This document shows, one piece after another, positions 1-64,000 of a stretch of DNA of 64,000 nucleotides. The DNA lies in NCBI RefSeq assembly GCF_025685685.1, contig NZ_JAGSYH010000002.1:1040768-1104767 (forward strand). The letters are read 5' to 3'. The position numbers and the translations under genes are program-made. The stretch is from Acidicapsa dinghuensis (GTDB taxonomy: Bacteria; Acidobacteriota; Terriglobia; Terriglobales; Acidobacteriaceae). The notes below the pieces were generated by a model. The model was not told the DNA's origin, did not search any database, and saw nothing but the letters and a program-made list of their open reading frames with translations. How positions within the stretch are numbered: the first letter of the stretch is position 1; each line of letters opens with the position of its first letter.

Positions 1-346
1 CATAGCATCCTGCGAAGCGGGATTGCGTGCTCTCCGGTCATCATCTCCTGTGCATTAGACCCGGCTCGATGAGTGCCACACCTCTCCCGTCCCGATGGGG
101 CTTGCGCAATCATGTCTCGTCAGAAAGAGGTATCCCTTATCTTATCGGCCTTCTTGTGAATTTCTGCTTCCACTTTGGTCGCAGACACAAAAAACTATGG
201 TCCGTCATTTCGGTATCACCCGCCCCGGAAGGTGCTAACCACAGGCCCACTCTCGCCGTTCACGGTCTACTCGCCTCGTTCTGCTATCGTTGTCCCGTCC
301 GACCCACGACCAGCAAGCGCATCCCAAAATCACTCCGGAGCCCATT
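1..346. other. left edge, no gene recognised
   Basis: The first 346 bases contain open frames on both strands, but none has a convincing ribosome binding site or a recognisable protein. They read as out-of-frame shadows or chance frames. The stretch probably holds the promoter and leader of the esterase that starts at 347. I could not identify a specific promoter. Confidence 0.4.
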
Positions 347-1429
347 ATGCGCCGCATCGTTCTTGCCTTCCTGCTCTCTGCCGCAACCGCCAGTATTCCG
401 CTCTTCGCCCAGCAGTCCGCGCCCCAGCCCACCACCGCAGCCAACGCAGCCCAGCGCGACTCCAGCTTCATCGATTCCGACGGCCGCGCCCACGTCACCC
501 GCATCATCCCTGTTCCCAAAGATTTAAGCCGTCAATCGCAGTTTTGGCTCTCCGAGCCGGTTCCCGACGCAGGCCCGCCCGAATCCCTCGAGCACCGCCG
601 CTCCGCCACCGACGCCTGGGCCGTCACCGCCCGCGATCAGTGGCTCCAGCTCTACCCCGCCAAAATCACTGAAGACAAAATCGCCGGCGTCCCCGTCCGT
701 CTGGTCGTGCCCGACGGCATGCCCGACAGCAATAAAGACAAAGTCCTGCTCAATCTCCACGGCGGCGGCTTCAACTCCGATTCCGGCTCCTACACCGAAT
801 CCATCCCCACGGCCGGCATGACCAGGATCAAGTGCGTCGCCGTCCTCTACCGCCTCGCGCCGGAATACCCATTCCCAGCCGCCCTAGATGACTCCATCGC
901 CGTCTACAAAGAGCTGCTCAAGACCTACAAACCCGACCACATCGTCATCTACGGCACCTCCGCCGGAGCCATCCTCACCGCCGAAGTCGCCGCCCAGATC
1001 AAGCACCTCGCCCTGCCCATGCCCGCCGCCTTCGGCGTCTTCTCCGGCATGGGAGACTTCGCCCGCGATGGCGACTCCACCGCCATGTATGCGCTCAAAG
1101 GCCTTTCCGGCCATCTCGACCTGCCCGACGAGTCCGGCCATCACGACCCCTACTACACCGGCAAAACCGACCCCGCCGATCCCATCCTCTCGCCCATCTA
1201 CTCAGACCTGCACGGCATGCCGCCAACGCTCTTCGTCACCAGCGGCCGCGACCTGCTCCTCAGCGGCACCGTCAATCTCCAGCGCGCCTTCTACAACGCC
1301 GGCGACGACGCTCAGCTCCTCGTCTACGACGCCCTCCCGCATGCCTTCTGGTACAGCACCAAACTCCCCGAAGCCCTCGAAGCCAACCACGCCATGGCCA
1401 ACTTCTTCCTGAAACACCTCTCAAAATGA
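347..1429 (+). CDS. secreted alpha/beta-hydrolase (hormone-sensitive-lipase-like esterase)
   Basis: This is a 360-residue carboxylesterase of the alpha/beta-hydrolase-3 (HSL) family. It shows the oxyanion-hole motif HGGGF at residues 138-142 and a nucleophile elbow GTSAG with Ser205. The likely triad partners are Asp302 (GRDLLL) and His332 (PHAFWY). The N-terminus MRRIVLAFLLSAATA is a signal peptide ending near AQQ, so the enzyme is probably periplasmic or secreted. I chose the ATG at 347 because an upstream in-frame ATG at 290 would put about 19 polar residues before the signal peptide. Substrate is unknown; short-chain acyl esters are usual for the family. The gene stands alone and is followed by dispersed repeats. 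Confidence 0.85.
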   Translation: MRRIVLAFLLSAATASIPLFAQQSAPQPTTAANAAQRDSSFIDSDGRAHVTRIIPVPKDLSRQSQFWLSEPVPDAGPPESLEHRRSATDAWAVTARDQWLQLYPAKITEDKIAGVPVRLVVPDGMPDSNKDKVLLNLHGGGFNSDSGSYTESIPTAGMTRIKCVAVLYRLAPEYPFPAALDDSIAVYKELLKTYKPDHIVIYGTSAGAILTAEVAAQIKHLALPMPAAFGVFSGMGDFARDGDSTAMYALKGLSGHLDLPDESGHHDPYYTGKTDPADPILSPIYSDLHGMPPTLFVTSGRDLLLSGTVNLQRAFYNAGDDAQLLVYDALPHAFWYSTKLPEALEANHAMANFFLKHLSK

Positions 1430-1442
1430 GCCAGACAAAAAA

Positions 1443-1470
1443 GTAGGCCGGGGATTTATCCCCGGCACAG
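1443..1470. repeat. 28-bp dispersed repeat, family C copy 1
   Basis: The segment reads GTAGGCCGGGG, a short A/T core, then CCCCGGCACAG. A near-identical copy lies at 18113-18140, differing only in the core. The two arms can pair into a GC-rich hairpin. It lies just after the esterase stop codon and next to a family A repeat, so it could act as a transcript end or a REP-like element. Confidence 0.7.
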
Positions 1471-1476
1471 ATCGAT

Positions 1477-1594
1477 GACAAACCTCGGTTTTGAAAGGGC
1501 ACGGATTTATCCGTCCCGTTAAGCAGTCTGGAATGAATACGGCTTTAGCCGCCGAGGGATGTATTTCTACTCCCACTAAACTTTGTCAGCAGCC
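1477..1594. repeat. dispersed intergenic repeat, family A copy 1
   Basis: The hallmark segments are GTTTTGAAAGGGCACGG, then CGGCTTTAGCCG, GAGGGATGTATTTC and CTTTGTCAGCAG. The same order recurs at about 11927, 17899, 43370, 49454, 51913 and, degenerate, 56094. Internal segments such as CGGCTTTAGCCG are self-complementary. A short frame beginning MKGHGF runs through it; I treat that frame as a by-product of the repeat, not a gene. Confidence 0.8.
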
Positions 1595-1621
1595 CGACGG
1601 CAGCTTCCGGCTCGCCGTCAA

Positions 1622-3742
1622 CTATGGATGCGTTCCTTGCTCCACATACCCCAGATCCCGCAGCGAAGGCAGATCCTTCTTCTGATCCATCGCGTGAATC
1701 GTCTCGTCTGAGAACTTCCATCCCCGCTCCTGCCACATCTGCGTCGCCAGGTCATAGCGCACCGTCACGTTGTCCAGCCAATAAGGCCGGTTCTCGCTCA
1801 GCCACACCTGCTTGAACTCATTCTTCGTCGCAGAATACGCATCGCGCAGATCCTGAATCAGCCCATTATTGCTGCTGATCTCATACATCAGCCCATACGC
1901 CTCATCGCGCTGCGTCTTGTCATACTGCATCGATACGGCACGGCGATAGTCGCTCACCATCTGCTGCGTCAGCTCCCACTTCATGCCGATCAGGTCCAGC
2001 CGCCGCGCGCCCAGATCCATCGCATCCAGCGCTTCCGGCTCTTTCAGATGCTTATTCTCGGCCCGCGCCTGTTCGATCAGCACAATTGCCTTCTCCGCAT
2101 GCAACCTCAGCTCTTCCACATACGGCTGCAGCTTCGCGCCCACCGCCTGTCCGCGACCGCTCCACGGATCAAGCCAGAACAGCTCATCGCTGTTCATATT
2201 CGTCTTTGCCTTGCCCAGCGTCTGATGCGCCTGCATCAGCTCCTGCTCAGCCTGATCGATCTTGCCGCTCGTGTCTCCATGAAAGACCGTGCCATATGCA
2301 GCCTGGTATGCCGGAATGCTGCTCTCACCCTGCTGCCATGCAGCCGTAGCGCCAAACAACACACCATACCAGTCTTCGTTGAAGAGCCCTTCGCCATCAT
2401 CGTTCCAAACCGTGATGTACACGCCCTTCGCGCCCATCTGCTGCCCCTCGCGAATGAATCCCTGAATATTGCCAAAGAAAACATTCGCGTCCGGATACAC
2501 CTCATTCCAGTTCGCATCGCCCGGCGCAACCCACACTTCCATCCCCGCGTCGGTAAACGGCTTGATCATCTTCTCGAAGCCCTTGGTCTTGCCATACTCC
2601 CACGGCACCGCGATCATGTCCTTCGGCAACCCCGGCACAGCCTTGGGATCGGACCACGAAATATCGCCCCAGAAAAGCAGCTTCTTGTTCAGAGGCTCCA
2701 GCGCATCGTGAATCTGCTTCATGAACCCCACATACACCGGCCCATAACCCTGCTGCTTGACTGCATCCTTTGTGCGCCCGCGTCCAAGATCCGAAGTCTC
2801 ATCCGCGCCCAAATGCACATACGGAGAAGGGAACTCCTTCGCAATCTGCGTAAACCAGTCCTTCACCAGCGGCAGGCTACCCGGCTGTCCCGGAGCCAGC
2901 ACATTCCCATGCGGCGTCTCCGCCACATCGGAATAAATGTCGTACTTCAGCACGTGGTGCAGATGCCCAAACGCCTCCTGCTCCGGCAATATCGTCACGT
3001 GATACTTCGCCGCGAACTTCACCAGCTCCGCCACGTCATCCGGCGTCATTGCCGACCCCGGCGGCGCAGCCAGCGGCTCATTCGGATACTGCAGCGTGTG
3101 CTCGAAATACGGCGCATAGATATTCGCCTTGAACGATGCAATCACCTCAACCTGGTGCTCCTGAAACTTCAGCGTCGGAAAAGGCCCCCGCGAAAGATCG
3201 TCGTCAATCGCCCGATGCGGCATCGCCGGCCAGTCGCGAATCGTGCCCGTCGGAATCGCCTTTTTTTCACCCTCCAGCGGCAGCAACTGCTTAAAGGTCT
3301 GCACACCGTAGAAGATGCCCGCCCCAGACTCCGCCACAATCTCAGCGCGCTTCTCGCCGACAATCAGCACATATCCTTCGTCCGCCATCTCCGGCGTCAG
3401 CGTAAGATCGTGGTCTTTCAGCGCAGCCTTGCCCTCTGCTGAGGTCGCGCGCAACAGCACAACGGTATAGGTCCGCGCCGTGTGCTCACCCGCCGCATCA
3501 TCCAGATCCTTCGCAGCAAACTCGTCCTCGGCATTATGTCCCGGCGCAACTGCATGAACACCACCGGAAATCTCCACCTGACCACTGAGCTTTACTTCGC
3601 GCGGCTGCGGCAGCAGATGCACATTGCTCTGCGCCTGCGCCGTCATTCCCGGCGTCAGCAGCGCTAACGCGGCTAATCCCGCTCCACTACAAATCGCTCC
3701 CGCAATGCGGCTCATGCCGCGTACCCCGACGCCCCGCACCAT
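1622..3742 (-). CDS. GH20 beta-N-acetylhexosaminidase, exported
   Basis: This 706-residue protein belongs to glycoside hydrolase family 20. It would release terminal GlcNAc or GalNAc from chitin fragments, peptidoglycan or glycans. A signal peptide (AGLAALALLTPGMTAQAQ) is followed by the small alpha/beta GH20b domain and a TIM-barrel. The barrel holds the catalytic pair Asp314-Glu315 in VHLGADET. Glu acts as acid and Asp supports the substrate-assisted mechanism known for the family. The C-terminal third is helical. The ATG at 3742 is preceded by GGGAG at good spacing. The gene is divergent from a sugar-porter MFS gene only 80 bases away, suggesting shared control. The SIS and DeoR genes near 10-12 kb fit the same amino-sugar theme. 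Confidence 0.9.
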   Translation of the reverse strand: MVRGVGVRGMSRIAGAICSGAGLAALALLTPGMTAQAQSNVHLLPQPREVKLSGQVEISGGVHAVAPGHNAEDEFAAKDLDDAAGEHTARTYTVVLLRATSAEGKAALKDHDLTLTPEMADEGYVLIVGEKRAEIVAESGAGIFYGVQTFKQLLPLEGEKKAIPTGTIRDWPAMPHRAIDDDLSRGPFPTLKFQEHQVEVIASFKANIYAPYFEHTLQYPNEPLAAPPGSAMTPDDVAELVKFAAKYHVTILPEQEAFGHLHHVLKYDIYSDVAETPHGNVLAPGQPGSLPLVKDWFTQIAKEFPSPYVHLGADETSDLGRGRTKDAVKQQGYGPVYVGFMKQIHDALEPLNKKLLFWGDISWSDPKAVPGLPKDMIAVPWEYGKTKGFEKMIKPFTDAGMEVWVAPGDANWNEVYPDANVFFGNIQGFIREGQQMGAKGVYITVWNDDGEGLFNEDWYGVLFGATAAWQQGESSIPAYQAAYGTVFHGDTSGKIDQAEQELMQAHQTLGKAKTNMNSDELFWLDPWSGRGQAVGAKLQPYVEELRLHAEKAIVLIEQARAENKHLKEPEALDAMDLGARRLDLIGMKWELTQQMVSDYRRAVSMQYDKTQRDEAYGLMYEISSNNGLIQDLRDAYSATKNEFKQVWLSENRPYWLDNVTVRYDLATQMWQERGWKFSDETIHAMDQKKDLPSLRDLGYVEQGTHP

Positions 3743-3822
3743 CGCAATCTCCCATTCACAAAAATGATCGTTTCAATTCAATACGCTCATTGTATGCTGA
3801 TCCTGCGCAGCCCTTACCTGAT

Positions 3823-5607
3823 ATGACTTCGAACGCAACCACACCTTCCGCCCTCCGCCGCTACAATCTCTTCCTGCAACTCGTCGCCGGACTCGGCGGT
3901 CTGCTCTACGGCGTGGACGTAGGCATCATTGGCGGCGCGCTGCCGTACCTCAACGCGACCTCGCACCTCACACCCGGCCAGCTCTCCGCCATCGTCGCCG
4001 CGGTATTGCTGGGCAGCGTCTTCTCTACTCTCTTCGCAGGCATCATCGCAGACTTCATCGGCCGCAAGCCATTCATGATTCTCTGCGGCCTCTGTTTCAT
4101 CGTCAGCATCCCCGTCATCGCGCTCTCGCAGAGCTATGAAGCGCTATTTCTCGGCCGCCTGCTGCAAGGCGTCAGCGCCGGATTCATCGGCATCGTAGTC
4201 CCCCTTTACCTCGCCGAATGCCTCTCCGCCTCCACGCGCGGAAAGGGAACTGCCATCTTCCAGTGGTTCCTCACCCTTGGCATCGTAGCCGCCGCGCTCG
4301 TCGGCATGTACTACAGCTACCGCGTGCAAGCTGTCACCGCCAGCTCCGATGCAACCACCATCTTCCACTTCAAAGACCAGGCATGGCGTCGCATCTTCTG
4401 GCTTTCGCTGCCCCCTGGCATCCTCTTCGTCCTCGGCGGCCTCATGGTCACCGAATCGCCGCGCTGGCTCTTCCGTCGCGGTAAAAAGGACGCGGCGTAT
4501 CAGGCGCTCCTGCGTTCGCGTACTACCGAACAGGCCACCTCTGAGCTGCGCGAGATGGAAGAGACCGCCCGCGTCGCTCCCGGCTCGGGCGACAAGCCAA
4601 AGGACTCGCTCTTCAGCCGCAAGTACGTCATCCCCTTCATCCTCACCTGCGTTATCCTCTCCTGCAACACCGCCACTGGCATCAATTCCGTCGTCGGCTA
4701 CTGTACCGCCACGCTGCTGCAGAGCGGTCTCAGCGATCTCGCCGCGCATTGGGGATATGTCATCCTCACCGCCACCAATTTCAGCATGACCATGATCGGC
4801 ATGCTGCTCGTCGACCGCAAAGGACGCCGCTTCCTCCTCACCCTCGGCACCGCCGGCATCGTTCTGTCGATGATCTCCGTCGGCAGCCTCTTCCTCACCA
4901 CCGAGAAGTACAACATCGATACCGCAAGTCTGCTGCAATCGCAGATCACGCCAACCCAGGAGCTGACGTATAAGTTCGACTCAGACTCCGCCGCAAAGCT
5001 CCTCGCCACCTCCGGCTACACCGGCCACGACATCGATGCGTCACGCGCCTCCCTCGGCATCATCTACGCCTATGGCGACTACCCATGCTCTACCAGCTTC
5101 GTCCGCTCCGACGACACAGCGGCCGCACCCCTGCACATCTCACGCGAAGACTGCGTACCGTCCAGCGCCGTCGAGTCTTTTTTTAAAAATCCCTTCGCCA
5201 ATCTTGAGGCAGCCCGCACCGCACCGCTGCGCATCACCAAAGCGCCACTCGCTCGCGTCCCTGACGCCAGCCACGGATGGCTCGTCGCCATCGGTCTCTA
5301 TGCCTTTATCGCCTTTTATGCCATGGGCCCCGGCGTCGTCGTCTGGATAGCTCTCTCTGAGCTGATGCCCACCCGCATCCGCTCAAACGGCATGAGCATC
5401 GCGCTGGTTCTCAACCAGTCGGTCTCCACGGCGCTCGCAGCCGTCTTCCTGCCCTTTGTCAGCCGCTACGGCTACTCGCGCATGTTCTTCCTCTTCGCCG
5501 CTTTCGCTCTCATCTATTTCCTGGCAGCCGCCTTGTTCCTGCCCGAAACCAAAGGCAAAACCCTCGAAGAAATCGAAGCCCACTTCGCCGGCAAAGCCAA
5601 AGCCTAA
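3823..5607 (+). CDS. MFS transporter, sugar-porter family, with large extra-membrane insertion
   Basis: This is a 12-helix major facilitator of the sugar porter family. Signs are GGLLYGVDVGIIGGALPYL in helix 1, the DFIGRKP loop after helix 2, TESPRWL after helix 6, and the C-terminal PETKGKTLEEIE signature. It probably imports a hexose or amino sugar by cation symport. It is unusually long: 594 residues against roughly 450-500 for the family. The excess is a hydrophilic segment of about 120-130 residues late in the protein, before the last few helices, containing SDSAAKLLATSGY and DYPCSTSF; the two cysteines, in DYPCS and REDCVP, could form a disulfide. The ATG at 3823 was chosen; a TTG at 3790 in frame is possible. 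Neither has a clear ribosome binding site. Confidence 0.85.
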   Translation: MTSNATTPSALRRYNLFLQLVAGLGGLLYGVDVGIIGGALPYLNATSHLTPGQLSAIVAAVLLGSVFSTLFAGIIADFIGRKPFMILCGLCFIVSIPVIALSQSYEALFLGRLLQGVSAGFIGIVVPLYLAECLSASTRGKGTAIFQWFLTLGIVAAALVGMYYSYRVQAVTASSDATTIFHFKDQAWRRIFWLSLPPGILFVLGGLMVTESPRWLFRRGKKDAAYQALLRSRTTEQATSELREMEETARVAPGSGDKPKDSLFSRKYVIPFILTCVILSCNTATGINSVVGYCTATLLQSGLSDLAAHWGYVILTATNFSMTMIGMLLVDRKGRRFLLTLGTAGIVLSMISVGSLFLTTEKYNIDTASLLQSQITPTQELTYKFDSDSAAKLLATSGYTGHDIDASRASLGIIYAYGDYPCSTSFVRSDDTAAAPLHISREDCVPSSAVESFFKNPFANLEAARTAPLRITKAPLARVPDASHGWLVAIGLYAFIAFYAMGPGVVVWIALSELMPTRIRSNGMSIALVLNQSVSTALAAVFLPFVSRYGYSRMFFLFAAFALIYFLAAALFLPETKGKTLEEIEAHFAGKAKA

Positions 5608-5615
5608 CCAGAAAG

Positions 5616-5643
5616 GTAAGGCAAGGCTTCAGCCTTGCCTTAC
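5616..5643. repeat. perfect 12-bp-arm hairpin after the MFS gene
   Basis: GTAAGGCAAGGC, a TTCA loop and the exact reverse complement form a 28-base perfect hairpin 8 bases after the MFS stop codon. No T-run follows, so it is not a classical intrinsic terminator. It could stabilise the 3' end of the transcript or be a REP-like element. The MFS gene and the next gene (5776-6903) converge here. A second short repeat (CTGAGCGCAGCGAAGGATGA, 5701-5720) lies in the same gap and has relatives near 62592-62660. Confidence 0.75.
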
Positions 5644-5775
5644 ACCAGCAGTCGCAATTCGCTGCAACTTCTCTTCAATCCTCCACAAAAATTTGCCATT
5701 CTGAGCGCAGCGAAGGATGACAACCCTCAATCGTCCCCTGCACCAAAATCAAAGCCAGCCTTAACACCCCAATTC

Positions 5776-6903
5776 TTAATCGACAAACAACAAGAACTCA
5801 GGCGTATCCGCAAACCCGCTAGCCACCACCGTCCCCGCGCCAAACACCGGAGGCAAGACCGCCTTAGTTCCCAATCCATAGCTATAGATCGACCCGGTTC
5901 CTGTCGTCCCTGTGCCTTGTTGAAACGCCACATAGGCCGTGTTCGTCTTCTCATCAAACGTCACGCCCCCCACCTTGAATCCCGCTGGGGCGGTTAACAC
6001 GCTCGCGAATACCAATCCCCCGGGCGTCACTGGGTTCGCCAGCGCACTCCAGTAAAGCTGATCACCCGCGCTCACAAACAGTCCGCCATTAAAAATCGCC
6101 AGATGCGTCGGACCCGCCGCCAACGCCTTGCTCGCGCCCTGGTACGTCCCATCCGCCAGCGAATATATCCGGATCACCTTAGCCGGCTCATCGCACACCA
6201 GCAGCACTCCGTTCGACACCGCAAGATCACGCACCGAGTTCTGCACCTTCGGCTTCGATTTCCCCGTCACATCCGCATCCGTTCCAGTCGCTTTCGCAAA
6301 TTCCACCGCGAGTCCGCCATTCGCCTCGGGAACATTCGTCGCTGCCGTCGCTACATCCGGCAAAGCCCCATTCTGCGAAGCAGCAAACGTCCCATCCAGA
6401 AACACGCATCCGTTTTTCGGGCAAATCCCCGTCAACCCTTTCAGATACGCCGAAACCCAACCCTTCGCAATCTTTGCCGATTTCCCTTTGCCCGACACTG
6501 CAGCCTGCGCCACCACATTCGTATCCTGGTTGGCTACATAGCAGTTCGTGCCAGATCCATCCTGCGACGCCGCAAACAGCAGCGCATACGGATGCCCAAT
6601 CGCGTTCTGAAATTTGCCCTTCGCATCAAGCGACGGCCCAAGAAACTCACCCACATATCCGAAGTGATATTTCTGGTCCGTCTTCCCCGGCAGCGTAAAG
6701 CAGACAATGTTGCTCGCCCCCTTCGCTCCGTTCACTACATACAGCATTGAATTGGCAGACACCAATCCCCGCAGCTCAGGATTCGTGAGCGTCACGCCCT
6801 GCAGCGCCTTCTTCGAATTCAACGTCGGCGGAGCGCTCGACGTGTCATAGGCATACACATTTCCAATCCCGCCCGCACCCCCATGAAAACTGACCAGCAG
6901 CAT
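5776..6903 (-). CDS. unknown protein, probable beta-propeller
   Basis: The product has 375 residues and no recognised family signature. Spaced blade-like strands recur, such as SMLYVVNGAKGAS, NCYVANQDTNVV, GVLLVCDEPAKVIRIY, GGLFVSAGDQLYW and NTAYVAFQQG. This pattern is typical of NHL or YVTN-like beta-propellers. There is no clear signal peptide: the protein begins MLLVSFHGGAGGIGNVYAYD. The ATG at 6903 was preferred over upstream frames because GGGGAGG precedes it at ideal spacing. It may bind a ligand or a surface partner, but function is unknown. It is divergent from the MarR operon, so the operator at 7001-7035 could also affect it. Confidence 0.65.
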   Translation of the reverse strand: MLLVSFHGGAGGIGNVYAYDTSSAPPTLNSKKALQGVTLTNPELRGLVSANSMLYVVNGAKGASNIVCFTLPGKTDQKYHFGYVGEFLGPSLDAKGKFQNAIGHPYALLFAASQDGSGTNCYVANQDTNVVAQAAVSGKGKSAKIAKGWVSAYLKGLTGICPKNGCVFLDGTFAASQNGALPDVATAATNVPEANGGLAVEFAKATGTDADVTGKSKPKVQNSVRDLAVSNGVLLVCDEPAKVIRIYSLADGTYQGASKALAAGPTHLAIFNGGLFVSAGDQLYWSALANPVTPGGLVFASVLTAPAGFKVGGVTFDEKTNTAYVAFQQGTGTTGTGSIYSYGLGTKAVLPPVFGAGTVVASGFADTPEFLLFVD

Positions 6904-7000
6904 CGCAACCTCCCCGGATACAACGCAAAACACCTGTTGTCTGGAAAGCCGCAAGCATACCACATTCTCAGATTCAAACGACTTACGTCTCACGCAATAA

Positions 7001-7035
7001 ATATCCTTACAAAAAGAATCCTTATATAAGGATAT
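7001..7035. promoter_or_regulatory. palindromic operator upstream of marR-type gene
   Basis: A perfect 16-base palindrome ATCCTTATATAAGGAT (7018-7033) lies about 57 bases upstream of the MarR start. A further ATATCCTT half-site at 7001-7008 pairs with AAGGATAT at 7028-7035. MarR proteins bind such A/T-rich palindromes as dimers and usually repress their own operon, so autoregulation is the likely role. It sits between divergent genes and could control both. Confidence 0.65.
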
Positions 7036-7089
7036 TTATCTCATATGTAACTGCCCGCCAAACCGGCGGAGATGTTGAAGGAAAGCGCG

Positions 7090-7584
7090 ATGGCCAAACA
7101 AACCGAAATCACGCCCCCCCACTTGTGGCCCCCCCATCTATGGATCGTCCTGTCGCGCTGCCATCACGCACTCCGGCAGGCAGCCGAGTGCAGTATCTCG
7201 GGCACCGGCCTGGTCCTCACCGACTTCATGGTCCTCGAAGCCTTGCTCCATAAAGGCCCGCTGACCATCACCGAAATCCAGAAAAAGGCGCTGCTCGCCA
7301 CCGGCTCCATGACAGCGGCTGTTGACCGCGTCGAGCGCAAAGGGCTGATCGTGCGCCGTACGACATCCACCGACCGCCGTGCCCGCGTGCTTGAGCTCAC
7401 CGATGCAGGCCGCACGCTCATCGAAAAGGCATTCGCACAACACGCCAGCGACCTCGAATCCATCATGTCCGTTCTTTCCAATACAGAGAAAGAGCAACTC
7501 TACCGCCTCACCAGGAAACTCGGCCTCGCGGCAGCCGAGGCAAAGGCAGAGCGGGAAACCGCACAAGCCGCCACAGGAGATTGA
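7090..7584 (+). CDS. MarR-family transcriptional regulator
   Basis: This is a 164-residue winged-helix regulator. The helix-turn-helix and wing are seen in GPLTITEIQKKALLATGSMT, DRVERKGLIVRR and TSTDRRARVLELTDAGR, the last being the classic MarR wing. A His/Cys-containing first helix (SRCHHALRQAAECSIS) may sense ligands or oxidants. The ATG at 7090 has AAGGAAAG upstream and is better placed than the ATG at 7072. It is the first gene of an operon with a pirin and a YceI protein; its stop lies just before the pirin start. The palindrome upstream is the probable binding site. Confidence 0.9.
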   Translation: MAKQTEITPPHLWPPHLWIVLSRCHHALRQAAECSISGTGLVLTDFMVLEALLHKGPLTITEIQKKALLATGSMTAAVDRVERKGLIVRRTTSTDRRARVLELTDAGRTLIEKAFAQHASDLESIMSVLSNTEKEQLYRLTRKLGLAAAEAKAERETAQAATGD

Positions 7585-7586
7585 AA

Positions 7587-8297
7587 TTGATTACCGTACG
7601 CAAAAGTGAAGAACGCGGCCACGCCGATCATGGCTGGCTCGATTCCCATCACAGCTTTTCCTTCGCCAACTACTATGACCCCAAACACATGGGTTTCCGC
7701 AGCCTTCGCGTCATCAATGAAGACCGCGTCGCACCGGGCCAGGGCTTCGGATCCCACCCCCACCGCGATATGGAGATCCTCAGCTACGTACTCTCCGGCA
7801 GCCTCGCGCACAAAGACAGCATGGGCCACGAAGAAGTCCTCGGACCCAACGAGATCCAGCGCATGTCCGCAGGTACCGGCATCAGACACAGCGAGTACAA
7901 CCCATCCCCGACCACCCCGGTCCACTTCTTCCAGATCTGGATCGAGCCGGCCACATTCGGCACCCCATCGAGCTACGAGCAGTTCAAGTTCGATCCTGCC
8001 GAAAAACGCGACCGCATGAAACTCATCGCCAGCCGCGAAGGCGGCAATGGCATCGCCACCATCAATCAGGACGCGAAAGTTTACGTCTCTGAAATCACCA
8101 ACGGAACACCGCTCGACTATGCTCTCGGCGAGAACCGCCACGCCTGGCTGCATGTCATCAAAGGCAATATCGTCGTCAACGGCGCCTCGCTCAAGACTGG
8201 CGACGCCGCAGCCGTCTCCAACGAGAACCGGCTTCAAATCGCAAAATCCGGCATCGAAAGCGAGCCGGCTGAAATCCTACTTTTCGACCTCGCATAA
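7587..8297 (+). CDS. pirin-family protein (YhhW-like bicupin)
   Basis: A 236-residue pirin. The N-terminal cupin has the metal-binding set FGSHPHRDMEILSYVLSG with downstream GTGIRHSEYNPS, which matches the His/His/His/Glu site of YhhW and other quercetin 2,3-dioxygenase-like pirins. The C-terminal half is a second, metal-free cupin. Family proteins can cleave quercetin in vitro, but the natural substrate is unclear. I chose the TTG at 7587, giving MITVRKSEERGHADHGW, the usual pirin start; AGGAGA lies six bases upstream, at the end of the marR gene. Coupling with MarR and YceI suggests a stress or aromatic-compound response. Confidence 0.9.
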   Translation: MITVRKSEERGHADHGWLDSHHSFSFANYYDPKHMGFRSLRVINEDRVAPGQGFGSHPHRDMEILSYVLSGSLAHKDSMGHEEVLGPNEIQRMSAGTGIRHSEYNPSPTTPVHFFQIWIEPATFGTPSSYEQFKFDPAEKRDRMKLIASREGGNGIATINQDAKVYVSEITNGTPLDYALGENRHAWLHVIKGNIVVNGASLKTGDAAAVSNENRLQIAKSGIESEPAEILLFDLA

Positions 8298-8377
8298 CCT
8301 CTGCGCTCTCGGGCCGCGCTCCCATGCGGCCCAGCCCAGACCCAACCAGAATCAACCGCATCCAAGGAGACACACCC

Positions 8378-8932
8378 ATGGCCACCACATCCGTATCCGC
8401 CCCTACCATCAGTTGGAAAATCGACCCTGCCCACTCGCATGCCGAGTTCAAGGTCAAGCACATGATGATCTCCAACGTAAAAGGCAGCTTCAGCGGCCTC
8501 AGCGGCACCCTCACCGAACACACCGTAGACGCCTCGCTCTCGAGCATCGACGCATCCATCGACGTCAGTACCGTCAACACCGGCGATGCACAGCGTGACG
8601 GCCATCTCAAGAGCGCCGACTTCTTCGAAGTGGAGAAGTACCCCACCATGACCTTCCAGTCCACCACGGTTGAGAAGTCCGGCGACGAAGAGTACTCCGT
8701 GACCGGCAACCTCACTCTGCACGGCGTAACCAAAGAAGTGACTTTCGCCGTCGAAGGCCCAAGCGCGCCTGCCGTCGATCCGTGGGGCAATACCCGCATC
8801 GGCCTCTCCGCCACCACCAAGATCAACCGCAAAGACTTTGGCCTCAACTGGAACGCCACCCTCGAAGCAGGCGGCATCCTCGTCGGCGAAACCGTCCAGA
8901 TCACCATCGACGCCCAGTTCATCAAAGCGTAA
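8378..8932 (+). CDS. YceI-family lipid-binding protein
   Basis: This 184-residue protein has the YceI lipocalin-like fold: WKIDPAHSHAEFKVKHMMIS at the start, then STVNTGDAQRDGHLKSADFF, and GNLTLHGVTKEVTFAVEG. YceI proteins bind polyisoprenoid or amphiphilic lipids. There is no signal peptide, so this copy is probably cytoplasmic, unlike E. coli YceI. AAGGAGA precedes the ATG at 8378. It is the third gene of the MarR-pirin-YceI run; this gene set recurs in other bacteria, supporting a shared response. Confidence 0.9.
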   Translation: MATTSVSAPTISWKIDPAHSHAEFKVKHMMISNVKGSFSGLSGTLTEHTVDASLSSIDASIDVSTVNTGDAQRDGHLKSADFFEVEKYPTMTFQSTTVEKSGDEEYSVTGNLTLHGVTKEVTFAVEGPSAPAVDPWGNTRIGLSATTKINRKDFGLNWNATLEAGGILVGETVQITIDAQFIKA

Positions 8933-9008
8933 AACAGCCCAGTCCCATACCCGAATGAGTGCAAAGAGAAAGGGCGAGGTCTATCCTCGCCCAAACCTGT
9001 TGAGATCG

Positions 9009-9434
9009 TCAGGCTTTGCTTTGCGTCTTCAGGAATAGCTCTACACGATTCGTCGTCCACACGGCGATACCGCTTCCGAAAAAATCCATATCCTCGGTCC
9101 AGATAGGACAGTTGAGAGCAAGTGCGGAAGCGAGAATCGGCCAGTCGTCTTCATCGCGGCGCCGTAGCCTTAGTCGAGCATCGCCTTCAAATGGTTTATA
9201 CGCATCCACATCAATTTTTCGTACGAATGCTTCGAGGTAAGCAATGGAACTCGCACCATCGGTACCCGAAATCCCTTTCTTGTTCAGAAGAACCGGCAGA
9301 TATTCGGCAGCTTCTTCGAAAGCCAGATCTGGCGCATAGAAGCGCACACCGGCAGCACTATAGTCCTCAAGTATCTGCCGAACGCGCCTGCCCAGAATCG
9401 CCCGGATGAGAATATTGGCATCCAGAACGATCAT
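9009..9434 (-). CDS. PIN-domain toxin (probable RNase)
   Basis: A 141-residue PIN-domain protein. The acidic metal-binding residues expected of the fold are present: Asp5 (VLDANILI), Glu40/41, Asp97 (RDEDDWP) and Asp115/117 (TEDMDFF). PIN toxins cleave RNA with Mg or Mn. The start ATG overlaps the stop of the upstream antitoxin gene by four bases (ATGA), the usual translational coupling in toxin-antitoxin operons. Target RNA is unknown. It belongs to the 'predicted nucleic acid-binding, PIN' type rather than to a well-characterised VapC subgroup. Confidence 0.8.
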   Translation of the reverse strand: MIVLDANILIRAILGRRVRQILEDYSAAGVRFYAPDLAFEEAAEYLPVLLNKKGISGTDGASSIAYLEAFVRKIDVDAYKPFEGDARLRLRRRDEDDWPILASALALNCPIWTEDMDFFGSGIAVWTTNRVELFLKTQSKA

Positions 9435-9700
9435 TTCGCCGTGGGGGTCTTTCGCAGCCTGCGCCAGCGCTTGAAATCTGCGATGACCTCTTCTTCATCC
9501 TCGCCGGAAAGCGCCCGCGCAATCCGGTCGGCCGCGGCCTTCAGCTCATTAAGATCAGCCGTCTTCGCACCCTTATGCGGGGTCGGCACGTACACTCCCA
9601 AAGTCTCGCCACGCCGCGTTACCGCGACCGGCGTTTCCGACTCCAGATACCGCGCCATTTGCTCCCGAAACTCCCTCACGCCAACCTTGATTGCAGGCAT
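9431..9700 (-). CDS. Phd/YefM-type antitoxin
   Basis: An 89-residue antitoxin starting MPAIKVGVREFREQMARYLE, with the DNA-binding Phd/YefM core AVTRRGETLGVYVPT. The C-terminal half is acidic and then basic (SGEDEEEVIADFKRWRRLRK) and should wrap the toxin. The ATG at 9700 follows AGGAGA; the in-frame start at 9733 lies inside the operator and is less likely. The gene overlaps the PIN toxin by four bases. Autoregulation through the palindrome at 9715-9733 is expected. Confidence 0.85.
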   Translation of the reverse strand: MPAIKVGVREFREQMARYLESETPVAVTRRGETLGVYVPTPHKGAKTADLNELKAAADRIARALSGEDEEEVIADFKRWRRLRKTPTAK

Positions 9701-9714
9701 TGAAATCTCCTGTG

Positions 9715-9733
9715 CGTACACATAAGTGTACAC
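9715..9733 (-). promoter_or_regulatory. TGTACA-type operator of the Phd/PIN operon
   Basis: GTACAC (9716-9721) and GTGTAC (9726-9731) form a perfect inverted repeat around ATAA. GTGTACAC at 9726-9733 contains the TGTACA core known from YefM-YoeB operators; the other arm has a CGTACA variant. It lies directly upstream of the antitoxin's ribosome binding site, as expected for autorepression by antitoxin and toxin-antitoxin complex. Confidence 0.65.
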
Positions 9734-9764
9734 CTGTCAGGATTTCTAAGATATTCTTAATGCG

Positions 9765-10904
9765 CTACACCCGCTCAATCACAGCCTTATTCAAATTTCG
9801 CGGATGATCCACATCCACACCATGCTCCAGCGCCATGTAGTACGAGAACATCTGCAGCGGCACCACCTCTGAAATCGGCAGCAGATGCTCCGGCGCAGGG
9901 TCCACATACACGCAATCTGAAACCAGCCCCGGCACCACTTCATCTCCACGATTCGCCAGCGCAATCACCCGCGCTCCCTGTGCCTTCATATCCGCCAGCA
10001 ACTGCAGCGTCTTCTCATACCGCAGCACTGAGCCCTCCAGCGCATGATCCACCGTCGCAATCACCACCAGCGGCACACTCTCGCTCACCAGCGCATTCGG
10101 CCCATGCTTCAGCTCGCCCGTCGGATACCCCTCCGCGTGAATGTACGAGGACTCCTTCAGCTTCAGCGCACCCTCGCGCGCCATCGCGTAGTGAATCCCG
10201 CGCCCCAGATACAGGAACGTCTTCGCCTCGCGATACTTCACCGCCAGCCCCTGCATCTGCTCGGCCCATCCGTCCAGTTGCGCCTCGATCGCGTCCGGCA
10301 CCGCCCACAGCTCGCGCAGCCGCTGCGCTAATCCGCCCTCAGCCACGTTCATCCGGTTCAGCGCCACCGACTCATACAGCCCCAACACTGCCAGCACCGT
10401 AAGCTGGCAGGTAAAACTCTTCGTCGCCGGAATAGCCTTTTCCCGCCCCGCAGCCAGCGGCATCGAGACGTCTGCCTCCCGCGCCATCGTCGATTCCTCG
10501 ACATTTGTAATCGCCAGCGTCTTGTGCCCGCGTTCCCGTGCCTCGCGCAGCGCCGCCAGCGTATCCGTCGTCTCGCCCGACTGCGATAGCACAATCACGC
10601 TCGGGCTGCGCAGATCCTTGCCGCCCCGCAGACTGTATTCACTGGCATACTCCACATCCACCGCCAGCCCGCACTCGTCTTCCAGCAGAATCTCGCCAAA
10701 CAACCCGCTATGCCGGCTCGATCCGCTCGCCGTAATCAACACCTCGCCATGCGGATTGCCCCACGCAGCCAGCGGCGGAAAATACTCCGCATTCAGCTCA
10801 TACCCGTCCGCCGTTTCGCTTGAGTACAGCGCCAGCGTCCGCCGGATGGCCTCCGGCTGCTCAAAAATCTCCCGCAGCATCGCATGCTGAAACTCGCGTT
10901 CCAA
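9765..10904 (-). CDS. SIS-domain sugar-phosphate isomerase/deaminase, GlmS C-terminal type
   Basis: The 379-residue product carries two SIS domains and corresponds to the isomerase half of GlmS; the N-terminal glutaminase domain is absent. Shared motifs include ITASGSSRHSG, VLSQSGETTDTLAALREA, GALKLKESSYIHAEGYPTGE with LKHGP, and the C-terminal DVDHPRNLNKAV. Stand-alone proteins of this type act as glucosamine-6-phosphate deaminases or related aldose/ketose isomerases in amino-sugar breakdown. The start is probably TTG at 10904 with GGTGAG upstream; ATG at 10880 is an alternative. It is divergent from a DeoR regulator, its likely controller. With the GH20 and MFS genes it would feed GlcNAc into glycolysis. 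Confidence 0.8.
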   Translation of the reverse strand: MEREFQHAMLREIFEQPEAIRRTLALYSSETADGYELNAEYFPPLAAWGNPHGEVLITASGSSRHSGLFGEILLEDECGLAVDVEYASEYSLRGGKDLRSPSVIVLSQSGETTDTLAALREARERGHKTLAITNVEESTMAREADVSMPLAAGREKAIPATKSFTCQLTVLAVLGLYESVALNRMNVAEGGLAQRLRELWAVPDAIEAQLDGWAEQMQGLAVKYREAKTFLYLGRGIHYAMAREGALKLKESSYIHAEGYPTGELKHGPNALVSESVPLVVIATVDHALEGSVLRYEKTLQLLADMKAQGARVIALANRGDEVVPGLVSDCVYVDPAPEHLLPISEVVPLQMFSYYMALEHGVDVDHPRNLNKAVIERV

Positions 10905-10943
10905 ATCTCACCCCCGGTCCATCTTTTACGATTTCGGGCCCAA

Positions 10944-10994
10944 ATTGATAAATTTTTCGTTGCATTGATCATTTTAGAGGTATTCAATCAAAAC
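10944..10994. promoter_or_regulatory. repeated ATTGAT sites between SIS gene and deoR-type gene
   Basis: ATTGATAAATTTT (10944) and ATTGATCATTTT (10964) are direct repeats exactly 20 bases apart, about two helical turns. TTCAATCAAAA (10984-10994) is a similar element in inverted orientation. The A/T-rich block lies between the two divergent starts. It fits an operator array for the neighbouring DeoR-family regulator, though no binding motif is known for it. Confidence 0.4.
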
Positions 10995-11042
10995 ATGCTT
11001 CGATTTTCTACCGTTTCCTCTATACCCATTGGGATAGAGTGA

Positions 11043-11858
11043 ATGGAATCCCATTTGCAGGAACTTTGTACGTCTATGTCCACGCTAAACTCCCGCTCGG
11101 AGCAGATCATGAAATTCCTGCTCCGCTCCGGCACCGCCAGCATAGAAGAGATCCTCGCTGAAGTTGGCTCCTCGGCTCCTTCCATCCGCCGCGACCTTAC
11201 CCAGCTTGAGGGCCGCGGCCTCATCCGCCGCACCCACGGCGGCGCCACGCTTGTCGAACCGCTTCTCTACGAGCCCTTCCGTTACGACCGCTCCTTTCAG
11301 GCTCGCGAAGAGCGCTTCGCCAGTGAAAAGCGCCGCATAGGTCTTGCCGCCGCTGAGCTCGTTCTGGCCAACGAAACCATCGGCCTCACCGCCGGAACCA
11401 CCACCACCCACATCGGCCGCAGCCTGCGCCATCGCGAGCACATCCAGGTCGTCACCAACGCCATCAACATCGGCATGGAGCTCTGCAACCAGCCCGGCAT
11501 CCGCACCTTCCTCACCGGCGGAGCTGTCCCGTGGGCCTGGTCCTTCTCTCTCACCGGTAACGCGGCACTCAACTATCTCAACGACGTCTATCTCGACAAG
11601 GTCTTCTTCAGCGTCACCGGCCTCGATCCCGCGCGCGGCTGCACCACCCTCGAAGCCGACGAAGCACTCGTCTTCCGTAAGATGCTCAAGCAGTCCAAAC
11701 GTGTCATCTTAGTTGCCGATTCAAGCAAGCTGGGCCGCGTCAGCCCCGCCTTCATCTGCACCCTCAACGAGATTCACCACATCATCACCGACACCAGTGC
11801 CACCGACGCCCAGCTCATTCCCTACCGCGACCTCGGCATCGAAGTCACCCGCGTCTAA
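11043..11858 (+). CDS. DeoR/GlpR-family transcriptional regulator
   Basis: A 271-residue DeoR-type repressor. The N-terminal helix-turn-helix is ASIEEILAEVGSSAPSIRRD followed by LEGRGLIRRTHGGATLV. The C-terminal sugar-phosphate sensor domain contains IGLTAGTTTTHIGRSL, VVTNAINIGMEL, FFSVTGLDPARGCTT and VADSSKLGR. Such proteins are usually relieved by a phosphorylated sugar. Its divergent neighbour is a GlmS-like SIS protein, so an amino-sugar phosphate is a plausible inducer. I kept the ATG at 11043; an internal ATG at 11076 is possible. After the stop an inverted repeat AGATCTGT/ACAGATCT (11862-11899) lacks a T-run. Confidence 0.9.
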   Translation: MESHLQELCTSMSTLNSRSEQIMKFLLRSGTASIEEILAEVGSSAPSIRRDLTQLEGRGLIRRTHGGATLVEPLLYEPFRYDRSFQAREERFASEKRRIGLAAAELVLANETIGLTAGTTTTHIGRSLRHREHIQVVTNAINIGMELCNQPGIRTFLTGGAVPWAWSFSLTGNAALNYLNDVYLDKVFFSVTGLDPARGCTTLEADEALVFRKMLKQSKRVILVADSSKLGRVSPAFICTLNEIHHIITDTSATDAQLIPYRDLGIEVTRV

Positions 11859-11926
11859 CGAGATCTGTCTTTGAGCAAATCCGGCAAGGAACAGATCTTG
11901 TCTAGGGAAGCTCTGATTAAGTTCGC

Positions 11927-12012
11927 GTTTTGAAAGGGCACGGCTTTAGCTGTGCCACAAATACCGCAAGTTCAGCAGGGCTTTAGCCCCTGAGGGATGC
12001 GGTATCTTCACA
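11927..12012. repeat. dispersed intergenic repeat, family A copy 2
   Basis: Contains CGTTTTGAAAGGGCACGG, then GGGCTTTAGCCCCTGAGGGATG. It is shorter than copy 1 at its right end. It occupies the 304-base gap between the DeoR gene and the trehalase gene. The rest of the gap holds the 11862-11899 inverted repeat and an unremarkable trehalase leader. GGGCTTTAGCCC is self-complementary. Confidence 0.75.
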
Positions 12013-12162
12013 GAACAACGTAATCAAAGCCTCCCTAAACCATTCGGAATCCGCCGGATTATCATCCTCAATGTGGTGACGGATCGCAAGCTTTGTGTGA
12101 AAAGGCACGAACGATTGTTCTGAATTCTCCCCAAGCCTCGATGCTTTAGACTCGTTGGCACT

Positions 12163-13848
12163 ATGAGAATCATGACGCAAGGCCCGCTGCGCGTACTCCT
12201 ACGCGTAGCTGCCTCGTGCACATTGACGCTGTTGCCATTGGGGAGCATCGCGCAGCAGCCATCGGCCTCGACCACAACCGCCGCAACTCCCGATCCTGCG
12301 ACAACCCTCGATTACATTCACAAGACATGGGATGTGCTGACACGCTCGATGACCGACTGCCACTCACTTGTCGATGTGAAGGTGACCACGCATCCGGTAC
12401 TGTATCTGCCCGCAGGCATGACCGCCCCGGCAGAGATAAAAGCCCTGACGGAGAAATGCGGCGTGCGCATTGCATCGTTGCCACGCGCAATCGAGAAGAT
12501 CGGCGACCTCATGCCGGAAGACGCAGGCGCGCCAGGACTCCTGTATCTGCCCAAACCCTATGTGGTGCCCGGCGGCCGATTCAACGAGATGTATGGATGG
12601 GACAGCTACTTCATTGTGCTTGGGCTGATCGCCGATCATCACGAAGCGTTGGCCAGGGACATGGTGGAGAACTTCTTCTTCGAGATCGATCATTACGGCG
12701 GCGTGCTCAACGCCAACCGCACCTACTATCTCACCCGGTCGCAGCCACCGTTTCTTACCTCAATGATCCGCTCGGTATACGAAGACCCAGCCAGCTTTGC
12801 AAATCGCGCGGAGGCGGACGCATGGCTTGCACACGCCTATGCCATGGCGTCAAAGGACTACCAGACCTGGATGCGCCCCGAGCACCACGCCGGAACCACA
12901 GGACTGGCGCGGTACTACGACTACGGCGAGGGGCCGGTGCCGGAGATGGAAGACGACTCGACCTACTATGCCGATGTAATTCGCTGGCTGGTCGCTCATC
13001 CAAAGGAGAATCCTGGCTTCCTGCTCAAAGGTTCTGACAGTCCCGACGAGGCAGAAGCGGCGCGGCTAAAGAAGACAAGCTGCGATGTGACGAAATCAAA
13101 AGTGTGCCTGCGCGCCTATGCGGATGGCTACCGGCTGACGCGTGATTTCTACAAAGGCGACCGCGCTATGCGCGAGTCGGGCTTCGACCCCAGCTTTCGC
13201 TTCGAGGCGTTTTCAGGCGCGACGCATCACTATGCACCGGTGTGCCTCAACAGCCTGCTCTTCCGCTATGAGCGCGACATGGCGCACTTCGCGCATCTGC
13301 TCGGCAAGGCCAACGACGCACATCAGTGGGAGATGCGGGCCAAGCGGCGCGACATCGATATGCACCGTTTTCTATGGCAGCCCAAAGCAGGCGCCTTTGG
13401 TGACTTCGACTTCACGCGCGGACGCGCTTCGAGCTACGTGTACATCTCTTCGCTGTATCCGCTGTGGGCAGGCGTAGCGACACGCGAGGAGGCCGGGAAA
13501 ATGGAGTCCACGCTTGGCCTGATCGAGCGCAAGGGTGGCCTGATGATGAGTGCGACCAACACCGGCCTCCAATGGGACGATCCCTACGGCTGGGCGCCGA
13601 CGAACTGGATTGCTGTTTCAGGACTGGACACCTACCAGTTCCACGACGATGCCAAGCGGATCTCGACAGAATTCACCGCAACCGTGGATCGCGGGCTGGC
13701 CACGGATGGCACGATTCGCGAGAAGTACAACATGGAGGGCGCAGGCGAGAAGGTGCAGGTTGCCATCGGCTACAAGTCGAACGAAGTAGGCTTCGGCTGG
13801 ACCAACTCCGTTTATCTGAAGATGAAAGAACTCATCGGAGGAAATTGA
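12163..13848 (+). CDS. treA: GH37 trehalase, exported
   Basis: A 561-residue alpha,alpha-trehalase of family GH37, which hydrolyses trehalose to two glucoses. Both trehalase signatures are present: PGGRFNEMYGWDSY beginning at residue 136 and QWDDPYGWAPTNW beginning at residue 470. The N-terminus (LLRVAASCTLTLLPLGSIAQQ) is a signal peptide, pointing to a periplasmic TreA-like enzyme. The (alpha/alpha)6 barrel region appears complete. The ATG at 12163 lacks an obvious ribosome binding site; ATG 12172 is an alternative. The gene lies alone between a repeat and a toxin-antitoxin pair. The symbol reflects enzyme type, not proven orthology. Confidence 0.9.
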   Translation: MRIMTQGPLRVLLRVAASCTLTLLPLGSIAQQPSASTTTAATPDPATTLDYIHKTWDVLTRSMTDCHSLVDVKVTTHPVLYLPAGMTAPAEIKALTEKCGVRIASLPRAIEKIGDLMPEDAGAPGLLYLPKPYVVPGGRFNEMYGWDSYFIVLGLIADHHEALARDMVENFFFEIDHYGGVLNANRTYYLTRSQPPFLTSMIRSVYEDPASFANRAEADAWLAHAYAMASKDYQTWMRPEHHAGTTGLARYYDYGEGPVPEMEDDSTYYADVIRWLVAHPKENPGFLLKGSDSPDEAEAARLKKTSCDVTKSKVCLRAYADGYRLTRDFYKGDRAMRESGFDPSFRFEAFSGATHHYAPVCLNSLLFRYERDMAHFAHLLGKANDAHQWEMRAKRRDIDMHRFLWQPKAGAFGDFDFTRGRASSYVYISSLYPLWAGVATREEAGKMESTLGLIERKGGLMMSATNTGLQWDDPYGWAPTNWIAVSGLDTYQFHDDAKRISTEFTATVDRGLATDGTIREKYNMEGAGEKVQVAIGYKSNEVGFGWTNSVYLKMKELIGGN

Positions 13849-13875
13849 GCTAAAATTAGCTAGATTGGCTAGATT
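13849..13875 (+). promoter_or_regulatory. short repeats upstream of second Phd/PIN operon
   Basis: GCTAAAATTAGC (13849-13860) is a perfect palindrome. GCTAGATT occurs twice, at 13859 and 13868, nine bases apart. They fill the short gap between the trehalase stop and the antitoxin ribosome binding site. This position and symmetry suggest an antitoxin operator, inferred from location only. Confidence 0.45.
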
Positions 13876-13888
13876 ATGGAGAGTGAAG

Positions 13889-14146
13889 ATGGAATGGCAA
13901 CTTGCCGACGCCAAGAATCGATTCAGTGAGCTCGTTTCGCGGGCGCTCAGCGAGGGACCGCAGCGCGTCAAGCGGCGAAACGATGCTGTTGTGGTATTGG
14001 CTGACGCCGAGTATGAGCGGTTGACTGGCAACAGACCCGGATTCAAGCATTTCCTGCTGCACGGGCCTGACCTTTCCGGCCTGGATCTCTCCAGAGACCG
14101 CAGCCCGATGCGCGACGTGAACATGGAAGGCGACAAAGGCGAATGA
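13889..14146 (+). CDS. Phd/YefM-type antitoxin
   Basis: An 85-residue antitoxin that begins MEWQLADAKNRFSELVSRAL, the typical Phd N-terminal helix-turn, followed by QRVKRRNDAVVVLADAEYERL. The C-terminal tail (LHGPDLSGLDLSRDRSPMRD) resembles toxin-binding tails of Phd antitoxins paired with VapC/FitB-like PIN proteins. GGAGAG precedes the ATG at 13889, so the upstream in-frame TTG was rejected. It overlaps the toxin gene by four bases. Confidence 0.85.
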   Translation: MEWQLADAKNRFSELVSRALSEGPQRVKRRNDAVVVLADAEYERLTGNRPGFKHFLLHGPDLSGLDLSRDRSPMRDVNMEGDKGE

Positions 14147-14562
14147 GGGCACTCCTGGATACCTGCGTCCTCTCTGAGCTAAATCGAAAAGGCGGCAGTT
14201 CCCAGGTGCGGACGGCCGTGGACGCTCTCGAAGACGAGGATCTCTATATCAGCGCGATCACCGTTGGAGAGCTTACGAAGGGCGTGCTTCGGTTGCCGCC
14301 AGGGAAGCGCCGATCGGAGCTTACTACATGGCTGCTTGCCCTCAGACAGCACTATTCGGGCCGGATTCTCGCTGTGGACGAAGACACTGCAGAGTTGTGG
14401 GGAGAAATTGCCGCGCATGCCGAGGCGCGAGGAAAAATCATTCCCGCACTGGATGGGCTGATCGCCGCTACGGCCATGCAACACGGGCTGCATATCCTCA
14501 CTCGCAATACGGACGACTTTCTTGCCACGGGCGCAATGCTCTCCAATCCCTGGGAGTCGTGA
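14143..14562 (+). CDS. VapC/FitB-like PIN-domain toxin
   Basis: A 139-residue PIN ribonuclease. Expected metal ligands are visible: Asp6 (LLDTCVLSEL), Glu43 (ITVGELTKG), Asp104 (IPALDGLIAATA) and Asp124/125 (TRNTDDF). The sequence order matches VapC/FitB toxins, which act on tRNA or rRNA. Its ATG overlaps the antitoxin stop (ATGA). It is a different lineage from the PIN toxin at 9009-9434, so the window holds two separate modules about 5 kb apart. Confidence 0.9.
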   Translation: MRALLDTCVLSELNRKGGSSQVRTAVDALEDEDLYISAITVGELTKGVLRLPPGKRRSELTTWLLALRQHYSGRILAVDEDTAELWGEIAAHAEARGKIIPALDGLIAATAMQHGLHILTRNTDDFLATGAMLSNPWES

Positions 14563-14655
14563 GCAGAGACTCATGCTCCGCGGCAGCGCCGAGCAAAACA
14601 GCATAGGTCAGTGGCAGTTTGCATCCTAATTCTTCGAGAGTTAGGAGGAACCGCC

Positions 14656-15366
14656 ATGACTGTCGGCATCACCTGGCAGCAGATTGCTCTGCGTCTCATC
14701 CTCGCAAGTCTGGCCGGTCTGGTCATCGGTTACAACCGCGACGAGCATGGCCGTCCCGCAGGCATGCGCACCGTGATGCTGGTAACGCTGACGGCCACAC
14801 TAGCGATGTTGCAGGTGAATCTGCTGCTGCCGCTGCGCGGCAAGGTATACGACTCCTTCAACGTGATGGATCTGATGCGTCTGCCGCTTGGCATTCTAAG
14901 TGGCATCGGATTCATCGGCGCGGGCGCCATCATCAAGCGCAAAAACGATGCTGTCGGAGTAACGACGGCGGCCACGCTCTGGTACTCGACGATGCTTGGT
15001 CTGCTGTTTGGAGGCGGTCAACTCTGGCTCGGCTCCGCCGCAACCATCCTCGCTTTGATTGTGCTTGGCGTCATGCGGCATGTAGAGGACTTCGTGCCTC
15101 GCGCGCATCGCGGCACACTGACTTTGCGCTTTGCAGATGATTATTTCCAGGGACAGGAATTGGAACGGGAAATACTGAAGCTGATCCAGGCCTTGCACTG
15201 CGACATTCACGGCGTCTCGGTACGCTATGAGCCAGCCAAACGGCTCGATATGCTGCGGTGCGAGCTTAAATGGAAGGCCAAGGGCCGCCAGGCGGCGGGC
15301 ATGCCGCACGCGCTCGAACAACTGCGAAGCATGACCGGGGTGCGCGAGTTCTTGTGGAAAGAATAG
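14656..15366 (+). CDS. MgtC/SapB-family membrane protein
   Basis: A 236-residue protein with four to five N-terminal membrane helices and the MgtC/SapB signature: LILASLAGLVIGYNRDEHG, AGMRTVMLVTLTATLAML, LSGIGFIGAGAIIKR and VTTAATLWYS. The C-terminal third (LTLRFADDYFQGQELEREIL onward) resembles the ACT-like cytoplasmic domain found in this family. Members are linked to Mg homeostasis, membrane potential or acid stress, but the exact role varies. The ATG at 14656 has a near-perfect ribosome binding site, TTAGGAGG. It is transcribed alone. Confidence 0.9.
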   Translation: MTVGITWQQIALRLILASLAGLVIGYNRDEHGRPAGMRTVMLVTLTATLAMLQVNLLLPLRGKVYDSFNVMDLMRLPLGILSGIGFIGAGAIIKRKNDAVGVTTAATLWYSTMLGLLFGGGQLWLGSAATILALIVLGVMRHVEDFVPRAHRGTLTLRFADDYFQGQELEREILKLIQALHCDIHGVSVRYEPAKRLDMLRCELKWKAKGRQAAGMPHALEQLRSMTGVREFLWKE

Positions 15367-15673
15367 CTGCGTGTATCTGCCGATGTAGAGTAAGTTTTTT
15401 TTGCTAAAACAATTTACTGAAACGCCTAACTCGCGCGTTTTTCCCGCGTAAAGACGCTATTAATTTCATTGAAAAAATACGAATCAAGTTATGCCTCGCC
15501 CGCATCTGGCCTCGCTGCTGAATTAGTTTGCGATCACACCAACTCTATATCGCAAGTTACCTTGACAATGGTTTTCCGGGGTCAATACCTTTCGATTGCT
15601 CGCTTATTGAGCGAAAAAGTAAACGTTAACAAAATTACCGGCAACCCACCGCAAGCCAAGGAGACCCCGCCCT
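15367..15673 (+). promoter_or_regulatory. leader of the alpha-galactosidase gene with a LacI-like site
   Basis: No gene is seen in this 307-base gap. GTAAACGTTAAC at 15619-15630 is a near-palindrome centred on AACGTT and resembles operators of LacI/CcpA-type regulators. It lies about 45 bases before the alpha-galactosidase start, where a carbohydrate repressor could act. A T-run (15393-15400) follows the MgtC gene without a clear hairpin. Confidence 0.35.
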
Positions 15674-17872
15674 ATGACGAACCGGCTCGTTCGCTCGTCC
15701 TCGCAACTCTCCCACCCCCTATCCGAACCTTCGCAACGCAGCCAGCATCTGCTGACCCTGCTCTTCACGCTTGCCCTGCTCGTGGCGTGCGCTCCCGGCA
15801 CACAGGCACAGGCCAACTCCACGGGCTATCGCCCATACTCTGGCTGGAGCACCTTCAGCGAGCAAACCATCACCTCGAACTTTCTTACGCAGGCCAACAT
15901 GACTGCGCAGTCGGATGCGCTAAAGGCCTCGGGACTGGAAGCGCATGGCTTCCAGTACATCAACATCGATTCCGGCTGGCAGGGCAGCTTCGACGCAAAC
16001 GGCAGGCCGATTCCCAATACGACTACCTTCCCCAATATCCAGGCGCTCGTCGCTCACATTCACCAGAACGGACAGAAAGCCGGCATCTATTGGATTCCCG
16101 GCGTCGAGTATCCAGCGGTCGCGGCTAACTCGCCGATTCTCGGCACGCAGTATCACATTCAGGACATCCTCACAGTTCCATACACCGCAGGAAATGCCTT
16201 TGGCGGCTCCGGCACCTCGCCCTATCACTACAAGATCGATTACACCAAGCCCGGCGCACAGGAGTACACGAACTCCGTTGTCGCCCTGTTCGCTTCGTGG
16301 GGTATCGATTACATCAAGCTCGATGGCGTAACGCCAGGCTCTGACAGCTATGGCACGTCGATCGATAATCGCCTCGACGTAGCCGCGTGGTCCAAAGCGA
16401 TTGCAGCAAGCGGCCGCACGATGTGGCTCACCATCTCCTGGGATCTCGATGAAGACTATCTCAGCGTATGGCAGCAGTACGCCAACGCACGGCGCATCGA
16501 CCAGGATGTGGAGTGCGAAGGCGATTGCAACACGCTGACCAACTGGCCGCGCATCTATGAGCGCTTCCGCGATCTGCCCGGATGGGAAAACGCAGCAGGT
16601 GAGACGGTTGGATGGAATGATCTCGACTCACTCGACATCATCAATACCAACGCAACCGACGGGCTCTCGAATGAAGAACGTCGCAGCGCGCTGAATCTGT
16701 GGTCGCTGGCCAATGCGCCGCTGGTGCTCGGCGGCGATCTGACGGCAATCGACAGCTTTGGCACGCAACTGCTCAGCAATGACGAAGCGCTGGCTGTCGA
16801 TCGCACCGGCCATCCCGCCGTACAGGTGCTCGATGGCGACATCGAAGTGTGGGTAAGCAACCTCGGACATGGCCAATACTACGTCGGCATCTTCAACATG
16901 AATGCGGCGGTGACGCATGCGCAGATACCGTGGTCGCTGCTTGGCTTCCGCAATGCCGTAAGCGTGCGTGACCTCTGGACGCACAGCGATCTTGGGCCAA
17001 TGCCCGGAGGCTTTTCGACGCTGCTCGGATCGCATGCCTCGCGACTGCTCAAGGTAACAGGCGTAGGCAGCCCGGAGGCATCACCTTCAACCGCGTATGA
17101 GGCAGCATCGGCCATCCTCGGCGGCAATGCTTCAATTGCCGATTGCCCACTCTGCGCAGGAGGAGAGAAGGTCGGCAATCTTGGTCTGGGCACGCAGAAC
17201 ACGGCGACATTCAACGCCGTATACGCACCGCGCGCAGGTGAATACCTGATGGAAGTCGACTCGATGACCATCGGCCTCCGCTCGTATCTCTTCAGCGTCA
17301 ACGGAGGACCCTATCAGACGCTCAACTGCAGCGGCGGCAGCTTCCTTGTTCCCGCAAGCACCACGGTGCCCGTCCATCTTGAGAAGGGCATGAACTCCAT
17401 TCAATTCGGAAGCCCGGTAAGCTATCCGCCGGATCTCGATGAGATCGTGATTCACGGCAACGGCGATTTCCCTGTTCCTGACTCCACCACCTATGAGGCT
17501 GAGGTCGCAACTCTCGCCGGGTCAGTCACCGGCGGATTCAGCAACTACTCCTCTGGCCTCGCAAAAGCCGGAAACATCGGCGGCGGCGCAGGCAATACCG
17601 TGACCTTCACAAACGTCACAGTGCCAAGCGATGGAACATATCAGCTTGAGATCGACTACCAGACCAGCGGCGAGCGCTCCTTCTTCGTTTCCATCAACGG
17701 CGCAACACCAATAGAGCTCGATCTGAACAGCAACACCTTCAGCGATCCCGCTCCAACGGTAATCCAGGCCCAGCTAAAGGCCGGGGTAAACACGATCCAA
17801 TTCAGCAACCCCAGCAACTACGCGCCCGATCTCGATCGCATCGTCGTAGCGCCCTGGTACGGCACGCACTAA
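15674..17872 (+). CDS. GH27 alpha-galactosidase with two C-terminal CBM35-like modules
   Basis: A 732-residue exported enzyme. The GH27 catalytic domain spans roughly residues 50-380, with nucleophile Asp217 in DYIKLDGV and probable acid/base Asp278 in ARRIDQDVEC. A beta-sandwich typical of GH27 follows to about residue 460. Two related modules come next (about 475-600 and 610-730), each with YEAE-type starts, GG-rich turns, a GAGNTVTF-like strand, NTIQF-like segments and DLDRIVV-like endings, as in CBM35. These would bind galactans or uronates. The leader (LTLLFTLALLVACAPGTQAQA) fits both a lipobox (LVAC) and a normal cleavage after AQA. AAGGAGA precedes the ATG. It probably releases galactose from plant hemicellulose. 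Confidence 0.9.
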   Translation: MTNRLVRSSSQLSHPLSEPSQRSQHLLTLLFTLALLVACAPGTQAQANSTGYRPYSGWSTFSEQTITSNFLTQANMTAQSDALKASGLEAHGFQYINIDSGWQGSFDANGRPIPNTTTFPNIQALVAHIHQNGQKAGIYWIPGVEYPAVAANSPILGTQYHIQDILTVPYTAGNAFGGSGTSPYHYKIDYTKPGAQEYTNSVVALFASWGIDYIKLDGVTPGSDSYGTSIDNRLDVAAWSKAIAASGRTMWLTISWDLDEDYLSVWQQYANARRIDQDVECEGDCNTLTNWPRIYERFRDLPGWENAAGETVGWNDLDSLDIINTNATDGLSNEERRSALNLWSLANAPLVLGGDLTAIDSFGTQLLSNDEALAVDRTGHPAVQVLDGDIEVWVSNLGHGQYYVGIFNMNAAVTHAQIPWSLLGFRNAVSVRDLWTHSDLGPMPGGFSTLLGSHASRLLKVTGVGSPEASPSTAYEAASAILGGNASIADCPLCAGGEKVGNLGLGTQNTATFNAVYAPRAGEYLMEVDSMTIGLRSYLFSVNGGPYQTLNCSGGSFLVPASTTVPVHLEKGMNSIQFGSPVSYPPDLDEIVIHGNGDFPVPDSTTYEAEVATLAGSVTGGFSNYSSGLAKAGNIGGGAGNTVTFTNVTVPSDGTYQLEIDYQTSGERSFFVSINGATPIELDLNSNTFSDPAPTVIQAQLKAGVNTIQFSNPSNYAPDLDRIVVAPWYGTH

Positions 17873-17898
17873 GTTGTTCCTGATCGATGTAACGCATT

Positions 17899-17998
17899 GT
17901 TTTGAAAGGGCACGGTTTCAACCGCGCCACAAAAACGAACAAAGTCAGCCGGGCTTCAGCCCCTGAAGGATGGATTTCACTCTCTTTGGACTTTGCCC
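17899..17998. repeat. dispersed intergenic repeat, family A copy 3
   Basis: Carries GTTTTGAAAGGGCACGG, CCGGGCTTCAGCCCCTGAAGG and a TTTGGACTTTG end. It opens the 591-base gap between the alpha-galactosidase and M28 peptidase genes. That gap is packed with further repeats (listed separately) and contains no supported gene. Its short MKGHGF frame is the family's usual artefact. Confidence 0.75.
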
Positions 17999-18001
17999 GC
18001 A

Positions 18002-18038
18002 ATCGTTGGCCCTGGGCATCTTGCCCAGGGCCAACGAT
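18002..18038. repeat. perfect hairpin with 17-bp arms
   Basis: ATCGTTGGCCCTGGGCA, a TCT loop and its exact reverse complement make a 37-base perfect hairpin. No T-run follows. The core GCCCTGGGC is also found at 18206 and in repeat family B. The exact symmetry over 34 bases is far beyond chance and suggests a selected or recently formed structure. Confidence 0.85.
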
Positions 18039-18051
18039 ACCAACAAACTGT

Positions 18052-18109
18052 TCAAAAGCTAGGCCCGAGAATCAAAAGCTAGACCGAGAATCAAAAGCTA
18101 GGCCGAGGA
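18052..18109. repeat. three tandem 19-20-bp units
   Basis: Three head-to-tail copies begin TCAAAAGCTAG at 18052, 18072 and 18091. Units are 20, 19 and 19 bases and differ by single changes (GGCCCGAGAA, GACCGAGAA, GGCCGAGGA). There is no spacer, so this is a minisatellite and not a CRISPR array. Confidence 0.8.
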
Positions 18110-18112
18110 AAG

Positions 18113-18140
18113 GTAGGCCGGGGATAGATCCCCGGCACAG
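18113..18140. repeat. 28-bp dispersed repeat, family C copy 2
   Basis: GTAGGCCGGGG, a short core and CCCCGGCACAG match the copy at 1443-1470 apart from two core bases. It abuts the tandem array. A GGGGCTTCAGCCCC hairpin follows at about 18157. Confidence 0.7.
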
Positions 18141-18205
18141 AGAAGATGCCATCATCGGGGCTTCAGCCCCTGAGGCGAGTTTGTGATCTTAGCCAGCAAT
18201 CGAGA

Positions 18206-18236
18206 CCCTGGGCATCCCAGCCCAGGGCTCTCTTTT
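18206..18236 (+). terminator. possible intrinsic terminator
   Basis: CCCTGGGC (18206-18213) and GCCCAGGG (18220-18227) form a stem, followed closely by TCTCTTTTT. It lies about 330 bases beyond the alpha-galactosidase stop and 230 before the M28 gene. It could end read-through transcripts; it may equally be another copy of the GCCCTGGGC hairpin repeat. Confidence 0.45.
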
Positions 18237-18463
18237 TGCCCCGGCCTCGCTCTTGACAGGTGGGCGGACCCAAATCCATAGTTCAATTCCCGGTTTGCGG
18301 TGTTACTGTTAATTCTCAATAGAAATTTGAGGCACTCCGCAGTACGCCGTCCCGCGTGTACGACTGCGGCATATTCAAATCCCAGTTCAGCAAACGACAA
18401 CATCGCCTGACCCAACCAGACCTGCTTCGTGCAGGTCCACTTTCTATTCGAGGTCCGTCCCGC

Positions 18464-20704
18464 ATGCGCTTGTTTGTAGCTGCTGTATCTCTCTTTGCAC
18501 TCACCGCCCAGGCCGCCGACACAGGCCGTCCCCTGCGCGGATACACCGCCGAAACCTCCGCCACCGAAGTCCAGTGGGAACAGAAATTCCGCGAGATTCC
18601 CGACCGCGACCGTCTGCGCGAAAACATGCGCCGCCTCAGCGCACGCCCGCACCACGTCGGCTCGCCCTATGACAAGGACAACGCCGAGTGGCTCCTCGCC
18701 CAGCTCAAATCCTACGGTCTCGACGCCAACATCGAAGAGTTCACCACACTCTTCCCCACTCCCAAGTCACGCCTGCTTGAGCTCGAAGGCCCCAAGCCCT
18801 TCAAAGCCACTCTCCAGGAACCGGTAATCCCCGAAGACCCCACCTCCAATCAGACCTCCGAACAACTACCCACCTACAACGCCTTCTCGCACGACGGCGA
18901 CGTCACCGCCCCGCTCGTCTACGTCAACTACGGCCGCCCCGAAGACTACGAAGTCCTCGATCAGATGGGCGTTTCCGTCAAGGGAGCCATCGTAATCGCC
19001 CGCTACGGCGCAAGCTGGCGCGGCATCAAGCCTAAGGTCGCCGCCGAACACGGCGCAGTCGGCTGCATCATCTACTCCGACCCGCATGACGACGGCTACT
19101 CCCAGGGCGACACCTACCCTGCCGGTCCTACGCGTCCGCCTGAGGGCGTCCAGCGGGGCTCCGTCATGGATATGCCGGTCTATCCCGGCGATCCGCAGAC
19201 CCCCGGCGTTGGAGCGAAGCCGGGTGTGAAGCTCATCCCGCTCGACGAAGTAAAGACCATCACCAAGATCCCCGTCCTGCCCATCTCCTACGCCGACGCG
19301 ACGCCATTTCTCGAGTCGCTCAAGGGACAGACCGTGCCCATTCCCTGGCGCGGCAGCCTGCCACTCACCTATCACTCCGGCCCCAGCATCGTGAAGGCGC
19401 ATCTAGCCCTCGCCTTCAACTGGGACCGCAAGACCCTCTACGATGTCGTCGCCAAAATCCCCGGCAGCAAATATCCCGATCAGTGGGTCATCCGCGGCAA
19501 CCATCATGACGGCTGGGTCAACGGCGCGGAAGACCCAATCTCCGGAGCCAGCCCTGAGCTCGAAGAAGCACGCTCTCTCGGCGAACTCGTCAAGCAGGGC
19601 TGGAAACCCTCCCGCACCATCATCTACTGCTTCTGGGATGGCGAAGAGCCCGCGCTCCTCGGCTCAACCGAGTGGGCTGAGTATCACGCCGATGAGCTGA
19701 AGCAGCACGCCGTCGCCTACTTCAACACCGACGGCAACGGACGCGGCTACTTCGGCGCCGAGGGCTCCCATACCCTTGAGAACTTCGTCAACGACGTCGC
19801 CAAAGACATCAAGGACCCCGAAACCGGCATGTCCGTCTGGAAGCGCGCCCGTCTCGTCGATATCTCCCGCGCCACTCCCAAAGACCGCGCCGAGATTCGC
19901 AGCCGCGCCGACATGCGCATTCCGGCCCTCGGCTCCGGCTCCGACTACACCGTCTTCATCGACCACCTCGGCGTAGCCAGCGTCAACCTCGGCTACGGCG
20001 GCGAAGACACCGGCGGCCAGTACCACTCCATCTACGATGATTTCTACTGGTACACCCACTACTCCGATACCGACTTCAGCTACGGCCGCGCCCTCGCGCA
20101 GACCGCCGGCACCATGATCCTGCGCATGGCTGACGCCGACGTCCTTCCCTTCCAGTTCACCGACCTCGCCGACACCGTCCACATGTACCTGACGCAGCTC
20201 AAGGAGCTCGACACAGAAGAGCGCGATAAAGCCAAAGAGCGCGACAAGGAAATCTCCGAAGGCGTCTACGATGCACTCAAAGACCCCAAGAAGACCCTAG
20301 TCCCACCGCCCACGGAAACCATCCCACCCTACCTCAACTTCGCCCCGCTCGAGCAGGCCTCCGACGACCTGACCGAAGCCGCGCAAGCCTACGACAAGGC
20401 CTACAGCGCAGCCGCCGCAGCCAACCCCGACCCCAAACTCAATGAAGACCTCATGCGCAGCGAGCGCCTGCTCACCGATAGCCGCGGCCTTCCCAACCGC
20501 CCGTGGTTCGAGCACCTGCTCTACGCCCCCGGTTTCTACACCGGCTATGGCGTCAAAACCATCCCCGGCGTCCGCGAAGCCATCGAGCAGAAGCAATGGT
20601 CCGAAGCCAACGAGCAGATCAACCACGTCTCCGAAGCCCTGGAGCACGAGGTAGACCTGCTAAAACAAGCCACCAAGCTCCTGCCCGCCAAACCCAGCGA
20701 ATAG
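18464..20704 (+). CDS. M28 metallopeptidase, glutamate carboxypeptidase II-like, exported
   Basis: A 746-residue exopeptidase of the GCPII/PSMA group. A signal peptide (MRLFVAAVSLFALTAQAA) is followed by a PA domain insert (LVYVNYGRPEDYEVLD, IVIARYG, GCIIYSDP). The M28 zinc-binding core has GNHHDGWVNGAEDPISGAS, FWDGEEPALLGSTEW, YFNTDGNG and YHSIYDDFYW. A C-terminal transferrin-receptor-like dimerisation domain completes it. It probably trims C-terminal or N-terminal residues from peptides in the periplasm. The ATG at 18464 is chosen because the longer frame from 18356 adds 36 non-signal residues. It ends in a strong terminator at 20756. Confidence 0.9.
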   Translation: MRLFVAAVSLFALTAQAADTGRPLRGYTAETSATEVQWEQKFREIPDRDRLRENMRRLSARPHHVGSPYDKDNAEWLLAQLKSYGLDANIEEFTTLFPTPKSRLLELEGPKPFKATLQEPVIPEDPTSNQTSEQLPTYNAFSHDGDVTAPLVYVNYGRPEDYEVLDQMGVSVKGAIVIARYGASWRGIKPKVAAEHGAVGCIIYSDPHDDGYSQGDTYPAGPTRPPEGVQRGSVMDMPVYPGDPQTPGVGAKPGVKLIPLDEVKTITKIPVLPISYADATPFLESLKGQTVPIPWRGSLPLTYHSGPSIVKAHLALAFNWDRKTLYDVVAKIPGSKYPDQWVIRGNHHDGWVNGAEDPISGASPELEEARSLGELVKQGWKPSRTIIYCFWDGEEPALLGSTEWAEYHADELKQHAVAYFNTDGNGRGYFGAEGSHTLENFVNDVAKDIKDPETGMSVWKRARLVDISRATPKDRAEIRSRADMRIPALGSGSDYTVFIDHLGVASVNLGYGGEDTGGQYHSIYDDFYWYTHYSDTDFSYGRALAQTAGTMILRMADADVLPFQFTDLADTVHMYLTQLKELDTEERDKAKERDKEISEGVYDALKDPKKTLVPPPTETIPPYLNFAPLEQASDDLTEAAQAYDKAYSAAAAANPDPKLNEDLMRSERLLTDSRGLPNRPWFEHLLYAPGFYTGYGVKTIPGVREAIEQKQWSEANEQINHVSEALEHEVDLLKQATKLLPAKPSE

Positions 20705-20755
20705 AAGAACAGTATCTAGCTCGACCTTTTGAAACAAACTCACAAAGAACTCATG

Positions 20756-20792
20756 GCCGGGCACAAGCCGAATCTATGCCCGGCTATTTTTT
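20756..20792 (+). terminator. intrinsic terminator of the M28 gene
   Basis: GCCGGGCA (20756-20763) pairs with TGCCCGGC (20777-20784) and is followed by TATTTTTT. The loop is 13 bases. It separates the peptidase gene from the defence gene that starts at 20864. Confidence 0.8.
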
Positions 20793-20863
20793 ACTTTTCC
20801 ATCTAGATCCACTGTTCTCATTCTTCTGGACGGAAAACTATCTCCAGCTTATTCTTGTGAGTC

Positions 20864-22369
20864 ATGGCACCTATCAAACCTGTTCAAGTTGTCGGCCCAA
20901 TCGAGCCGTTTGAGTTTTGTGAATCTGAATTGGTGATTGGATTTACTTATGCGGTCGGAACAAACTATAGACCAGTCCAAGAATTTATCATCGAGATACT
21001 CAAGCAGTATCACTATAAGCCAAATGTAATACGCGTCAGCGATCTTATAGGCAATCTCTCGCGCTTGGATCTGGATGACAAATCTGAGGTCGGCAGAGTT
21101 TCTACGCTGATGGACGCTGGAAATAGTCTCTGCAGAACATCCGGCCACCGTGATATTTGGGCGCTTGCTTCAATAGTAGAGATCAATAAAAAACGTGGCA
21201 GCAACGCAGCTGATCAAAAACCTCTTGAGAGAACTGCCCATCTTATATTTTCCTTAAAGAGGCCCGAGGAAGTCTCGACTCTTCGGAAGGTGTATGCTGC
21301 AGGTTTTTTTGTTATTGGCGTATTCGCTACCGAAACTGAACGGCTGGAGTATTTAATCGATGGCAATGCGCCAAAGATATCTGCGAGAGAGTTGATCAAA
21401 CGTGATGAAGATGAACTCGCAGATGATGATGGCCAAAAAACAAGCAAAACATTTCAATTAGCAGACGTATTTGTACAACTGAAAAATCAGGCATATAGAG
21501 CTGAACTCTCTCGGTTTTTTTCGCTCATTTTTTCTGATCCGTACCAGACACCTACACAACACGAACAGGCTATGTTTCTAGCCTATGCCTCTTCATTGCG
21601 TTCGGGACAACTCGGGCGACAAGTAGGCGCGGTAATCACATCAAAAACAGGCGATGTGCTTGCGGTTGGATGCAATGACGTTCCGAAACCTGGCGGAGGC
21701 CTTTACTGGCCAGGGCAAGATGATAATCGTGATCACGTCCTCGGCGAAGATACAAATGACAAAAGAAAGGCACAGATCATCGATCAGTTGATTTCGAAGC
21801 TCCCTGAAAATTTAGAGGAATCTCTTGCGGTGGCTCTTCGAAAGAGCTTCCGTGAAGTCTTGGACATCACAGAATACGGACGAGCTGTACATGCCGAAAT
21901 GGATGCACTCCTTACCTGTGCAAGATCGGGAGTCAGTCCCCAAGGTGCTCTTTTATACACAACAACATTTCCTTGCCACAATTGTGCTCGACACATCATC
22001 GCAGCAGGAATCGAGCGCGTTATTTACATTGAACCTTATGCAAAGAGTAAGGCTCAGGAACTCCATGAAGATGCTATCGTAGTGGAGGAGAAAGCTGAAA
22101 AGAGCGCACGAGGACCCAAAAGAAAACTGCCTTTTACGCATTTTGTAGGGATTGGTCCGCGTCGATATTTTGATCTCTTTTCTTTGAACCAAAGCACCGG
22201 TCATGAGCTCGAACGAAAAGAGAACGGGAAGAAGTTCAATATCCAAACGGTGAAGTCGTGGCCGCGAATTCCACTTTCGCCATATACCTACATGGAACGA
22301 GAGAGAATGGCAATAGAGGTACTGTCTTCAATTCCGAAACAACTGGACATGTTCGAGCCAGAAGAGTAA
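20864..22369 (+). CDS. anti-phage dCTP/dCMP deaminase (AvcD/DCD-like)
   Basis: This 501-residue protein has the architecture of anti-phage deoxycytidine-nucleotide deaminases. The N-terminal P-loop NTPase-like domain starts VIGFTYAVGTNYRPVQEFI; its loop lacks the usual Walker Lys, and the domain includes HLIFSLKRPEEVSTLRKVY. The C-terminal zinc deaminase domain has CNDVPKPGGGLYWPGQDD, VHAEMDAL (His343, Glu345) and FPCHNCARHI (Cys371, Cys374). Known AvcD/DCD proteins destroy dCTP or dCMP on infection and starve phage of nucleotides. The gene is clearly richer in A/T than its neighbours, a sign of transfer. The start ATG has only a weak ribosome binding site. Only about 70 bases separate it from the upstream terminator. 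Alternatively it could be a housekeeping-type dCMP deaminase, but the NTPase fusion argues against that. Confidence 0.85.
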   Translation: MAPIKPVQVVGPIEPFEFCESELVIGFTYAVGTNYRPVQEFIIEILKQYHYKPNVIRVSDLIGNLSRLDLDDKSEVGRVSTLMDAGNSLCRTSGHRDIWALASIVEINKKRGSNAADQKPLERTAHLIFSLKRPEEVSTLRKVYAAGFFVIGVFATETERLEYLIDGNAPKISARELIKRDEDELADDDGQKTSKTFQLADVFVQLKNQAYRAELSRFFSLIFSDPYQTPTQHEQAMFLAYASSLRSGQLGRQVGAVITSKTGDVLAVGCNDVPKPGGGLYWPGQDDNRDHVLGEDTNDKRKAQIIDQLISKLPENLEESLAVALRKSFREVLDITEYGRAVHAEMDALLTCARSGVSPQGALLYTTTFPCHNCARHIIAAGIERVIYIEPYAKSKAQELHEDAIVVEEKAEKSARGPKRKLPFTHFVGIGPRRYFDLFSLNQSTGHELERKENGKKFNIQTVKSWPRIPLSPYTYMERERMAIEVLSSIPKQLDMFEPEE

Positions 22370-22396
22370 GAATCGCGGGCAACACTGGAGGATTTT

Positions 22397-22594
22397 ATGA
22401 ACGTCGTAAAAAACAAGAGCACAGATAATGGGCGACAGTTCTGGTCGCACGTTGAATCCATTGTGCGGCAGGTCCGTAATCTTGATACGACGTCCGATAC
22501 AGATAATGCCGAAGAAAGGCGATGTGCCGAGAGTGATTCCAACATGAATCATGAGCCGGTACATCCTGCGCATTGCGACAACTCGGAGGATTAG
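22397..22594 (+). CDS. small unknown ORF downstream of the dCTP deaminase
   Basis: A 65-residue frame starting MNVVKNKSTDNGRQFWSHVE, 27 bases after the deaminase stop. CTGGAGGATTTT before the ATG is a strong ribosome binding site. The first 30 residues look like a helical coding sequence; the rest is polar and rich in Asp, Glu, Asn and His, with no recognisable domain. Position and A/T-rich composition suggest it travels with the deaminase. It may be a regulator, accessory protein or decayed remnant. I do not recognise the family. Confidence 0.5.
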   Translation: MNVVKNKSTDNGRQFWSHVESIVRQVRNLDTTSDTDNAEERRCAESDSNMNHEPVHPAHCDNSED

Positions 22595-22997
22595 ATTGCG
22601 CAGGCTTATTCGGTGCAAGATTTGCAAGATGCAACCGAATTTGTCTTTGAGATCTGGCGGCTCATAGCCGAGCGCATGACTTTGGTCATTTCGGTGACCT
22701 TTTAGCTTTCCTCTGCCTGCCACAGAAACCATCCCAGACCGCTTCCTCCTCCCCGGCAATCACGCCTACAGGGCATTTCCTCAAACCAGCCCGTCATCTG
22801 TATTGAATTGAACTCCCGCGAAAAAATTTATCGCCGTGGACGACCCGGCACGGATTTCGGGCCTACAATCCCCTGTAGCCATCGGCCACTTCTGCGGACG
22901 GCAGCCAAGCCTGTCTGCAGGATCTGCTCACCGCTTGAGCGAGAAGACTGAATAAGACCTGGGCCCCCGTCAAATCAATCTGACCAGGAGATTCCCC
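22595..22997. other. gap after the defence island, no gene seen
   Basis: No supported gene or terminator was seen in these 403 bases. A 143-residue frame on the other strand (22328-22759) overlaps the small ORF and has no ribosome binding site or known domain. Base composition returns to GC-rich within the gap, so one boundary of the A/T-rich island probably lies here. No attachment-site repeat was noticed. Confidence 0.4.
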
Positions 22998-23750
22998 ATG
23001 ACCTTGCAGAAGACCGCTCGCGAAGGAATCAAGCTCTACGCTCAAAAAATGGGCATCGCCGTGGACTTCTATCCACCGCCGGGAAGTTACGCGCGCCAGT
23101 TGCGTGAACTGCTCACAAAAATGGAAATCAATGTCGTGCTGGATGTCGGTGCGTTTATCGGCAACTATGCAACGCTCCTGCGCGAATCAGGATACAAAGG
23201 GCACATCATAAGCTTCGAGCCCGTTCCCGACTCCTATGACAAGCTGCACGCGAGAATGCACCACGATCCTCTTTGGTCCGGCCAGCCCTTTGGATTGAGT
23301 GATGAAAACCGTGAAGCGCAGATCAATACCTTCAGCCGCGGCGATTTCAACTCTTTGTTGCATCTGCGTACGGACGCCGAGGCAGCTTACGCGCTCGATC
23401 CCGCGGATCATCACCAAACCACAATCCAACTCCGCAGGCTGGATTCAGTTCTCATGGAACTCATTCAGGGAATCCAGTCTCCTCGCATCTTCATGAAGAT
23501 CGACACGCAAGGCCATGATGTCAGCGTCGTCAAGGGAGCCACCGGCGTACTCAATCACATCCTCGGCCTTCAAAGTGAACTACCGGCAGTTCAGCTCTAC
23601 GACGGCATGACCTCCATGCCCACTGCGCTGGAGTTCTACGCCTCCTGCGGGTTCGTTCCTATCGGATTCCACCCGGTAAATACCTTGCGCAACACCCAGA
23701 TTTCCCCTGAGTTTGACGTGCTGTTCAATCGGCTCGAAACGCAACACTGA
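22998..23750 (+). CDS. FkbM-family methyltransferase
   Basis: A 250-residue SAM-dependent methyltransferase. Motif I is VVLDVGAFIGNYATLL (from about residue 47), followed by IISFEPVPDSYDKL, and KIDTQGHDVSVVKGA, which is characteristic of FkbM proteins. Such enzymes methylate hydroxyl groups of sugars or polyketides and often sit in surface polysaccharide clusters. No other glycan gene is adjacent, so the target is unknown. CCAGGAGA precedes the ATG. Confidence 0.85.
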   Translation: MTLQKTAREGIKLYAQKMGIAVDFYPPPGSYARQLRELLTKMEINVVLDVGAFIGNYATLLRESGYKGHIISFEPVPDSYDKLHARMHHDPLWSGQPFGLSDENREAQINTFSRGDFNSLLHLRTDAEAAYALDPADHHQTTIQLRRLDSVLMELIQGIQSPRIFMKIDTQGHDVSVVKGATGVLNHILGLQSELPAVQLYDGMTSMPTALEFYASCGFVPIGFHPVNTLRNTQISPEFDVLFNRLETQH

Positions 23751-24014
23751 GTCCTGATTCGCGCATGTAGAGGCCGCCTCAAACGGCTTGATATTCATCG
23801 CGCGCGAATCACTCCTGAGCTCTCACCGTCTGTCCACTGGATCAAGTGGCCTCGCCTTTGTTGTCTGTCCGCAATCGCCTTCAGCTTTGGATAGCGTGTG
23901 GAAAAAGCCCTCGAACTGCAAGAGAAACGTAAGAATAAAGACGATACCCCGCGTTTTTGAAAATGCTCCTATAAGTGCTTACACACATGTGTATCGTTGC
24001 AGCAAGGAGATGGA

Positions 24015-24983
24015 ATGCGGGCTGTATGGAAGTGGATTGGCATAGTTGCCGTGATAGGGATTGCAATGCAGTTGGTGCGGCCGCGGATCGGAAATCCGCC
24101 GGTGACGGCAGAGCTGCAAGCGCCACCCGAGGTGCAGTCAATCCTGAAGAATTCATGCTACGACTGCCACTCCAACGAGACCCGGCTGAAGTGGTTTGAC
24201 CAGGTTGCGCCGGGGTACTGGCTCGTCGCGCATGACGTGAAAGAAGCGCGCCGGCATTTAAACTTCTCCGAGATTGCAAAACTGCCTGCCGCACAGCAAC
24301 GAGGCGCGCTCTTCGAGGCCGTGAACATGATCCGGCTGGGCGCGATGCCGCTGCCGCAGTATCAGGCAATGCATCCGGGCACAGCAGTCACACCCGAACA
24401 GTTGGCAGTGCTCGAGAAATATCTCGCTCCCTTTGCAGAAACGGACTCCGTCAGCGCCGCACCAACACCCAACGCGACGCAGGCGCCTGCTCCAGAAAAC
24501 ACAGTGCGTCTCGTCAATGATGCTCCGCAGCCGGCGTCAGGAAAGATGTCGATACAGACGATTCTTCCCGAGTTGAATGGGTTCGCCTATCCTGCGGGAT
24601 GGGAGACTTGGAAGACAATATCGGCAACGGATCGCGGCGATAACCACACGCTGCGCATGATCCTCGGCAACGAGATCGCAGTAAAGGCGATCGCTGAGAA
24701 GAAGATCAACCCATGGCCCGATGGAGCAGCGTTTGCGAAGGTCGCGTGGCAGGCTGCTCCTGACGACAACGGTGGGCTGAAGCCGGGTAAGTTCATTCAG
24801 GTGGAATTCATGGCAAAAGACGCCAGCCGGTATGCGAAGACCGATGGCTGGGGCTGGGGTCGATGGCGCGGAATGGATCTGAAGCCCTACGGAAAAGATG
24901 CGCACTTCGTCGAGGAATGCACGAATTGCCACGCGCCCGTAAAAGGCAATGACTTTGTATACACGATGCCGCTGGAGAAGTAG
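24015..24983 (+). CDS. haem-binding protein: Haem_bd plus cytochrome P460-like domains
   Basis: A 322-residue exported protein. An N-terminal membrane anchor or signal (WKWIGIVAVIGIAMQLV) leads into a haem-binding domain with CYDCH (Cys48, Cys51, His52). The C-terminal domain resembles cytochrome P460 and ends with a second c-type site CTNCH (Cys302, Cys305, His306). A Pro/Ala-rich linker (about 145-170) joins them. P460 proteins oxidise hydroxylamine or reduce NO in characterised cases; the function here is unproven. AAGGAGA lies just before the ATG at 24015. The next gene encodes a related P460-like protein without haem motifs. Confidence 0.85.
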   Translation: MRAVWKWIGIVAVIGIAMQLVRPRIGNPPVTAELQAPPEVQSILKNSCYDCHSNETRLKWFDQVAPGYWLVAHDVKEARRHLNFSEIAKLPAAQQRGALFEAVNMIRLGAMPLPQYQAMHPGTAVTPEQLAVLEKYLAPFAETDSVSAAPTPNATQAPAPENTVRLVNDAPQPASGKMSIQTILPELNGFAYPAGWETWKTISATDRGDNHTLRMILGNEIAVKAIAEKKINPWPDGAAFAKVAWQAAPDDNGGLKPGKFIQVEFMAKDASRYAKTDGWGWGRWRGMDLKPYGKDAHFVEECTNCHAPVKGNDFVYTMPLEK

Positions 24984-25003
24984 AGCAAGTGTGGAGTGTA
25001 GAG

Positions 25004-25522
25004 ATGAAGCGCGAGATAAAGAGCCAGATGAAAAGTAGAACCAGTTGGATTGTTGCAGCGGCCGTTGTTGCACTCCTGAGTGGCTGCGGAATGAAAAAGC
25101 CGCAGGAGGCAGATGTATTGAATGTCGAAGCGCGGACGCCATCAGGGCTGCCAGTCGCGGCGCTGGAGTGGCGCATGATTACCTCAGGCATTGACCGGCA
25201 TGACCGTGAGCATGGCACCATGACCATGCTGACCGGCAACGATGTGGCCGTGAAGTACGCAGGGTCCGGGATCTATCCGGCTGGATCGGAATTGGCATTG
25301 ACGACGTGGCTCGAACGTGACGATCCGCATTGGTTCGGCGCGCGTATACCGGGCACGTTTGTCTCTCTGGAAACCGTAGAGGTAAAGAATGGCCCCGACG
25401 GCAAACCCGCTGCGGAGTATCACCGCTACGAAGGAAATCCTGCCCACGAAGTGAAAGATGCGACAAACGCCAACAGCCGAAAAACTTATCTGCTCGGAAT
25501 GACAGCTTCCGAGATGCCGTAA
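25004..25522 (+). CDS. cytochrome P460-like lipoprotein lacking the haem-binding motif
   Basis: A 172-residue predicted lipoprotein: VVALLSGCGMKK gives a lipobox with Cys as the first mature residue. The middle (LEWRMITSGIDRHDREHGTM, MLTGNDVAVKYA, YPAGSELALTTWLERDD) parallels the P460 domain of the preceding gene. No CxxCH is present; the C-terminus ends HRYEGNPAHEVKDATNANS, so covalent haem attachment is unlikely. It is 20 bases after the upstream gene and likely co-transcribed. Its last 37 bases overlap the convergent GGDEF-EAL gene. The start is uncertain: ATG 25004 or 25031. Confidence 0.7.
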   Translation: MKREIKSQMKSRTSWIVAAAVVALLSGCGMKKPQEADVLNVEARTPSGLPVAALEWRMITSGIDRHDREHGTMTMLTGNDVAVKYAGSGIYPAGSELALTTWLERDDPHWFGARIPGTFVSLETVEVKNGPDGKPAAEYHRYEGNPAHEVKDATNANSRKTYLLGMTASEMP

Positions 25523-27738
25523 AGCGGGTCTTCGTTCTCCTTCGATGCGATCACATGCCTGCTAAGCAAAAACTCAGCCTGATCTTTAGGCACAGGCCGG
25601 GAAAAAAGAAAACCCTGAAGCTGATCGCACGCGAGAGCACGCAGTGCGACAAGCTGGTTTTCTGTTTCGACGCCTTCAGCAACAACCTCAAGCCCCAGCG
25701 TATGAGCCATGGAGATGATAAGGCCAACGACAGTGCGATCGGGACCTTCCGTAGCCACGCCCTCGACGAAGATGCGATCAATCTTGAGAGTATCGAGCGT
25801 AAGCTGGCGCAGGCGGCCAAGCGACGAATAGCCCGTGCCGAAATCATCAATGGAGATGCGAATACCGTATTCGTGAAGACGTCGCAGGTGGTGCTCGGCA
25901 AGCTGAAAATCATGCAGCAGCGCGGACTCGGTAACTTCCAGCTCAATAGCCTGCGGCGGCGTTTGGTACTGCTGCAAAGTAAAGATAACCACATCGGCAA
26001 AGTCCTGCCGAGCCAGCTCGATACTCGAAACATTGACCGCAATATGTCCACGAAACAAGCCGCGGCGATGCCAGTCCGAGGCCTGCCGGCACGCCTCATG
26101 CAAAACGAAGCTGCCAATCTGCACAATCAGCCCAGTCTCCTCGGCAAGCGGAATGAATTGATTCGGAGGAATGTTGCCGCGCAGCGGATCGGTCCAGCGA
26201 ATGAGCGCTTCAAACCCAACAATGGAGCAGCCGCCTGAATAGATAGGTTGATAGTGAACCTGAAATTCGCGATGCTCGATCGCGCGATGCAAACTGCGCT
26301 CGCTCTCGATACGCTCGTTTTCAGGATCAGGCAGAGCTGCGGAATGCATCTGGCATCCATTGCGGCCCGATCGCTTCACATGAAACATCGCGCGATTGCT
26401 CTTAACGAGGAGCTCACTTTCGTCCAGGCCATCCTGCGGATAGCGGCTGATACCAATGCTGGCTCCCAGATGGAGCGTACGGTCCACGGCGTGAAAAGGC
26501 TGCAGTAGCGCACCCAGAATGGCGCGTGCGGCCTCTTCGGCGCGGTGCGGTTGGTTCTTGATTTGAGGCACGAGCGCAACAAACTCATCGCCACCGAGAC
26601 GGGCAAGAAAGCAGTCCGCATCGAGGCATTGCTGGATGCGCTTTGCCGCCTGGGCAAGAAGAGCATCGCCAGTCAGATGACCGAGATCTTTATTGATCGA
26701 TTCGAAGCTATCAAGATCGATGTAGAGACAGCAGAATCCATCGGGAAGGACCGGTGTCTCAGAGGCGAAGGATCGGTTCGCGGGGTCGGCTACGTCGGCA
26801 GTTTGCGCCGGGTTGCGGATGGCGGCATTGCATTTCTCGCTGAGAAAGCTGCGATTCGGGAGGCCTGTCAACGCGTCGTAATGCGCATGACGCAGCAACT
26901 GGTCGCGCTCCAGATCATGACGAATCAGGCGTCGCAGGCTGCGCAGGCGATCCCGCGCGGCAATAAGAAGAAATGTGTCGCAAAAGGCGATCCATCCGCA
27001 GAGTTCAACCCAGTGCCATGGTCGATCGGCATGATAAAAGAACACGGAAAGCGGAAAGTAGCTGGCGTGAAGGACATGATCGACAACGATCGTAATCGAA
27101 GCGACAAGCAGCACCTGGTAGTCGAGATAAAAGGCCAGAAAAGCCAGCGAGCCAAAGATGTGGAAGTGTGCTTCGGCATGACCGCCCATGAGATGAATGA
27201 GCAGCGACGACATCAGCATCTGCATCGCGGCAATGGTCAGGCGCGTGCTTTGGTGGCCCGGAAAGAAGCGGATCAGCAAAACAGGAATGATAGTGAGAAA
27301 TGCGCCATAGGCGACGGCTGTCACAACACGCGTCTGCAACGAAACTGCGCCGCTAAGAGGAACGTACAACCAGCCGATAGCGATAGCTGCCACCCATTGC
27401 AGGATCATCAGCCAGCCAAAATAGCCATCGACGCTCGCGCAAAGGGCCGTACGCTGCTTGCGAAACCGCGATTCCGCGACCGCATTGCGGTGAACACGAG
27501 CGGCATATTTATCTACAGGCAATTCGGACGAGGCGGAAGCAGAAGTGGGAATGCCTTGCGCTGGCTTTGAGCATTTTTCCGCGCCTGAACACGTGCCCGA
27601 ATACGAGTCCGAGGATGAGTTTGGACACGTGGAAGACACGGAATGAGCCGAGGGCGAGACGCTGCTCGAATAAAGTGGATCAGACACGGCAGCTCTACTC
27701 AGTCTGCCCGTCAATCGGCGGGCCCAGGTGTGAAACAT
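25486..27738 (-). CDS. membrane-bound GGDEF-EAL cyclic-di-GMP protein
   Basis: A 750-residue signalling protein. A Ser-rich N-terminal stretch is followed by about six membrane helices (roughly residues 105-290). They include a His-rich segment, HLMGGHAEAHFHIFGSLAF and VVDHVLHASYFP, that may bind metal or sense a ligand. The GGDEF domain keeps GGDEF (residues 382-386) but shows no RxxD inhibitory site. The EAL domain keeps EAL (510-512), DDFGTGYSS (from 631) and EGVET. Both cyclase and phosphodiesterase activity are possible, and EAL may dominate. I chose the ATG at 27738 because CGGAG precedes it. It converges on the P460-like gene with a 37-base overlap. Confidence 0.9.
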   Translation of the reverse strand: MFHTWARRLTGRLSRAAVSDPLYSSSVSPSAHSVSSTCPNSSSDSYSGTCSGAEKCSKPAQGIPTSASASSELPVDKYAARVHRNAVAESRFRKQRTALCASVDGYFGWLMILQWVAAIAIGWLYVPLSGAVSLQTRVVTAVAYGAFLTIIPVLLIRFFPGHQSTRLTIAAMQMLMSSLLIHLMGGHAEAHFHIFGSLAFLAFYLDYQVLLVASITIVVDHVLHASYFPLSVFFYHADRPWHWVELCGWIAFCDTFLLIAARDRLRSLRRLIRHDLERDQLLRHAHYDALTGLPNRSFLSEKCNAAIRNPAQTADVADPANRSFASETPVLPDGFCCLYIDLDSFESINKDLGHLTGDALLAQAAKRIQQCLDADCFLARLGGDEFVALVPQIKNQPHRAEEAARAILGALLQPFHAVDRTLHLGASIGISRYPQDGLDESELLVKSNRAMFHVKRSGRNGCQMHSAALPDPENERIESERSLHRAIEHREFQVHYQPIYSGGCSIVGFEALIRWTDPLRGNIPPNQFIPLAEETGLIVQIGSFVLHEACRQASDWHRRGLFRGHIAVNVSSIELARQDFADVVIFTLQQYQTPPQAIELEVTESALLHDFQLAEHHLRRLHEYGIRISIDDFGTGYSSLGRLRQLTLDTLKIDRIFVEGVATEGPDRTVVGLIISMAHTLGLEVVAEGVETENQLVALRALACDQLQGFLFSRPVPKDQAEFLLSRHVIASKENEDPLYGISEAVIPSR

Positions 27739-28081
27739 AGCGGCTCCGATAAACCGCATAGAAAACAGAGACAGAACCGCTGGCTGCAATTGCCAAAGAC
27801 ACTCCGCCCGCCAATAGTGTGCTTTCCCTCATGCTTTTTGGCTTCTTACTGCCTGTTATCGGCAGAAGATTGGGTTTGCCCAACAAAAAGCGAGACGCTG
27901 CCGCAAAGGTTGCAGCAGAACGCCCGGGCATAAAACTGCCCACCGAGGAGAGTTTTATCTAACCTGTTATGTCGCAGCCGTTTGCAGGGCAGATATCTCG
28001 TTGTCCATCCCTGCGTTTTGATTTCTGCGTTCCTGCCTCGAATCCTTTTAACCCCTCAACCCACGACAAGTTAGTCGCGAG
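27739..28081. other. gap between GGDEF-EAL and ADOP permease genes
   Basis: These 343 bases should contain the GGDEF-EAL promoter and the 3' end of the permease transcript. Short frames with one hydrophobic segment occur on both strands (for example minus strand 27695-27943) but lack good start signals. No clear terminator was seen. Confidence 0.35.
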
Positions 28082-30850
28082 TTACTCATGGCGCAACGCC
28101 TGGTTGGGATCGATGTGCGCAGCGCGGCGTGCCGGACCAAAGGCCGCAAGTAGCGAGATCACAATCAGCAGCATGGCAACGAAACCCAGCGTGATTGGAT
28201 CGGAAGGTGTCAGCCCATACAGCATCGAGCGGATAAACCGGGCCAGCCAGAGAGTAGCCACAAGACCGCAGAAGACCCCGGCAAGCGACATCCACGTGGC
28301 CTGCCGCAGGATAAGCACAAGCACCTGGCGCGATTGCGCCCCAAGAGCCATCCGGATGCCGATTTCGCTCGTGCGCCGGGAGACGGTGAAAGCCATGATG
28401 CCGTAAATACCAATGCACGCGAGGATCAGTGCCAGCACACCAAAGGCAGCCGTGAGACGGGCAAAGATACGCTCGTTCACTAGCGTCGAGCGTACCTGCT
28501 CATTCATTGACCGCGCATCAAGCAGCGGCAGGTTAGGGTCGATTGCGGCAACGACAGCGCGAACCTGCGGAAGCACGGTAGCCGGGTCAGCAGCCGTGCG
28601 CAGCGTGAAGACGCGACGGCCCGACTCGTTCTGCTGCCGGTAGCTCAGGTAAAAGGTTGGCGGTGTAGGAGCGCGCAGATCGGCATAGCGGGTATTGGCG
28701 GCAATTCCAATGATGCGAACCGGAACCGCAATCTCATCCGCATCGATCTCGAAGGTGAGGCCGATAGGATTCGTGTGCGGGAAGAAGCTTTGCGCAAGCG
28801 CCTGATTGATGACCGCGACGGGCGGCGAGGCTGGAGTATCAGTGGAGTCGAAGCGGCGGCCCTGAAGCAGCGGAATACCGAGCGTGGAAAAGAAATCGTC
28901 CGTAATACTGTTTTCCTGAACGCGAATCTCGGGATTATGGTGCGGCGTACCGGGAATGTGGAAGCTTGAGCCGGAATGTCCGTCACCGATAATCGCGATA
29001 TTGCTCATCGAAACAGAGCGAACACCAGGAATAGCGGCAAGATTTTCCTGCAGCCGGCGGAAAAGTGCCACGCCTTTTGCGTCATCGTAGAGCGAGCGCG
29101 GCGGGTTGAGCCGGAAGAGCAGGATGTGATTCGACTCGAAACCCAGCGAAACATGGCTCAGATTGATAAGGGTGCGCACAAAGAGCGCCGCGCCCGCGAG
29201 AAGAATCGTGGAGAGAGCAATCTGAAGGACAACCAGCGATGCCCCAAGTCCGAGGCGTGCCGAACCAGAAAGTGAGGGGCTGCTTGCCGCGTACGGCGAA
29301 TCTTTAAGAGCCGCAGCGCCCTGCGCGGCACGAATAGCGGTCAGCGCCGGAAGCAAGCCCGTAAGCATTCCGCAGAGAAGTGAGATGGCTGCGGCAAACG
29401 CGAGAATGCGGAGATCAAACGCGCTGGTAAGCGCGGAAGGTATTTCTGAGCCGCCAGAGCGCGCAAGCATGGCCGGTATAGCGTTGCGAGCGAAAAACGC
29501 AAGACCGAGCCCGGCAAAGCCGCCAAGAAGCGCAAGCAGTACAGTTTCCGTGAGAAGCTGGCGCAGAATATGAGAGCGCCGAGCACCGAGTGCCAGGCGT
29601 GTAGCGATTTCACGACGTCGGCTCGCCGCACGCGCCAGCAGCAGATTGGCAAGATTAACGCAGGCCAGCAATAAAACAAGCCCGGAAAGCGAAAGCAGAA
29701 TCCAAGCCGATTCAGCATATTGGCCATGAAGATCATCGACGCCGCGGCTCCCCGGCTGTAACGCCAGATGAAGCGAAGCAAAGGCATGCGCCGAGGTCGC
29801 AGCTGGCTGCGCGGCCTGACGCAGCGCAGAGTCGAGTTGTGCCTGAATCTGCGCATCGGAGACACCGGGCCGAACACGCAGCATGAGCTGAAGCCACCAG
29901 GATTGCGGATTGTCCAGCACCGATATGCTGCTGTTCTGCGGGCGTGGAATAAGCACCGGCTGCAGGCTCACTGGAACAAAGAGATCGATAGGTGTCGCAG
30001 TATCCAGTCCCGTAAAACGCTGAGGCGCAATGCCGACAATGGTGACGGGAACTCCGTTGAGCGCGATCGTCTGGCCGATCACGCCTGGAGCGCGGCCAAA
30101 GCGCCGCGACCAGTACGCATCCGAAAGAACAACGGCTGGCGCGGCGGAGACCGTGTCGTCGGCAGGAGTGAGCACACGACCCAGCGACGCTGAAAGGCCA
30201 AGTGCGTCGAAAGCGTTTCCGCTCACGAGCTCCGCACTCGCAGGCGCAGCATTGTTGTCAGCCGTAGCGGTGAGCGAAATATCTTTAAACGCGAAGAGCG
30301 CCGAGTAAGCTTCCGGATGCTGCTGGAGCGCTTGGTAGGCCGGATAGGAGAAGCTCGGACTAACAAGACCCCCGCTGTCCGATTGATAGATATCGCCCCA
30401 GACAGGCGGGACGGGCAGCTGGGGACCGCTGGTCCAGGTCAGAAGCCGAAGCTGCTGCGGCTCGCGCACCGGAAGCGGATCGAGAAGCACGCCGCGGGCA
30501 ACCGAAACAATCGCTGTGTTGGCTCCGATACCCAGGCCAAGCGAAAGAATCGCGATGACGGCCAGCAGCGGATTGCGCAGCAGCCGCCGAACAGCGAACC
30601 GCAGGTCGCGACCAAGCGCCAGGAGCCCGGAGAACGTACGGGAATCGCGTCTCTGCTGGTGCTGCAGGTCTGCATTGCCGAACTGGCGGCGAGCAGCCCG
30701 TGTCGCCTGCTTTGGCGTCATCCCCTGCTGGATAAATCGTTCGCTGAGCAGCGCGATGTGCGTCTCAATCTCAGCTTCGAAGCGCGCGTCGTCGCGGCTC
30801 CCGGTAACGAGGTTGCGCATGCGGGCGAGAAATGCAATCACGGCGCGCAT
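28082..30850 (-). CDS. ADOP-type ABC transporter permease (MacB/FtsX-like)
   Basis: A 922-residue permease with two MacB_PCD/FtsX units. A cytoplasmic N-terminal helix region (FEAEIETHIALLSERFIQQG, ATRAARRQFGN) is followed by the first membrane helix, LLAVIAILSLGLGIGANTAI. A large periplasmic domain, a three-helix FtsX block, a second periplasmic domain and a final FtsX block ending PARRAAHIDPNQALRHE follow. The protein has no ATPase domain and no ATPase gene is adjacent, as is usual for acidobacterial 'duplicated orphan permeases'. Substrate is unknown. It lies directly downstream of a PadR gene (2 bases between stop and start), so the pair is one operon. Confidence 0.85.
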   Translation of the reverse strand: MRAVIAFLARMRNLVTGSRDDARFEAEIETHIALLSERFIQQGMTPKQATRAARRQFGNADLQHQQRRDSRTFSGLLALGRDLRFAVRRLLRNPLLAVIAILSLGLGIGANTAIVSVARGVLLDPLPVREPQQLRLLTWTSGPQLPVPPVWGDIYQSDSGGLVSPSFSYPAYQALQQHPEAYSALFAFKDISLTATADNNAAPASAELVSGNAFDALGLSASLGRVLTPADDTVSAAPAVVLSDAYWSRRFGRAPGVIGQTIALNGVPVTIVGIAPQRFTGLDTATPIDLFVPVSLQPVLIPRPQNSSISVLDNPQSWWLQLMLRVRPGVSDAQIQAQLDSALRQAAQPAATSAHAFASLHLALQPGSRGVDDLHGQYAESAWILLSLSGLVLLLACVNLANLLLARAASRRREIATRLALGARRSHILRQLLTETVLLALLGGFAGLGLAFFARNAIPAMLARSGGSEIPSALTSAFDLRILAFAAAISLLCGMLTGLLPALTAIRAAQGAAALKDSPYAASSPSLSGSARLGLGASLVVLQIALSTILLAGAALFVRTLINLSHVSLGFESNHILLFRLNPPRSLYDDAKGVALFRRLQENLAAIPGVRSVSMSNIAIIGDGHSGSSFHIPGTPHHNPEIRVQENSITDDFFSTLGIPLLQGRRFDSTDTPASPPVAVINQALAQSFFPHTNPIGLTFEIDADEIAVPVRIIGIAANTRYADLRAPTPPTFYLSYRQQNESGRRVFTLRTAADPATVLPQVRAVVAAIDPNLPLLDARSMNEQVRSTLVNERIFARLTAAFGVLALILACIGIYGIMAFTVSRRTSEIGIRMALGAQSRQVLVLILRQATWMSLAGVFCGLVATLWLARFIRSMLYGLTPSDPITLGFVAMLLIVISLLAAFGPARRAAHIDPNQALRHE

Positions 30851-30852
30851 CG

Positions 30853-31206
30853 TTAACCGCGCCCTTCCTGCGCCAGCACGCGACCAATCACACCTGCGAT
30901 GCGCTGCCAGTTTTCGGTTTCGGCTTCAAGCTGCTTCATGCCGCGCTTGGTGATTGCGTAGTAGCGCGCCTTGCGGTTGTTTTCTGATAAGCCCCATTCG
31001 GAGCTGATCCAGCCGTTCAGCTCCAGCCGCAACAGCGCCGTATACACAGTTCCTTCATTCAGCGTAAGGACATCCTCACTCACCTGCTCGATGCGCCGCG
31101 CAATGCCAAATCCATGCTGCGCGCCCATCGATTGCAGCGTCTTCAGAATCATCAGATCCAGCGTTCCTTGAAGGACTTCCGATTTTTCCTCACTTTTACG
31201 CGGCAT
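30853..31206 (-). CDS. PadR-family regulator controlling the adjacent permease
   Basis: A 117-residue PadR winged-helix protein: LQGTLDLMILKTLQSMGAQH, GFGIARRIEQVSEDVLTLNE, GTVYTALLRLELNGWISSEW and YYAITKRGMKQLEAE. PadR proteins repress neighbouring transport or stress genes. It is immediately upstream of the ADOP permease. A 22-bp inverted repeat at 31213-31268 lies in its leader and includes the AGGAG ribosome binding site. Confidence 0.9.
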   Translation of the reverse strand: MPRKSEEKSEVLQGTLDLMILKTLQSMGAQHGFGIARRIEQVSEDVLTLNEGTVYTALLRLELNGWISSEWGLSENNRKARYYAITKRGMKQLEAETENWQRIAGVIGRVLAQEGRG

Positions 31207-31212
31207 TTCTCA

Positions 31213-31268
31213 CTCCTATGGGCATTGCAAAGGAGAGTAGCAAAATTCCTTTGCAATGTCCATAGGAG
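31213..31268 (-). promoter_or_regulatory. 22-bp inverted repeat in the padR leader
   Basis: Arms at 31213-31234 and 31247-31268 are reverse complements with a single mismatch; the spacer is 12 bases. The arm nearest the gene contains the AGGAG ribosome binding site. As DNA it is a likely PadR operator; as RNA it would form a long hairpin that hides the ribosome binding site. Both forms of control are possible, and both are inferred. Confidence 0.7.
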
Positions 31269-31323
31269 AAAAGACAGCAACGGAAAATACGGATCGGAGA
31301 GTTTAAAACTGATCGGGATGAGA

Positions 31324-32445
31324 TCAGTGCGCGTTAGCTTGCCGGACTACATCCTGAATTGCCTCCGCAATCGCATCCGGCCTCTGCTGGTGCATAAAAT
31401 GCCCCGCACCGGCAACTGCCCGAAGCTGCCCATACTTGGACCGGCTGGCGAGATCCACCTGATGGTTATGCCATTCCGCGTTCAATGCGTCGAATTGCTG
31501 CTCGTTAAGCGATGGAAAAGCAGAGCGCGGAGGCTTCTCCGTGCGCTCCAGAACGATCAGTGGAATATCCGCGTGCCAGGTAAGCTTCTGGCTATCGGGA
31601 AGAAAGCCATTCGCCCGTAGAGATTCAGGATTATTCCAGTTCGGATCAAGGTCTTTCGAGATCGCAGCAATGCGCCACACTTGCTCCTCATGCGCCGAGT
31701 CTACAAACACGAGCCCGGCGACCTCACGCGGATACTGCTGCTGATAGCGCCGAATCAGGATGCCTCCCGCCGAAGCCCCGGCAAGCACATAAGGCTGCTT
31801 AAGATGTGCAGCCTCGAAAAGCTCGTGCATTTCCGCAACCACCTGATCGATAGGACTCAACTCCGGATGGGGCTCCTGAATGTGATCGCTGCGTCCCGCC
31901 CCGATCGCATCGTAACTGCACGTTCGAATCGACAAGGGCACCAGTTGCTGAACCTTCACCCACGCATCGGCAGTGCCCAGCCCCTTCCCATTAGCGAGAA
32001 TCACGGTTGGCCGTGCATTGGGATCTCCCGAACACTCGAGATACATGTGATGCCCATCGGGAAGCGGAACCACGCTGCCGGATGACGCGAGTTGAGCGCT
32101 GCTTTGAGCACTCGACAATCCCTGCACGCTGGCGTGGACTACAGGAGTCGGCCCAAGCGTACAGAAGCCGAAAGCAGAGCCGACAGTAATCGCGGTTGCC
32201 AGCGCGCTGGCAGCAAACAACAACCGCACTCGCGCAACATAGCGCGGCATAATCAGCGTAATGGTTTCCGCCAGTATCTCCAGCCAGACGCGAATAATCG
32301 CTACTGTGCCTTGCTGCCACGCGTCACTCAGCTCATCTTCAAAGACCGACCGCATCTCCTCTCCGTATCGAGCAAAGAGCTCATCGCTCTGCAACGTCAG
32401 CAGGCAGTCGAAGAGATAGCAGTGAGCACGGTATGCGCGATTCAT
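31324..32445 (-). CDS. membrane-anchored alpha/beta-hydrolase with PadR-linked N-terminal domain
   Basis: A 373-residue two-part protein. The first 65 residues (LTLQSDELFARYGEEMRSVF, then DELSDAW, then a helix) look like the cytoplasmic leader often found before membrane segments in PadR-linked acidobacterial proteins. A membrane helix follows (about 72-95). The rest is an alpha/beta-hydrolase: VILANGKGLG, YDAIGAGRSD, the nucleophile Ser225 in LAGASAGG, and a C-terminal GAGHFMHQQRPD that supplies the catalytic His. It should act outside the membrane. The ATG overlaps the PadR stop by four bases, so the two are coupled. Substrate unknown. Confidence 0.8.
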   Translation of the reverse strand: MNRAYRAHCYLFDCLLTLQSDELFARYGEEMRSVFEDELSDAWQQGTVAIIRVWLEILAETITLIMPRYVARVRLLFAASALATAITVGSAFGFCTLGPTPVVHASVQGLSSAQSSAQLASSGSVVPLPDGHHMYLECSGDPNARPTVILANGKGLGTADAWVKVQQLVPLSIRTCSYDAIGAGRSDHIQEPHPELSPIDQVVAEMHELFEAAHLKQPYVLAGASAGGILIRRYQQQYPREVAGLVFVDSAHEEQVWRIAAISKDLDPNWNNPESLRANGFLPDSQKLTWHADIPLIVLERTEKPPRSAFPSLNEQQFDALNAEWHNHQVDLASRSKYGQLRAVAGAGHFMHQQRPDAIAEAIQDVVRQANAH

Positions 32446-32804
32446 TTCTGCTCTCCGATCCGCAGAATCCGCTTCCTGCGTGCAAGATCCAGCAGTTGCT
32501 GCTGACGGCGAAACTCCGCATCCAGAAGACGCTTTCCCGTCCGCGTCAGAGCGTAGATTCTGCGTCTGTCTTCGCCCGAATCGGTCGTTTCACCAATGAA
32601 ACCCTGATCCGACAGCTTCTTGATCGTCGTGTACAGCGTCGCAGGCCCTACCGAAAAAGTGCCTCCGGAAAGCTCGCGAATATCCTGCATGATGCGGTAT
32701 CCATGCTTCTCTCCTTCGGCAAGCGCGAAAAGCACAAAGAAAGCTGCGGTTGGCAAAGGGAGATTTTCCAGCAAGTCGTCATCAATCTGTCGCTCTCTGC
32801 TCAT
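32442..32804 (-). CDS. PadR-family regulator of the hydrolase gene
   Basis: A 120-residue PadR protein: LPLPTAAFFVLFALAEGEKH, GYRIMQDIRELSGGTFSVGP, ATLYTTIKKLSDQGFIGET and DRRRIYALTRTGKRLLDAE. GAGGAG precedes the ATG. The palindrome at 32820-32847 sits just upstream and overlaps the predicted promoter, so autorepression is likely. It is translationally coupled to the hydrolase. Confidence 0.9.
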   Translation of the reverse strand: MSRERQIDDDLLENLPLPTAAFFVLFALAEGEKHGYRIMQDIRELSGGTFSVGPATLYTTIKKLSDQGFIGETTDSGEDRRRIYALTRTGKRLLDAEFRRQQQLLDLARRKRILRIGEQK

Positions 32805-32819
32805 GAAGTGCTCCTCTAT

Positions 32820-32855
32820 ATCGGTTTATGATATATCCAAAATCGATATTGTCAA
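32820..32855 (-). promoter_or_regulatory. promoter and palindromic operator of the padR-hydrolase operon
   Basis: Read on the minus strand: TTGACA (32850-32855), a 16-base spacer, then TATCAT, a good sigma-70-like promoter. A 28-base imperfect palindrome covers 32820-32847: ATCGATTTTGG, an ATATAT centre, and a near-matching reverse arm ending AACCGAT. Bound PadR would block RNA polymerase. Confidence 0.65.
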
Positions 32856-32891
32856 GCACATCGCAACCGCTCACTTTTTGAGCGCAGTCTA

Positions 32892-33692
32892 TTAACTCCG
32901 ATGCTGCTGAATCAGGTCGTCGATCGCATTCCGCAGTTCTTCCGTCAGCGCTTCACTTTCGCGCGGACTGTGGCCCTCGGTAGAGATGGGCCGCCCGAAG
33001 ACTAGCTTGATCGGCGTTCGCGACGGGTAGAAATGCCTGGTGTGAATCGGCAGCAGATCGTACACGCCGATCAGCGCGATCGGCACCAGCGGCGCCTTCG
33101 CCCGAATCGCCAGAAACGCAGCGCCATTCAGAAAGGACTGCAGCTCGCCCGTTGGTGTACGCGCACCCTCCGGAAAAACAAACACACTCAGACCTGCACG
33201 AAGTGTCCGCACCCCCGCCGCAAAGCTCGAAAGCGTAGCCCGCGGATTGGCCGTATCGATCGGCAGTTGTCCCGAGCGCGTGAGATACCAGCCGATAAAG
33301 GGCAACCCGAAAAGCTCTTTTTTCGCGAGGATGCGAAACTGCACCGGCAGCGAAGAGAAGACAACCGGCGTATCCATGTACGACGTATGGTTCGCGGCGA
33401 ACACGCATGGCTGCGCGCATGGAATGCAGTCACCCGGTTTGCTGCCCGGTGGTTGCGGCGGAAAAAGACTCGCCAGATTCTCCACCCCGATAACCCGCAC
33501 CCGCGATAGCGAACATGCAACCGAAAAGCGCGCCCAGAGCTGCGCAACGCGATGCTGCACACGCCCGGATTTATCAAACAGTGACGCGACAAGAGCGATG
33601 CTGCCGAAAAAAGCCGTACCCAGAAAAAAGACAGGGGCCAGCATGATGTTGCTGCGTATCCGAAGCATGAGGGGTAGCGTGCGGGGTCTCAC
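32892..33692 (-). CDS. plsC: 1-acyl-sn-glycerol-3-phosphate acyltransferase
   Basis: A 266-residue lysophosphatidate acyltransferase-like enzyme of phospholipid synthesis. The HX4D catalytic motif is NHTSYMD (His102, Asp107) and the substrate motif is FPEGARTP (Glu175). PLVPIALIG is the fourth family motif. One N-terminal membrane helix (about 15-38) is present. It overlaps folC by four bases and is co-transcribed. The symbol is by family; more than one PlsC paralogue may exist in the genome. Confidence 0.85.
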   Translation of the reverse strand: MRPRTLPLMLRIRSNIMLAPVFFLGTAFFGSIALVASLFDKSGRVQHRVAQLWARFSVACSLSRVRVIGVENLASLFPPQPPGSKPGDCIPCAQPCVFAANHTSYMDTPVVFSSLPVQFRILAKKELFGLPFIGWYLTRSGQLPIDTANPRATLSSFAAGVRTLRAGLSVFVFPEGARTPTGELQSFLNGAAFLAIRAKAPLVPIALIGVYDLLPIHTRHFYPSRTPIKLVFGRPISTEGHSPRESEALTEELRNAIDDLIQQHRS

Positions 33693-35062
33693 CGTACGAG
33701 ATCCTGTGGCGCGGCAAGCGTCAGCAGATGATGCCGCGCTTCGCCGACAAGATAGACGCTGCCGCTAATCACAATGCGGGCAGGCTTAAGGCTGAGCGCT
33801 GCTTCGATTGCGTCCGGTACTGAATTCGTTGCACTATGAGCAACGCCAACCGCTTCCGCCGCAGCAACGAGATCCTCAATCGGCGTAGCCCGCGGCGAAT
33901 GGATCGGCGCCAGGATGACATGGTCGAAGATCGGGAACAGAATCTGCGTCATCTCAGCCAGCGGTTTGTCACGCAGGCAGCCAAAGATGAGGACTTGCGG
34001 AGAACCCGCATCCGCGGCATTGAGAGCGGCGCGCAGAGCCCACGCGCCCGCAGGATTGTGAGCCACATCGATCACAATCTCCGGATACCCGGCCACGACA
34101 ACCGGCTCAAGACGTCCCGGCCAGCTAGTCGCGTGAATGCCGCGTTCAATCGAACCGGCAGTAATGGGAAAGTGATAGGTCCCCGCCAGCTCAACCGCAG
34201 TAGCAATGGCCAGCGCGATATTGCGATGCTGATGCGCTCCCTTGAGCGGCGAATCGACGACGATCTCGCTGCCCATCACCTCCAACGGGTACGACGCTGT
34301 CGGGCCAGTTCCGATCGGCGGCGTATAGACCGCCGCATTGATGCCGCGAACATTCAGCTCTGTCGCAATTTCTCCGAGTGCCTGATTCGCTTCAGGATGT
34401 TGCGGCAGCGTGACCAGCGTGCCATTGGCGCGGAGAATGCCCGCCTTCTCGCGAGCGATCAAAGTGATCGTAGAACCAAGCCACTCCTGGTGGTCCAGCG
34501 AGATATCCGTGATAACCGAGATAAGCGGAGAGACAATGTTGGTTGCGTCAAGGCGTCCTCCCAGGCCCACTTCAAGAACCGCCAGATCCACCGGAGCCGC
34601 GCCAGCCGCAGGCTCGGCGAAATACACAAACGCAACAGCGGTCAGCAGTTCAAAGTAAGAAGGGTAGTGAGCAAGCCCGCCCTCGGCCACAAGCTTGCGC
34701 GCAGTGTCGTCGACACGAAAGTAGGCGCGCGCAAAATCATCATCTGTAATCTCGTGAATAGCTCCCTCTGGACCGGGAGTTCCGATACGGATGCGCTCAT
34801 TCACACGATCCAGATGCGGCGATGTGTACAAGCCAACCCGCAGACCCGACTCGCGCGCAATGGCAGCAAGTGTTGAAGCCGTAGAGCCTTTACCGTTCGT
34901 GCCCGCAATCAGCACCGACGGAAATTTCTTCTGCGGATCGCCAAGAGCCGCGCAGAGCGTACCGATCTCATCCAAAGAAAACTTGCGGCGCGGCTGGCTC
35001 GGATTGGGTGCCAGTTCAGGCACCAGCGCGCTGAGATGATCGATGGCTTCGGCGTAAGACAT
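33689..35062 (-). CDS. folC: bifunctional folylpolyglutamate/dihydrofolate synthase
   Basis: A 457-residue Mur-ligase-like enzyme that adds glutamate to dihydropteroate and folates. The P-loop is VLIAGTNGKGSTAS, followed by GLYTSPHLDRVNERIR (folate-binding Omega-loop region) and LEVGLGGRLDATN. VIDVAHNPAGAWALRAAL marks the C-terminal domain. The length is usual for FolC. The stop overlaps the plsC start. The start MSYAEAIDHLSALVPE is typical of the family. Confidence 0.95.
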   Translation of the reverse strand: MSYAEAIDHLSALVPELAPNPSQPRRKFSLDEIGTLCAALGDPQKKFPSVLIAGTNGKGSTASTLAAIARESGLRVGLYTSPHLDRVNERIRIGTPGPEGAIHEITDDDFARAYFRVDDTARKLVAEGGLAHYPSYFELLTAVAFVYFAEPAAGAAPVDLAVLEVGLGGRLDATNIVSPLISVITDISLDHQEWLGSTITLIAREKAGILRANGTLVTLPQHPEANQALGEIATELNVRGINAAVYTPPIGTGPTASYPLEVMGSEIVVDSPLKGAHQHRNIALAIATAVELAGTYHFPITAGSIERGIHATSWPGRLEPVVVAGYPEIVIDVAHNPAGAWALRAALNAADAGSPQVLIFGCLRDKPLAEMTQILFPIFDHVILAPIHSPRATPIEDLVAAAEAVGVAHSATNSVPDAIEAALSLKPARIVISGSVYLVGEARHHLLTLAAPQDLVR

Positions 35063-35116
35063 GTCTTTTTATTCTAAGGGAGCAACGACCCCAGCCGGCC
35101 CATAAGCGAAACACAG

Positions 35117-35149
35117 AAAAGCAAAAGGGCATCCCGCAGGACGCCCTTT
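35117..35149 (-). terminator. intrinsic terminator of the first TonB receptor gene
   Basis: On the minus strand AAAGGGCGTCC, a TGC loop and GGGATGCCCTTT form an 11-bp stem with one G-T pair, followed by TTGCTTTTC. It lies about 20 bases beyond the receptor stop at 35170. Confidence 0.8.
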
Positions 35150-35169
35150 CTCTTCGGCTGAGAGCCGGC

Positions 35170-38100
35170 TTAGAACACGAATTTTGCTTCGAGTTCGGTG
35201 TTGCGGTTGCCGCTCTTGAATGCAAACATGCCCGGAACCTCCGAGACATCCGCGTCAAAGCCGCCATTCACAAAGGTGTTGGCGTGGTTGAAGACGTTGA
35301 TGAAGGTAGCGCTGAGGTTGATTCCATAACGCTCACGGAACTTGAACGCCTTGGCAACACGCAGATCTTCATCCCAGGTACCGGGGCCGTAGTAGGAGTT
35401 GCGGTTATCCATGCCAGTGACGAAGCCGCCATTTGCGAGACCAGAGCCGCCAGGAAGCGGGGTGTCTGAGCAGCAGATCGGCGTACCTGCCGGGGCGCCT
35501 TCAATCTCATCCCAGTAAGCGTTGAGTGCAGGATTGACCCACTCGTTGTAGGCAGAAAGATTGTTGCTGCCGTCCGCGTTGAAGTAGGCCGGAAAGTCCT
35601 GATAGGAGTAGGTATTCGGACCGTACGTGCTGCTGATGTCCCTGAGCGTGCTGTTCTTCTTAGGACGCTGCCCCACGAAGCTGGCGCGAACGCACTCGGT
35701 GTAACCGAAGTAGCAGTCGTAGAGACTGTACGGGTTGCCGGTTTGGGCCGTGAAGATCGTGCTGGCGACGAAACCGCCTAGTACTGACTTCAGGATTCCG
35801 TTGCTGCTGTGCTCAAAGAACGGCAGGTTATAGGTAAGGCTAGCCGCGACGCGATGGCGGATGTCGAAATCCGAGTTACCGAGATCGAGACCATGGTTGA
35901 AGGGATCGAGATAGCCCAGAACAGTGCCACCACCGTCGGTGTTCGCGCCGTCGCTGAAGGTGGAGCTGGTGTTATCGAGCGAATGACCGTAGGTGTAGTT
36001 CGCCGTCACGGAAAGGCCCGTTTTGCGAACGTTATTGGAACGAACACTAAGGTTGACTGCTTCGTAGTAACTGTCGCCGTCCGCACCACGCCAGTTGATG
36101 TTGGAGTACTGCGGATTGAGGCGGTTCTGTGTAAAGCCCGTTACCGTCGTTGGCGCGTCGTCCAGGTAATTGATACCCGAGAAGGAGCGGTTGAAGTTGG
36201 AAATTGAGTAGTTGTGAATACCGCGCGTACCGATGTAGCCGATGGAGACCAGCGTGTCGGTTCCGAGCTGATGCTCCAGCGTCAGGTTCCAGTTATGCGC
36301 GTATGCGGGCTTGATGTTCGGGTCCACGGCGCGAAGAGTGACGGGCGGCAGCGGTTGCGGTCCGATGGCCGTGCCGAAAGCGCCGAGATTGTTCGTGCTG
36401 ATCGGCGTCGGGTTGGTCGTGCTCGTCAGTGCAATGACGCCGTAGTTCGGCGGGTTCTGGATGACGTTGTAGGTTACGTTGTTAAAGTTGCGCTCGTAAG
36501 AGATGCTGTAGCCGCCACGGATTACAGTCTTGCCATTACCGGCGACATCATAGGCAAAGCCGAAACGAGGTCCGAACTGCTTGAGGTTAAGGTTCCAGAG
36601 GCGTCCATTCGGCGCAGTCGCACGAGTCTGCACGATGCCATTGCGAATGTCGTCGAACTCATTGCTGCCACTGGCCATGAAAAAGTTCGCGTCGTAAGCG
36701 GCACGCTGAGAGTGCTGCGGACCATAGACTTCCCAGCGCAGGCCTGCAGTCAGTGAGAGCTGCGGGGATGCGTGCCAGGTGTCCTGAACGTAGAGAGATG
36801 AATCGTCGTAACGATTGCTGCGGGAGAAGTTCGGCGACGTCGCCGGAGTCTGAATCTGGCACGCAGTGGTTTCGTTTAACACACCGGTCGTCAGATCACG
36901 AGAGCAGGGAAAGGCCCCGTTGGGGTTGAGAGCAACCTGAACCTCATCGAGTGAACCGCTGAGGAAATTGACAAGAGCTCCACTGCTCCCGGTGGTGACA
37001 AGAGCATCGACGGCATTCTCATATGCGCCGAAGACACGGTTGTCCTTGATGTACAGGAACGAACCGCCGAACTTGATGTTGTGCTTGCCGTGGGTCCAGC
37101 TAAGGTCTTCGCCGACCTGAATGAAGTTCTGTGGACCACCGAACGGAATGGCTGCACCGGGAGAAGTCGGCAGATAGCCGGGGAAGTAGACTGAGCCGGA
37201 ACCGACAGTCACCGATCCGCCTGGATTGGTATAGAGCGTGGGGCTAACCGGCACCGCACCTAGAGGCTGCTGGTTGTTGAAGCGAGTCAGCAGGATCTTC
37301 GTATTCTCGGCGAAGTTTGAGGTAAAAACGTGCGTGACCGAAGCCAGCAGGGAATGGTTGTACTGGGTGATGCCGGTGTTGTAACCAGCATAGGGGCTGG
37401 TGTTGTTGCTGCCTGCGGGGTTGACGGTGCTCTGCTGGATATAGCGGCCATAGAGCGAAGTCTTCGGGGTCAGAGTCCAGTCAACACGATCGAAGTTGAT
37501 CCACTGGTTGACAGGAGTACCGCCGCCGGAGTCACCGGGGGTCTGGTAGGTGACGGTTCCAAACAGCGCGGTAGTGCAGATTGGGGCGTTTGCGATCCTT
37601 GGATCACTGCAGCTCGTGATCGGATCGGCTTTTGTACTCACAGCGCCTGTCTCAGATTCGGCGATCGTAAGTACGTCCGTTCCGAAGACACCTTCTTGCA
37701 GGATGTCCGCACCAGTATAGGTACGGCCGTTGATCGGGTCGGCAAGGGTACCGTACTGAGCGAAGTAGGCCTGCATATTTGTCGAGGACATGCCGATGAG
37801 CTGCGGCGTCGGAACCTCGGAGACGACAGTGGCTTCGCTGCGGATGCGGGTCCACTCCGTCGCAGACGAGAAGAAGAGCTTGTCGCGGACGATCGGCCCC
37901 CCCGCGTAGTAGCCGAACTGGTTGTGCGTGTAGCGTGACTTAGGGTTCGCCAGGTCGCCGGCAGCGTAAAGGGCGTTGTTGTTGAATCCATCCGAAGCGA
38001 AGGTCGAGATACGGTTGTAATCGTAGACATCGCCATGGAACTGATTGGTGCCGGACTTTGTCGAGACGTTCACAGCGCCACTGGAGGAGCGGCCGAGCTC

Positions 38101-38802
38101 AGCGCCCTCACCGGAGACGACGACAGAGAACTCCTGCATTGCGTCCTGCGGGATAGTCTGGCCGACGCCGACAGCATAGACATCCGTATTCTCAGCGCCA
38201 TCGAGAAGGATATCGACCGAAGCAGAACGGCCTCCGGCAAGGTTATAGCCAACGCCACGGTTGCCGCCCATCGTCATGGTCGAGGCGTTTCCCGCGAGAT
38301 CCACCAAGCCGTATGGATCACGGTCAGCCAGAGGCAGGCTCTGGATCTGCTGATTCGTAATGACGGTGGAAACTTCAGCGTTCTCGGAATTCGGAGTCGT
38401 GGTGTCATCGGCAGAGACGCTGACCTGGGTCTGAGCACCGGCGACAGCGAGCTGGATGCTGATGGCTCGCTCGGAGCCGACCGTAAGCGTGAAATCCTGA
38501 GTGGTGGTGCCAAAGCCCGAAGAGGTCACGCTGATCGTATAGTCACCCGGATTGATCTGCGTGATGGAGTACTCGCCTTTGCCGTTAGAGGTCGTGACCC
38601 GTTGTGCGCCCGTGGCCTTGTTGGTTATTGTGATATTGGCGTTAGCGATCACAGCGCCGGATGCATCGGTGACGGTACCGGAGATGGAGCCGAGATCAGC
38701 CTGAGCCAAAGCAACTGGAGCAATAGAATTAACTACGATCAGCCCAGTCGCGAGCGCAAAGGCGCAAACGAGCGAGGCCAGATACTTCTTTGAGTACAGC
38801 AT
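35170..38802 (-). CDS. TonB-dependent receptor, Oar-like, with carboxypeptidase-regulatory-like domain
   Basis: A 1210-residue outer-membrane protein. The signal peptide (LVCAFALATGLIVVNSIAPVALAQ) precedes a CarboxypepD_reg domain (SISGTVTDASGAVIANANIT, GEYSITQINPGDYTIS). A plug domain follows (SLPLADRDPYGLVDLAGNAS, VDILLDGAENTD, VNVSTKSGTNQFHGDVYDYN). The rest is a large beta-barrel that ends in Phe (ELEAKFVF), as BAM substrates do. Such receptors are expanded in Acidobacteriota and probably import large glycans or complexed nutrients. GGGAGG precedes the ATG. It is divergent from a second receptor across a 690-base gap. No SusD partner is present. Confidence 0.9.
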   Translation of the reverse strand: MLYSKKYLASLVCAFALATGLIVVNSIAPVALAQADLGSISGTVTDASGAVIANANITITNKATGAQRVTTSNGKGEYSITQINPGDYTISVTSSGFGTTTQDFTLTVGSERAISIQLAVAGAQTQVSVSADDTTTPNSENAEVSTVITNQQIQSLPLADRDPYGLVDLAGNASTMTMGGNRGVGYNLAGGRSASVDILLDGAENTDVYAVGVGQTIPQDAMQEFSVVVSGEGAELGRSSSGAVNVSTKSGTNQFHGDVYDYNRISTFASDGFNNNALYAAGDLANPKSRYTHNQFGYYAGGPIVRDKLFFSSATEWTRIRSEATVVSEVPTPQLIGMSSTNMQAYFAQYGTLADPINGRTYTGADILQEGVFGTDVLTIAESETGAVSTKADPITSCSDPRIANAPICTTALFGTVTYQTPGDSGGGTPVNQWINFDRVDWTLTPKTSLYGRYIQQSTVNPAGSNNTSPYAGYNTGITQYNHSLLASVTHVFTSNFAENTKILLTRFNNQQPLGAVPVSPTLYTNPGGSVTVGSGSVYFPGYLPTSPGAAIPFGGPQNFIQVGEDLSWTHGKHNIKFGGSFLYIKDNRVFGAYENAVDALVTTGSSGALVNFLSGSLDEVQVALNPNGAFPCSRDLTTGVLNETTACQIQTPATSPNFSRSNRYDDSSLYVQDTWHASPQLSLTAGLRWEVYGPQHSQRAAYDANFFMASGSNEFDDIRNGIVQTRATAPNGRLWNLNLKQFGPRFGFAYDVAGNGKTVIRGGYSISYERNFNNVTYNVIQNPPNYGVIALTSTTNPTPISTNNLGAFGTAIGPQPLPPVTLRAVDPNIKPAYAHNWNLTLEHQLGTDTLVSIGYIGTRGIHNYSISNFNRSFSGINYLDDAPTTVTGFTQNRLNPQYSNINWRGADGDSYYEAVNLSVRSNNVRKTGLSVTANYTYGHSLDNTSSTFSDGANTDGGGTVLGYLDPFNHGLDLGNSDFDIRHRVAASLTYNLPFFEHSSNGILKSVLGGFVASTIFTAQTGNPYSLYDCYFGYTECVRASFVGQRPKKNSTLRDISSTYGPNTYSYQDFPAYFNADGSNNLSAYNEWVNPALNAYWDEIEGAPAGTPICCSDTPLPGGSGLANGGFVTGMDNRNSYYGPGTWDEDLRVAKAFKFRERYGINLSATFINVFNHANTFVNGGFDADVSEVPGMFAFKSGNRNTELEAKFVF

Positions 38803-39492
38803 TCAGGATTTCCTCCCAAGGGACGGTTATGGGTTGGGAATGGCGGCAGCTTTGAATCCATCTGAATCCTTCCCCAGAGGATCTTCGGTCTTGCCTTGAG
38901 TCAGTTCAAAACTTGCAAAAACTGCATGTTGCAATACAAATGAATTAAATCTAATAACTGCATTTTCGGGGCCATTCTGACCACCCACATAACTATTTAG
39001 GAGTCTTTAACTTAGCGCAATGGAATGCGCAAACGCGGTTATGGTTTTTTGTAGAAACCCGAAAAACATATGAATTTTCGTGGAAAATCAGTTTTCGCGG
39101 CTTTCCTAACTATAAAAACCTGCGAATCACCCAAAATCGATATGCGATTTTGTATAGATGGTATCGATTTCAATAGATCGAGTCGTCAGGTTATCCACAC
39201 CGATCCGAGGGTGCGCGCAATAACATCCTTATAATGTGCGACTTAGAGCTTAAGCCTGTTAGGTCGGCAGTTTGGTCATAAAGTTGCGTAATATGGTGAG
39301 TCCCTTTGGATTTTCGTCCCATACCGACAATATTCCGTCCGCACTAACAGAGGCACATTTCGCGGGGTGTCACGCACTAAAAACCGCACGATATCCCGCA
39401 ATATAGATGCCCACACATATATGAATCAGATTCCGTGTGCTTGCGGAAAATTTGTAAGTGCATAAACACAACGGATTTGTTGGAGGTAAAGA
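38803..39492. promoter_or_regulatory. A/T-rich divergent regulatory region between two TonB receptors
   Basis: No gene is seen in these 690 bases, which are much richer in A/T than the flanking genes. A perfect inverted repeat lies at 39133-39151 (AAAATCG, five bases, CGATTTT), followed by another ATCGATTT at 39162-39170. TATAAT at 39230-39235 could be a -10 box for the rightward receptor, though no good -35 was found. Ribosome binding sites flank both ends. The length and repeats suggest several regulator sites. Confidence 0.5.
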
Positions 39493-42400
39493 ATGCCTTT
39501 TAAAGGTATGTTGGCGAAGACTTGGCTCTTCGTTGCCTTGTTGCTCTGCTGCGGAGTGACCTACGCTCAGGATGCATCGTCCATTACTGGCACAGTTACA
39601 GATACGAGTGGCGCCGTAATTCCAGGTGCGGCCATTGAACTCACAAACACAGCCACCGGGGCGAGTTTCAAAGCAACATCCAATGCTGAGGGCTCCTATA
39701 CGATCACAAGCCTTCCCCCCGGAAACTCATATAAGTTGACGGTGTCGCTCCAGGGCTTTGAGACATTCACGGTTTCAGACTTGGCTCTGAACGTCGGTGT
39801 GACTCGTACCCAGAATGTTCATCTGGCGCCCGGCAACGTCGTGCAGACCGTTGCCATCTCTGCGGAGAATGCAAATGTAACGCTGGACACAACCGACGCA
39901 TCGATCGGCAACAACCTCAGCATTGAACAGCTAAATGAGCTTCCGGTTTATGACCGTACCGCCGGAATCCAGACCCTCTTTGTACAGCAGCCGGGCGTCG
40001 ATTCCTTTCAGGGCTCTGTCACTGGCGCACGTATCGATCAGAGTTCGGTTACAGTGGACGGCCTGGATGTGAACGACATCGCAGCGGCGAATGGGACCTT
40101 TGCCATCGTTGCCACGGCTCCAGTTGACTCAGTGCAGCAATTCACGGGAACCGTCGCCGGACTGACCCCTTCCATCGGAACCGGAAGCGGCGCGCAGTTT
40201 CAACTGGTGACGAAGAGCGGCACCAACCAATTTCACGGCAACGTCAATGAGTACCATCGCGATACGACGACCGTGGCGAATACATGGTTCAACAATCTCA
40301 ACGGACTTCCGCGCACGCCCCTGATCCGCAACCAGTTCGGCGGCAATCTCGGCGGACCGATCAAGCGGGACAAACTCTTCTTTTTCTTTGATTTCGCCGA
40401 CTCACGCATCATCCAGTCGAGCACGGACGAACGAACCGTTCCTCTCGATGTTTTCCGCAACGGAGAGCTCAATTACATCAACAGCGGCGCAGGATGCGGC
40501 GATAGCAGCCGCCTCAGTACGCAGCCACAGTGCATCACGACCTTGACGCCAGGACAAATCGCTACCCTTGACCCGGCAGGTATCGGTTTCAATCCCAACG
40601 TGCAGTCCCTGATCACCTCCCGCTATCCGGAAGCCAATGACCTGAGCCGGGGCGACGGCGTCAACACCGGCGGCTATCGTTTCACCTACCCGACACCCGA
40701 TATCGACACCACCTACGTCGGCCGCGTCGACTATACCCTGACCTCCAAACAGAGAATCTTCGGACGCTTCACCATCAACCGTGAGAATGCCGTGGAAAAC
40801 CTCCCCGAGTTCGCAACGGACCCGTCCACGCATCCTTATACCGATCGCAGCTACGCCTATGTCATAAGCCACACCTGGGCGATCGGCGCCAACAAGGTCA
40901 ACCAGTTCTACTATGGCGATACCATCTCCAAGTACAGCTTTCCGGATCTCTACAATCCAACCGGACCCGACCAGTACAGCTTTTCCAATATAGATGGACC
41001 CTACACGTCCTTTGACGGACAGCAGCGCCGCGTTCCCATTCCGGTCGTCCGCGATGACTTCAACTGGCAGATCGGCGCGCACAGCCTGACCTTCGGTGGA
41101 ACCTTCAAGTTCATCAAGACGAACAGCAACCTGATCAACAACTTCAACTTTGTCGGCGTCGGTTTGCAGGGCTCGGCGCTTAGCGGTGGCCTCAATGCAT
41201 CCCTTCGTCCCGCCGACATCAACCAGGGCCCGAACAACGTTGCAATCAATGACTACGACAATCTGTTTGCCAGCGCTCTCGGTGTAATCGGAGACATCTC
41301 TACCAATTTCGTCTACAACAACCAGGGCCAGGCACAGGCGCTGGGCGGCGGCAGCCCAAGAGCTTATCGCTATTACCAGACCGAGGCTTATGTCGGCGAC
41401 ACCTGGAGAGTGAACAAAAAGCTGACGCTTTCCTATGGCCTGCGCTACCAGTTCTACACCGTGCCGTACGAGGCGCATGGAAGCGAATCAGTTCCAACCC
41501 CCATTAACCTGAACACGTTCATCAATGATCGCTTGGCTCAGAGCACGGCGGGCGATACCAGCAGCACAGGACTGCCCATCTATAGCTTCGTACTGGGTGG
41601 CAAGGTCAACCACGGACCGGACATGTACCAGCCGTCCTACAAGGACTTTGCACCCCGCATCGCCTTTGCTTACACTCCGTACGGCTCAGGCAAGACGGTG
41701 ATCAACGGCAGCGCTGCCATTGTCTATGACCGCGCCGTGATCAACTCGGTCAACTTCCTGCAGGACCAGGTTCCCAACATGTTCGCGAATACGGTCACGA
41801 ACCAGTTTGGCGGCTCCACAGTCCGCGCATCGCTCGCAACCGACCCCCGCGTCGGCGCCAACCTGGCGTACGATTCAACTCTGAATCCAGCGCCTCTGCC
41901 TGTCACCACGCCATACGTTCCATGGATAGACAGCACAGGAACCCCATTCGGACTGGCGGCTGGAGAAACCGGTTTTGTCATCAGCCCCAACCTCAAGGAT
42001 CCCTATTCGATTGCTCTCAACGCTGGAATCCAGCAGGAGTTTCCGGGCCATCTGATCATGAAGCTGAATTATGTCGGCAGACTCGGACGTCGGCTGCTCA
42101 CGGATGCCGATGCGAACCAGGTCATCAACGTTCCCGATTACACAGGCCAATCGAACCAGACAATGGTCCAGGCCTTCGCCGGCTTGACAACCGATTTGCG
42201 GGCGGGCGGAAACCTGAGGACTGAGCCATGGTTTGAGGATGTTCTGGCTCCTGGCACTGGCGCGGCGGTAGGACCACTTCCCGGCTGCCCCAACATCACC
42301 AATAACACCACCCTGGTGGCTTGCCTGGCCGGCCAATTAGCCGTCCGCGGAGACATATCCGATTCCCTCCAGACGTTGGCCTTTTATACCTACTATGAAG

Positions 42401-43293
42401 GGCTGACGGGATTTCTACCCACGAACATCGGAATTCCGTCTCAGTTCGGCACCAACGCCTACCTGACCAACATGGGCAACTCAAACTACCACGGCCTGCT
42501 GCTCACGTTGGACAAGAACCTGTCACAGGGTCTGCAGTTCGAGTTCAACTACACCTGGTCGCACTCCATCGACAACAGCTCGTTGAGCTCCGCCAACAAC
42601 TCGCTGTACAACAACAGCGGCTTCATCTGCGACGTCCTGCAGCCGCGCGCATGCCGTGGCAGCTCCGACTTCGACGTCCGGCAGGAGATCACCTCTAACT
42701 TTGTGTATGCCCTGCCCTTCGGGCGCGGCAGAACATTCGCAAGCTCAACTCCGCGATGGGTCGATGAGACCATCGGCGGATGGAGCTTATCCGGCCTGCC
42801 CAGTTATCGCACGGGCCTTGCCGTCACTCCCTTCGCCGACGCCTTCCTGGCTTCGTTTGACAATAACGATCCGGCTATCTTTACCGGTAACAGCACAAGC
42901 GACCTGAAGACCAAGGTAAATGTGGACCACTCCAGCAACACCGTCTACGCCTTCGCTGGCGGAGCCGATGGTGCAGCCAAAGTGCTCTCCGAGTTCCGCG
43001 GACCGATCGGCTTGGAATACGGACAGCGCAACCTGGTACGCGGTCCTGGTGCCTTCTACTTCGATGCAGGACTCGCGAAGACCTTCCCCATCATTGGGGA
43101 CAGGGTCAACCTGAAATTCCGCGCGGATGCATTCAACCTCTTCAACCACCCCAACTTCGGCACGCCAAACATGAACATCGTCACCAACGCTTCCAACTTC
43201 GGTCAGATCACAGGCGTCGCTTCCACAGTGGCGAATGCACTGACCAGCGACGACGCGCGCGTGGCGCAGTTCTCGCTGCGGCTGGAATTCTAG
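39493..43293 (+). CDS. TonB-dependent receptor, Oar-like, with carboxypeptidase-regulatory-like domain
   Basis: A 1266-residue outer-membrane receptor related to its divergent neighbour but not a recent copy. The signal peptide (TWLFVALLLCCGVTYAQ) leads into SITGTVTDTSGAVIPGAAIE and GSYTITSLPPGNSYKLTVSL (regulatory-like domain). The plug has LPVYDRTAGIQTLFVQQPGV, VTVDGLDVNDIA and LVTKSGTNQFHGNVNEYH, with a C-terminal barrel ending in Phe (FSLRLEF). GGAGG lies seven bases before the ATG. An excellent terminator follows. Substrate unknown. Confidence 0.9.
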   Translation: MPFKGMLAKTWLFVALLLCCGVTYAQDASSITGTVTDTSGAVIPGAAIELTNTATGASFKATSNAEGSYTITSLPPGNSYKLTVSLQGFETFTVSDLALNVGVTRTQNVHLAPGNVVQTVAISAENANVTLDTTDASIGNNLSIEQLNELPVYDRTAGIQTLFVQQPGVDSFQGSVTGARIDQSSVTVDGLDVNDIAAANGTFAIVATAPVDSVQQFTGTVAGLTPSIGTGSGAQFQLVTKSGTNQFHGNVNEYHRDTTTVANTWFNNLNGLPRTPLIRNQFGGNLGGPIKRDKLFFFFDFADSRIIQSSTDERTVPLDVFRNGELNYINSGAGCGDSSRLSTQPQCITTLTPGQIATLDPAGIGFNPNVQSLITSRYPEANDLSRGDGVNTGGYRFTYPTPDIDTTYVGRVDYTLTSKQRIFGRFTINRENAVENLPEFATDPSTHPYTDRSYAYVISHTWAIGANKVNQFYYGDTISKYSFPDLYNPTGPDQYSFSNIDGPYTSFDGQQRRVPIPVVRDDFNWQIGAHSLTFGGTFKFIKTNSNLINNFNFVGVGLQGSALSGGLNASLRPADINQGPNNVAINDYDNLFASALGVIGDISTNFVYNNQGQAQALGGGSPRAYRYYQTEAYVGDTWRVNKKLTLSYGLRYQFYTVPYEAHGSESVPTPINLNTFINDRLAQSTAGDTSSTGLPIYSFVLGGKVNHGPDMYQPSYKDFAPRIAFAYTPYGSGKTVINGSAAIVYDRAVINSVNFLQDQVPNMFANTVTNQFGGSTVRASLATDPRVGANLAYDSTLNPAPLPVTTPYVPWIDSTGTPFGLAAGETGFVISPNLKDPYSIALNAGIQQEFPGHLIMKLNYVGRLGRRLLTDADANQVINVPDYTGQSNQTMVQAFAGLTTDLRAGGNLRTEPWFEDVLAPGTGAAVGPLPGCPNITNNTTLVACLAGQLAVRGDISDSLQTLAFYTYYEGLTGFLPTNIGIPSQFGTNAYLTNMGNSNYHGLLLTLDKNLSQGLQFEFNYTWSHSIDNSSLSSANNSLYNNSGFICDVLQPRACRGSSDFDVRQEITSNFVYALPFGRGRTFASSTPRWVDETIGGWSLSGLPSYRTGLAVTPFADAFLASFDNNDPAIFTGNSTSDLKTKVNVDHSSNTVYAFAGGADGAAKVLSEFRGPIGLEYGQRNLVRGPGAFYFDAGLAKTFPIIGDRVNLKFRADAFNLFNHPNFGTPNMNIVTNASNFGQITGVASTVANALTSDDARVAQFSLRLEF

Positions 43294-43315
43294 AAAACCT
43301 TCGGTGGCATTCATC

Positions 43316-43341
43316 AAGGGCTCCTTCGGGAGCCCTTTTTT
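43316..43341 (+). terminator. intrinsic terminator of the second TonB receptor gene
   Basis: AAGGGCTCC, a TTCG tetraloop and GGAGCCCTTTTTT form a textbook terminator 23 bases after the receptor stop codon. Confidence 0.9.
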
Positions 43342-43369
43342 ATTGCAAAGAAACCCGCTGTTTTGAGGC

Positions 43370-43478
43370 AAACCCGCCGTCTTGAAAAGGCACGAGTTTA
43401 CTCGCGCCGTAAAAGCTGCAAATCGAAACGGCTTCAGCCGCCAAGAGATGCAACTCCTGCCGGACTTTGTCAGCAGTA
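43370..43478. repeat. dispersed intergenic repeat, family A copy 4
   Basis: Contains CCGTCTTGAAAAGGCACGAG, ACGGCTTCAGCCGCCAAGAG and GGACTTTGTCAGCAG. It is followed four bases later by family B copy 1, forming an A-B composite. The same composite order occurs at 51913-52150. The 424-base gap after the receptor gene holds these repeats, the terminator and no supported gene. Confidence 0.8.
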
Positions 43479-43482
43479 TGAA

Positions 43483-43598
43483 AATGCGCCAAAGGCGCAT
43501 CTCATACCAGCCCAGGGCAAAGCCAGCCTGACAAAGTCAGGCGCGACGCCCTGGGTTAGCATCCCCGACGACCCACGCGGGCTGAAGGCCCGCCTCAT
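43483..43598. repeat. 116-bp dispersed repeat, family B copy 1
   Basis: Begins AATGCGCCAAAGGCGCAT, continues CAGCCCAGGGC, CCTGACAAAGTCAGG, GCCCTGGGTTAGCATCCCC and ends GGGCTGAAGGCCCGCCTCAT. Copies at 52035-52150 and 62911-63026 have exactly the same length and nearly the same sequence. It contains nested inverted repeats: TGCGCC/GGCGCA, GCCCAGGGC/GCCCTGGG and CCTGAC/GTCAGG, so it could fold into a multi-stem structure. Confidence 0.85.
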
Positions 43599-43717
43599 GC
43601 CTATGCTTCAATCCCACGCATACCGCTCATCAAACTCCCTGCCAAACCACGCTCTCACCAACTCACTCCACCAATCCTGTACCGTCAACTCTGAACGCAA
43701 ACAGCGAACAAAACCGG

Positions 43718-44191
43718 CTATCGAAGATGTTTCGCTGGAGTTTTCACGACATCCATATGGTCGCAACCTAGTTCCGACGCGATCTGACTGGGAGAGACAG
43801 AGGTTGTGCCGAGGCTGGTCATCTGCTCCTCCCGAAACTTCAGTAGGTTCGGGTACGCAAAGAGCTGGCACGTATGCGCATCGGCGATGTCGCCCGTTTG
43901 TATCCGGATCGAGTAGGAGTGAACAACCTGGCCGTCGCTGTACAGGACGATGGTTTTGTAACCAGCGTGAAGCGGCTGGCCATTGGAATTGCGCATCTCG
44001 TCAAGAAACGTGCCCGGCGTATTCGGCTGATAGCCTTCATCCCGCGCCGCCATCGTCGCGGCCATCACTTCTTCCGAGGTGGGCAGAGAGTAAAGCCGCA
44101 CATCCCCCACCTGAGGCATAAGCAGAAACGGAGTCAAAGCAATAAGGGGAAGCATCACACTCCAGGATCGCCAGTATAACGCCGCAGGCAC
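43718..44191 (-). CDS. unknown exported or membrane-anchored protein
   Basis: A 157-residue product with one N-terminal hydrophobic segment (SVMLPLIALTPFLLMP) and a soluble remainder. No family was recognised. The core has YQPNTPGTFLDEMRNSNGQP, KTIVLYSDGQVVHSYSIRIQ and TGDIADAHTCQLFAYPNLLK. The GTG at 44191 keeps a charged residue before the helix; ATG 44155, preceded by GGAG, is an alternative. It lies 43 bases downstream of accD on the same strand and may be co-transcribed. Confidence 0.5.
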   Translation of the reverse strand: MPAALYWRSWSVMLPLIALTPFLLMPQVGDVRLYSLPTSEEVMAATMAARDEGYQPNTPGTFLDEMRNSNGQPLHAGYKTIVLYSDGQVVHSYSIRIQTGDIADAHTCQLFAYPNLLKFREEQMTSLGTTSVSPSQIASELGCDHMDVVKTPAKHLR

Positions 44192-44234
44192 GCTGCCATC
44201 AGGCCCACTCGCGCCAGACTCGACCGCTCGCCAC

Positions 44235-45158
44235 TCAGGCTGGCGTCTTCAGAAAATCCAGCGCCCGAATCAGATAAGCCTTCAGCTCCTGCCGATTCAC
44301 CACCGCATCCAGAAATCCATGTTCCAGCAGAAACTCACTCCGCTGAAAACCCTCCGGCAGCTTCTGGCGTATCGTCTGCTCAATCACGCGCGGCCCGGCA
44401 AACCCGATGTGCGCGCCCGGTTCGGCGATGTTGAGGTCACCCAGCATGGCAAAGCTGGCGGTGATGCCCCCCATCGTCGGGTCGGTAAGGATGCAGATAT
44501 AGGGAATGCGAGCTTCATCGAGCTCGGCGAGACCAGTGGCGATCTTCGCCAGTTGCATCAGGCTCACAACCCCCTCCATCATGCGCGCCCCACCCGAAGT
44601 AGTGACGATGATGAGCGGTCTGCGCGTGGAAAGAGAGCGGTCGATGGCGCGGGCAATCAGCTCGCCGACGACGGCACCCATGCTGCCGCCGATGAAAGTG
44701 AACTCCATGGCCGACAGCACCACTTCGTGCGGACCGATGTTGCCGAGAGCGGTAACAAGGGCGTCGTTCAGGCCGGTTTCGGCCTGTGCCTTCATCAGCC
44801 TCGATTTGTAGCTCTTGACGTCCTGGAAATTGAGCGGGTCGTTGGAACGGAGGTTGCCGTCGACAATCTCGTAGCCGGGATCAAGCAGCAGTTCGATGCG
44901 CTTGTTCGCGCCGATCTTGAAGTGATGGTTGCACTTGGGGCAGACCATCTGTTTGGCTTCCAGCTCGGCCTTGAAGAGGATCGTTCGGCAGCCCGGGCAT
45001 TTGATCCATAGACCTTCAGTGCGCACGCGGCTTGGTTCTCCATCATCGGATACAGGCGCAAAGGTGGATTCAGCAGCGAAGTCCTGATCGGGATCGAAAT
45101 CGCCGTTGTCAGTGGGAACAGCGGCAAGGTTTGCGGACGGGCGCTTGAACCAGGACAT
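44235..45158 (-). CDS. accD: acetyl-CoA carboxylase carboxyltransferase subunit beta
   Basis: A 307-residue AccD that, with AccA, transfers carboxyl from biotin to acetyl-CoA to make malonyl-CoA. The zinc ribbon is present (Cys54, Cys57, Cys73, Cys76). The crotonase-like core has SAMEFTFIGGSMGAVVGEL, TSGGARMMEGVVSLMQLAK, DPTMGGITASFAMLGDLNIA and IGFAGPRVIEQTI. An N-terminal extension of about 45 acidic residues precedes the ribbon. Length is normal. No accA lies nearby. Confidence 0.95.
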   Translation of the reverse strand: MSWFKRPSANLAAVPTDNGDFDPDQDFAAESTFAPVSDDGEPSRVRTEGLWIKCPGCRTILFKAELEAKQMVCPKCNHHFKIGANKRIELLLDPGYEIVDGNLRSNDPLNFQDVKSYKSRLMKAQAETGLNDALVTALGNIGPHEVVLSAMEFTFIGGSMGAVVGELIARAIDRSLSTRRPLIIVTTSGGARMMEGVVSLMQLAKIATGLAELDEARIPYICILTDPTMGGITASFAMLGDLNIAEPGAHIGFAGPRVIEQTIRQKLPEGFQRSEFLLEHGFLDAVVNRQELKAYLIRALDFLKTPA

Positions 45159-45274
45159 ACCTCGGCTATTGTACAGGGACCAGGGGGCAAAGTTCAGGTG
45201 TCAGGGATTCGGCTTGATGCCGCGCGCGGGACGGCCTGCACCGGGGCCTCCCTGGCAAAGAGCAAGATTTGCAA

Positions 45275-45667
45275 CTATTTCTGCTCAGAGTTTTGCGGAG
45301 GAGCATTGCGCAGGTACGCATCATCCCCCGAAATCCAATCCTGCCGCGGCGGCGCAAAGATATCGATGTCGATCGTGTCTTCAAGCGCCAGCGCTTCATG
45401 AGGCACATTCGCCGCGATGATCAGGATCTCGCCCGGAGTGACAACCACTTCTCGGGGCGCAGGCTCATAGAGCACAAATTTAAGCGCACCCGACAGAATG
45501 CAGACCGCCTGTTCATTCGGATGAGTATGTGTCGGAACATGCGCACCCTTCGCAAGCGTAATGCGGCCCACCGTGAGCTTCTCACTCGAAACAAACTGCC
45601 GCCCCAGCAGCGGGTTCATCGGCTCAAGCGGAACATCGGACCAGCGTGTAAAGACAGTTTCAGACAT
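45275..45667 (-). CDS. cupin-domain protein
   Basis: A 130-residue single-domain cupin. Metal ligands are His47, His49 and Glu52 in THTHPNEQ, and His90 in NVPHEAL. VTPGEILIIAANVPHE matches cupin motif 2. It lacks a signal peptide. The function could be enzymatic or sensory and is unknown. It sits 116 bases upstream of accD, 91 bases downstream of the HNH gene, all on the minus strand. Confidence 0.85.
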   Translation of the reverse strand: MSETVFTRWSDVPLEPMNPLLGRQFVSSEKLTVGRITLAKGAHVPTHTHPNEQAVCILSGALKFVLYEPAPREVVVTPGEILIIAANVPHEALALEDTIDIDIFAPPRQDWISGDDAYLRNAPPQNSEQK

Positions 45668-45758
45668 GGGCAGCTCCAGATCGGAATGCTTGCGTTACCA
45701 CGATAGCGGATAAGAGCGCTGAGCGTGAAAAGCGGTACACAAAACCCCTGCTTTCTAT

Positions 45759-46241
45759 TCAGGACGACGGCTGCTGACGGTCAAGCAGCGCCTTGACCGC
45801 AGCACTTCGAATACGCAAACGAAGCTGCTTCGTCGCCTCGCGATGACAACGCAGACACAGCGTGCGAATGTTGCCAAGGTCGCATTCCCCGCCGCCCTCG
45901 GCCACTGGCAGAATATGATCCGCATCCCAGAGCGTGCGGCGCACACGTGTTTTCAGTCCCCAGTGCGCAAGCAAGGCCTTGCGATTGCCGCCACGCGATG
46001 CGCGAAGCCGGCGCGCAGCGGCAAGCGTGTCGATATGGCAGGCCGCACAGCGTCCCCTGTCCCGCAGAAAAACCTGCTCGCGCAGATAGGCAGGCTGTGT
46101 CCGCAACTTCCACTCGTGAACGCAGTACTCCGAGCAAAAGGTATAGCGCCCGCGCGGAACCTCAAGCGAGCACCAGCGGCACAGGCCGCGGCCATTCGGT
46201 CCGCGCGGTATGGATTTACGGTCGACCCAGCCGCCGCTCAT
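45759..46241 (-). CDS. HNH-family endonuclease
   Basis: A 160-residue protein. An N-terminal zinc site (CRWC, then CSEYC: Cys21, Cys24, Cys36, Cys40) precedes the HNH core WDADHILPVAEGGGECDLGN with LCLRCH. His109, Asn124 and His133 are the expected catalytic residues; Cys65/68 and Cys129/132 can bind a structural zinc. Target unknown: it may be a repair, restriction or housekeeping nuclease. ATG 46241 follows GGAG; an upstream ATG at 46274 is possible. No methyltransferase or phage gene is adjacent. Confidence 0.8.
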   Translation of the reverse strand: MSGGWVDRKSIPRGPNGRGLCRWCSLEVPRGRYTFCSEYCVHEWKLRTQPAYLREQVFLRDRGRCAACHIDTLAAARRLRASRGGNRKALLAHWGLKTRVRRTLWDADHILPVAEGGGECDLGNIRTLCLRCHREATKQLRLRIRSAAVKALLDRQQPSS

Positions 46242-46459
46242 GACGCGGCTCCGGCTGATGGAAACAGCAAGCATGAGTAGGTTGTATCGCATGAACGTGC
46301 CACGGTGGTTGACCGGCGAGGTTCGTCGTCATTTCACAGGGTGATTCCAATGAATAGCGCTCGAGACCGCGCAATTATCTTGCCGTCGCGGCAAAGTGCT
46401 AGTAGCTTTGCGGAGTGCTGGAAGTTGCTGAAAAATCGGGGAGTAAAAGGAGAAACATA

Positions 46460-46738
46460 ATGAAAGTGATGTCGACATGGTCGGCACGACCGGGAGCATT
46501 TGACGACGCAATCGAGCGATTCCTCAAGGGCGAAGCAGCGCCCGTCGAGGGAGTAAAACTGCTGGGGCGATGGCACAGCGTGGATCTGTCAACCGGATTC
46601 AGCCTGTATGAGACGGACGATCCAGCGGCGCTCCACCGGGGTGCACTGCGGTGGGTCGATCTGCTTGAGTTACAGACCTACGTCGTAATCGAGGACGCCG
46701 AAGCTGGAGCCAACTTCGCTCAATTCGCCGGCAAGTAA
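46460..46738 (+). CDS. DUF3303-family protein
   Basis: A 92-residue small protein: MKVMSTWSARPGAFDDAIER, GVKLLGRWHSVDLSTGFSLY, ETDDPAAL and WVDLLELQTYVVIEDAEAG match DUF3303, a ferredoxin-like alpha/beta-barrel family of unknown role. AGGAGAAACATA precedes the ATG at 46460. It is transcribed alone. Confidence 0.8.
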   Translation: MKVMSTWSARPGAFDDAIERFLKGEAAPVEGVKLLGRWHSVDLSTGFSLYETDDPAALHRGALRWVDLLELQTYVVIEDAEAGANFAQFAGK

Positions 46739-46930
46739 CACAGGCAGCAGCACGAGACGCGCCGGGGATCCTCCATCCGGCGCATTTGATTTTCAGGCTC
46801 GCGTCTAATTCGCGTATGTGATTGGCTATGAGGACCGTGTTCGATGTGGCTATGGGCTGAGACCGAGGGACGTTGTCATGCTCCGTAAGGAGAGGTTGTG
46901 CGCTGAAATCAGCGCTATGTGGAGGTTGCG

Positions 46931-47848
46931 ATGTTGCAGACAGTAGCGACGATGAGCACGACAGGGTTGGCTATCTTTGGTGCAGGAATGGCCCTAAGCT
47001 GGGGCGCACTGGTTCGTTGGCGCGGACTAAACCGGTTGATCGCGCTCGGCCCCGTGTTCGTAGCGGCTCCACTGGCTACCTTTGGATCCATGCACTTTTC
47101 AGCCACCAAAGGCGTAGCGCAAATGGTTCCTTCCTACATGCCGTGGCACATCTTCTGCACCTATCTCGCAGGCACCGGCCTGATCGCCACCGCAGTAAGC
47201 CTCGTAACGAAAAAATTCACGCGGTGGTCCGGCCTGCTCTGCGGATGCATGATGTTGGCGTTCGTAGCCATGATTTTCGTGCCAGGCACCATCAAACATC
47301 CCGAGAACCGATTCCTCTGGACAGTGGACATGCGCGAAGGCTGCTTCGGCCTGGGACTGCTCTCACTCGCGGCAATCTCCACTGGCGCCCCGCGAAGCTG
47401 GCGATGGCTCGTCACAGCCGCCCGCATCTGGCTCGGAGCAACATGCATCTTCTACGGAGTGGAGCACTTCCTGCATCCGATGAACACGCCGGGGCTGCCC
47501 CTGGAGCAGATAACGCCGGCTTGGTTTCCCGTACCCTGGCTCTGGAGCTACCTCACCGGCATAGTCCTGTTGGCCACTGGCGCGCTGCTCCTGGCCAACA
47601 AATGGGCCTACGAAGCAGCCGTCTGGCTCGGCGTAGCGGAAACGCTGGTGACCGTAGGCATCTACGTGCCGCTCCTGATAGCCTGCCGCGGAACCGCACA
47701 GATCGTAGAAGGCATCGACTACGTAGCCGACACACTATTATTCGCCGGAGCGGCATTCCTCGTGGCCGGAGCACTCAGAGCGGATGAATCCTCGCAGGTC
47801 GTCAAACGGCTGGAGCTTGTTCGCGAAGACAGCTTACGAGCAAGCTGA
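46931..47848 (+). CDS. multi-pass membrane protein of unknown function (DoxX-like helices)
   Basis: A 305-residue protein with about eight hydrophobic helices, including GLAIFGAGMALSWGALV, FVAAPLATFGSMHFS, VPSYMPWHIFCTYLAGTGLI, FYGVEHFLHP and FPVPWLWSYLTGIVLLATGA. Paired motifs (PSYMPWH..W/F and PAWFPVPWLWSY) appear in both halves, suggesting internal duplication of a DoxX-like unit. Conserved His and Trp could bind a quinone or haem, but function is unknown. GGAGG precedes the ATG at 46931. A GCGCTGA/TCAGCGC hairpin (46900-46915) lies just upstream. It converges with the next gene, 3 bases apart. Confidence 0.75.
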   Translation: MLQTVATMSTTGLAIFGAGMALSWGALVRWRGLNRLIALGPVFVAAPLATFGSMHFSATKGVAQMVPSYMPWHIFCTYLAGTGLIATAVSLVTKKFTRWSGLLCGCMMLAFVAMIFVPGTIKHPENRFLWTVDMREGCFGLGLLSLAAISTGAPRSWRWLVTAARIWLGATCIFYGVEHFLHPMNTPGLPLEQITPAWFPVPWLWSYLTGIVLLATGALLLANKWAYEAAVWLGVAETLVTVGIYVPLLIACRGTAQIVEGIDYVADTLLFAGAAFLVAGALRADESSQVVKRLELVREDSLRAS

Positions 47849-47851
47849 CAA

Positions 47852-48649
47852 CTAATTTGCCGTGGGCTGTTCCACGTGATCGATGACGAGGGTCTGAATC
47901 GGGGCGCGACCGTGTTTTATCTTGAGGCCAAGACGGTCGACTACGCCGAGGATATCGGTGACAGCGTCTTGGTTCTCTGGATCGTTGGGCGGCAGATAGT
48001 AGTCGTATGAGCCGGTGATGTTGGTCTGATTCAGCACAGGCAGTCGGAGGTACCGGCTCAGCATCTTCGCGAGATAATCGGTCGTAGTGTTCGTGCCCTC
48101 CGCTTCTCCATCGGCGATTCCGCCCTGCTTCAACACCACGATAGCGCGGGGATCTGCTGTCGGGTCTTTTGGCGGTTTCAGTTGGAGAGGTTTTTTTCCG
48201 CGGGTGAGAATGTAGACCTCGCCTTGCTTCGTTTCCATATGAAACTTGAAGGCAAAACGATCGCGCAGGAGACTCTGCAGCATAAGGCGTTGGTCTGCGC
48301 TCGGCTCCGCATTACCCACCCTGATGTTGCGCGAGGGCGAGGTTTCCGGGGGCACGGCGTTGATCTCGAACCACTGTGAATCAGCCCGGTCGCGACCGCC
48401 AGTAAGCTGGTAGTCCTGAAGATTGAAGGCACATTCAATAAGCATCCTCAGGTTTCCACCAAAGAAAACGCGGCCTCCAGGTTTCCCGTAGAAGCCGGCA
48501 ATTCGGCCGGCATTGGGATCAGGCGGCTTGATGGTGGCGGCGTCAAAGGCGGGGAGATCGGTGGAAGCGGGAGCTGACTGAGCAGATATTTGTGGCGAGG
48601 CGAATGCGAAGGAAGCAGCGAGAATCAGACTAAGTGTGGCCCGGAGCAT
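47852..48649 (-). CDS. TIGR03435-family exported protein
   Basis: A 265-residue protein with a signal peptide (LSLILAASFAFASPQISAQ). Family hallmarks are LPAFDAATIKPPDP near the start, RMLIECAFNLQDYQLTGG, WFEINAV, QRLMLQSLLRDRFAFKFHME and YILTRGKKPLQLK. TIGR03435 proteins are abundant in soil Acidobacteriota and their function is unknown. The C-terminus ends APIQTLVIDHVEQPTAN, also typical (a 'pvdvlVIDHvekPseN'-like end). It is monocistronic. Confidence 0.9.
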   Translation of the reverse strand: MLRATLSLILAASFAFASPQISAQSAPASTDLPAFDAATIKPPDPNAGRIAGFYGKPGGRVFFGGNLRMLIECAFNLQDYQLTGGRDRADSQWFEINAVPPETSPSRNIRVGNAEPSADQRLMLQSLLRDRFAFKFHMETKQGEVYILTRGKKPLQLKPPKDPTADPRAIVVLKQGGIADGEAEGTNTTTDYLAKMLSRYLRLPVLNQTNITGSYDYYLPPNDPENQDAVTDILGVVDRLGLKIKHGRAPIQTLVIDHVEQPTAN

Positions 48650-48755
48650 CGAGTGAGTTCTCCGCTGGAATAATACACGCGGAGAGACGGACTATCGTTC
48701 GAGATGCTGGCTCAGCAAAACCGGCGCTCATCTTTCAATAGCTTCCGACGATGCG

Positions 48756-49310
48756 TCAATACTCAATCCCCCGCTGCGCCTGAATCCCCTTCTGATACGC
48801 ATGCTTCACCTCACGCATCTCCGTAACGGTATCGGCAATTTCCACCAGCGAAGGATGCGCATTCCTCCCCGTCAGAATGACATGCACCATCTCAGGCCGC
48901 GCCAGCAGCGTCTCACGAACCTTCGCCGGATCAAGCATCCCGTATCCAATCGTGTAGTTAATCTCATCGAGAATCACAAGATCCCACTCACCCGAGAGAA
49001 TAGCCTCGCTCGCCTCGCGCCACGCCTCATCCACCAGCCGCTGATCTTCAGGGTCCGTCTCCGCGCCGCCAATTTTTACAAACCCCCGTCCCATCTGCTT
49101 CAGCACAAAGCTCTCGCCAAATGGCTGCACAGCATCCAGCTCACCGTAATGCCACGATCCCTTCAAAAACTGCAGCATCAGCACCCGCATGCCAACACCC
49201 ACCGCGCGCAGCCCGGTACCAAGCGCAGCGGTAGTCTTGCCCTTCCCAGGGCCAGTGTTGATAAGAATCAGGCCTTTGCGCGATTGTGGCTCAACAGCAA
49301 CGTCAGACAT
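48756..49310 (-). CDS. cobO: cob(I)yrinic acid a,c-diamide adenosyltransferase
   Basis: A 184-residue CobO/BtuR enzyme that adenosylates corrinoids. The P-loop NTGPGKGKTT (18-27) is followed by VLMLQFLKGSWHYGE, WDLVILDEINYTIGYGML and HVILTGRNAHPSLVEIADTV. These are diagnostic, and length is normal. GGGAG lies before the ATG. No other cobalamin gene or cobalamin riboswitch was recognised nearby, so it may serve salvage. Confidence 0.95.
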   Translation of the reverse strand: MSDVAVEPQSRKGLILINTGPGKGKTTAALGTGLRAVGVGMRVLMLQFLKGSWHYGELDAVQPFGESFVLKQMGRGFVKIGGAETDPEDQRLVDEAWREASEAILSGEWDLVILDEINYTIGYGMLDPAKVRETLLARPEMVHVILTGRNAHPSLVEIADTVTEMREVKHAYQKGIQAQRGIEY

Positions 49311-49453
49311 AAATCACTTCTCCCGGACTGCCTTTGCAGCTTACAGCAAAACCAGAGTCGACGTAGCCCGAACTCATGGCTGTTGCTTCGACGCGACCGG
49401 CAGGGAGCGGCCAGTTGCCACCAGGCAAGGAAAGGACATAGTAACTGAGATGG

Positions 49454-49571
49454 ATGACAAACCGCGGTTTTGAAAGGGCACGAGTAAACTCGTGCCGTAA
49501 AGGCACGAACGGGGCGCGGCTTTAGCCGCTGAGGGATGTATTTCATCTCTTGTTGGACTTTGTCGGCAGCC
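49454..49571. repeat. dispersed intergenic repeat, family A copy 5
   Basis: GATGACAAACCGCGGTTTTG, AAAGGGCACGAGTAAACTCG, GCGGCTTTAGCCGCTGAGGG and GGACTTTGTCGGCAGC mark the family. It resembles copy 1 most closely, including the GATGACAAACC lead-in and GGGATGTATTTC. It fills the gap between the cobO start and the end of the phosphatase gene. Confidence 0.8.
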
Positions 49572-49599
49572 TGAGTAACTCTGGTTTTGCTCTGGCAGC

Positions 49600-51681
49600 T
49601 CAGGCAGCAGCGGTTCGCAGCAGCGTGATGACGCTGATGTCATCCTCCTGTCCGAAGTTCTGCGCCGCCTCGGCGATGCTGGCGGCGTTGGCGCTTGCGC
49701 GGAGGAGTGTGTGCACGCGTTCGAAGCCAAACAGCTCACGCGCCGGATTTGTGGCTTCGAGGATTCCGTCAGAGATCAGGACAAGGCGGTCATCCGGCTG
49801 TAGCTCGAACCGCAGCGTCGTAAACACAGGCGATTCGGTAAGGCCCAGCGGAAACGAGCCATCCAGTTCCATCGCCTCGCCGTTACGGTAGGGCGGCAGA
49901 TGGCCTGCATTCGCCAGCGTGACGGCTCCTGCCGGTGAGATGTGCAGCACTTGGCACGTAGCGAAAGCGTCGCCTCGGCCCATCAGGCGCTGGTTCAGCG
50001 CGCGCAGCACCTGTTCCGGGTCCTGCGTCCACTCCACCGTGCTGCGGATGCCGCCAACCAACAACGCCACAAGCATACCCGCCTTGAGTCCTTTGCCCGC
50101 AACGTCTCCCGTAACGATCAACAGGCTGCCGTCCGTCGGGTGTGGAATGATCTGGAAGAAATCACCACCCACCTCGCGCGCCGGGCGGTATTCGCTCTCC
50201 ACAACAAGGCCAGGAAAGACCGTGCGTGCCTGCGGCAGTATGACGTGCTGCACCTCCTGCGCCTGTTTTACATCCAGCGCCATCAGACGCTGTCGTCGCA
50301 CGGAATAGACCAGGCGCCGAATCAGAAGAACAGTCAGCACAAGGATCAGCAAAAGCTGCGACGCGACCGGCAGCGTGATCTGGACGCCAAAGGGAAACCA
50401 GTTCACCGTGAAGCCGATGTGCGTAAGCTCGCGGGCGAACTCAGCAGCCCCAGCCAGCAGGACAGCAGGCAGAACCAGCCATCCCTCGATGCCATACTCG
50501 CGGATGCCGTTGAAGACAATCTGCAGCAGAAAGGCAGACATCGCAAACCGCGTCAACAGAGAGACAGCGTGGGCGTCCGTAATCAGGGTCGGCGAGCTGA
50601 ACTGGTAAAAGATGTTGCGGCTAAAGGCAGTAGCGGCGATCAGCAGTATCACGAGTGGGATAAGAGCCCACGGCATCCAGACAGGCCGCCGCTGCCGGAA
50701 CCAGGTACGCCAGACCATCACCCATCCCGCGTACTGGAGCGAGAAAAGAACGATCTCGTGAGAGATCAGGTCGTAGCGCGAGCTGATCCAGGTCGTCCAC
50801 ACCGACATAGAGCCGGAAAAGCCATCGATGGAGAGCAGCAGCAGCAGGCCGCCGATCCAGAGGTATACGCGATCGGAGCGGTCGAAGAGAGCAAGACTGA
50901 AGGCCACGATGGCCAGCAGGGCAAAGGTGCCGGCTTCGAAAGGCGACCAGAGATAAGCGCGAATAAGATCGTCGAAAAGCACGCGCTCCAGGTTATGAAT
51001 AGCATCAGCCTCACCGATCAGTGGCGCGCTCTCGAAGCCCCCGACATCACTGGCCTGGAAGAGAGTCGGCGGGGCCATCCAGAAGCGGAAGGCGATGATG
51101 TGGATGGATTCCCCGGCAGCCGCCTGCGGCTGCATCGGAAAGGTCAAAGGCCGCGAGTAATAGTCGGCGATGTGCTTGCCGGAAAAGTCGCCAAAAGACC
51201 CGAGCAGCACGCCGTTGTCGAAGACCTGATAGGAATCATCAGCGGCAGCTGGCCCGGCAAGCGCAAGCTGCAAACCGCCGCGCGCGTCCACGTGCACGCG
51301 GATGCGATACCACGCATAGCCCGCGTATCCAGCGTGGCCACGCGCGGTCCACCCAGGCACATAGTCAGACAAACCGGTGATGGGGTTCTGCGCGCCCGAT
51401 TTCGGCGTCAGGTCAACATCTTCCCAGTGAGCATCATCGAAAGCCGGATCGGCCCAGACCGGCTTCCCGGTAGCAGGATCAAGAGGAGAATCCCCGGTCG
51501 AAAACTTCCAGGGGCTATTGAGGGCAACCACGCTTTCGCCAAGGTGGATCTCGGCGGTTTTGGGCTGGACCGGTACGGTCTTCGATGAGGCAGGCTGAGC
51601 AGCAGCGGCCCGAACCGTGACAGCAGGAGCAGCAACAAGGAAAGCACCAGCGGCCAGTGCCGCAAAGACGAGTCGACGCAC
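49600..51681 (-). CDS. membrane SpoIIE/RsbU-type serine phosphatase, paralogue 1
   Basis: A 693-residue protein: signal peptide (VRRLVFAALAAGAFLVAAPA), an extracytoplasmic jelly-roll domain (WADPAFDDAHWEDVDL, GYAWYRIRVHVD), seven or so membrane helices (DISM-like), then a C-terminal PP2C phosphatase. Its metal residues are intact: EYRPAREVGGDFFQI, VTGDVAGKG, NAGHLPPY, DDRLVLISDGILEA and GQEDDISVITL. It probably dephosphorylates an anti-sigma-factor antagonist in response to an external ligand. The GTG at 51681, behind GAGGG, is the best start; a longer frame to 51861 lacks support. No anti-sigma gene is adjacent. Confidence 0.85.
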   Translation of the reverse strand: MRRLVFAALAAGAFLVAAPAVTVRAAAAQPASSKTVPVQPKTAEIHLGESVVALNSPWKFSTGDSPLDPATGKPVWADPAFDDAHWEDVDLTPKSGAQNPITGLSDYVPGWTARGHAGYAGYAWYRIRVHVDARGGLQLALAGPAAADDSYQVFDNGVLLGSFGDFSGKHIADYYSRPLTFPMQPQAAAGESIHIIAFRFWMAPPTLFQASDVGGFESAPLIGEADAIHNLERVLFDDLIRAYLWSPFEAGTFALLAIVAFSLALFDRSDRVYLWIGGLLLLLSIDGFSGSMSVWTTWISSRYDLISHEIVLFSLQYAGWVMVWRTWFRQRRPVWMPWALIPLVILLIAATAFSRNIFYQFSSPTLITDAHAVSLLTRFAMSAFLLQIVFNGIREYGIEGWLVLPAVLLAGAAEFARELTHIGFTVNWFPFGVQITLPVASQLLLILVLTVLLIRRLVYSVRRQRLMALDVKQAQEVQHVILPQARTVFPGLVVESEYRPAREVGGDFFQIIPHPTDGSLLIVTGDVAGKGLKAGMLVALLVGGIRSTVEWTQDPEQVLRALNQRLMGRGDAFATCQVLHISPAGAVTLANAGHLPPYRNGEAMELDGSFPLGLTESPVFTTLRFELQPDDRLVLISDGILEATNPARELFGFERVHTLLRASANAASIAEAAQNFGQEDDISVITLLRTAAA

Positions 51682-51912
51682 GACGAGAGCCCTCGATTGT
51701 ATGGGGAGACCGCTGAAGGAACTATACCCATTTCGGAAAAGAACGGGAAGAGAGGATGACGTAGGGTAATCGGTAGTTTCAAGGGTGCGGGCTTCAGCCA
51801 GTACATCCACAATGCCGCCAATAGGGCTTCGGCGGCTGCATGAGAACTCATTTCGGCGCACTTTCGACGTGCGAGTGGGGAGGAACAGCAGCCTTCAGGC
51901 TGCCGGGAATGC

Positions 51913-52032
51913 TGACAAACCCGCCGTTTTGAAAGGACATGAGTTCACTCGTACCGTAAAAACCTGCAAATAGAACGGGGTTTTAGCCGCTGAGGGATAC
52001 CTTTCAATTCTTACTGGACTTTGTCAGCAGCC
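51913..52032. repeat. dispersed intergenic repeat, family A copy 6
   Basis: GCTGACAAACCCGCCGTTTT, GAAAGGACATGAGTTCACTC, GGGGTTTTAGCCGCTGAGGG and GGACTTTGTCAGCAGC mark the family. It joins family B copy 2 within two bases, the same A-B order as at 43370-43598. It lies between the two phosphatase genes. Confidence 0.8.
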
Positions 52033-52034
52033 AA

Positions 52035-52150
52035 AATGCGCCAAAGGCGCATCTCATACCAGCCCAGGGCAAAGCCAGCCTGACAAAGTCAGGCGCGGCG
52101 CCCTGGGTTAGCATCCCCAATCACCCACGCGAGCTGAAGGCCCGCCTCAT
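52035..52150. repeat. 116-bp dispersed repeat, family B copy 2
   Basis: Same start (AATGCGCCAAAGGCGCAT) and end (CTGAAGGCCCGCCTCAT) as copy 1, and the same length, with a few substitutions such as GCGCGGCGCCCTGG. It stops eight bases before the stop codon of phosphatase paralogue 2, so it may affect that transcript's 3' end. Confidence 0.85.
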
Positions 52151-52157
52151 CTCCCTT

Positions 52158-54146
52158 TTAACCCGCGGAAGCAATGCGGCTAAGCGTGAGAACCGTGATG
52201 TCATCCTCCTGGCCAAACTGTTGGGCGTACCGAGCGATAGTCTCCGCCGACTGACGCGAAAGAGCCGATGTGCGGTCAAAGCCGAAGAGCTCCCCCGAGG
52301 GATTGCGCGCTTCGACCACTCCGTCTGTCAGCAGCGTAAGCTGCAGTCCGGATTCCAGCTCAAAGCTTGACTCGGAGTATTGGCAATTGGCGACCAGACC
52401 CAGAGGAAAGCTCGAGTCGATTTCGACTTCATGGCCATTGAGATAGGGCGAAAGGTGCCCGGCGTTGGCTACAGAAACCACACCCTGAAGATCTGCCCGA
52501 AGAATAAGGCAACTGGCAAAGCCCTCCTGCTGACGCGACAGCATGCTGTTGTTCATTCCCGCGAGGATTTTCGCGGGCTCGTGCGTGAATTCGGTCAAGG
52601 TGCGAAATGCTCCGACGAGAAGCGAAACCGTCATGGCGGCGGGCAGCCCCTTGCCGCTTACGTCGCCGATGGCGACCAGCAGAGAGCCTGCATAGCTGCC
52701 GGATTGGATGGGGAAAATCTGGAAGAAGTCGCCACCTACTTCGCTGGCAGGGCGATAGACATTCTGAATGGAATAGCCCGGAGTATCCGGCAGCTTGTCG
52801 GCAATAAGAACCTGTTGAACAGAACGGGCGGCCTCCCGCTCACGCTCGTAAAACTCTTCGCGCGATCGCGTGCGAGAAAAGCGGCGAAGCAGAATCGCAA
52901 GCATGCCAATGAGGAACAGCAAGTCGGCTACATCGAGCAGAGAAAAGGAGAACGGCCACGCCGAGATAAAGAAGATGCCGGGGATGTAAACACGGAACCA
53001 TCCCGTGAGAAAGCCTAGATTGAGGATGCGCGCCGTCGAGTAAACAAGCTGCTGAAGCAGGACCGGAAAGCAAAGCAGACGCGCGTCGGGAACGCCCTCG
53101 ATGGCGCGCCGTATGAGGAGGGGAATGCTCCAGATCGCCAGCGGAAGGGTAAGAGAAATACCAATGGGGATCCAAAGCGAGACGGAGATTTTCTGCAGGA
53201 CACCGAGCACAAGCAACGTAAGGTTTGCCGGAATCGCGCCGACCGCAACCCAGAAGAGAAAAGTTGGCCGTCCGCGAAGAAATCGGTAAAAGAAAGTCAT
53301 CGCCGCGATCAGCGTGCAGTTGTACAGGATCTGATTGAGAAGATCGTGAGTGGTGCGGCCGATAGGGTGAAACCACACGTACGTGGATAGGCAGCGAAGG
53401 CTCGAGGAGGCTAAAAGCAGCAAGCCAAACCACAGGTATTCCGCTTCTTCGGTACGAAGAACGAAGAGTGAGATAGCGGCAAGCCCTGCAAGACACTCAA
53501 GAATTGCGAGAACGATATTGTGGACCTGACGCCACGCCGTCTCGCGCTCGTCGAGCACGAAGCGCTGCGAAACGAGAGCCCGATTGCCGATAAGAATGCC
53601 ACCCTGCAATCCTCCACCCATCGCGCGAACCCAGTACGGCGACTGCCAGACGCGAATAGCCAGCACCAGCTCATTGCCGTTACGCGGAGCTGGAATATTG
53701 AAGAGCCGTGGCACTGAGCTGTAAAGGATCGATGGGTGCGGCGGCATCGAACCAAGCGTCGCAATCAAGTTGCCGTCCGCGTATAGCTGATAGTTCGTGG
53801 CTACGGCTGGAATATAAAGAGCGAGTGGCGGCGGATGCTGTGGCAGAACGATGTGAACGCGATACCACGCTGAACCGCCGTAATCTCGATAGCCCTGAGC
53901 GGTCCATGATTTGTCGGAGCGGATGATGGACCACGAAGAATCGTCGTAAGTAGCGTCAGCCCAGCCACTGGTTCCGTACAGATCGTCGCCGGTGTGAAAA
54001 CGCCATTGCCCATCGAGAGAAGTAACCGCGATGCGGCTGTCCTGAAAGTCGAATGTTGCCGGAGACGTCTGGGCACGAGTCTGAGGCGCGAATAAAAACA
54101 GTATGCACGCGAGGAGTCGGACGATTCGCGTAAGGTGTCGAGACAT
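52158..54146 (-). CDS. membrane SpoIIE/RsbU-type serine phosphatase, paralogue 2
   Basis: A 662-residue paralogue of the preceding phosphatase. It has a signal peptide (IVRLLACILFLFAPQTRAQ), a jelly-roll sensor (WADATYDDSSWSIIRSDKSW, YGGSAWYRVHIVLP), several membrane helices and a PP2C domain with VYRPASEVGGDFFQIFPI, AIGDVSGKGLPAAM, NAGHLSPY, LTLLTDGVVEARN and QEDDITVLTLS. ATG 54146 is chosen because residues before it in the longer frame are not signal-like. The two genes are transcribed in the same direction but are separated by repeats A6 and B2, so they need not be one operon. Confidence 0.85.
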   Translation of the reverse strand: MSRHLTRIVRLLACILFLFAPQTRAQTSPATFDFQDSRIAVTSLDGQWRFHTGDDLYGTSGWADATYDDSSWSIIRSDKSWTAQGYRDYGGSAWYRVHIVLPQHPPPLALYIPAVATNYQLYADGNLIATLGSMPPHPSILYSSVPRLFNIPAPRNGNELVLAIRVWQSPYWVRAMGGGLQGGILIGNRALVSQRFVLDERETAWRQVHNIVLAILECLAGLAAISLFVLRTEEAEYLWFGLLLLASSSLRCLSTYVWFHPIGRTTHDLLNQILYNCTLIAAMTFFYRFLRGRPTFLFWVAVGAIPANLTLLVLGVLQKISVSLWIPIGISLTLPLAIWSIPLLIRRAIEGVPDARLLCFPVLLQQLVYSTARILNLGFLTGWFRVYIPGIFFISAWPFSFSLLDVADLLFLIGMLAILLRRFSRTRSREEFYEREREAARSVQQVLIADKLPDTPGYSIQNVYRPASEVGGDFFQIFPIQSGSYAGSLLVAIGDVSGKGLPAAMTVSLLVGAFRTLTEFTHEPAKILAGMNNSMLSRQQEGFASCLILRADLQGVVSVANAGHLSPYLNGHEVEIDSSFPLGLVANCQYSESSFELESGLQLTLLTDGVVEARNPSGELFGFDRTSALSRQSAETIARYAQQFGQEDDITVLTLSRIASAG

Positions 54147-54282
54147 AACTGGGACCGCTTCGAACCGGGATCGTAGATGCAAGAGTTGCACACGAAGACG
54201 TGGCGGGCAAGCAGATTTGCACGTCGGCATGTGTGCGTGCGCAATCGGGTTGAAAAATTTTACTGCGCCTGCGTAGAAAGAT

Positions 54283-54861
54283 TTATGGAAGGTTCAGACC
54301 AGAGGCCTCAAGCATCGTAGCCACCAGCGAAATCGGCAGCCCCACCACATTGAAGTAGCATCCATCGATACGCGGAATCCACCGCGCCGCATAGCCCTGA
54401 ATGGCATAAGCCCCAGCCTTGTCCATCGGCTCGCCAGTCGCAATGTAGTCCTGGATCTCGGCATCACTCAACGAGAGAAACTGCACAGCCGTAACTTCCG
54501 CCGCCGTTTCCGTGCGCACCGAAGAGACCAGCGACACACCGGTGATAACGCGATGTGTACGCCCACTCAGAATACGCAGCATGCGCGCGGCATCCTCGGC
54601 AGATTCCGGCTTGCCCAGAATCTCTCCATCAACCGTTACAGTCGTATCCGCGCCCAGCACCACAATCCCCGGCTCGGCAGCCACAAGCTGCCCATAAACC
54701 GCCTCAGCCTTTTCCCGCGCCAGCCGGCAGACATAAGCAATTGGGTCCTCGTCAGGCCGAGGATCTTCTGGAATATGCGCCGGATGGATGCGATACGTGA
54801 AACCGGCCTGCGTAAGCAGTTCACGTCGTCGCGGAGATGCGGAGGCAAGAATAAGCTGCAT
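54283..54861 (-). CDS. maf: Maf-like nucleoside triphosphate pyrophosphatase
   Basis: A 192-residue Maf/YhdE-type house-cleaning enzyme that hydrolyses dTTP, UTP or modified NTPs. Conserved motifs are LILASASPRRRELLTQAG, AREKAEAV, VLGADTTVTVDGEILGKP and SGRTHRVITGVSLV. YAIQGYAARWIPRIDGCYFN matches the family C-terminus. No clear ribosome binding site precedes the ATG. Confidence 0.95.
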   Translation of the reverse strand: MQLILASASPRRRELLTQAGFTYRIHPAHIPEDPRPDEDPIAYVCRLAREKAEAVYGQLVAAEPGIVVLGADTTVTVDGEILGKPESAEDAARMLRILSGRTHRVITGVSLVSSVRTETAAEVTAVQFLSLSDAEIQDYIATGEPMDKAGAYAIQGYAARWIPRIDGCYFNVVGLPISLVATMLEASGLNLP

Positions 54862-54941
54862 TAAAAAGTATTTTAGCTATTGCTACTTCACCGATCGGTT
54901 AATGCAATCGAAATGAGTTTCCGATGCTTACCAAAATTTGG

Positions 54942-55655
54942 TTAACGAGCCGGCAACATGACGCTCAAGCCTGAGTTTGGCCCAGGCGGAAGCCCCAATG
55001 CTGTATCTGTGCCCTGGTGTATCCGCAAATCTTCAAGGAGTTTATCGACAAGCATCTTCGATCCAATTAATTGAATGGAGATGGAGCGGGGAGTTTCCAC
55101 TTCTTTTGCTCTGTAAATTTCGAGATGAGTTATATCCGAGGCCATTGCCAGCAAACACAATCCTCTTGCATAGAAGCGATTGAACTCGCCTTCAGCTAAG
55201 GTTTGTGGAGCAGTAATCGGCACTGCCGCTGAAATGAGACCCTTCTTTGTGTTTCTTGTTTCAGACAAGTTCAAGCGACCGGGCACACTTAATTCTGACG
55301 CGAGAGACGAATCGTCTCCTCCGATTACTGAATCCCTGAGCAGTTGCGGATACTCCAAAGCACCTCGCGAACTCAGGCGCGAACTAATATAAAGCTTGCC
55401 AATTTGTATGTCGCGCTCGACCTCGACCAACATATATTTTCTGGTTAGTGTGTCGAGATTTCGCAGAACCAGAGCCATTGGATGCCTCCATGGTTTAGAT
55501 GACACTGAGATCAGGTTTCGAATGATAGAGTAGCACTCATCTGGCGAGAGTGGTTCTAGCAGATAGCAAAGTAGCACTCGATCGCGAATTTTAGATAAGT
55601 CCAATGGTACGCCAGCACCCCTGATTCTTCTCTTATATTCTGGCTCATATAGCAT
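54942..55655 (-). CDS. unknown A/T-rich gene
   Basis: A 237-residue product with no recognised domain. It has an N-terminal basic segment (YEPEYKRRIRGAGV), a hydrophobic helix (DRVLLCYLLEPLSPDECYSI), and a C-terminal part with FYARGLCLLAMASDITHLEI and SISIQLIGSKMLVDKLLEDL. No signal peptide. Base composition is visibly more A/T-rich than in neighbouring genes, suggesting acquisition. The ATG at 55655 lacks a good ribosome binding site, so the true start may differ or the gene may be a remnant. An A/T inverted repeat (AAAATATT/AATATTTT, 55701-55725) lies upstream. Confidence 0.5.
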   Translation of the reverse strand: MLYEPEYKRRIRGAGVPLDLSKIRDRVLLCYLLEPLSPDECYSIIRNLISVSSKPWRHPMALVLRNLDTLTRKYMLVEVERDIQIGKLYISSRLSSRGALEYPQLLRDSVIGGDDSSLASELSVPGRLNLSETRNTKKGLISAAVPITAPQTLAEGEFNRFYARGLCLLAMASDITHLEIYRAKEVETPRSISIQLIGSKMLVDKLLEDLRIHQGTDTALGLPPGPNSGLSVMLPAR

Positions 55656-55759
55656 CCGATATAGAGTCTTGGGAATTTCTTCGACACGCTAAACGCGTAA
55701 AAAATATTTCAAAAGCTAATATTTTAGATCACGCAAAGCAGTTGATTCTTCCTTAAAAT

Positions 55760-55954
55760 CTAGTGCCTATGCGGCGTCGCCTTCACGCTGTTGCTCAACA
55801 TCTCCTGATATTCCCCGCGCGCGACATATTCGCCAAAATTGCGCACCTGCTGGCAGATACCAGAGACATCGATCCGATGCAGCTCCAGCGGATCACCCAG
55901 CGCCAGGTTGATCACGATCGCGACGCAAGTGACGATCAGAACATACTTGAGCAC
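55760..55954 (-). CDS. small single-pass membrane protein of unknown function
   Basis: A 64-residue product with one helix (YVLIVTCVAIVINLALG) and a soluble tail (IDVSGICQQVRNFGEYVARG). The GTG at 55954 is preceded by GCGGAGGATCGCC, an excellent ribosome binding site; an upstream GTG at 55981 has none. No family recognised. The tail is rich in His at the end (ATPHRH). Confidence 0.55.
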   Translation of the reverse strand: MLKYVLIVTCVAIVINLALGDPLELHRIDVSGICQQVRNFGEYVARGEYQEMLSNSVKATPHRH

Positions 55955-56093
55955 GGCGATCCTCCGCAGGTCAGAGTCCACCGGGGAGGGATGATGGCGA
56001 CGGTGACAAGATCATAGCGCGATTTCACACGCCACGGAAAAACTCAAAAACTAATTGACCGCCCGAAACTTCACCGGGCAATGCCCTGTAGCG

Positions 56094-56155
56094 GCGCACG
56101 AGTTCACTCGCGCCGTAAAAGCTGCAAAAAGGAATACGGCTTTAGCTGCCCGCAG
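56094..56155. repeat. degenerate family A repeat, copy 7
   Basis: CGCACGAGTTCACTCGCGCC, GTAAAAGCTGCAAA and ACGGCTTTAGCTGCC match the middle of family A; both ends have diverged. It lies in a 394-base gap with no supported gene. Near the right end of that gap (56311-56345), short AGTCCCTT-like units repeat four to five times. Confidence 0.6.
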
Positions 56156-56348
56156 ACGCAGTGCTACCTCACGAAATTTGCCATCACATCAACTGCACAT
56201 GTACCCGCGTTCGAAGCGCGTGAAGGCCTGGGTCAGCTTGCAGGGTGTCCCATATCTCTCCGAAATATAGAACCAAATTCACGTAAAACCGCGAACCCAC
56301 CAGCTATTCCCTAAGTCCCCTAGTCCCTTGGTCCCTTTAGTCCCTCAA

Positions 56349-56780
56349 TTACTGCTTCACCGCAATCGCCGAAATCTCAATCTTCGCGTCATCGATCAGC
56401 CCCGCCACCTTCACCGTAGCCCGCGCCGGCTTCGGATTCGGCATCAGCCGCTTGTACACCTCATTCATCTTCGGCACATCGTTCAAGTCCGTCACATACA
56501 CTGTCACATTCACCAGATCCGTCATCTTGAACCCAGCCTTCTCCACCACGCGCTGCACCGCCGCAATCGCATGCTCCGTCTGAAACTCGATCGTCGTTCC
56601 CGTCACCTTCCCATGCTCATCCGGCCCCTGCTGCCCGGCAACATATAAAGTGTTCCCCGCCACAAACCCATCCGAAAACGGCATCTTCGGATTGAAATCA
56701 ATCGCCCTGTTTTGAGCCTGAGCAGTCAATGGAGCAGCCACCAGCAAAGCCATCCCCACGCGAACAAGAAACTTGGTCAT
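56349..56780 (-). CDS. exported RidA-family protein
   Basis: A 143-residue RidA/YjgF protein with an N-terminal signal peptide (MTKFLVRVGMALLVAAPLTA), unusual because canonical RidA is cytoplasmic. The core is intact: FSDGFVAGNTLYVAGQQGPD, HAIAAVQRVVEKAGFKMTDL, VNVTVYVTDLNDVPKMNEVY and PKPARATVKVAGL with the conserved Arg. Cytosolic RidA deaminates reactive enamines; a periplasmic substrate is unknown. GGAGGG lies about ten bases before the ATG. Confidence 0.85.
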   Translation of the reverse strand: MTKFLVRVGMALLVAAPLTAQAQNRAIDFNPKMPFSDGFVAGNTLYVAGQQGPDEHGKVTGTTIEFQTEHAIAAVQRVVEKAGFKMTDLVNVTVYVTDLNDVPKMNEVYKRLMPNPKPARATVKVAGLIDDAKIEISAIAVKQ

Positions 56781-56870
56781 CGATGTAAAACCCTCCAGTT
56801 CGGAATGCCTCTATTCTCCCATCCCCCAACCGCCGGGTACCTTTACTCTTGCTTTTATCTCTGAACCCGC

Positions 56871-56919
56871 TTGACAACCGATAGTCGAATGTCTACCATC
56901 ACCTTTCAACGAGGGTAGA
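56871..56919 (+). promoter_or_regulatory. promoter and inverted repeat of the padR-ADOP operon
   Basis: TTGACA (56871-56876), a 17-base spacer and TACCAT (56894-56899) form a plausible sigma-70-like promoter. TCTACC (56892-56897) and GGTAGA (56914-56919) are inverted repeats that overlap the -10 box. PadR from the next gene would be expected to bind here. Confidence 0.6.
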
Positions 56920-56928
56920 ACGTCTTCT

Positions 56929-57285
56929 ATGGCGAAAAAAGAGCAACCAAGAGCCAATCTCCTCCAGGGCACGCTCGACATGCTCGTCCTGCGCACTCTT
57001 CTCTACGGTCCTGCGCACGGCCACGAGATCGGTAAGCACATTCAGCGGACGACAAATGACTTTCTCCAGATGCAGCACGGCTCACTCTATCCGGCATTGC
57101 ACCGCCTCGAAGAAAGAGGCTGGGTCACAGCCAAATGGGAAAAGGGCCCTAACCAGAACCGCGAATTCAAGTATTACCGTCTGACAGAAAAAGGCCGGAA
57201 GCAGCTCCTCGTCGAAGAATCCCAATGGAAGCAGATGGCCGAAGCCGTGGCCCGCGTCATGTGGCCCGCCGCCGAAGAAAGCTGA
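56929..57285 (+). CDS. PadR-family regulator of the downstream ADOP permeases
   Basis: A 118-residue PadR protein: NLLQGTLDMLVLRTLLYGPA, HGHEIGKHIQRTTNDFLQMQ, HGSLYPALHRLEERGWVTAK and YYRLTEKGRKQLLVE. It is followed 16 bases later by an ADOP permease, the standard acidobacterial arrangement. No strong ribosome binding site is seen before ATG 56929. Autoregulation through 56892-56919 is inferred. Confidence 0.9.
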   Translation: MAKKEQPRANLLQGTLDMLVLRTLLYGPAHGHEIGKHIQRTTNDFLQMQHGSLYPALHRLEERGWVTAKWEKGPNQNREFKYYRLTEKGRKQLLVEESQWKQMAEAVARVMWPAAEES

Positions 57286-57301
57286 CCCCAGGAGATCGGA
57301 C

Positions 57302-59917
57302 ATGAAGTGGTGGCGGATGCGCGAGCGCAACGACGACTTGGAGCGTGAGCTTCAGTCCGATCTCGAGCTCGAAGAAGAAGAGCAGCGCGAGCGCGGATTG
57401 TCATCGGAAGAAGCACGGCGCGCTGCGCGGCGCGCGTTCGGAAATACGACACTGATCCGGCAGCAGACGCGCGAGACCTGGGCCGAGACCTGGGGATGGG
57501 CGCGCTTCGAACACATCCGCCAGGATCTTCAATTTGCGTTGCGGCAGTTCTCCCGAAATAGAAGATTCGCAATCGCATGCATTCTCACGCTTGGGCTCGG
57601 CATCGGTGCCGAGGCAACCATCTACAGCGTCATCCACGCCGTGCTCATCGATCCGTATCCCTATCGCGGCGCAATGCGTATGGTGCACCTGCATCTCTAC
57701 GACAAAGACCCGGTTCCCGATGACCTCGCTCTAAACGGGCCGCAGTTCCGCGAGCTGGAGAAGTCGCCAGTGCTCGACGGAGCGATCGCTGAAGACGTCT
57801 ACACGATGTCGCTCACTGGCGAAGAATTGCCGGAGCAATTGAGCGTGAGCCGCATGTCGCCCAATGCCTTCGAATACTTCGGCGTCTCACCGCTTCTGGG
57901 AAGGGAATTCAGCGCCGCCGACGGCAACCGGGTCGCGGTCCTGAGCTATCACTTCTGGAAGTCCCACTACGCCGGCCGCATCGATGTCCTCGGCAAACCG
58001 CTGCAATTGAATCGTGAGGATTACACGATCATCGGCGTGCTTCCTCAGCGGTTTGCGTGGATGTGGGGCGATGCCTATGTTCCCCTCGCCTATTCCACTG
58101 ACCCTCGTCGGATTTCCAATGTGTTTGCACGCACGCGTGAAGGCATAAGTGATCGTGCAGCGGAGCTGGCGTTGCAGCCGCTCCTCGACACCTTCGCAAA
58201 AGAGACTCCTGCCGACTTTCCGCAGCATTTCAAAGTACATCTCGTCCACATCAATGAAGTAGCCATTGGGCAATTCCGGGGAGTGCTTGAAGTTCTCTTC
58301 GTTTCTGTTTCGTTTCTTCTCGTGCTTGCATGCGTCAACGTAGCCATTCTTATGCTCGCGCGCGGTGAGGCGCGGCAAACCGAGATTGCCATGCGGAAAG
58401 CGCTCGGAGCAGGAAAGCGGCGCATCGTCACGCAGCTTCTGACAGAATCAATCCTTTTATCCGCCGCAGGCGGAGCGCTCGGCATATTGCTGGCGTATGC
58501 AGGTGTACACGCTATATTGCGCCTGACCCAACCGCTGCCGACGCTCTTCCCCGCCGAGGCAAACATCGCAGTCAATCTTCCCGTGCTCCTGTTCTGTGCC
58601 GGAATATCGATGGTGACTGCAATTCTCTGTGGCGCGTGGCCTGCGCTTCGTGCGTCGCGCACTGGCTTCCGCCATGTCATGAACAGTGGAACCAACCGGC
58701 TTGCAGGCCGGCGCGGAGGGCGCAACGCGCAGATGTCGCTGCTCACGCTGCAGGTTGCAATCACTATTTTGCTGTTGGTGTGTTCCGGAAGCACTGTGCA
58801 AACACTGCTGCGCTTGCTCCATGCCAATCTCGGCTATGACCCGCAAAGCCTTGCCTCAGTTTCACTCGTTTCGCTCGAGGGCTCGCATAACAAGTGGGCC
58901 GATAGGGTCCACTACTTTGAACAGATCCGCTCGGCCATTGCCGCCGATCCCGACGTAGTCTCAGCGGCGATCGGCGCGCTTCCCCTCACGGGCTCTGAAC
59001 CCACACCGGTCAGCATCGCGGGGCAAAAGGAATCGTCCGGATCGGTAATCGCGCAGAACGTAAACGAAGATTATTTTTCCACGTTGCGTATGCCACTACT
59101 GGCAGGCCGGATGTGGACCCGCAACGAAACAACGCGCGGCGCACACTTCGCTCTCATCAACGAGGCCATGAGTAAGCGCTACTGGCCGGCAGCCAACCCC
59201 CTCGGCGCCACCATCGTACTCAACAACGGCGTGGTGCACGGCACAATGTGGAAGCTCGTCGCACCCGGCAATGACGAGCACTTTCAGGTCATCGGAGTTG
59301 TCGGCAATGTGCTGAATCACGGCCTCGACGAAGCAGTCAGGCCCGCGGTGTACGTTCCTTATTCGATGACTCCCTTCGATGGTTTCACCATCTCCTTTCG
59401 GGCACGAACCAATCCCGCCAGCCTCCTGCATGCAATCAAGGAACGTGTGCACAGCGTCGAGCCCGACCAGGCAGTAGGCGAGATACTCACGGCAACGGAC
59501 GTCATCGAGGGGCAGAGCCTTGGCCGCGAAAGCTTCGTAGCCAGCCTGTTTACAGCATTTGCATTTCTGGCACTGGCCTTTGCCGCAAGCGGGCTTTACA
59601 GCATCCAGTCGTATCTGGTCGCGCAGAGAACGCGTGAATTGGGAGTGCGCATCGCATTGGGCGCGCGGCGATCGCAGATCGTCGAAGAAGTCACGCGAGC
59701 GGCAGCAGTATCCGTCCTGACCGGCGCCGCAGCCGGTATTGTTACCAGCGTCGCATTGAGTGGCGTCTTCGCCTATTGGACAAACGGAAACGCACGCGAT
59801 CCTGTGTTGTTAGCGATCGTCGCTGGGGTTCTGTTTTCAGCGGCAATGCTCGCATCGGTGGGCCCGGCCCTGACCGCGGCTTCTATCGATCCGATGCAGG
59901 CACTGCGCACCGAATGA
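57302..59917 (+). CDS. ADOP-type ABC transporter permease, first of two after padR
   Basis: An 871-residue permease. The acidic N-terminal helix region (RERNDDLERELQSDLELEEE, SEEARRAARRAFGN) precedes ILTLGLGIGAEATIYSVIHA. A periplasmic MacB-type domain, FtsX helices (LVLACVNVAILMLARGEARQ), a second periplasmic domain and a final FtsX block ending ALTAASIDPMQALRTE follow. There is no ATPase domain. CAGGAGATC precedes the ATG. It shares its architecture with the next gene; the N-terminal region is nearly identical. Confidence 0.85.
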   Translation: MKWWRMRERNDDLERELQSDLELEEEEQRERGLSSEEARRAARRAFGNTTLIRQQTRETWAETWGWARFEHIRQDLQFALRQFSRNRRFAIACILTLGLGIGAEATIYSVIHAVLIDPYPYRGAMRMVHLHLYDKDPVPDDLALNGPQFRELEKSPVLDGAIAEDVYTMSLTGEELPEQLSVSRMSPNAFEYFGVSPLLGREFSAADGNRVAVLSYHFWKSHYAGRIDVLGKPLQLNREDYTIIGVLPQRFAWMWGDAYVPLAYSTDPRRISNVFARTREGISDRAAELALQPLLDTFAKETPADFPQHFKVHLVHINEVAIGQFRGVLEVLFVSVSFLLVLACVNVAILMLARGEARQTEIAMRKALGAGKRRIVTQLLTESILLSAAGGALGILLAYAGVHAILRLTQPLPTLFPAEANIAVNLPVLLFCAGISMVTAILCGAWPALRASRTGFRHVMNSGTNRLAGRRGGRNAQMSLLTLQVAITILLLVCSGSTVQTLLRLLHANLGYDPQSLASVSLVSLEGSHNKWADRVHYFEQIRSAIAADPDVVSAAIGALPLTGSEPTPVSIAGQKESSGSVIAQNVNEDYFSTLRMPLLAGRMWTRNETTRGAHFALINEAMSKRYWPAANPLGATIVLNNGVVHGTMWKLVAPGNDEHFQVIGVVGNVLNHGLDEAVRPAVYVPYSMTPFDGFTISFRARTNPASLLHAIKERVHSVEPDQAVGEILTATDVIEGQSLGRESFVASLFTAFAFLALAFAASGLYSIQSYLVAQRTRELGVRIALGARRSQIVEEVTRAAAVSVLTGAAAGIVTSVALSGVFAYWTNGNARDPVLLAIVAGVLFSAAMLASVGPALTAASIDPMQALRTE

Positions 59918-59953
59918 GACAAATCTCAATGAGATAGATCAAGGAGAGCGAAG

Positions 59954-62548
59954 ATGAAGTGGTGGCAGATCCGAAAGCGCGATGAAGACCTGCAGCGAGA
60001 ACTGCAATCCGATCTTGAATTAGAAGCAGAGGAGCAGCGCGAGCGCGGCTTGTCACCGGAAGAGGCACGCCGCGCCGCCCTCCGCGCCTTCGGCAATCCC
60101 ACGCTCATCCGCGAGCAGACCCACGCTTCCTGGTCCACAAGCTGGCTTGAGTCCTTCGCGCAGGATCTCCGCTACGGCATCCGCGGCATGTTTCGCAATC
60201 CCGGCTCAACCATATTTGCCATCCTCATCGTCGGCCTCGGCATCGGCGGCGCTTCCACCGTCTTCAGCGTAGTCAATGCGCTGCTGCTGCGTCCGCTACC
60301 CTTTCACGATCCCAGGCAACTGGTATGGATCGGCAATGGAGACTGCTGCACCGCGCAGATCGAACAATACGTGGACCTCCGCAACCAGAACAAATCTTTC
60401 TCCGATCTCGCCGGCTGGGCCGGTGACTACAGCGCTGGCAACGAAGAGCTGACCGGCAGCGGAGAGTCCCAGCGCATCACCGCCGTTGCCGTCACCGGCA
60501 ACTTCTTCCCTTTGCTCGGAGTCAACCCAATCATCGGCAGATCCTTCACCGCTGCAGAAGCCGAAGGCATATACAGAGCCCCCACCGCCCTGCTCATAAG
60601 CAATAGTTTCTGGCGTCACCATTTCGCCTCTGACCCCGGCATCGTAGGCCGTAAGATCACACTCAACAATCAGCCCGTAACCGTCATCGGCATTCTGCCT
60701 GCGTCTTTCGACTTCTCCAGCATCTTCGACCCCGGCACTCCTGTTGATGTCTTCATTCCCTGGCCATTGATCGACCAGAAAAAGCCCAGCGGAAACACAA
60801 CGAAAATCATCGGCAGGCTAAAGCCCGGAGTCACGGTTCAGAACGCCACAGCCGAGTTAACCACCCTCGCGCAGCAACTGAACACGCAGCATCCAGAGCG
60901 CAATCCCGTTCACCCTAGACTCGTCCCGCTTGAGCAATACGTAAGCGGCCAGGTCCGTCCTGCACTCATCGTCCTCATGTGCGCCGTAGGCGTGGTAATG
61001 CTGATCGTCTGCGCCAATCTCTCTCATCTGCAACTCGCCCGCATGAGTGCACGGCAAAAAGAGATGGCGGTACGAGCCGCTCTCGGAGCCAGCCGTATGC
61101 GCCTGTTGCGTCAGGTCCTCACCGAAAGCATCACGCTCTCGCTCTGCGGCGCAGCTCTAGGCCTCATCCTCGCCATAGCCGGCACGCGTGAGCTCGCGCA
61201 CCTCACCGCATTCAATCTGCCACTTCTCGCCAGCATCCACGTCGACACCGGCACGCTCGCCTTCACCTTGTCGATGGCCGTCGCGGCAGGCGTCCTCTTC
61301 GGCCTCGCTCCCGCGCTCCAGGTTCCCGCGTACAGGCTCCGCGAAGGCCTTCAGGACGCAGGCCGCGAATCCAGCGGCGGCAGCCGGCACAACTGGTTCC
61401 GCAACAGCCTCGTCATCTCCGAGTTCGCCCTTGCCTGCATCCTTCTCGTCGGAGCTGCCCTGCTCATCCAGAGCTTCCTTCACGTACTCGACGTCGATCT
61501 CGGTTTTCAGCCCGAACGCGCCGCCACGCTGCGCATCGACCCAAGTTTTAAGATGGCCAATCTTCAGCAACAAAATTCCTTTCTCGACGATGCCCTGGGC
61601 CGCGTCCGAGCCATCCCCGGCGTCACGGCTGCCGGCGTCGCTGATGTGCTCCCACTCGACGGCGACCGCTCCTGGCAGATCACCGGCAAAGGACAGGTCT
61701 ACGACAAGAACAACCACCCCGAGGCATATATTCGCGTCGTCACCGATGGATATTTCGCAGCTCTCGGCATCCAGTTAAAGTCCGGCAGGGAATTCACGCA
61801 GAGCGACCGCGCAACCACCGAGCCCGTCGTCATGGTCAATGAAACATTCGCGCGCACTCTCTGGCCCGGTCAGAATGCAGTGGGACAAATCGTCACTCAG
61901 GATGGCGGTCGTCGCGTCATCGGCGTCGTCGCCGATGTTCATCACGGCGGCCCCGAACTATCCGGCGGCCTGGAAATGTACATCCCCATGCGCCAGAGCA
62001 ATGATTATCCGTCCATGCGTCTCATCGTCCGCACCGCGCTAACACCCGATAGTCTCGCAGCCGGCATCCGCACCGCACTGCGCCCCATCGATCCCAATCT
62101 GCCCGTCACCGAGCTTCAGACACTGCAGCAGTTCGTCGACAGACAAGTCTCGCCGCGGCGCTTTCTCGTCATGCTGTTGACCGGCTTCGCGGCATTCGCC
62201 TTGCTGCTCGCATCGCTAGGCATCTACGCGCTCATCTCCTACTCCGTCAGCCAGCGCACCAAAGAGATCGGCATCCGCATGGCCCTCGGAGCAAGCGCCA
62301 GCCTCGTTCAGCGCAGCGTCCTCACCCGCACACTGCAGCTAGCTCTCGCCGGTGTTGTACTCGGAACCCTCGGCTCCTTCGCATTAAGCCGGTGGATGAC
62401 ATCCCTGCTCTTCGGCACCACACCCACCAATCCTGCCGTCTTCACCGGAGTAAGCCTGCTTCTCTGCGCCGTCGCCCTCATCGCAGCCTACGTTCCCGCC
62501 CGCCGCGCCGCGCGCATTGAGCCACTGCACGCACTGCGAACAGAGTAA
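59954..62548 (+). CDS. ADOP-type ABC transporter permease, second of two after padR
   Basis: An 864-residue permease. The N-terminus (MKWWQIRKRDEDLQRELQSD, SPEEARRAALRAFGNPTLIR) closely matches the preceding gene, followed by ILIVGLGIGGASTVFSVVNA. FtsX helices include VVMLIVCANLSHLQLARMSA and the C-terminus ends PARRAARIEPLHALRTE. AAGGAGAGCGAAG precedes the ATG, 36 bases after the upstream stop, so the pair and padR form one operon. Possibly they form a heterodimer. Confidence 0.85.
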   Translation: MKWWQIRKRDEDLQRELQSDLELEAEEQRERGLSPEEARRAALRAFGNPTLIREQTHASWSTSWLESFAQDLRYGIRGMFRNPGSTIFAILIVGLGIGGASTVFSVVNALLLRPLPFHDPRQLVWIGNGDCCTAQIEQYVDLRNQNKSFSDLAGWAGDYSAGNEELTGSGESQRITAVAVTGNFFPLLGVNPIIGRSFTAAEAEGIYRAPTALLISNSFWRHHFASDPGIVGRKITLNNQPVTVIGILPASFDFSSIFDPGTPVDVFIPWPLIDQKKPSGNTTKIIGRLKPGVTVQNATAELTTLAQQLNTQHPERNPVHPRLVPLEQYVSGQVRPALIVLMCAVGVVMLIVCANLSHLQLARMSARQKEMAVRAALGASRMRLLRQVLTESITLSLCGAALGLILAIAGTRELAHLTAFNLPLLASIHVDTGTLAFTLSMAVAAGVLFGLAPALQVPAYRLREGLQDAGRESSGGSRHNWFRNSLVISEFALACILLVGAALLIQSFLHVLDVDLGFQPERAATLRIDPSFKMANLQQQNSFLDDALGRVRAIPGVTAAGVADVLPLDGDRSWQITGKGQVYDKNNHPEAYIRVVTDGYFAALGIQLKSGREFTQSDRATTEPVVMVNETFARTLWPGQNAVGQIVTQDGGRRVIGVVADVHHGGPELSGGLEMYIPMRQSNDYPSMRLIVRTALTPDSLAAGIRTALRPIDPNLPVTELQTLQQFVDRQVSPRRFLVMLLTGFAAFALLLASLGIYALISYSVSQRTKEIGIRMALGASASLVQRSVLTRTLQLALAGVVLGTLGSFALSRWMTSLLFGTTPTNPAVFTGVSLLLCAVALIAAYVPARRAARIEPLHALRTE

Positions 62549-62739
62549 TTCTTCTACGGATACAGGACCCCAGGTCCGGAACCCACTAAATTGTCATCCT
62601 GAGCGCACCGGGGTCCCCGCGGACAGGTCTTCGTCCGTGGGGTGAGAAGCGAAGGATCTGCTTTTGTAGTTGCCCTTGCTTTTCTGTCTGTCATTCCGAA
62701 AGGGAATCTCCTTCTCGTTCGAAGCCCTTACCGTCCGTG

Positions 62740-62775
62740 GGTGCCCCCGGTCTCGATTCTGAGACCGGGGGCACC
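62740..62775. repeat. perfect hairpin with 15-bp arms
   Basis: GGTGCCCCCGGTCTC, a GATTCT loop and its exact reverse complement. No T-run follows. It lies in the 556-base gap 62549-63104, which also has CTGAGCGCA/GCGAAGGATCTGC segments related to 5701-5720, two related phrases (ATTCCGAAAGGGAATCTCC and ATCCCCAAAGGGGATCTGC), and family B copy 3. No supported gene is present in this gap. Confidence 0.8.
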
Positions 62776-62910
62776 ACCACCGCTCGCGCCACCACAGTCC
62801 AGCTCTTGCTTTTGTCTTTGTAGTTGCTTTTCTGTCTGTCATCCCCAAAGGGGATCTGCTTCTCCATGAAGAAACGTCCACCTCCACATCCTCCGCACCG
62901 CGCATCAGCC

Positions 62911-63026
62911 AATGCGCCAAAGGCGCATCTCATACCAGCCCAGGGCAAAGCCAGCCTGACAAAGTCAGGCGCGACGCCCTGGGTTAGCATCCCCCAGCAA
63001 CCACGCGGGCTGAAGGCCCGCCTCAT
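62911..63026. repeat. 116-bp dispersed repeat, family B copy 3
   Basis: Identical length and near-identical sequence to the copies at 43483 and 52035. Unlike those, it is not preceded by family A. It lies about 80 bases before the next permease start, so it may be in that gene's leader. Confidence 0.85.
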
Positions 63027-63104
63027 CCACCCCAATTGGCTATGGCCCTCCAACCTCATCCCCGCTATAGTCAATCCCTAAGCGCTAGATCCCTCTTCCC
63101 GCAG

Positions 63105-64000
63105 GTGAAAGCCTTGGCCACCCTCCTTCAGGACCTCCGCTACGCCCTCCGCATGCTCGTCCGCTCCCCTATCTTCACCGCCATCATCATCGGCACACTC
63201 GCCCTCGGCATCGGAGCTAACACCATCGTCTTCTCGGTCGTAAACGGCATCCTGCTCAACCCCTTGCCGTATTCCCACTCCGGCCGCCTCGTCGCTCTCT
63301 ACGAAAAGAACGCCGGCATCCCCGAAGCTCCCATCAGCTACCTCAACTTCCTCGACTGGCAGCGCGGCGCAAAATCTTTTTCCTCCATGGCCATCTATCG
63401 CCATGAGGATTTCAACCTCACCGGCGCCAGCGTCGCCGAGCGCGTCAACGGCCTGATGATCTCCTCCGACTTCCTCACTACCCTCGGAGTGCGCCCAGCG
63501 CTCGGCCGCGACTTCGGCACAAGCGACGATCATCTCGGCGCAGCTCCCGTCGCGCTCTTGAGCGATGGCTACTGGCATCGCCACTTCGCCGCATCGCCAG
63601 CGATTCTCGGCAACATCATCCAGCTCGACGGCCTCAACTACACCATCGTCGGCGTCCTCCCGCGCGGCTTCAGCTTCTACAACGTCGACCGCGACGTCTT
63701 CGTCCCCATCGGCCGCTGGGACGATCCTTCTTTCCGTGATCGCCTCGTCGACATCAGCTCCCACGCCATCGGCCGTCTGCAACCCGGCGCCACCCTCGCC
63801 CAGGCACAATCCGAAATGGACGCGATTGCCGACCATCTCGCGCAGGAATACCCCGAAGCCGACAAGAACGTAGGCATTAACGTCCTCTCCATGAAGCAGG
63901 ACATCGTCGGCAACGTGCAGCCCATCCTCATCCTTCTGCTCGCCGCCGTCGCCTTCCTCTTGCTCATCGCCTCCGCCAACGTCGCCAGCCTTCTGCTCGC
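63105..64000 (+). CDS. ADOP/MacB-type ABC transporter permease, cut by window end
   Basis: An open frame of at least 298 codons runs to the window edge. It begins with LATLLQDLRYALRMLVRSPI, then IIIGTLALGIGANTIVFSVV, and a MacB_PCD periplasmic domain (LTGASVAERVNGLMISSDFL, VALLSDGYWHRHFA, IVGVLPRGFSFYN). The last residues enter the next membrane helix (LLLIASANVASLLL). The N-terminal helix domain of the two upstream permeases is missing here. The start is taken as GTG 63105, without a good ribosome binding site, so it is uncertain. Confidence 0.8.
   Translation, partial: MKALATLLQDLRYALRMLVRSPIFTAIIIGTLALGIGANTIVFSVVNGILLNPLPYSHSGRLVALYEKNAGIPEAPISYLNFLDWQRGAKSFSSMAIYRHEDFNLTGASVAERVNGLMISSDFLTTLGVRPALGRDFGTSDDHLGAAPVALLSDGYWHRHFAASPAILGNIIQLDGLNYTIVGVLPRGFSFYNVDRDVFVPIGRWDDPSFRDRLVDISSHAIGRLQPGATLAQAQSEMDAIADHLAQEYPEADKNVGINVLSMKQDIVGNVQPILILLLAAVAFLLLIASANVASLLL

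Follow-up and report, generated by a model that had tools for sequence, protein, structure and literature searches.

The open reading frame (ORF) at 20864–22369 on the + strand of the window, i.e., of the whole 64,000-nt stretch of DNA that was analysed, encodes, on the evidence of its sequence, a member of the anti-phage dCTP deaminase family (DCD/AvcD) with an intact zinc site. With slightly better than even confidence, we read it as the larger part of a horizontally acquired two-gene anti-phage module for nucleotide depletion, in which the DCD is followed by the gene of a small dedicated regulator. That this small protein acts as a switch in the clade to which the window's deaminase belongs is suggested by its linkage to the deaminase gene, the frequent overlap of the two genes, the selection acting on it, a natural fusion of the two proteins, and the analogy with the Sofic–AS1 pair.

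The deaminase and its origin

The ORF is intact, starts with ATG and comprises 501 codons. Its product reaches 444.8 bits with the NCBIfam model NF041025 (equivalog cut-off 400), over profile positions 1–433 of 437, and 529 bits (4e-159) with the PADLOC model dCTPase, over residues 20–488, which bears out the preliminary description of a likely anti-phage dCTP deaminase; both models presumably correspond to the DCD of Tal et al. 2022. An AlphaFold (AF2) model of the protein was built from a 46-row alignment, A5 (pLDDT 88.2, pTM 0.88), and Foldseek searches with this model returned dCMP deaminases and adenylate-kinase-related proteins, together with a weak match of low TM-score to the human dCTP deaminase CDADC1 (E 2.5e-4). 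By these matches, a kinase-like, adenylate-kinase-related N-terminal domain (residues about 22–205, 20927–21478; Foldseek matches 3lw7 and 3h0k, limits estimated) precedes a zinc-dependent deaminase domain (residues about 231–439, 21554–22180, the end being estimated). The latter contains the dCMP/cytidine deaminase zinc region of Pfam, PF00383, at residues 231–389 (2.9e-16). The HAE zinc/catalytic motif (residues 343–345, 21890–21898) is invariant in the 46 rows of A5, as are the P, C, H and C of the PCHNC zinc motif (residues 370–374, 21971–21985), N373 being nearly so. The fusion of an NTPase-like N-terminus to a zinc deaminase with intact HAE and PCxxC motifs, which had been noticed earlier, is thereby confirmed by Foldseek and by the alignment. 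HAE and PCHxC are also invariant across a 14-row DCD alignment, in which the window deaminase is 32–44% identical to members from its phylum, Vibrio, E. coli and Klebsiella. It had been remarked as well that the P-loop is without its usual Lys. The Lys is indeed absent, but this is nothing unusual in the family, in that the canonical column is without Lys in 14 of the 14 aligned DCD members; in four of them (L032 and L045–L047) a Lys is found shifted one residue later.

A Lys-bearing P-loop does occur in other proteins of the same order and class. These are compact fused proteins of ~335 aa that combine a kinase-like part with a dCMP deaminase carrying HGEENA and PCLxC motifs, and they were read in four loci, three from the same order (L008, 1210–2220 on the – strand; L010, 1501–2496; L013, 1198–2205 on the – strand) and one from the class (L005, 1495–2496). 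Split matches resembling them are present in 12 of the 14 listed genomes of family f2, to which the three loci of the order belong (L005 is from f4). It is conceivable that the anti-phage DCD derives from a housekeeping type such as this ~335-aa fused kinase–dCMP deaminase. The existence of such relatives lends something to the idea that the window protein is itself a housekeeping dCMP deaminase for dTTP synthesis, which we nevertheless hold to be very improbable, because the protein scores above the anti-phage equivalog cut-off and aligns over its full length with anti-phage DCDs, and because its gene is patchily distributed and AT-rich. Housekeeping dCMP deaminases without the NTPase domain, which the preliminary description had named as the matches that would speak against it, are far weaker and confined to the deaminase domain. 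ComEB, for instance, reaches 58.8 bits where its cut-off is 219, within that domain only, and the sequence-related structures in the PDB, which are dCMP deaminases and, more remotely, cytosine deaminases, likewise match over the deaminase domain only.

The gene had been called A/T-rich and a product of transfer, and both statements gain support from its surroundings and its distribution. Its GC is 0.456 and its GC3 0.409, below the 29 other long ORFs of the window, which have a mean GC of 0.593 (sd 0.022, minimum 0.544) and a mean GC3 of 0.689 (sd 0.067). With the window deaminase as query, its own gene is the sole match in its genome; a match above the family cut-off occurs in one of the 15 genomes of the genus (the window's), and DCD matches at E ≤ 1e-40 in 13 of 396 genomes of the phylum, the window's included, with up to three candidates scored per genome. 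Searches with flanking genes in the 15 genomes of the genus gave no orthologous flanks, and hence no empty site was seen; the long matches of the upstream peptidase there are 56–64% identical, much as an additional peptidase copy in the same genome is, and one gene downstream of the deaminase is present in two of the 15. Horizontal gain fits both the AT-richness and the patchy distribution, and the deaminase gene was probably acquired in this way.

A small gene at the deaminase stop

In the regions downstream of the homologues, a small ORF recurs at the deaminase stop. The loci compared came from genome and viral contigs, among which the window protein alone found none, and alignment A1 gave the best 80 of 505 and 67, respectively. 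A profile HMM of the small partner was iterated, its second version being built without the window, and was run on the fetched loci, 1.28 Mb in total, in six-frame translation. Of the DCD loci, 144 extend more than 250 nt downstream, and 62 of these have a match on the + strand between –80 and +150 nt from the stop, the profile having been trained on the same loci that were later counted with it, and 15 loci whose deaminase was not delimited by motif, at least five of them with a partner match, being left out. In a FastTree phylogeny of 150 DCDs, the partner accompanies 61 of the 90 members of the window's clade (support 0.97), versus 2 of the 60 outside it. Among loci with delimited deaminases, the profile built without the window matched off this position only in L040, further downstream, and in L085, inside the deaminase frame; the profile that included the window gave one such match, on the opposite strand (L074, E 0.017). 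Partner-bearing hosts include Photorhabdus, Pseudomonas, Acinetobacter, Cohnella, Planctomycetota, Myxococcota and Acidobacteriota.

The small peptides contain WPxW in 59 of the 67 family members selected by script, and the partners of L034, L127 and L128 depart from the WPxWK core with WTDSK, WSASK and WSDSK. Two of these loci, L034 and L127, whose small ORFs are divergent, are like the window among the 29 clade DCDs without a profile match, as is L085, with its fused partner; the 29 also include three rows in which little sequence follows the deaminase, and 11 that are neighbours in the tree and proved on inspection to be without the ORF. With 29 of 90 clade DCDs lacking a match and these 11 lacking the ORF, the partner is not obligatory.

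When starts are chosen by script, the start codon precedes the DCD gene's end in 38 of 58 partners, and the overlap is 4 nt in 17 of them. All 34 close partner pairs computed, drawn from seven groups, give a dN/dS below 1 (range 0.03–0.78, one saturated); 28 of these pairs are within Photorhabdus and not independent, and a pair with L103 was left out. As judged from its sequences, the small ORF of the clade evolves as a protein-coding gene. The deaminase frame of Methylocucumis oryzae (L085) continues into a WPNWKK tail, i.e., a natural C-terminal fusion, and in a model of this protein the tail residues 501–510 have a pLDDT of 85 and the WPNW block one of 70. A chromosomal pair of DCD and partner occurs in 12 of 5426 E. 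coli genomes; two of these E. coli loci were looked at more closely, and both place the pair near tRNA-Sec, next to an integrase and a phage-polarity-suppression gene, with the 57-aa product of the small gene annotated as hypothetical.

The attachment of the small gene to DCDs was followed in whole genomes, namely those of 43 of the 80 genome loci, which were hand-picked, mostly partner-bearing, and in 26 cases had supplied rows of the profile. Of these genomes, 35 have a partner match at E ≤ 0.1 and eight have none, and each of the 35 has one whose start falls between –37 and +78 nt relative to the end of the DCD, the end of a tblastn match having served as reference in three cases. Eight further matches were listed across the 43 genomes, including four weak ones and one in G471. 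In Pyxidicoccus fallax (G464, locus L078) both matches lie behind a DCD; the second DCD is broken in frame in the assembly and is followed by an intact partner ORF (L235, G464:C7, 2020–3851). The second match of G452 adjoins a DCD remnant, and the partner of G461 is an orphan, no DCD being recognised in its 4.3-kb contig. In the 396 genomes of the phylum, where at most 16 candidates were scored per genome, partner matches at E ≤ 0.001 were obtained in five, two of which had supplied rows of alignment A2; all five are among the 13 DCD carriers and all matches stand beside the DCD. No partner was found in the 383 sampled genomes of the phylum without a DCD, under the same bound of 16 candidates. 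As far as searched, the small gene of the clade is found almost only beside DCDs.

Other features that vary among the homologues were considered along the way. Residues separating partner-bearing from partner-less DCDs are few and confounded by descent. A subset of DCDs (L093, L099, L108, L111, L113, L122, L123 and L125) is lengthened at the N-terminus by ~100 aa that include an STGTIxFQG motif. As a replacement for the partner, this extension was rejected, as five of the 13 DCDs with the extension motif also have the partner and eight do not. The conserved DNA upstream of several partner-less DCDs, considered as a separate element, actually lies in an N-terminal extension of the deaminase frame. 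Outside the window's clade, enterobacterial plasmid DCDs have an ORF of ~60 aa just upstream, on the same side as AvcI in Vibrio, that ends in SKSLKW or SKKITW (L045, 4688–4873; L046, 705–887; L047, 2348–2530).

The small ORF of the window

The probable small partner ORF of the window (22397–22594, + strand, 65 aa) begins 27 nt past the deaminase stop, in the position and on the strand seen in relatives, and a GGAGG ribosome-binding site (22387–22391), read from the sequence, stands 5 nt before its ATG. With the HMM built without the window, it ranks first among the 1654 six-frame fragments of the window, at 11.3 bits and E 0.026. It retains the family's FWxxV half at the N-terminus (KNKSTDNGRQFWSHVESIVRQV), and the WPxWK core is missing, NLDTTSD being found at that place. 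It is absent from the whole-genome listing obtained with the family profile at E ≤ 10, and the phylum search at E ≤ 0.001 gave no partner match in the window's own genome. The same genome holds, on another contig, a different small ORF with SWPAW (E 0.029; G000:C12:814304–814393; L195, L239). A terminator-like hairpin (22684–22699, + strand) lies 3′ of the small ORF, from a scan that found two such hairpins where 2.5 are expected by chance. Taken together, these features make the small ORF a probable, diverged member of the family, possibly one in decay. Because of its E value, the missing WPxWK and its absence from the whole-genome listing, the case for a second gene in the window comes mainly from position, and that absence also lowers our confidence in the reading as a two-gene module.

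These features speak at the same time for a DCD that works as a single gene, a reading we consider unlikely, if not negligibly so. The downstream ORF of the window would then be a chance frame or a dead remnant, and regulation would be intrinsic to the deaminase, e.g., through nucleotide sensing by the kinase-like domain, which agrees with the fact that PADLOC and NCBIfam match the deaminase only, and with the 11 neighbouring partner-less rows of the tree. It is opposed by the position, strand, ribosome-binding site and FWSxV half of the ORF, all of which fit the partner family, by its first rank among the window's fragments, and by the partner being clearly a real gene in the clade.

Control of the deaminase and known systems

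An AvcI-like regulatory RNA had also been considered in the preliminary description, which put only about 70 bases upstream of the gene. The gap is in fact 159 nt long (20705–20863), the M28 peptidase gene ending at 20704, and the evidence points to the small downstream protein gene rather than to an RNA. The fold of the gap is more stable than 200 of 200 shuffles (z –3.74) and contains a hairpin of 11 pairs followed by a U-run (20753–20793, + strand), which most likely terminates transcription of the M28 peptidase gene upstream; the terminator scan omits it because its loop exceeds the length allowed there. Rfam at gathering thresholds gave no match in the window, and no AvcI-like family in 14 DCD loci. 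With a fold dominated by this hairpin and U-run and no match in Rfam, the gap seems an unlikely seat for an upstream regulatory RNA.

As published, AvcI lies upstream of avcD (PMC9455884) and is a labile RNA that inhibits AvcD, with about 171 nt needed and a transcript of about 280 nt (PMC10511110). A type III system of this kind in the window, with an RNA in the 159-nt gap or downstream inhibiting the deaminase, would follow that published arrangement and would suit the stability of the fold. We think it quite improbable, given that both lengths of AvcI exceed the gap, that the chief stem of the gap resembles a peptidase terminator, that Rfam is silent in the window, and that the conserved element in the clade is a downstream protein-coding ORF.

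In the two-gene module that we favour, the small protein of the clade would be co-produced with the deaminase (their genes frequently overlap), would bind it and keep it quiet, and would so take the part played by the AvcI RNA in the AvcID system of Vibrio. Once a labile inhibitor was lost in phage infection, the deaminase would act on dCTP and dCMP, and their deamination would starve phage DNA synthesis, as extrapolated from the published work on AvcD (PMC10511110). The window's partner, diverged and without the WPxWK core, might still function as a variant or be decaying. As a regulator, the small protein would most likely be an inhibitor that replaces the AvcI RNA, inhibition being favoured over activation.

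Two observations sit awkwardly with such a two-gene inhibitor. One is the permanent fusion in L085, which is difficult to reconcile with a labile antitoxin and whose WPNW motif, moreover, is modelled with a confidence of only about 70. The other concerns uncharacterised Pseudomonas phage proteins, the N-terminal parts of which contain an F..HL.ECADEV.TWP.YK-like stretch that resembles the partner core (L197, 2890–4170, orf44 of D3; L198, 2737–4230, gp120 of KPP10); a likeness of motif in unrelated proteins counts against the two-gene reading too. Both could be accommodated if the small protein were an activator or an infection sensor, i.e., a subunit that the deaminase needs, or a recogniser of a phage product. 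The natural fusion and the tight linkage would suit a structural subunit, and the motif in D3 and KPP10 could mean mimicry or a shared target. We hold this explanation, like that of a single gene, to be unlikely but not negligible, as AvcD and homologues expressed in E. coli are described as toxic and protective (PMC9455884), and as some relatives are without the partner, which is hence not needed in general.

To our knowledge, control of the off state of nucleotide-depletion deaminases is known only for AvcID, where an RNA exerts it. With a small protein conserved next to a large branch of DCDs, there is a direct handle on how the deaminase is held inactive. Searches of Pfam, NCBIfam and PADLOC with nine small partners brought no convincing match, and several are matched by PHROG 38465, which has no assigned function (best 1.7e-11). 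No description of the partner was recognised among the papers listed in the literature searches; the founding papers of 2022 may mention it. Tentatively, and with somewhat less than even confidence, we propose that a large DCD branch spread over many phyla consists of two-gene systems under the control of a WPxWK protein of 50–80 residues, apparently undescribed, that replaces the AvcI RNA, and that the window represents an Acidobacteriota-type example whose switch has diverged beyond the core. If this is true, one toxin family is served both by an RNA antitoxin and by a protein partner, and for annotators many DCD loci would have to be treated as two-gene systems.

The window's deaminase agrees with NF041025 and the PADLOC dCTPase in its full-length homology above the cut-off, its kinase-like domain joined to a zinc deaminase, and its HAE and PCxxC motifs, whereas these libraries match the deaminase only and about two thirds of the window's clade add the small downstream gene. 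With AvcID of Vibrio it shares the deaminase family, whose member AvcD deaminates dC nucleotides, and, on the favoured reading, the pairing of a toxin with a small adjacent regulator, a trigger by loss of that regulator being plausible (PMC10511110); the AvcID regulator, however, is an upstream RNA, and here the conserved neighbour is protein-coding and downstream, with only 159 nt upstream. A parallel in gene arrangement is AS1, a protein of 47 aa that is encoded just downstream of the anti-phage toxin Sofic and counteracts it, although Sofic is a Fic AMPylase (PMC12249575).
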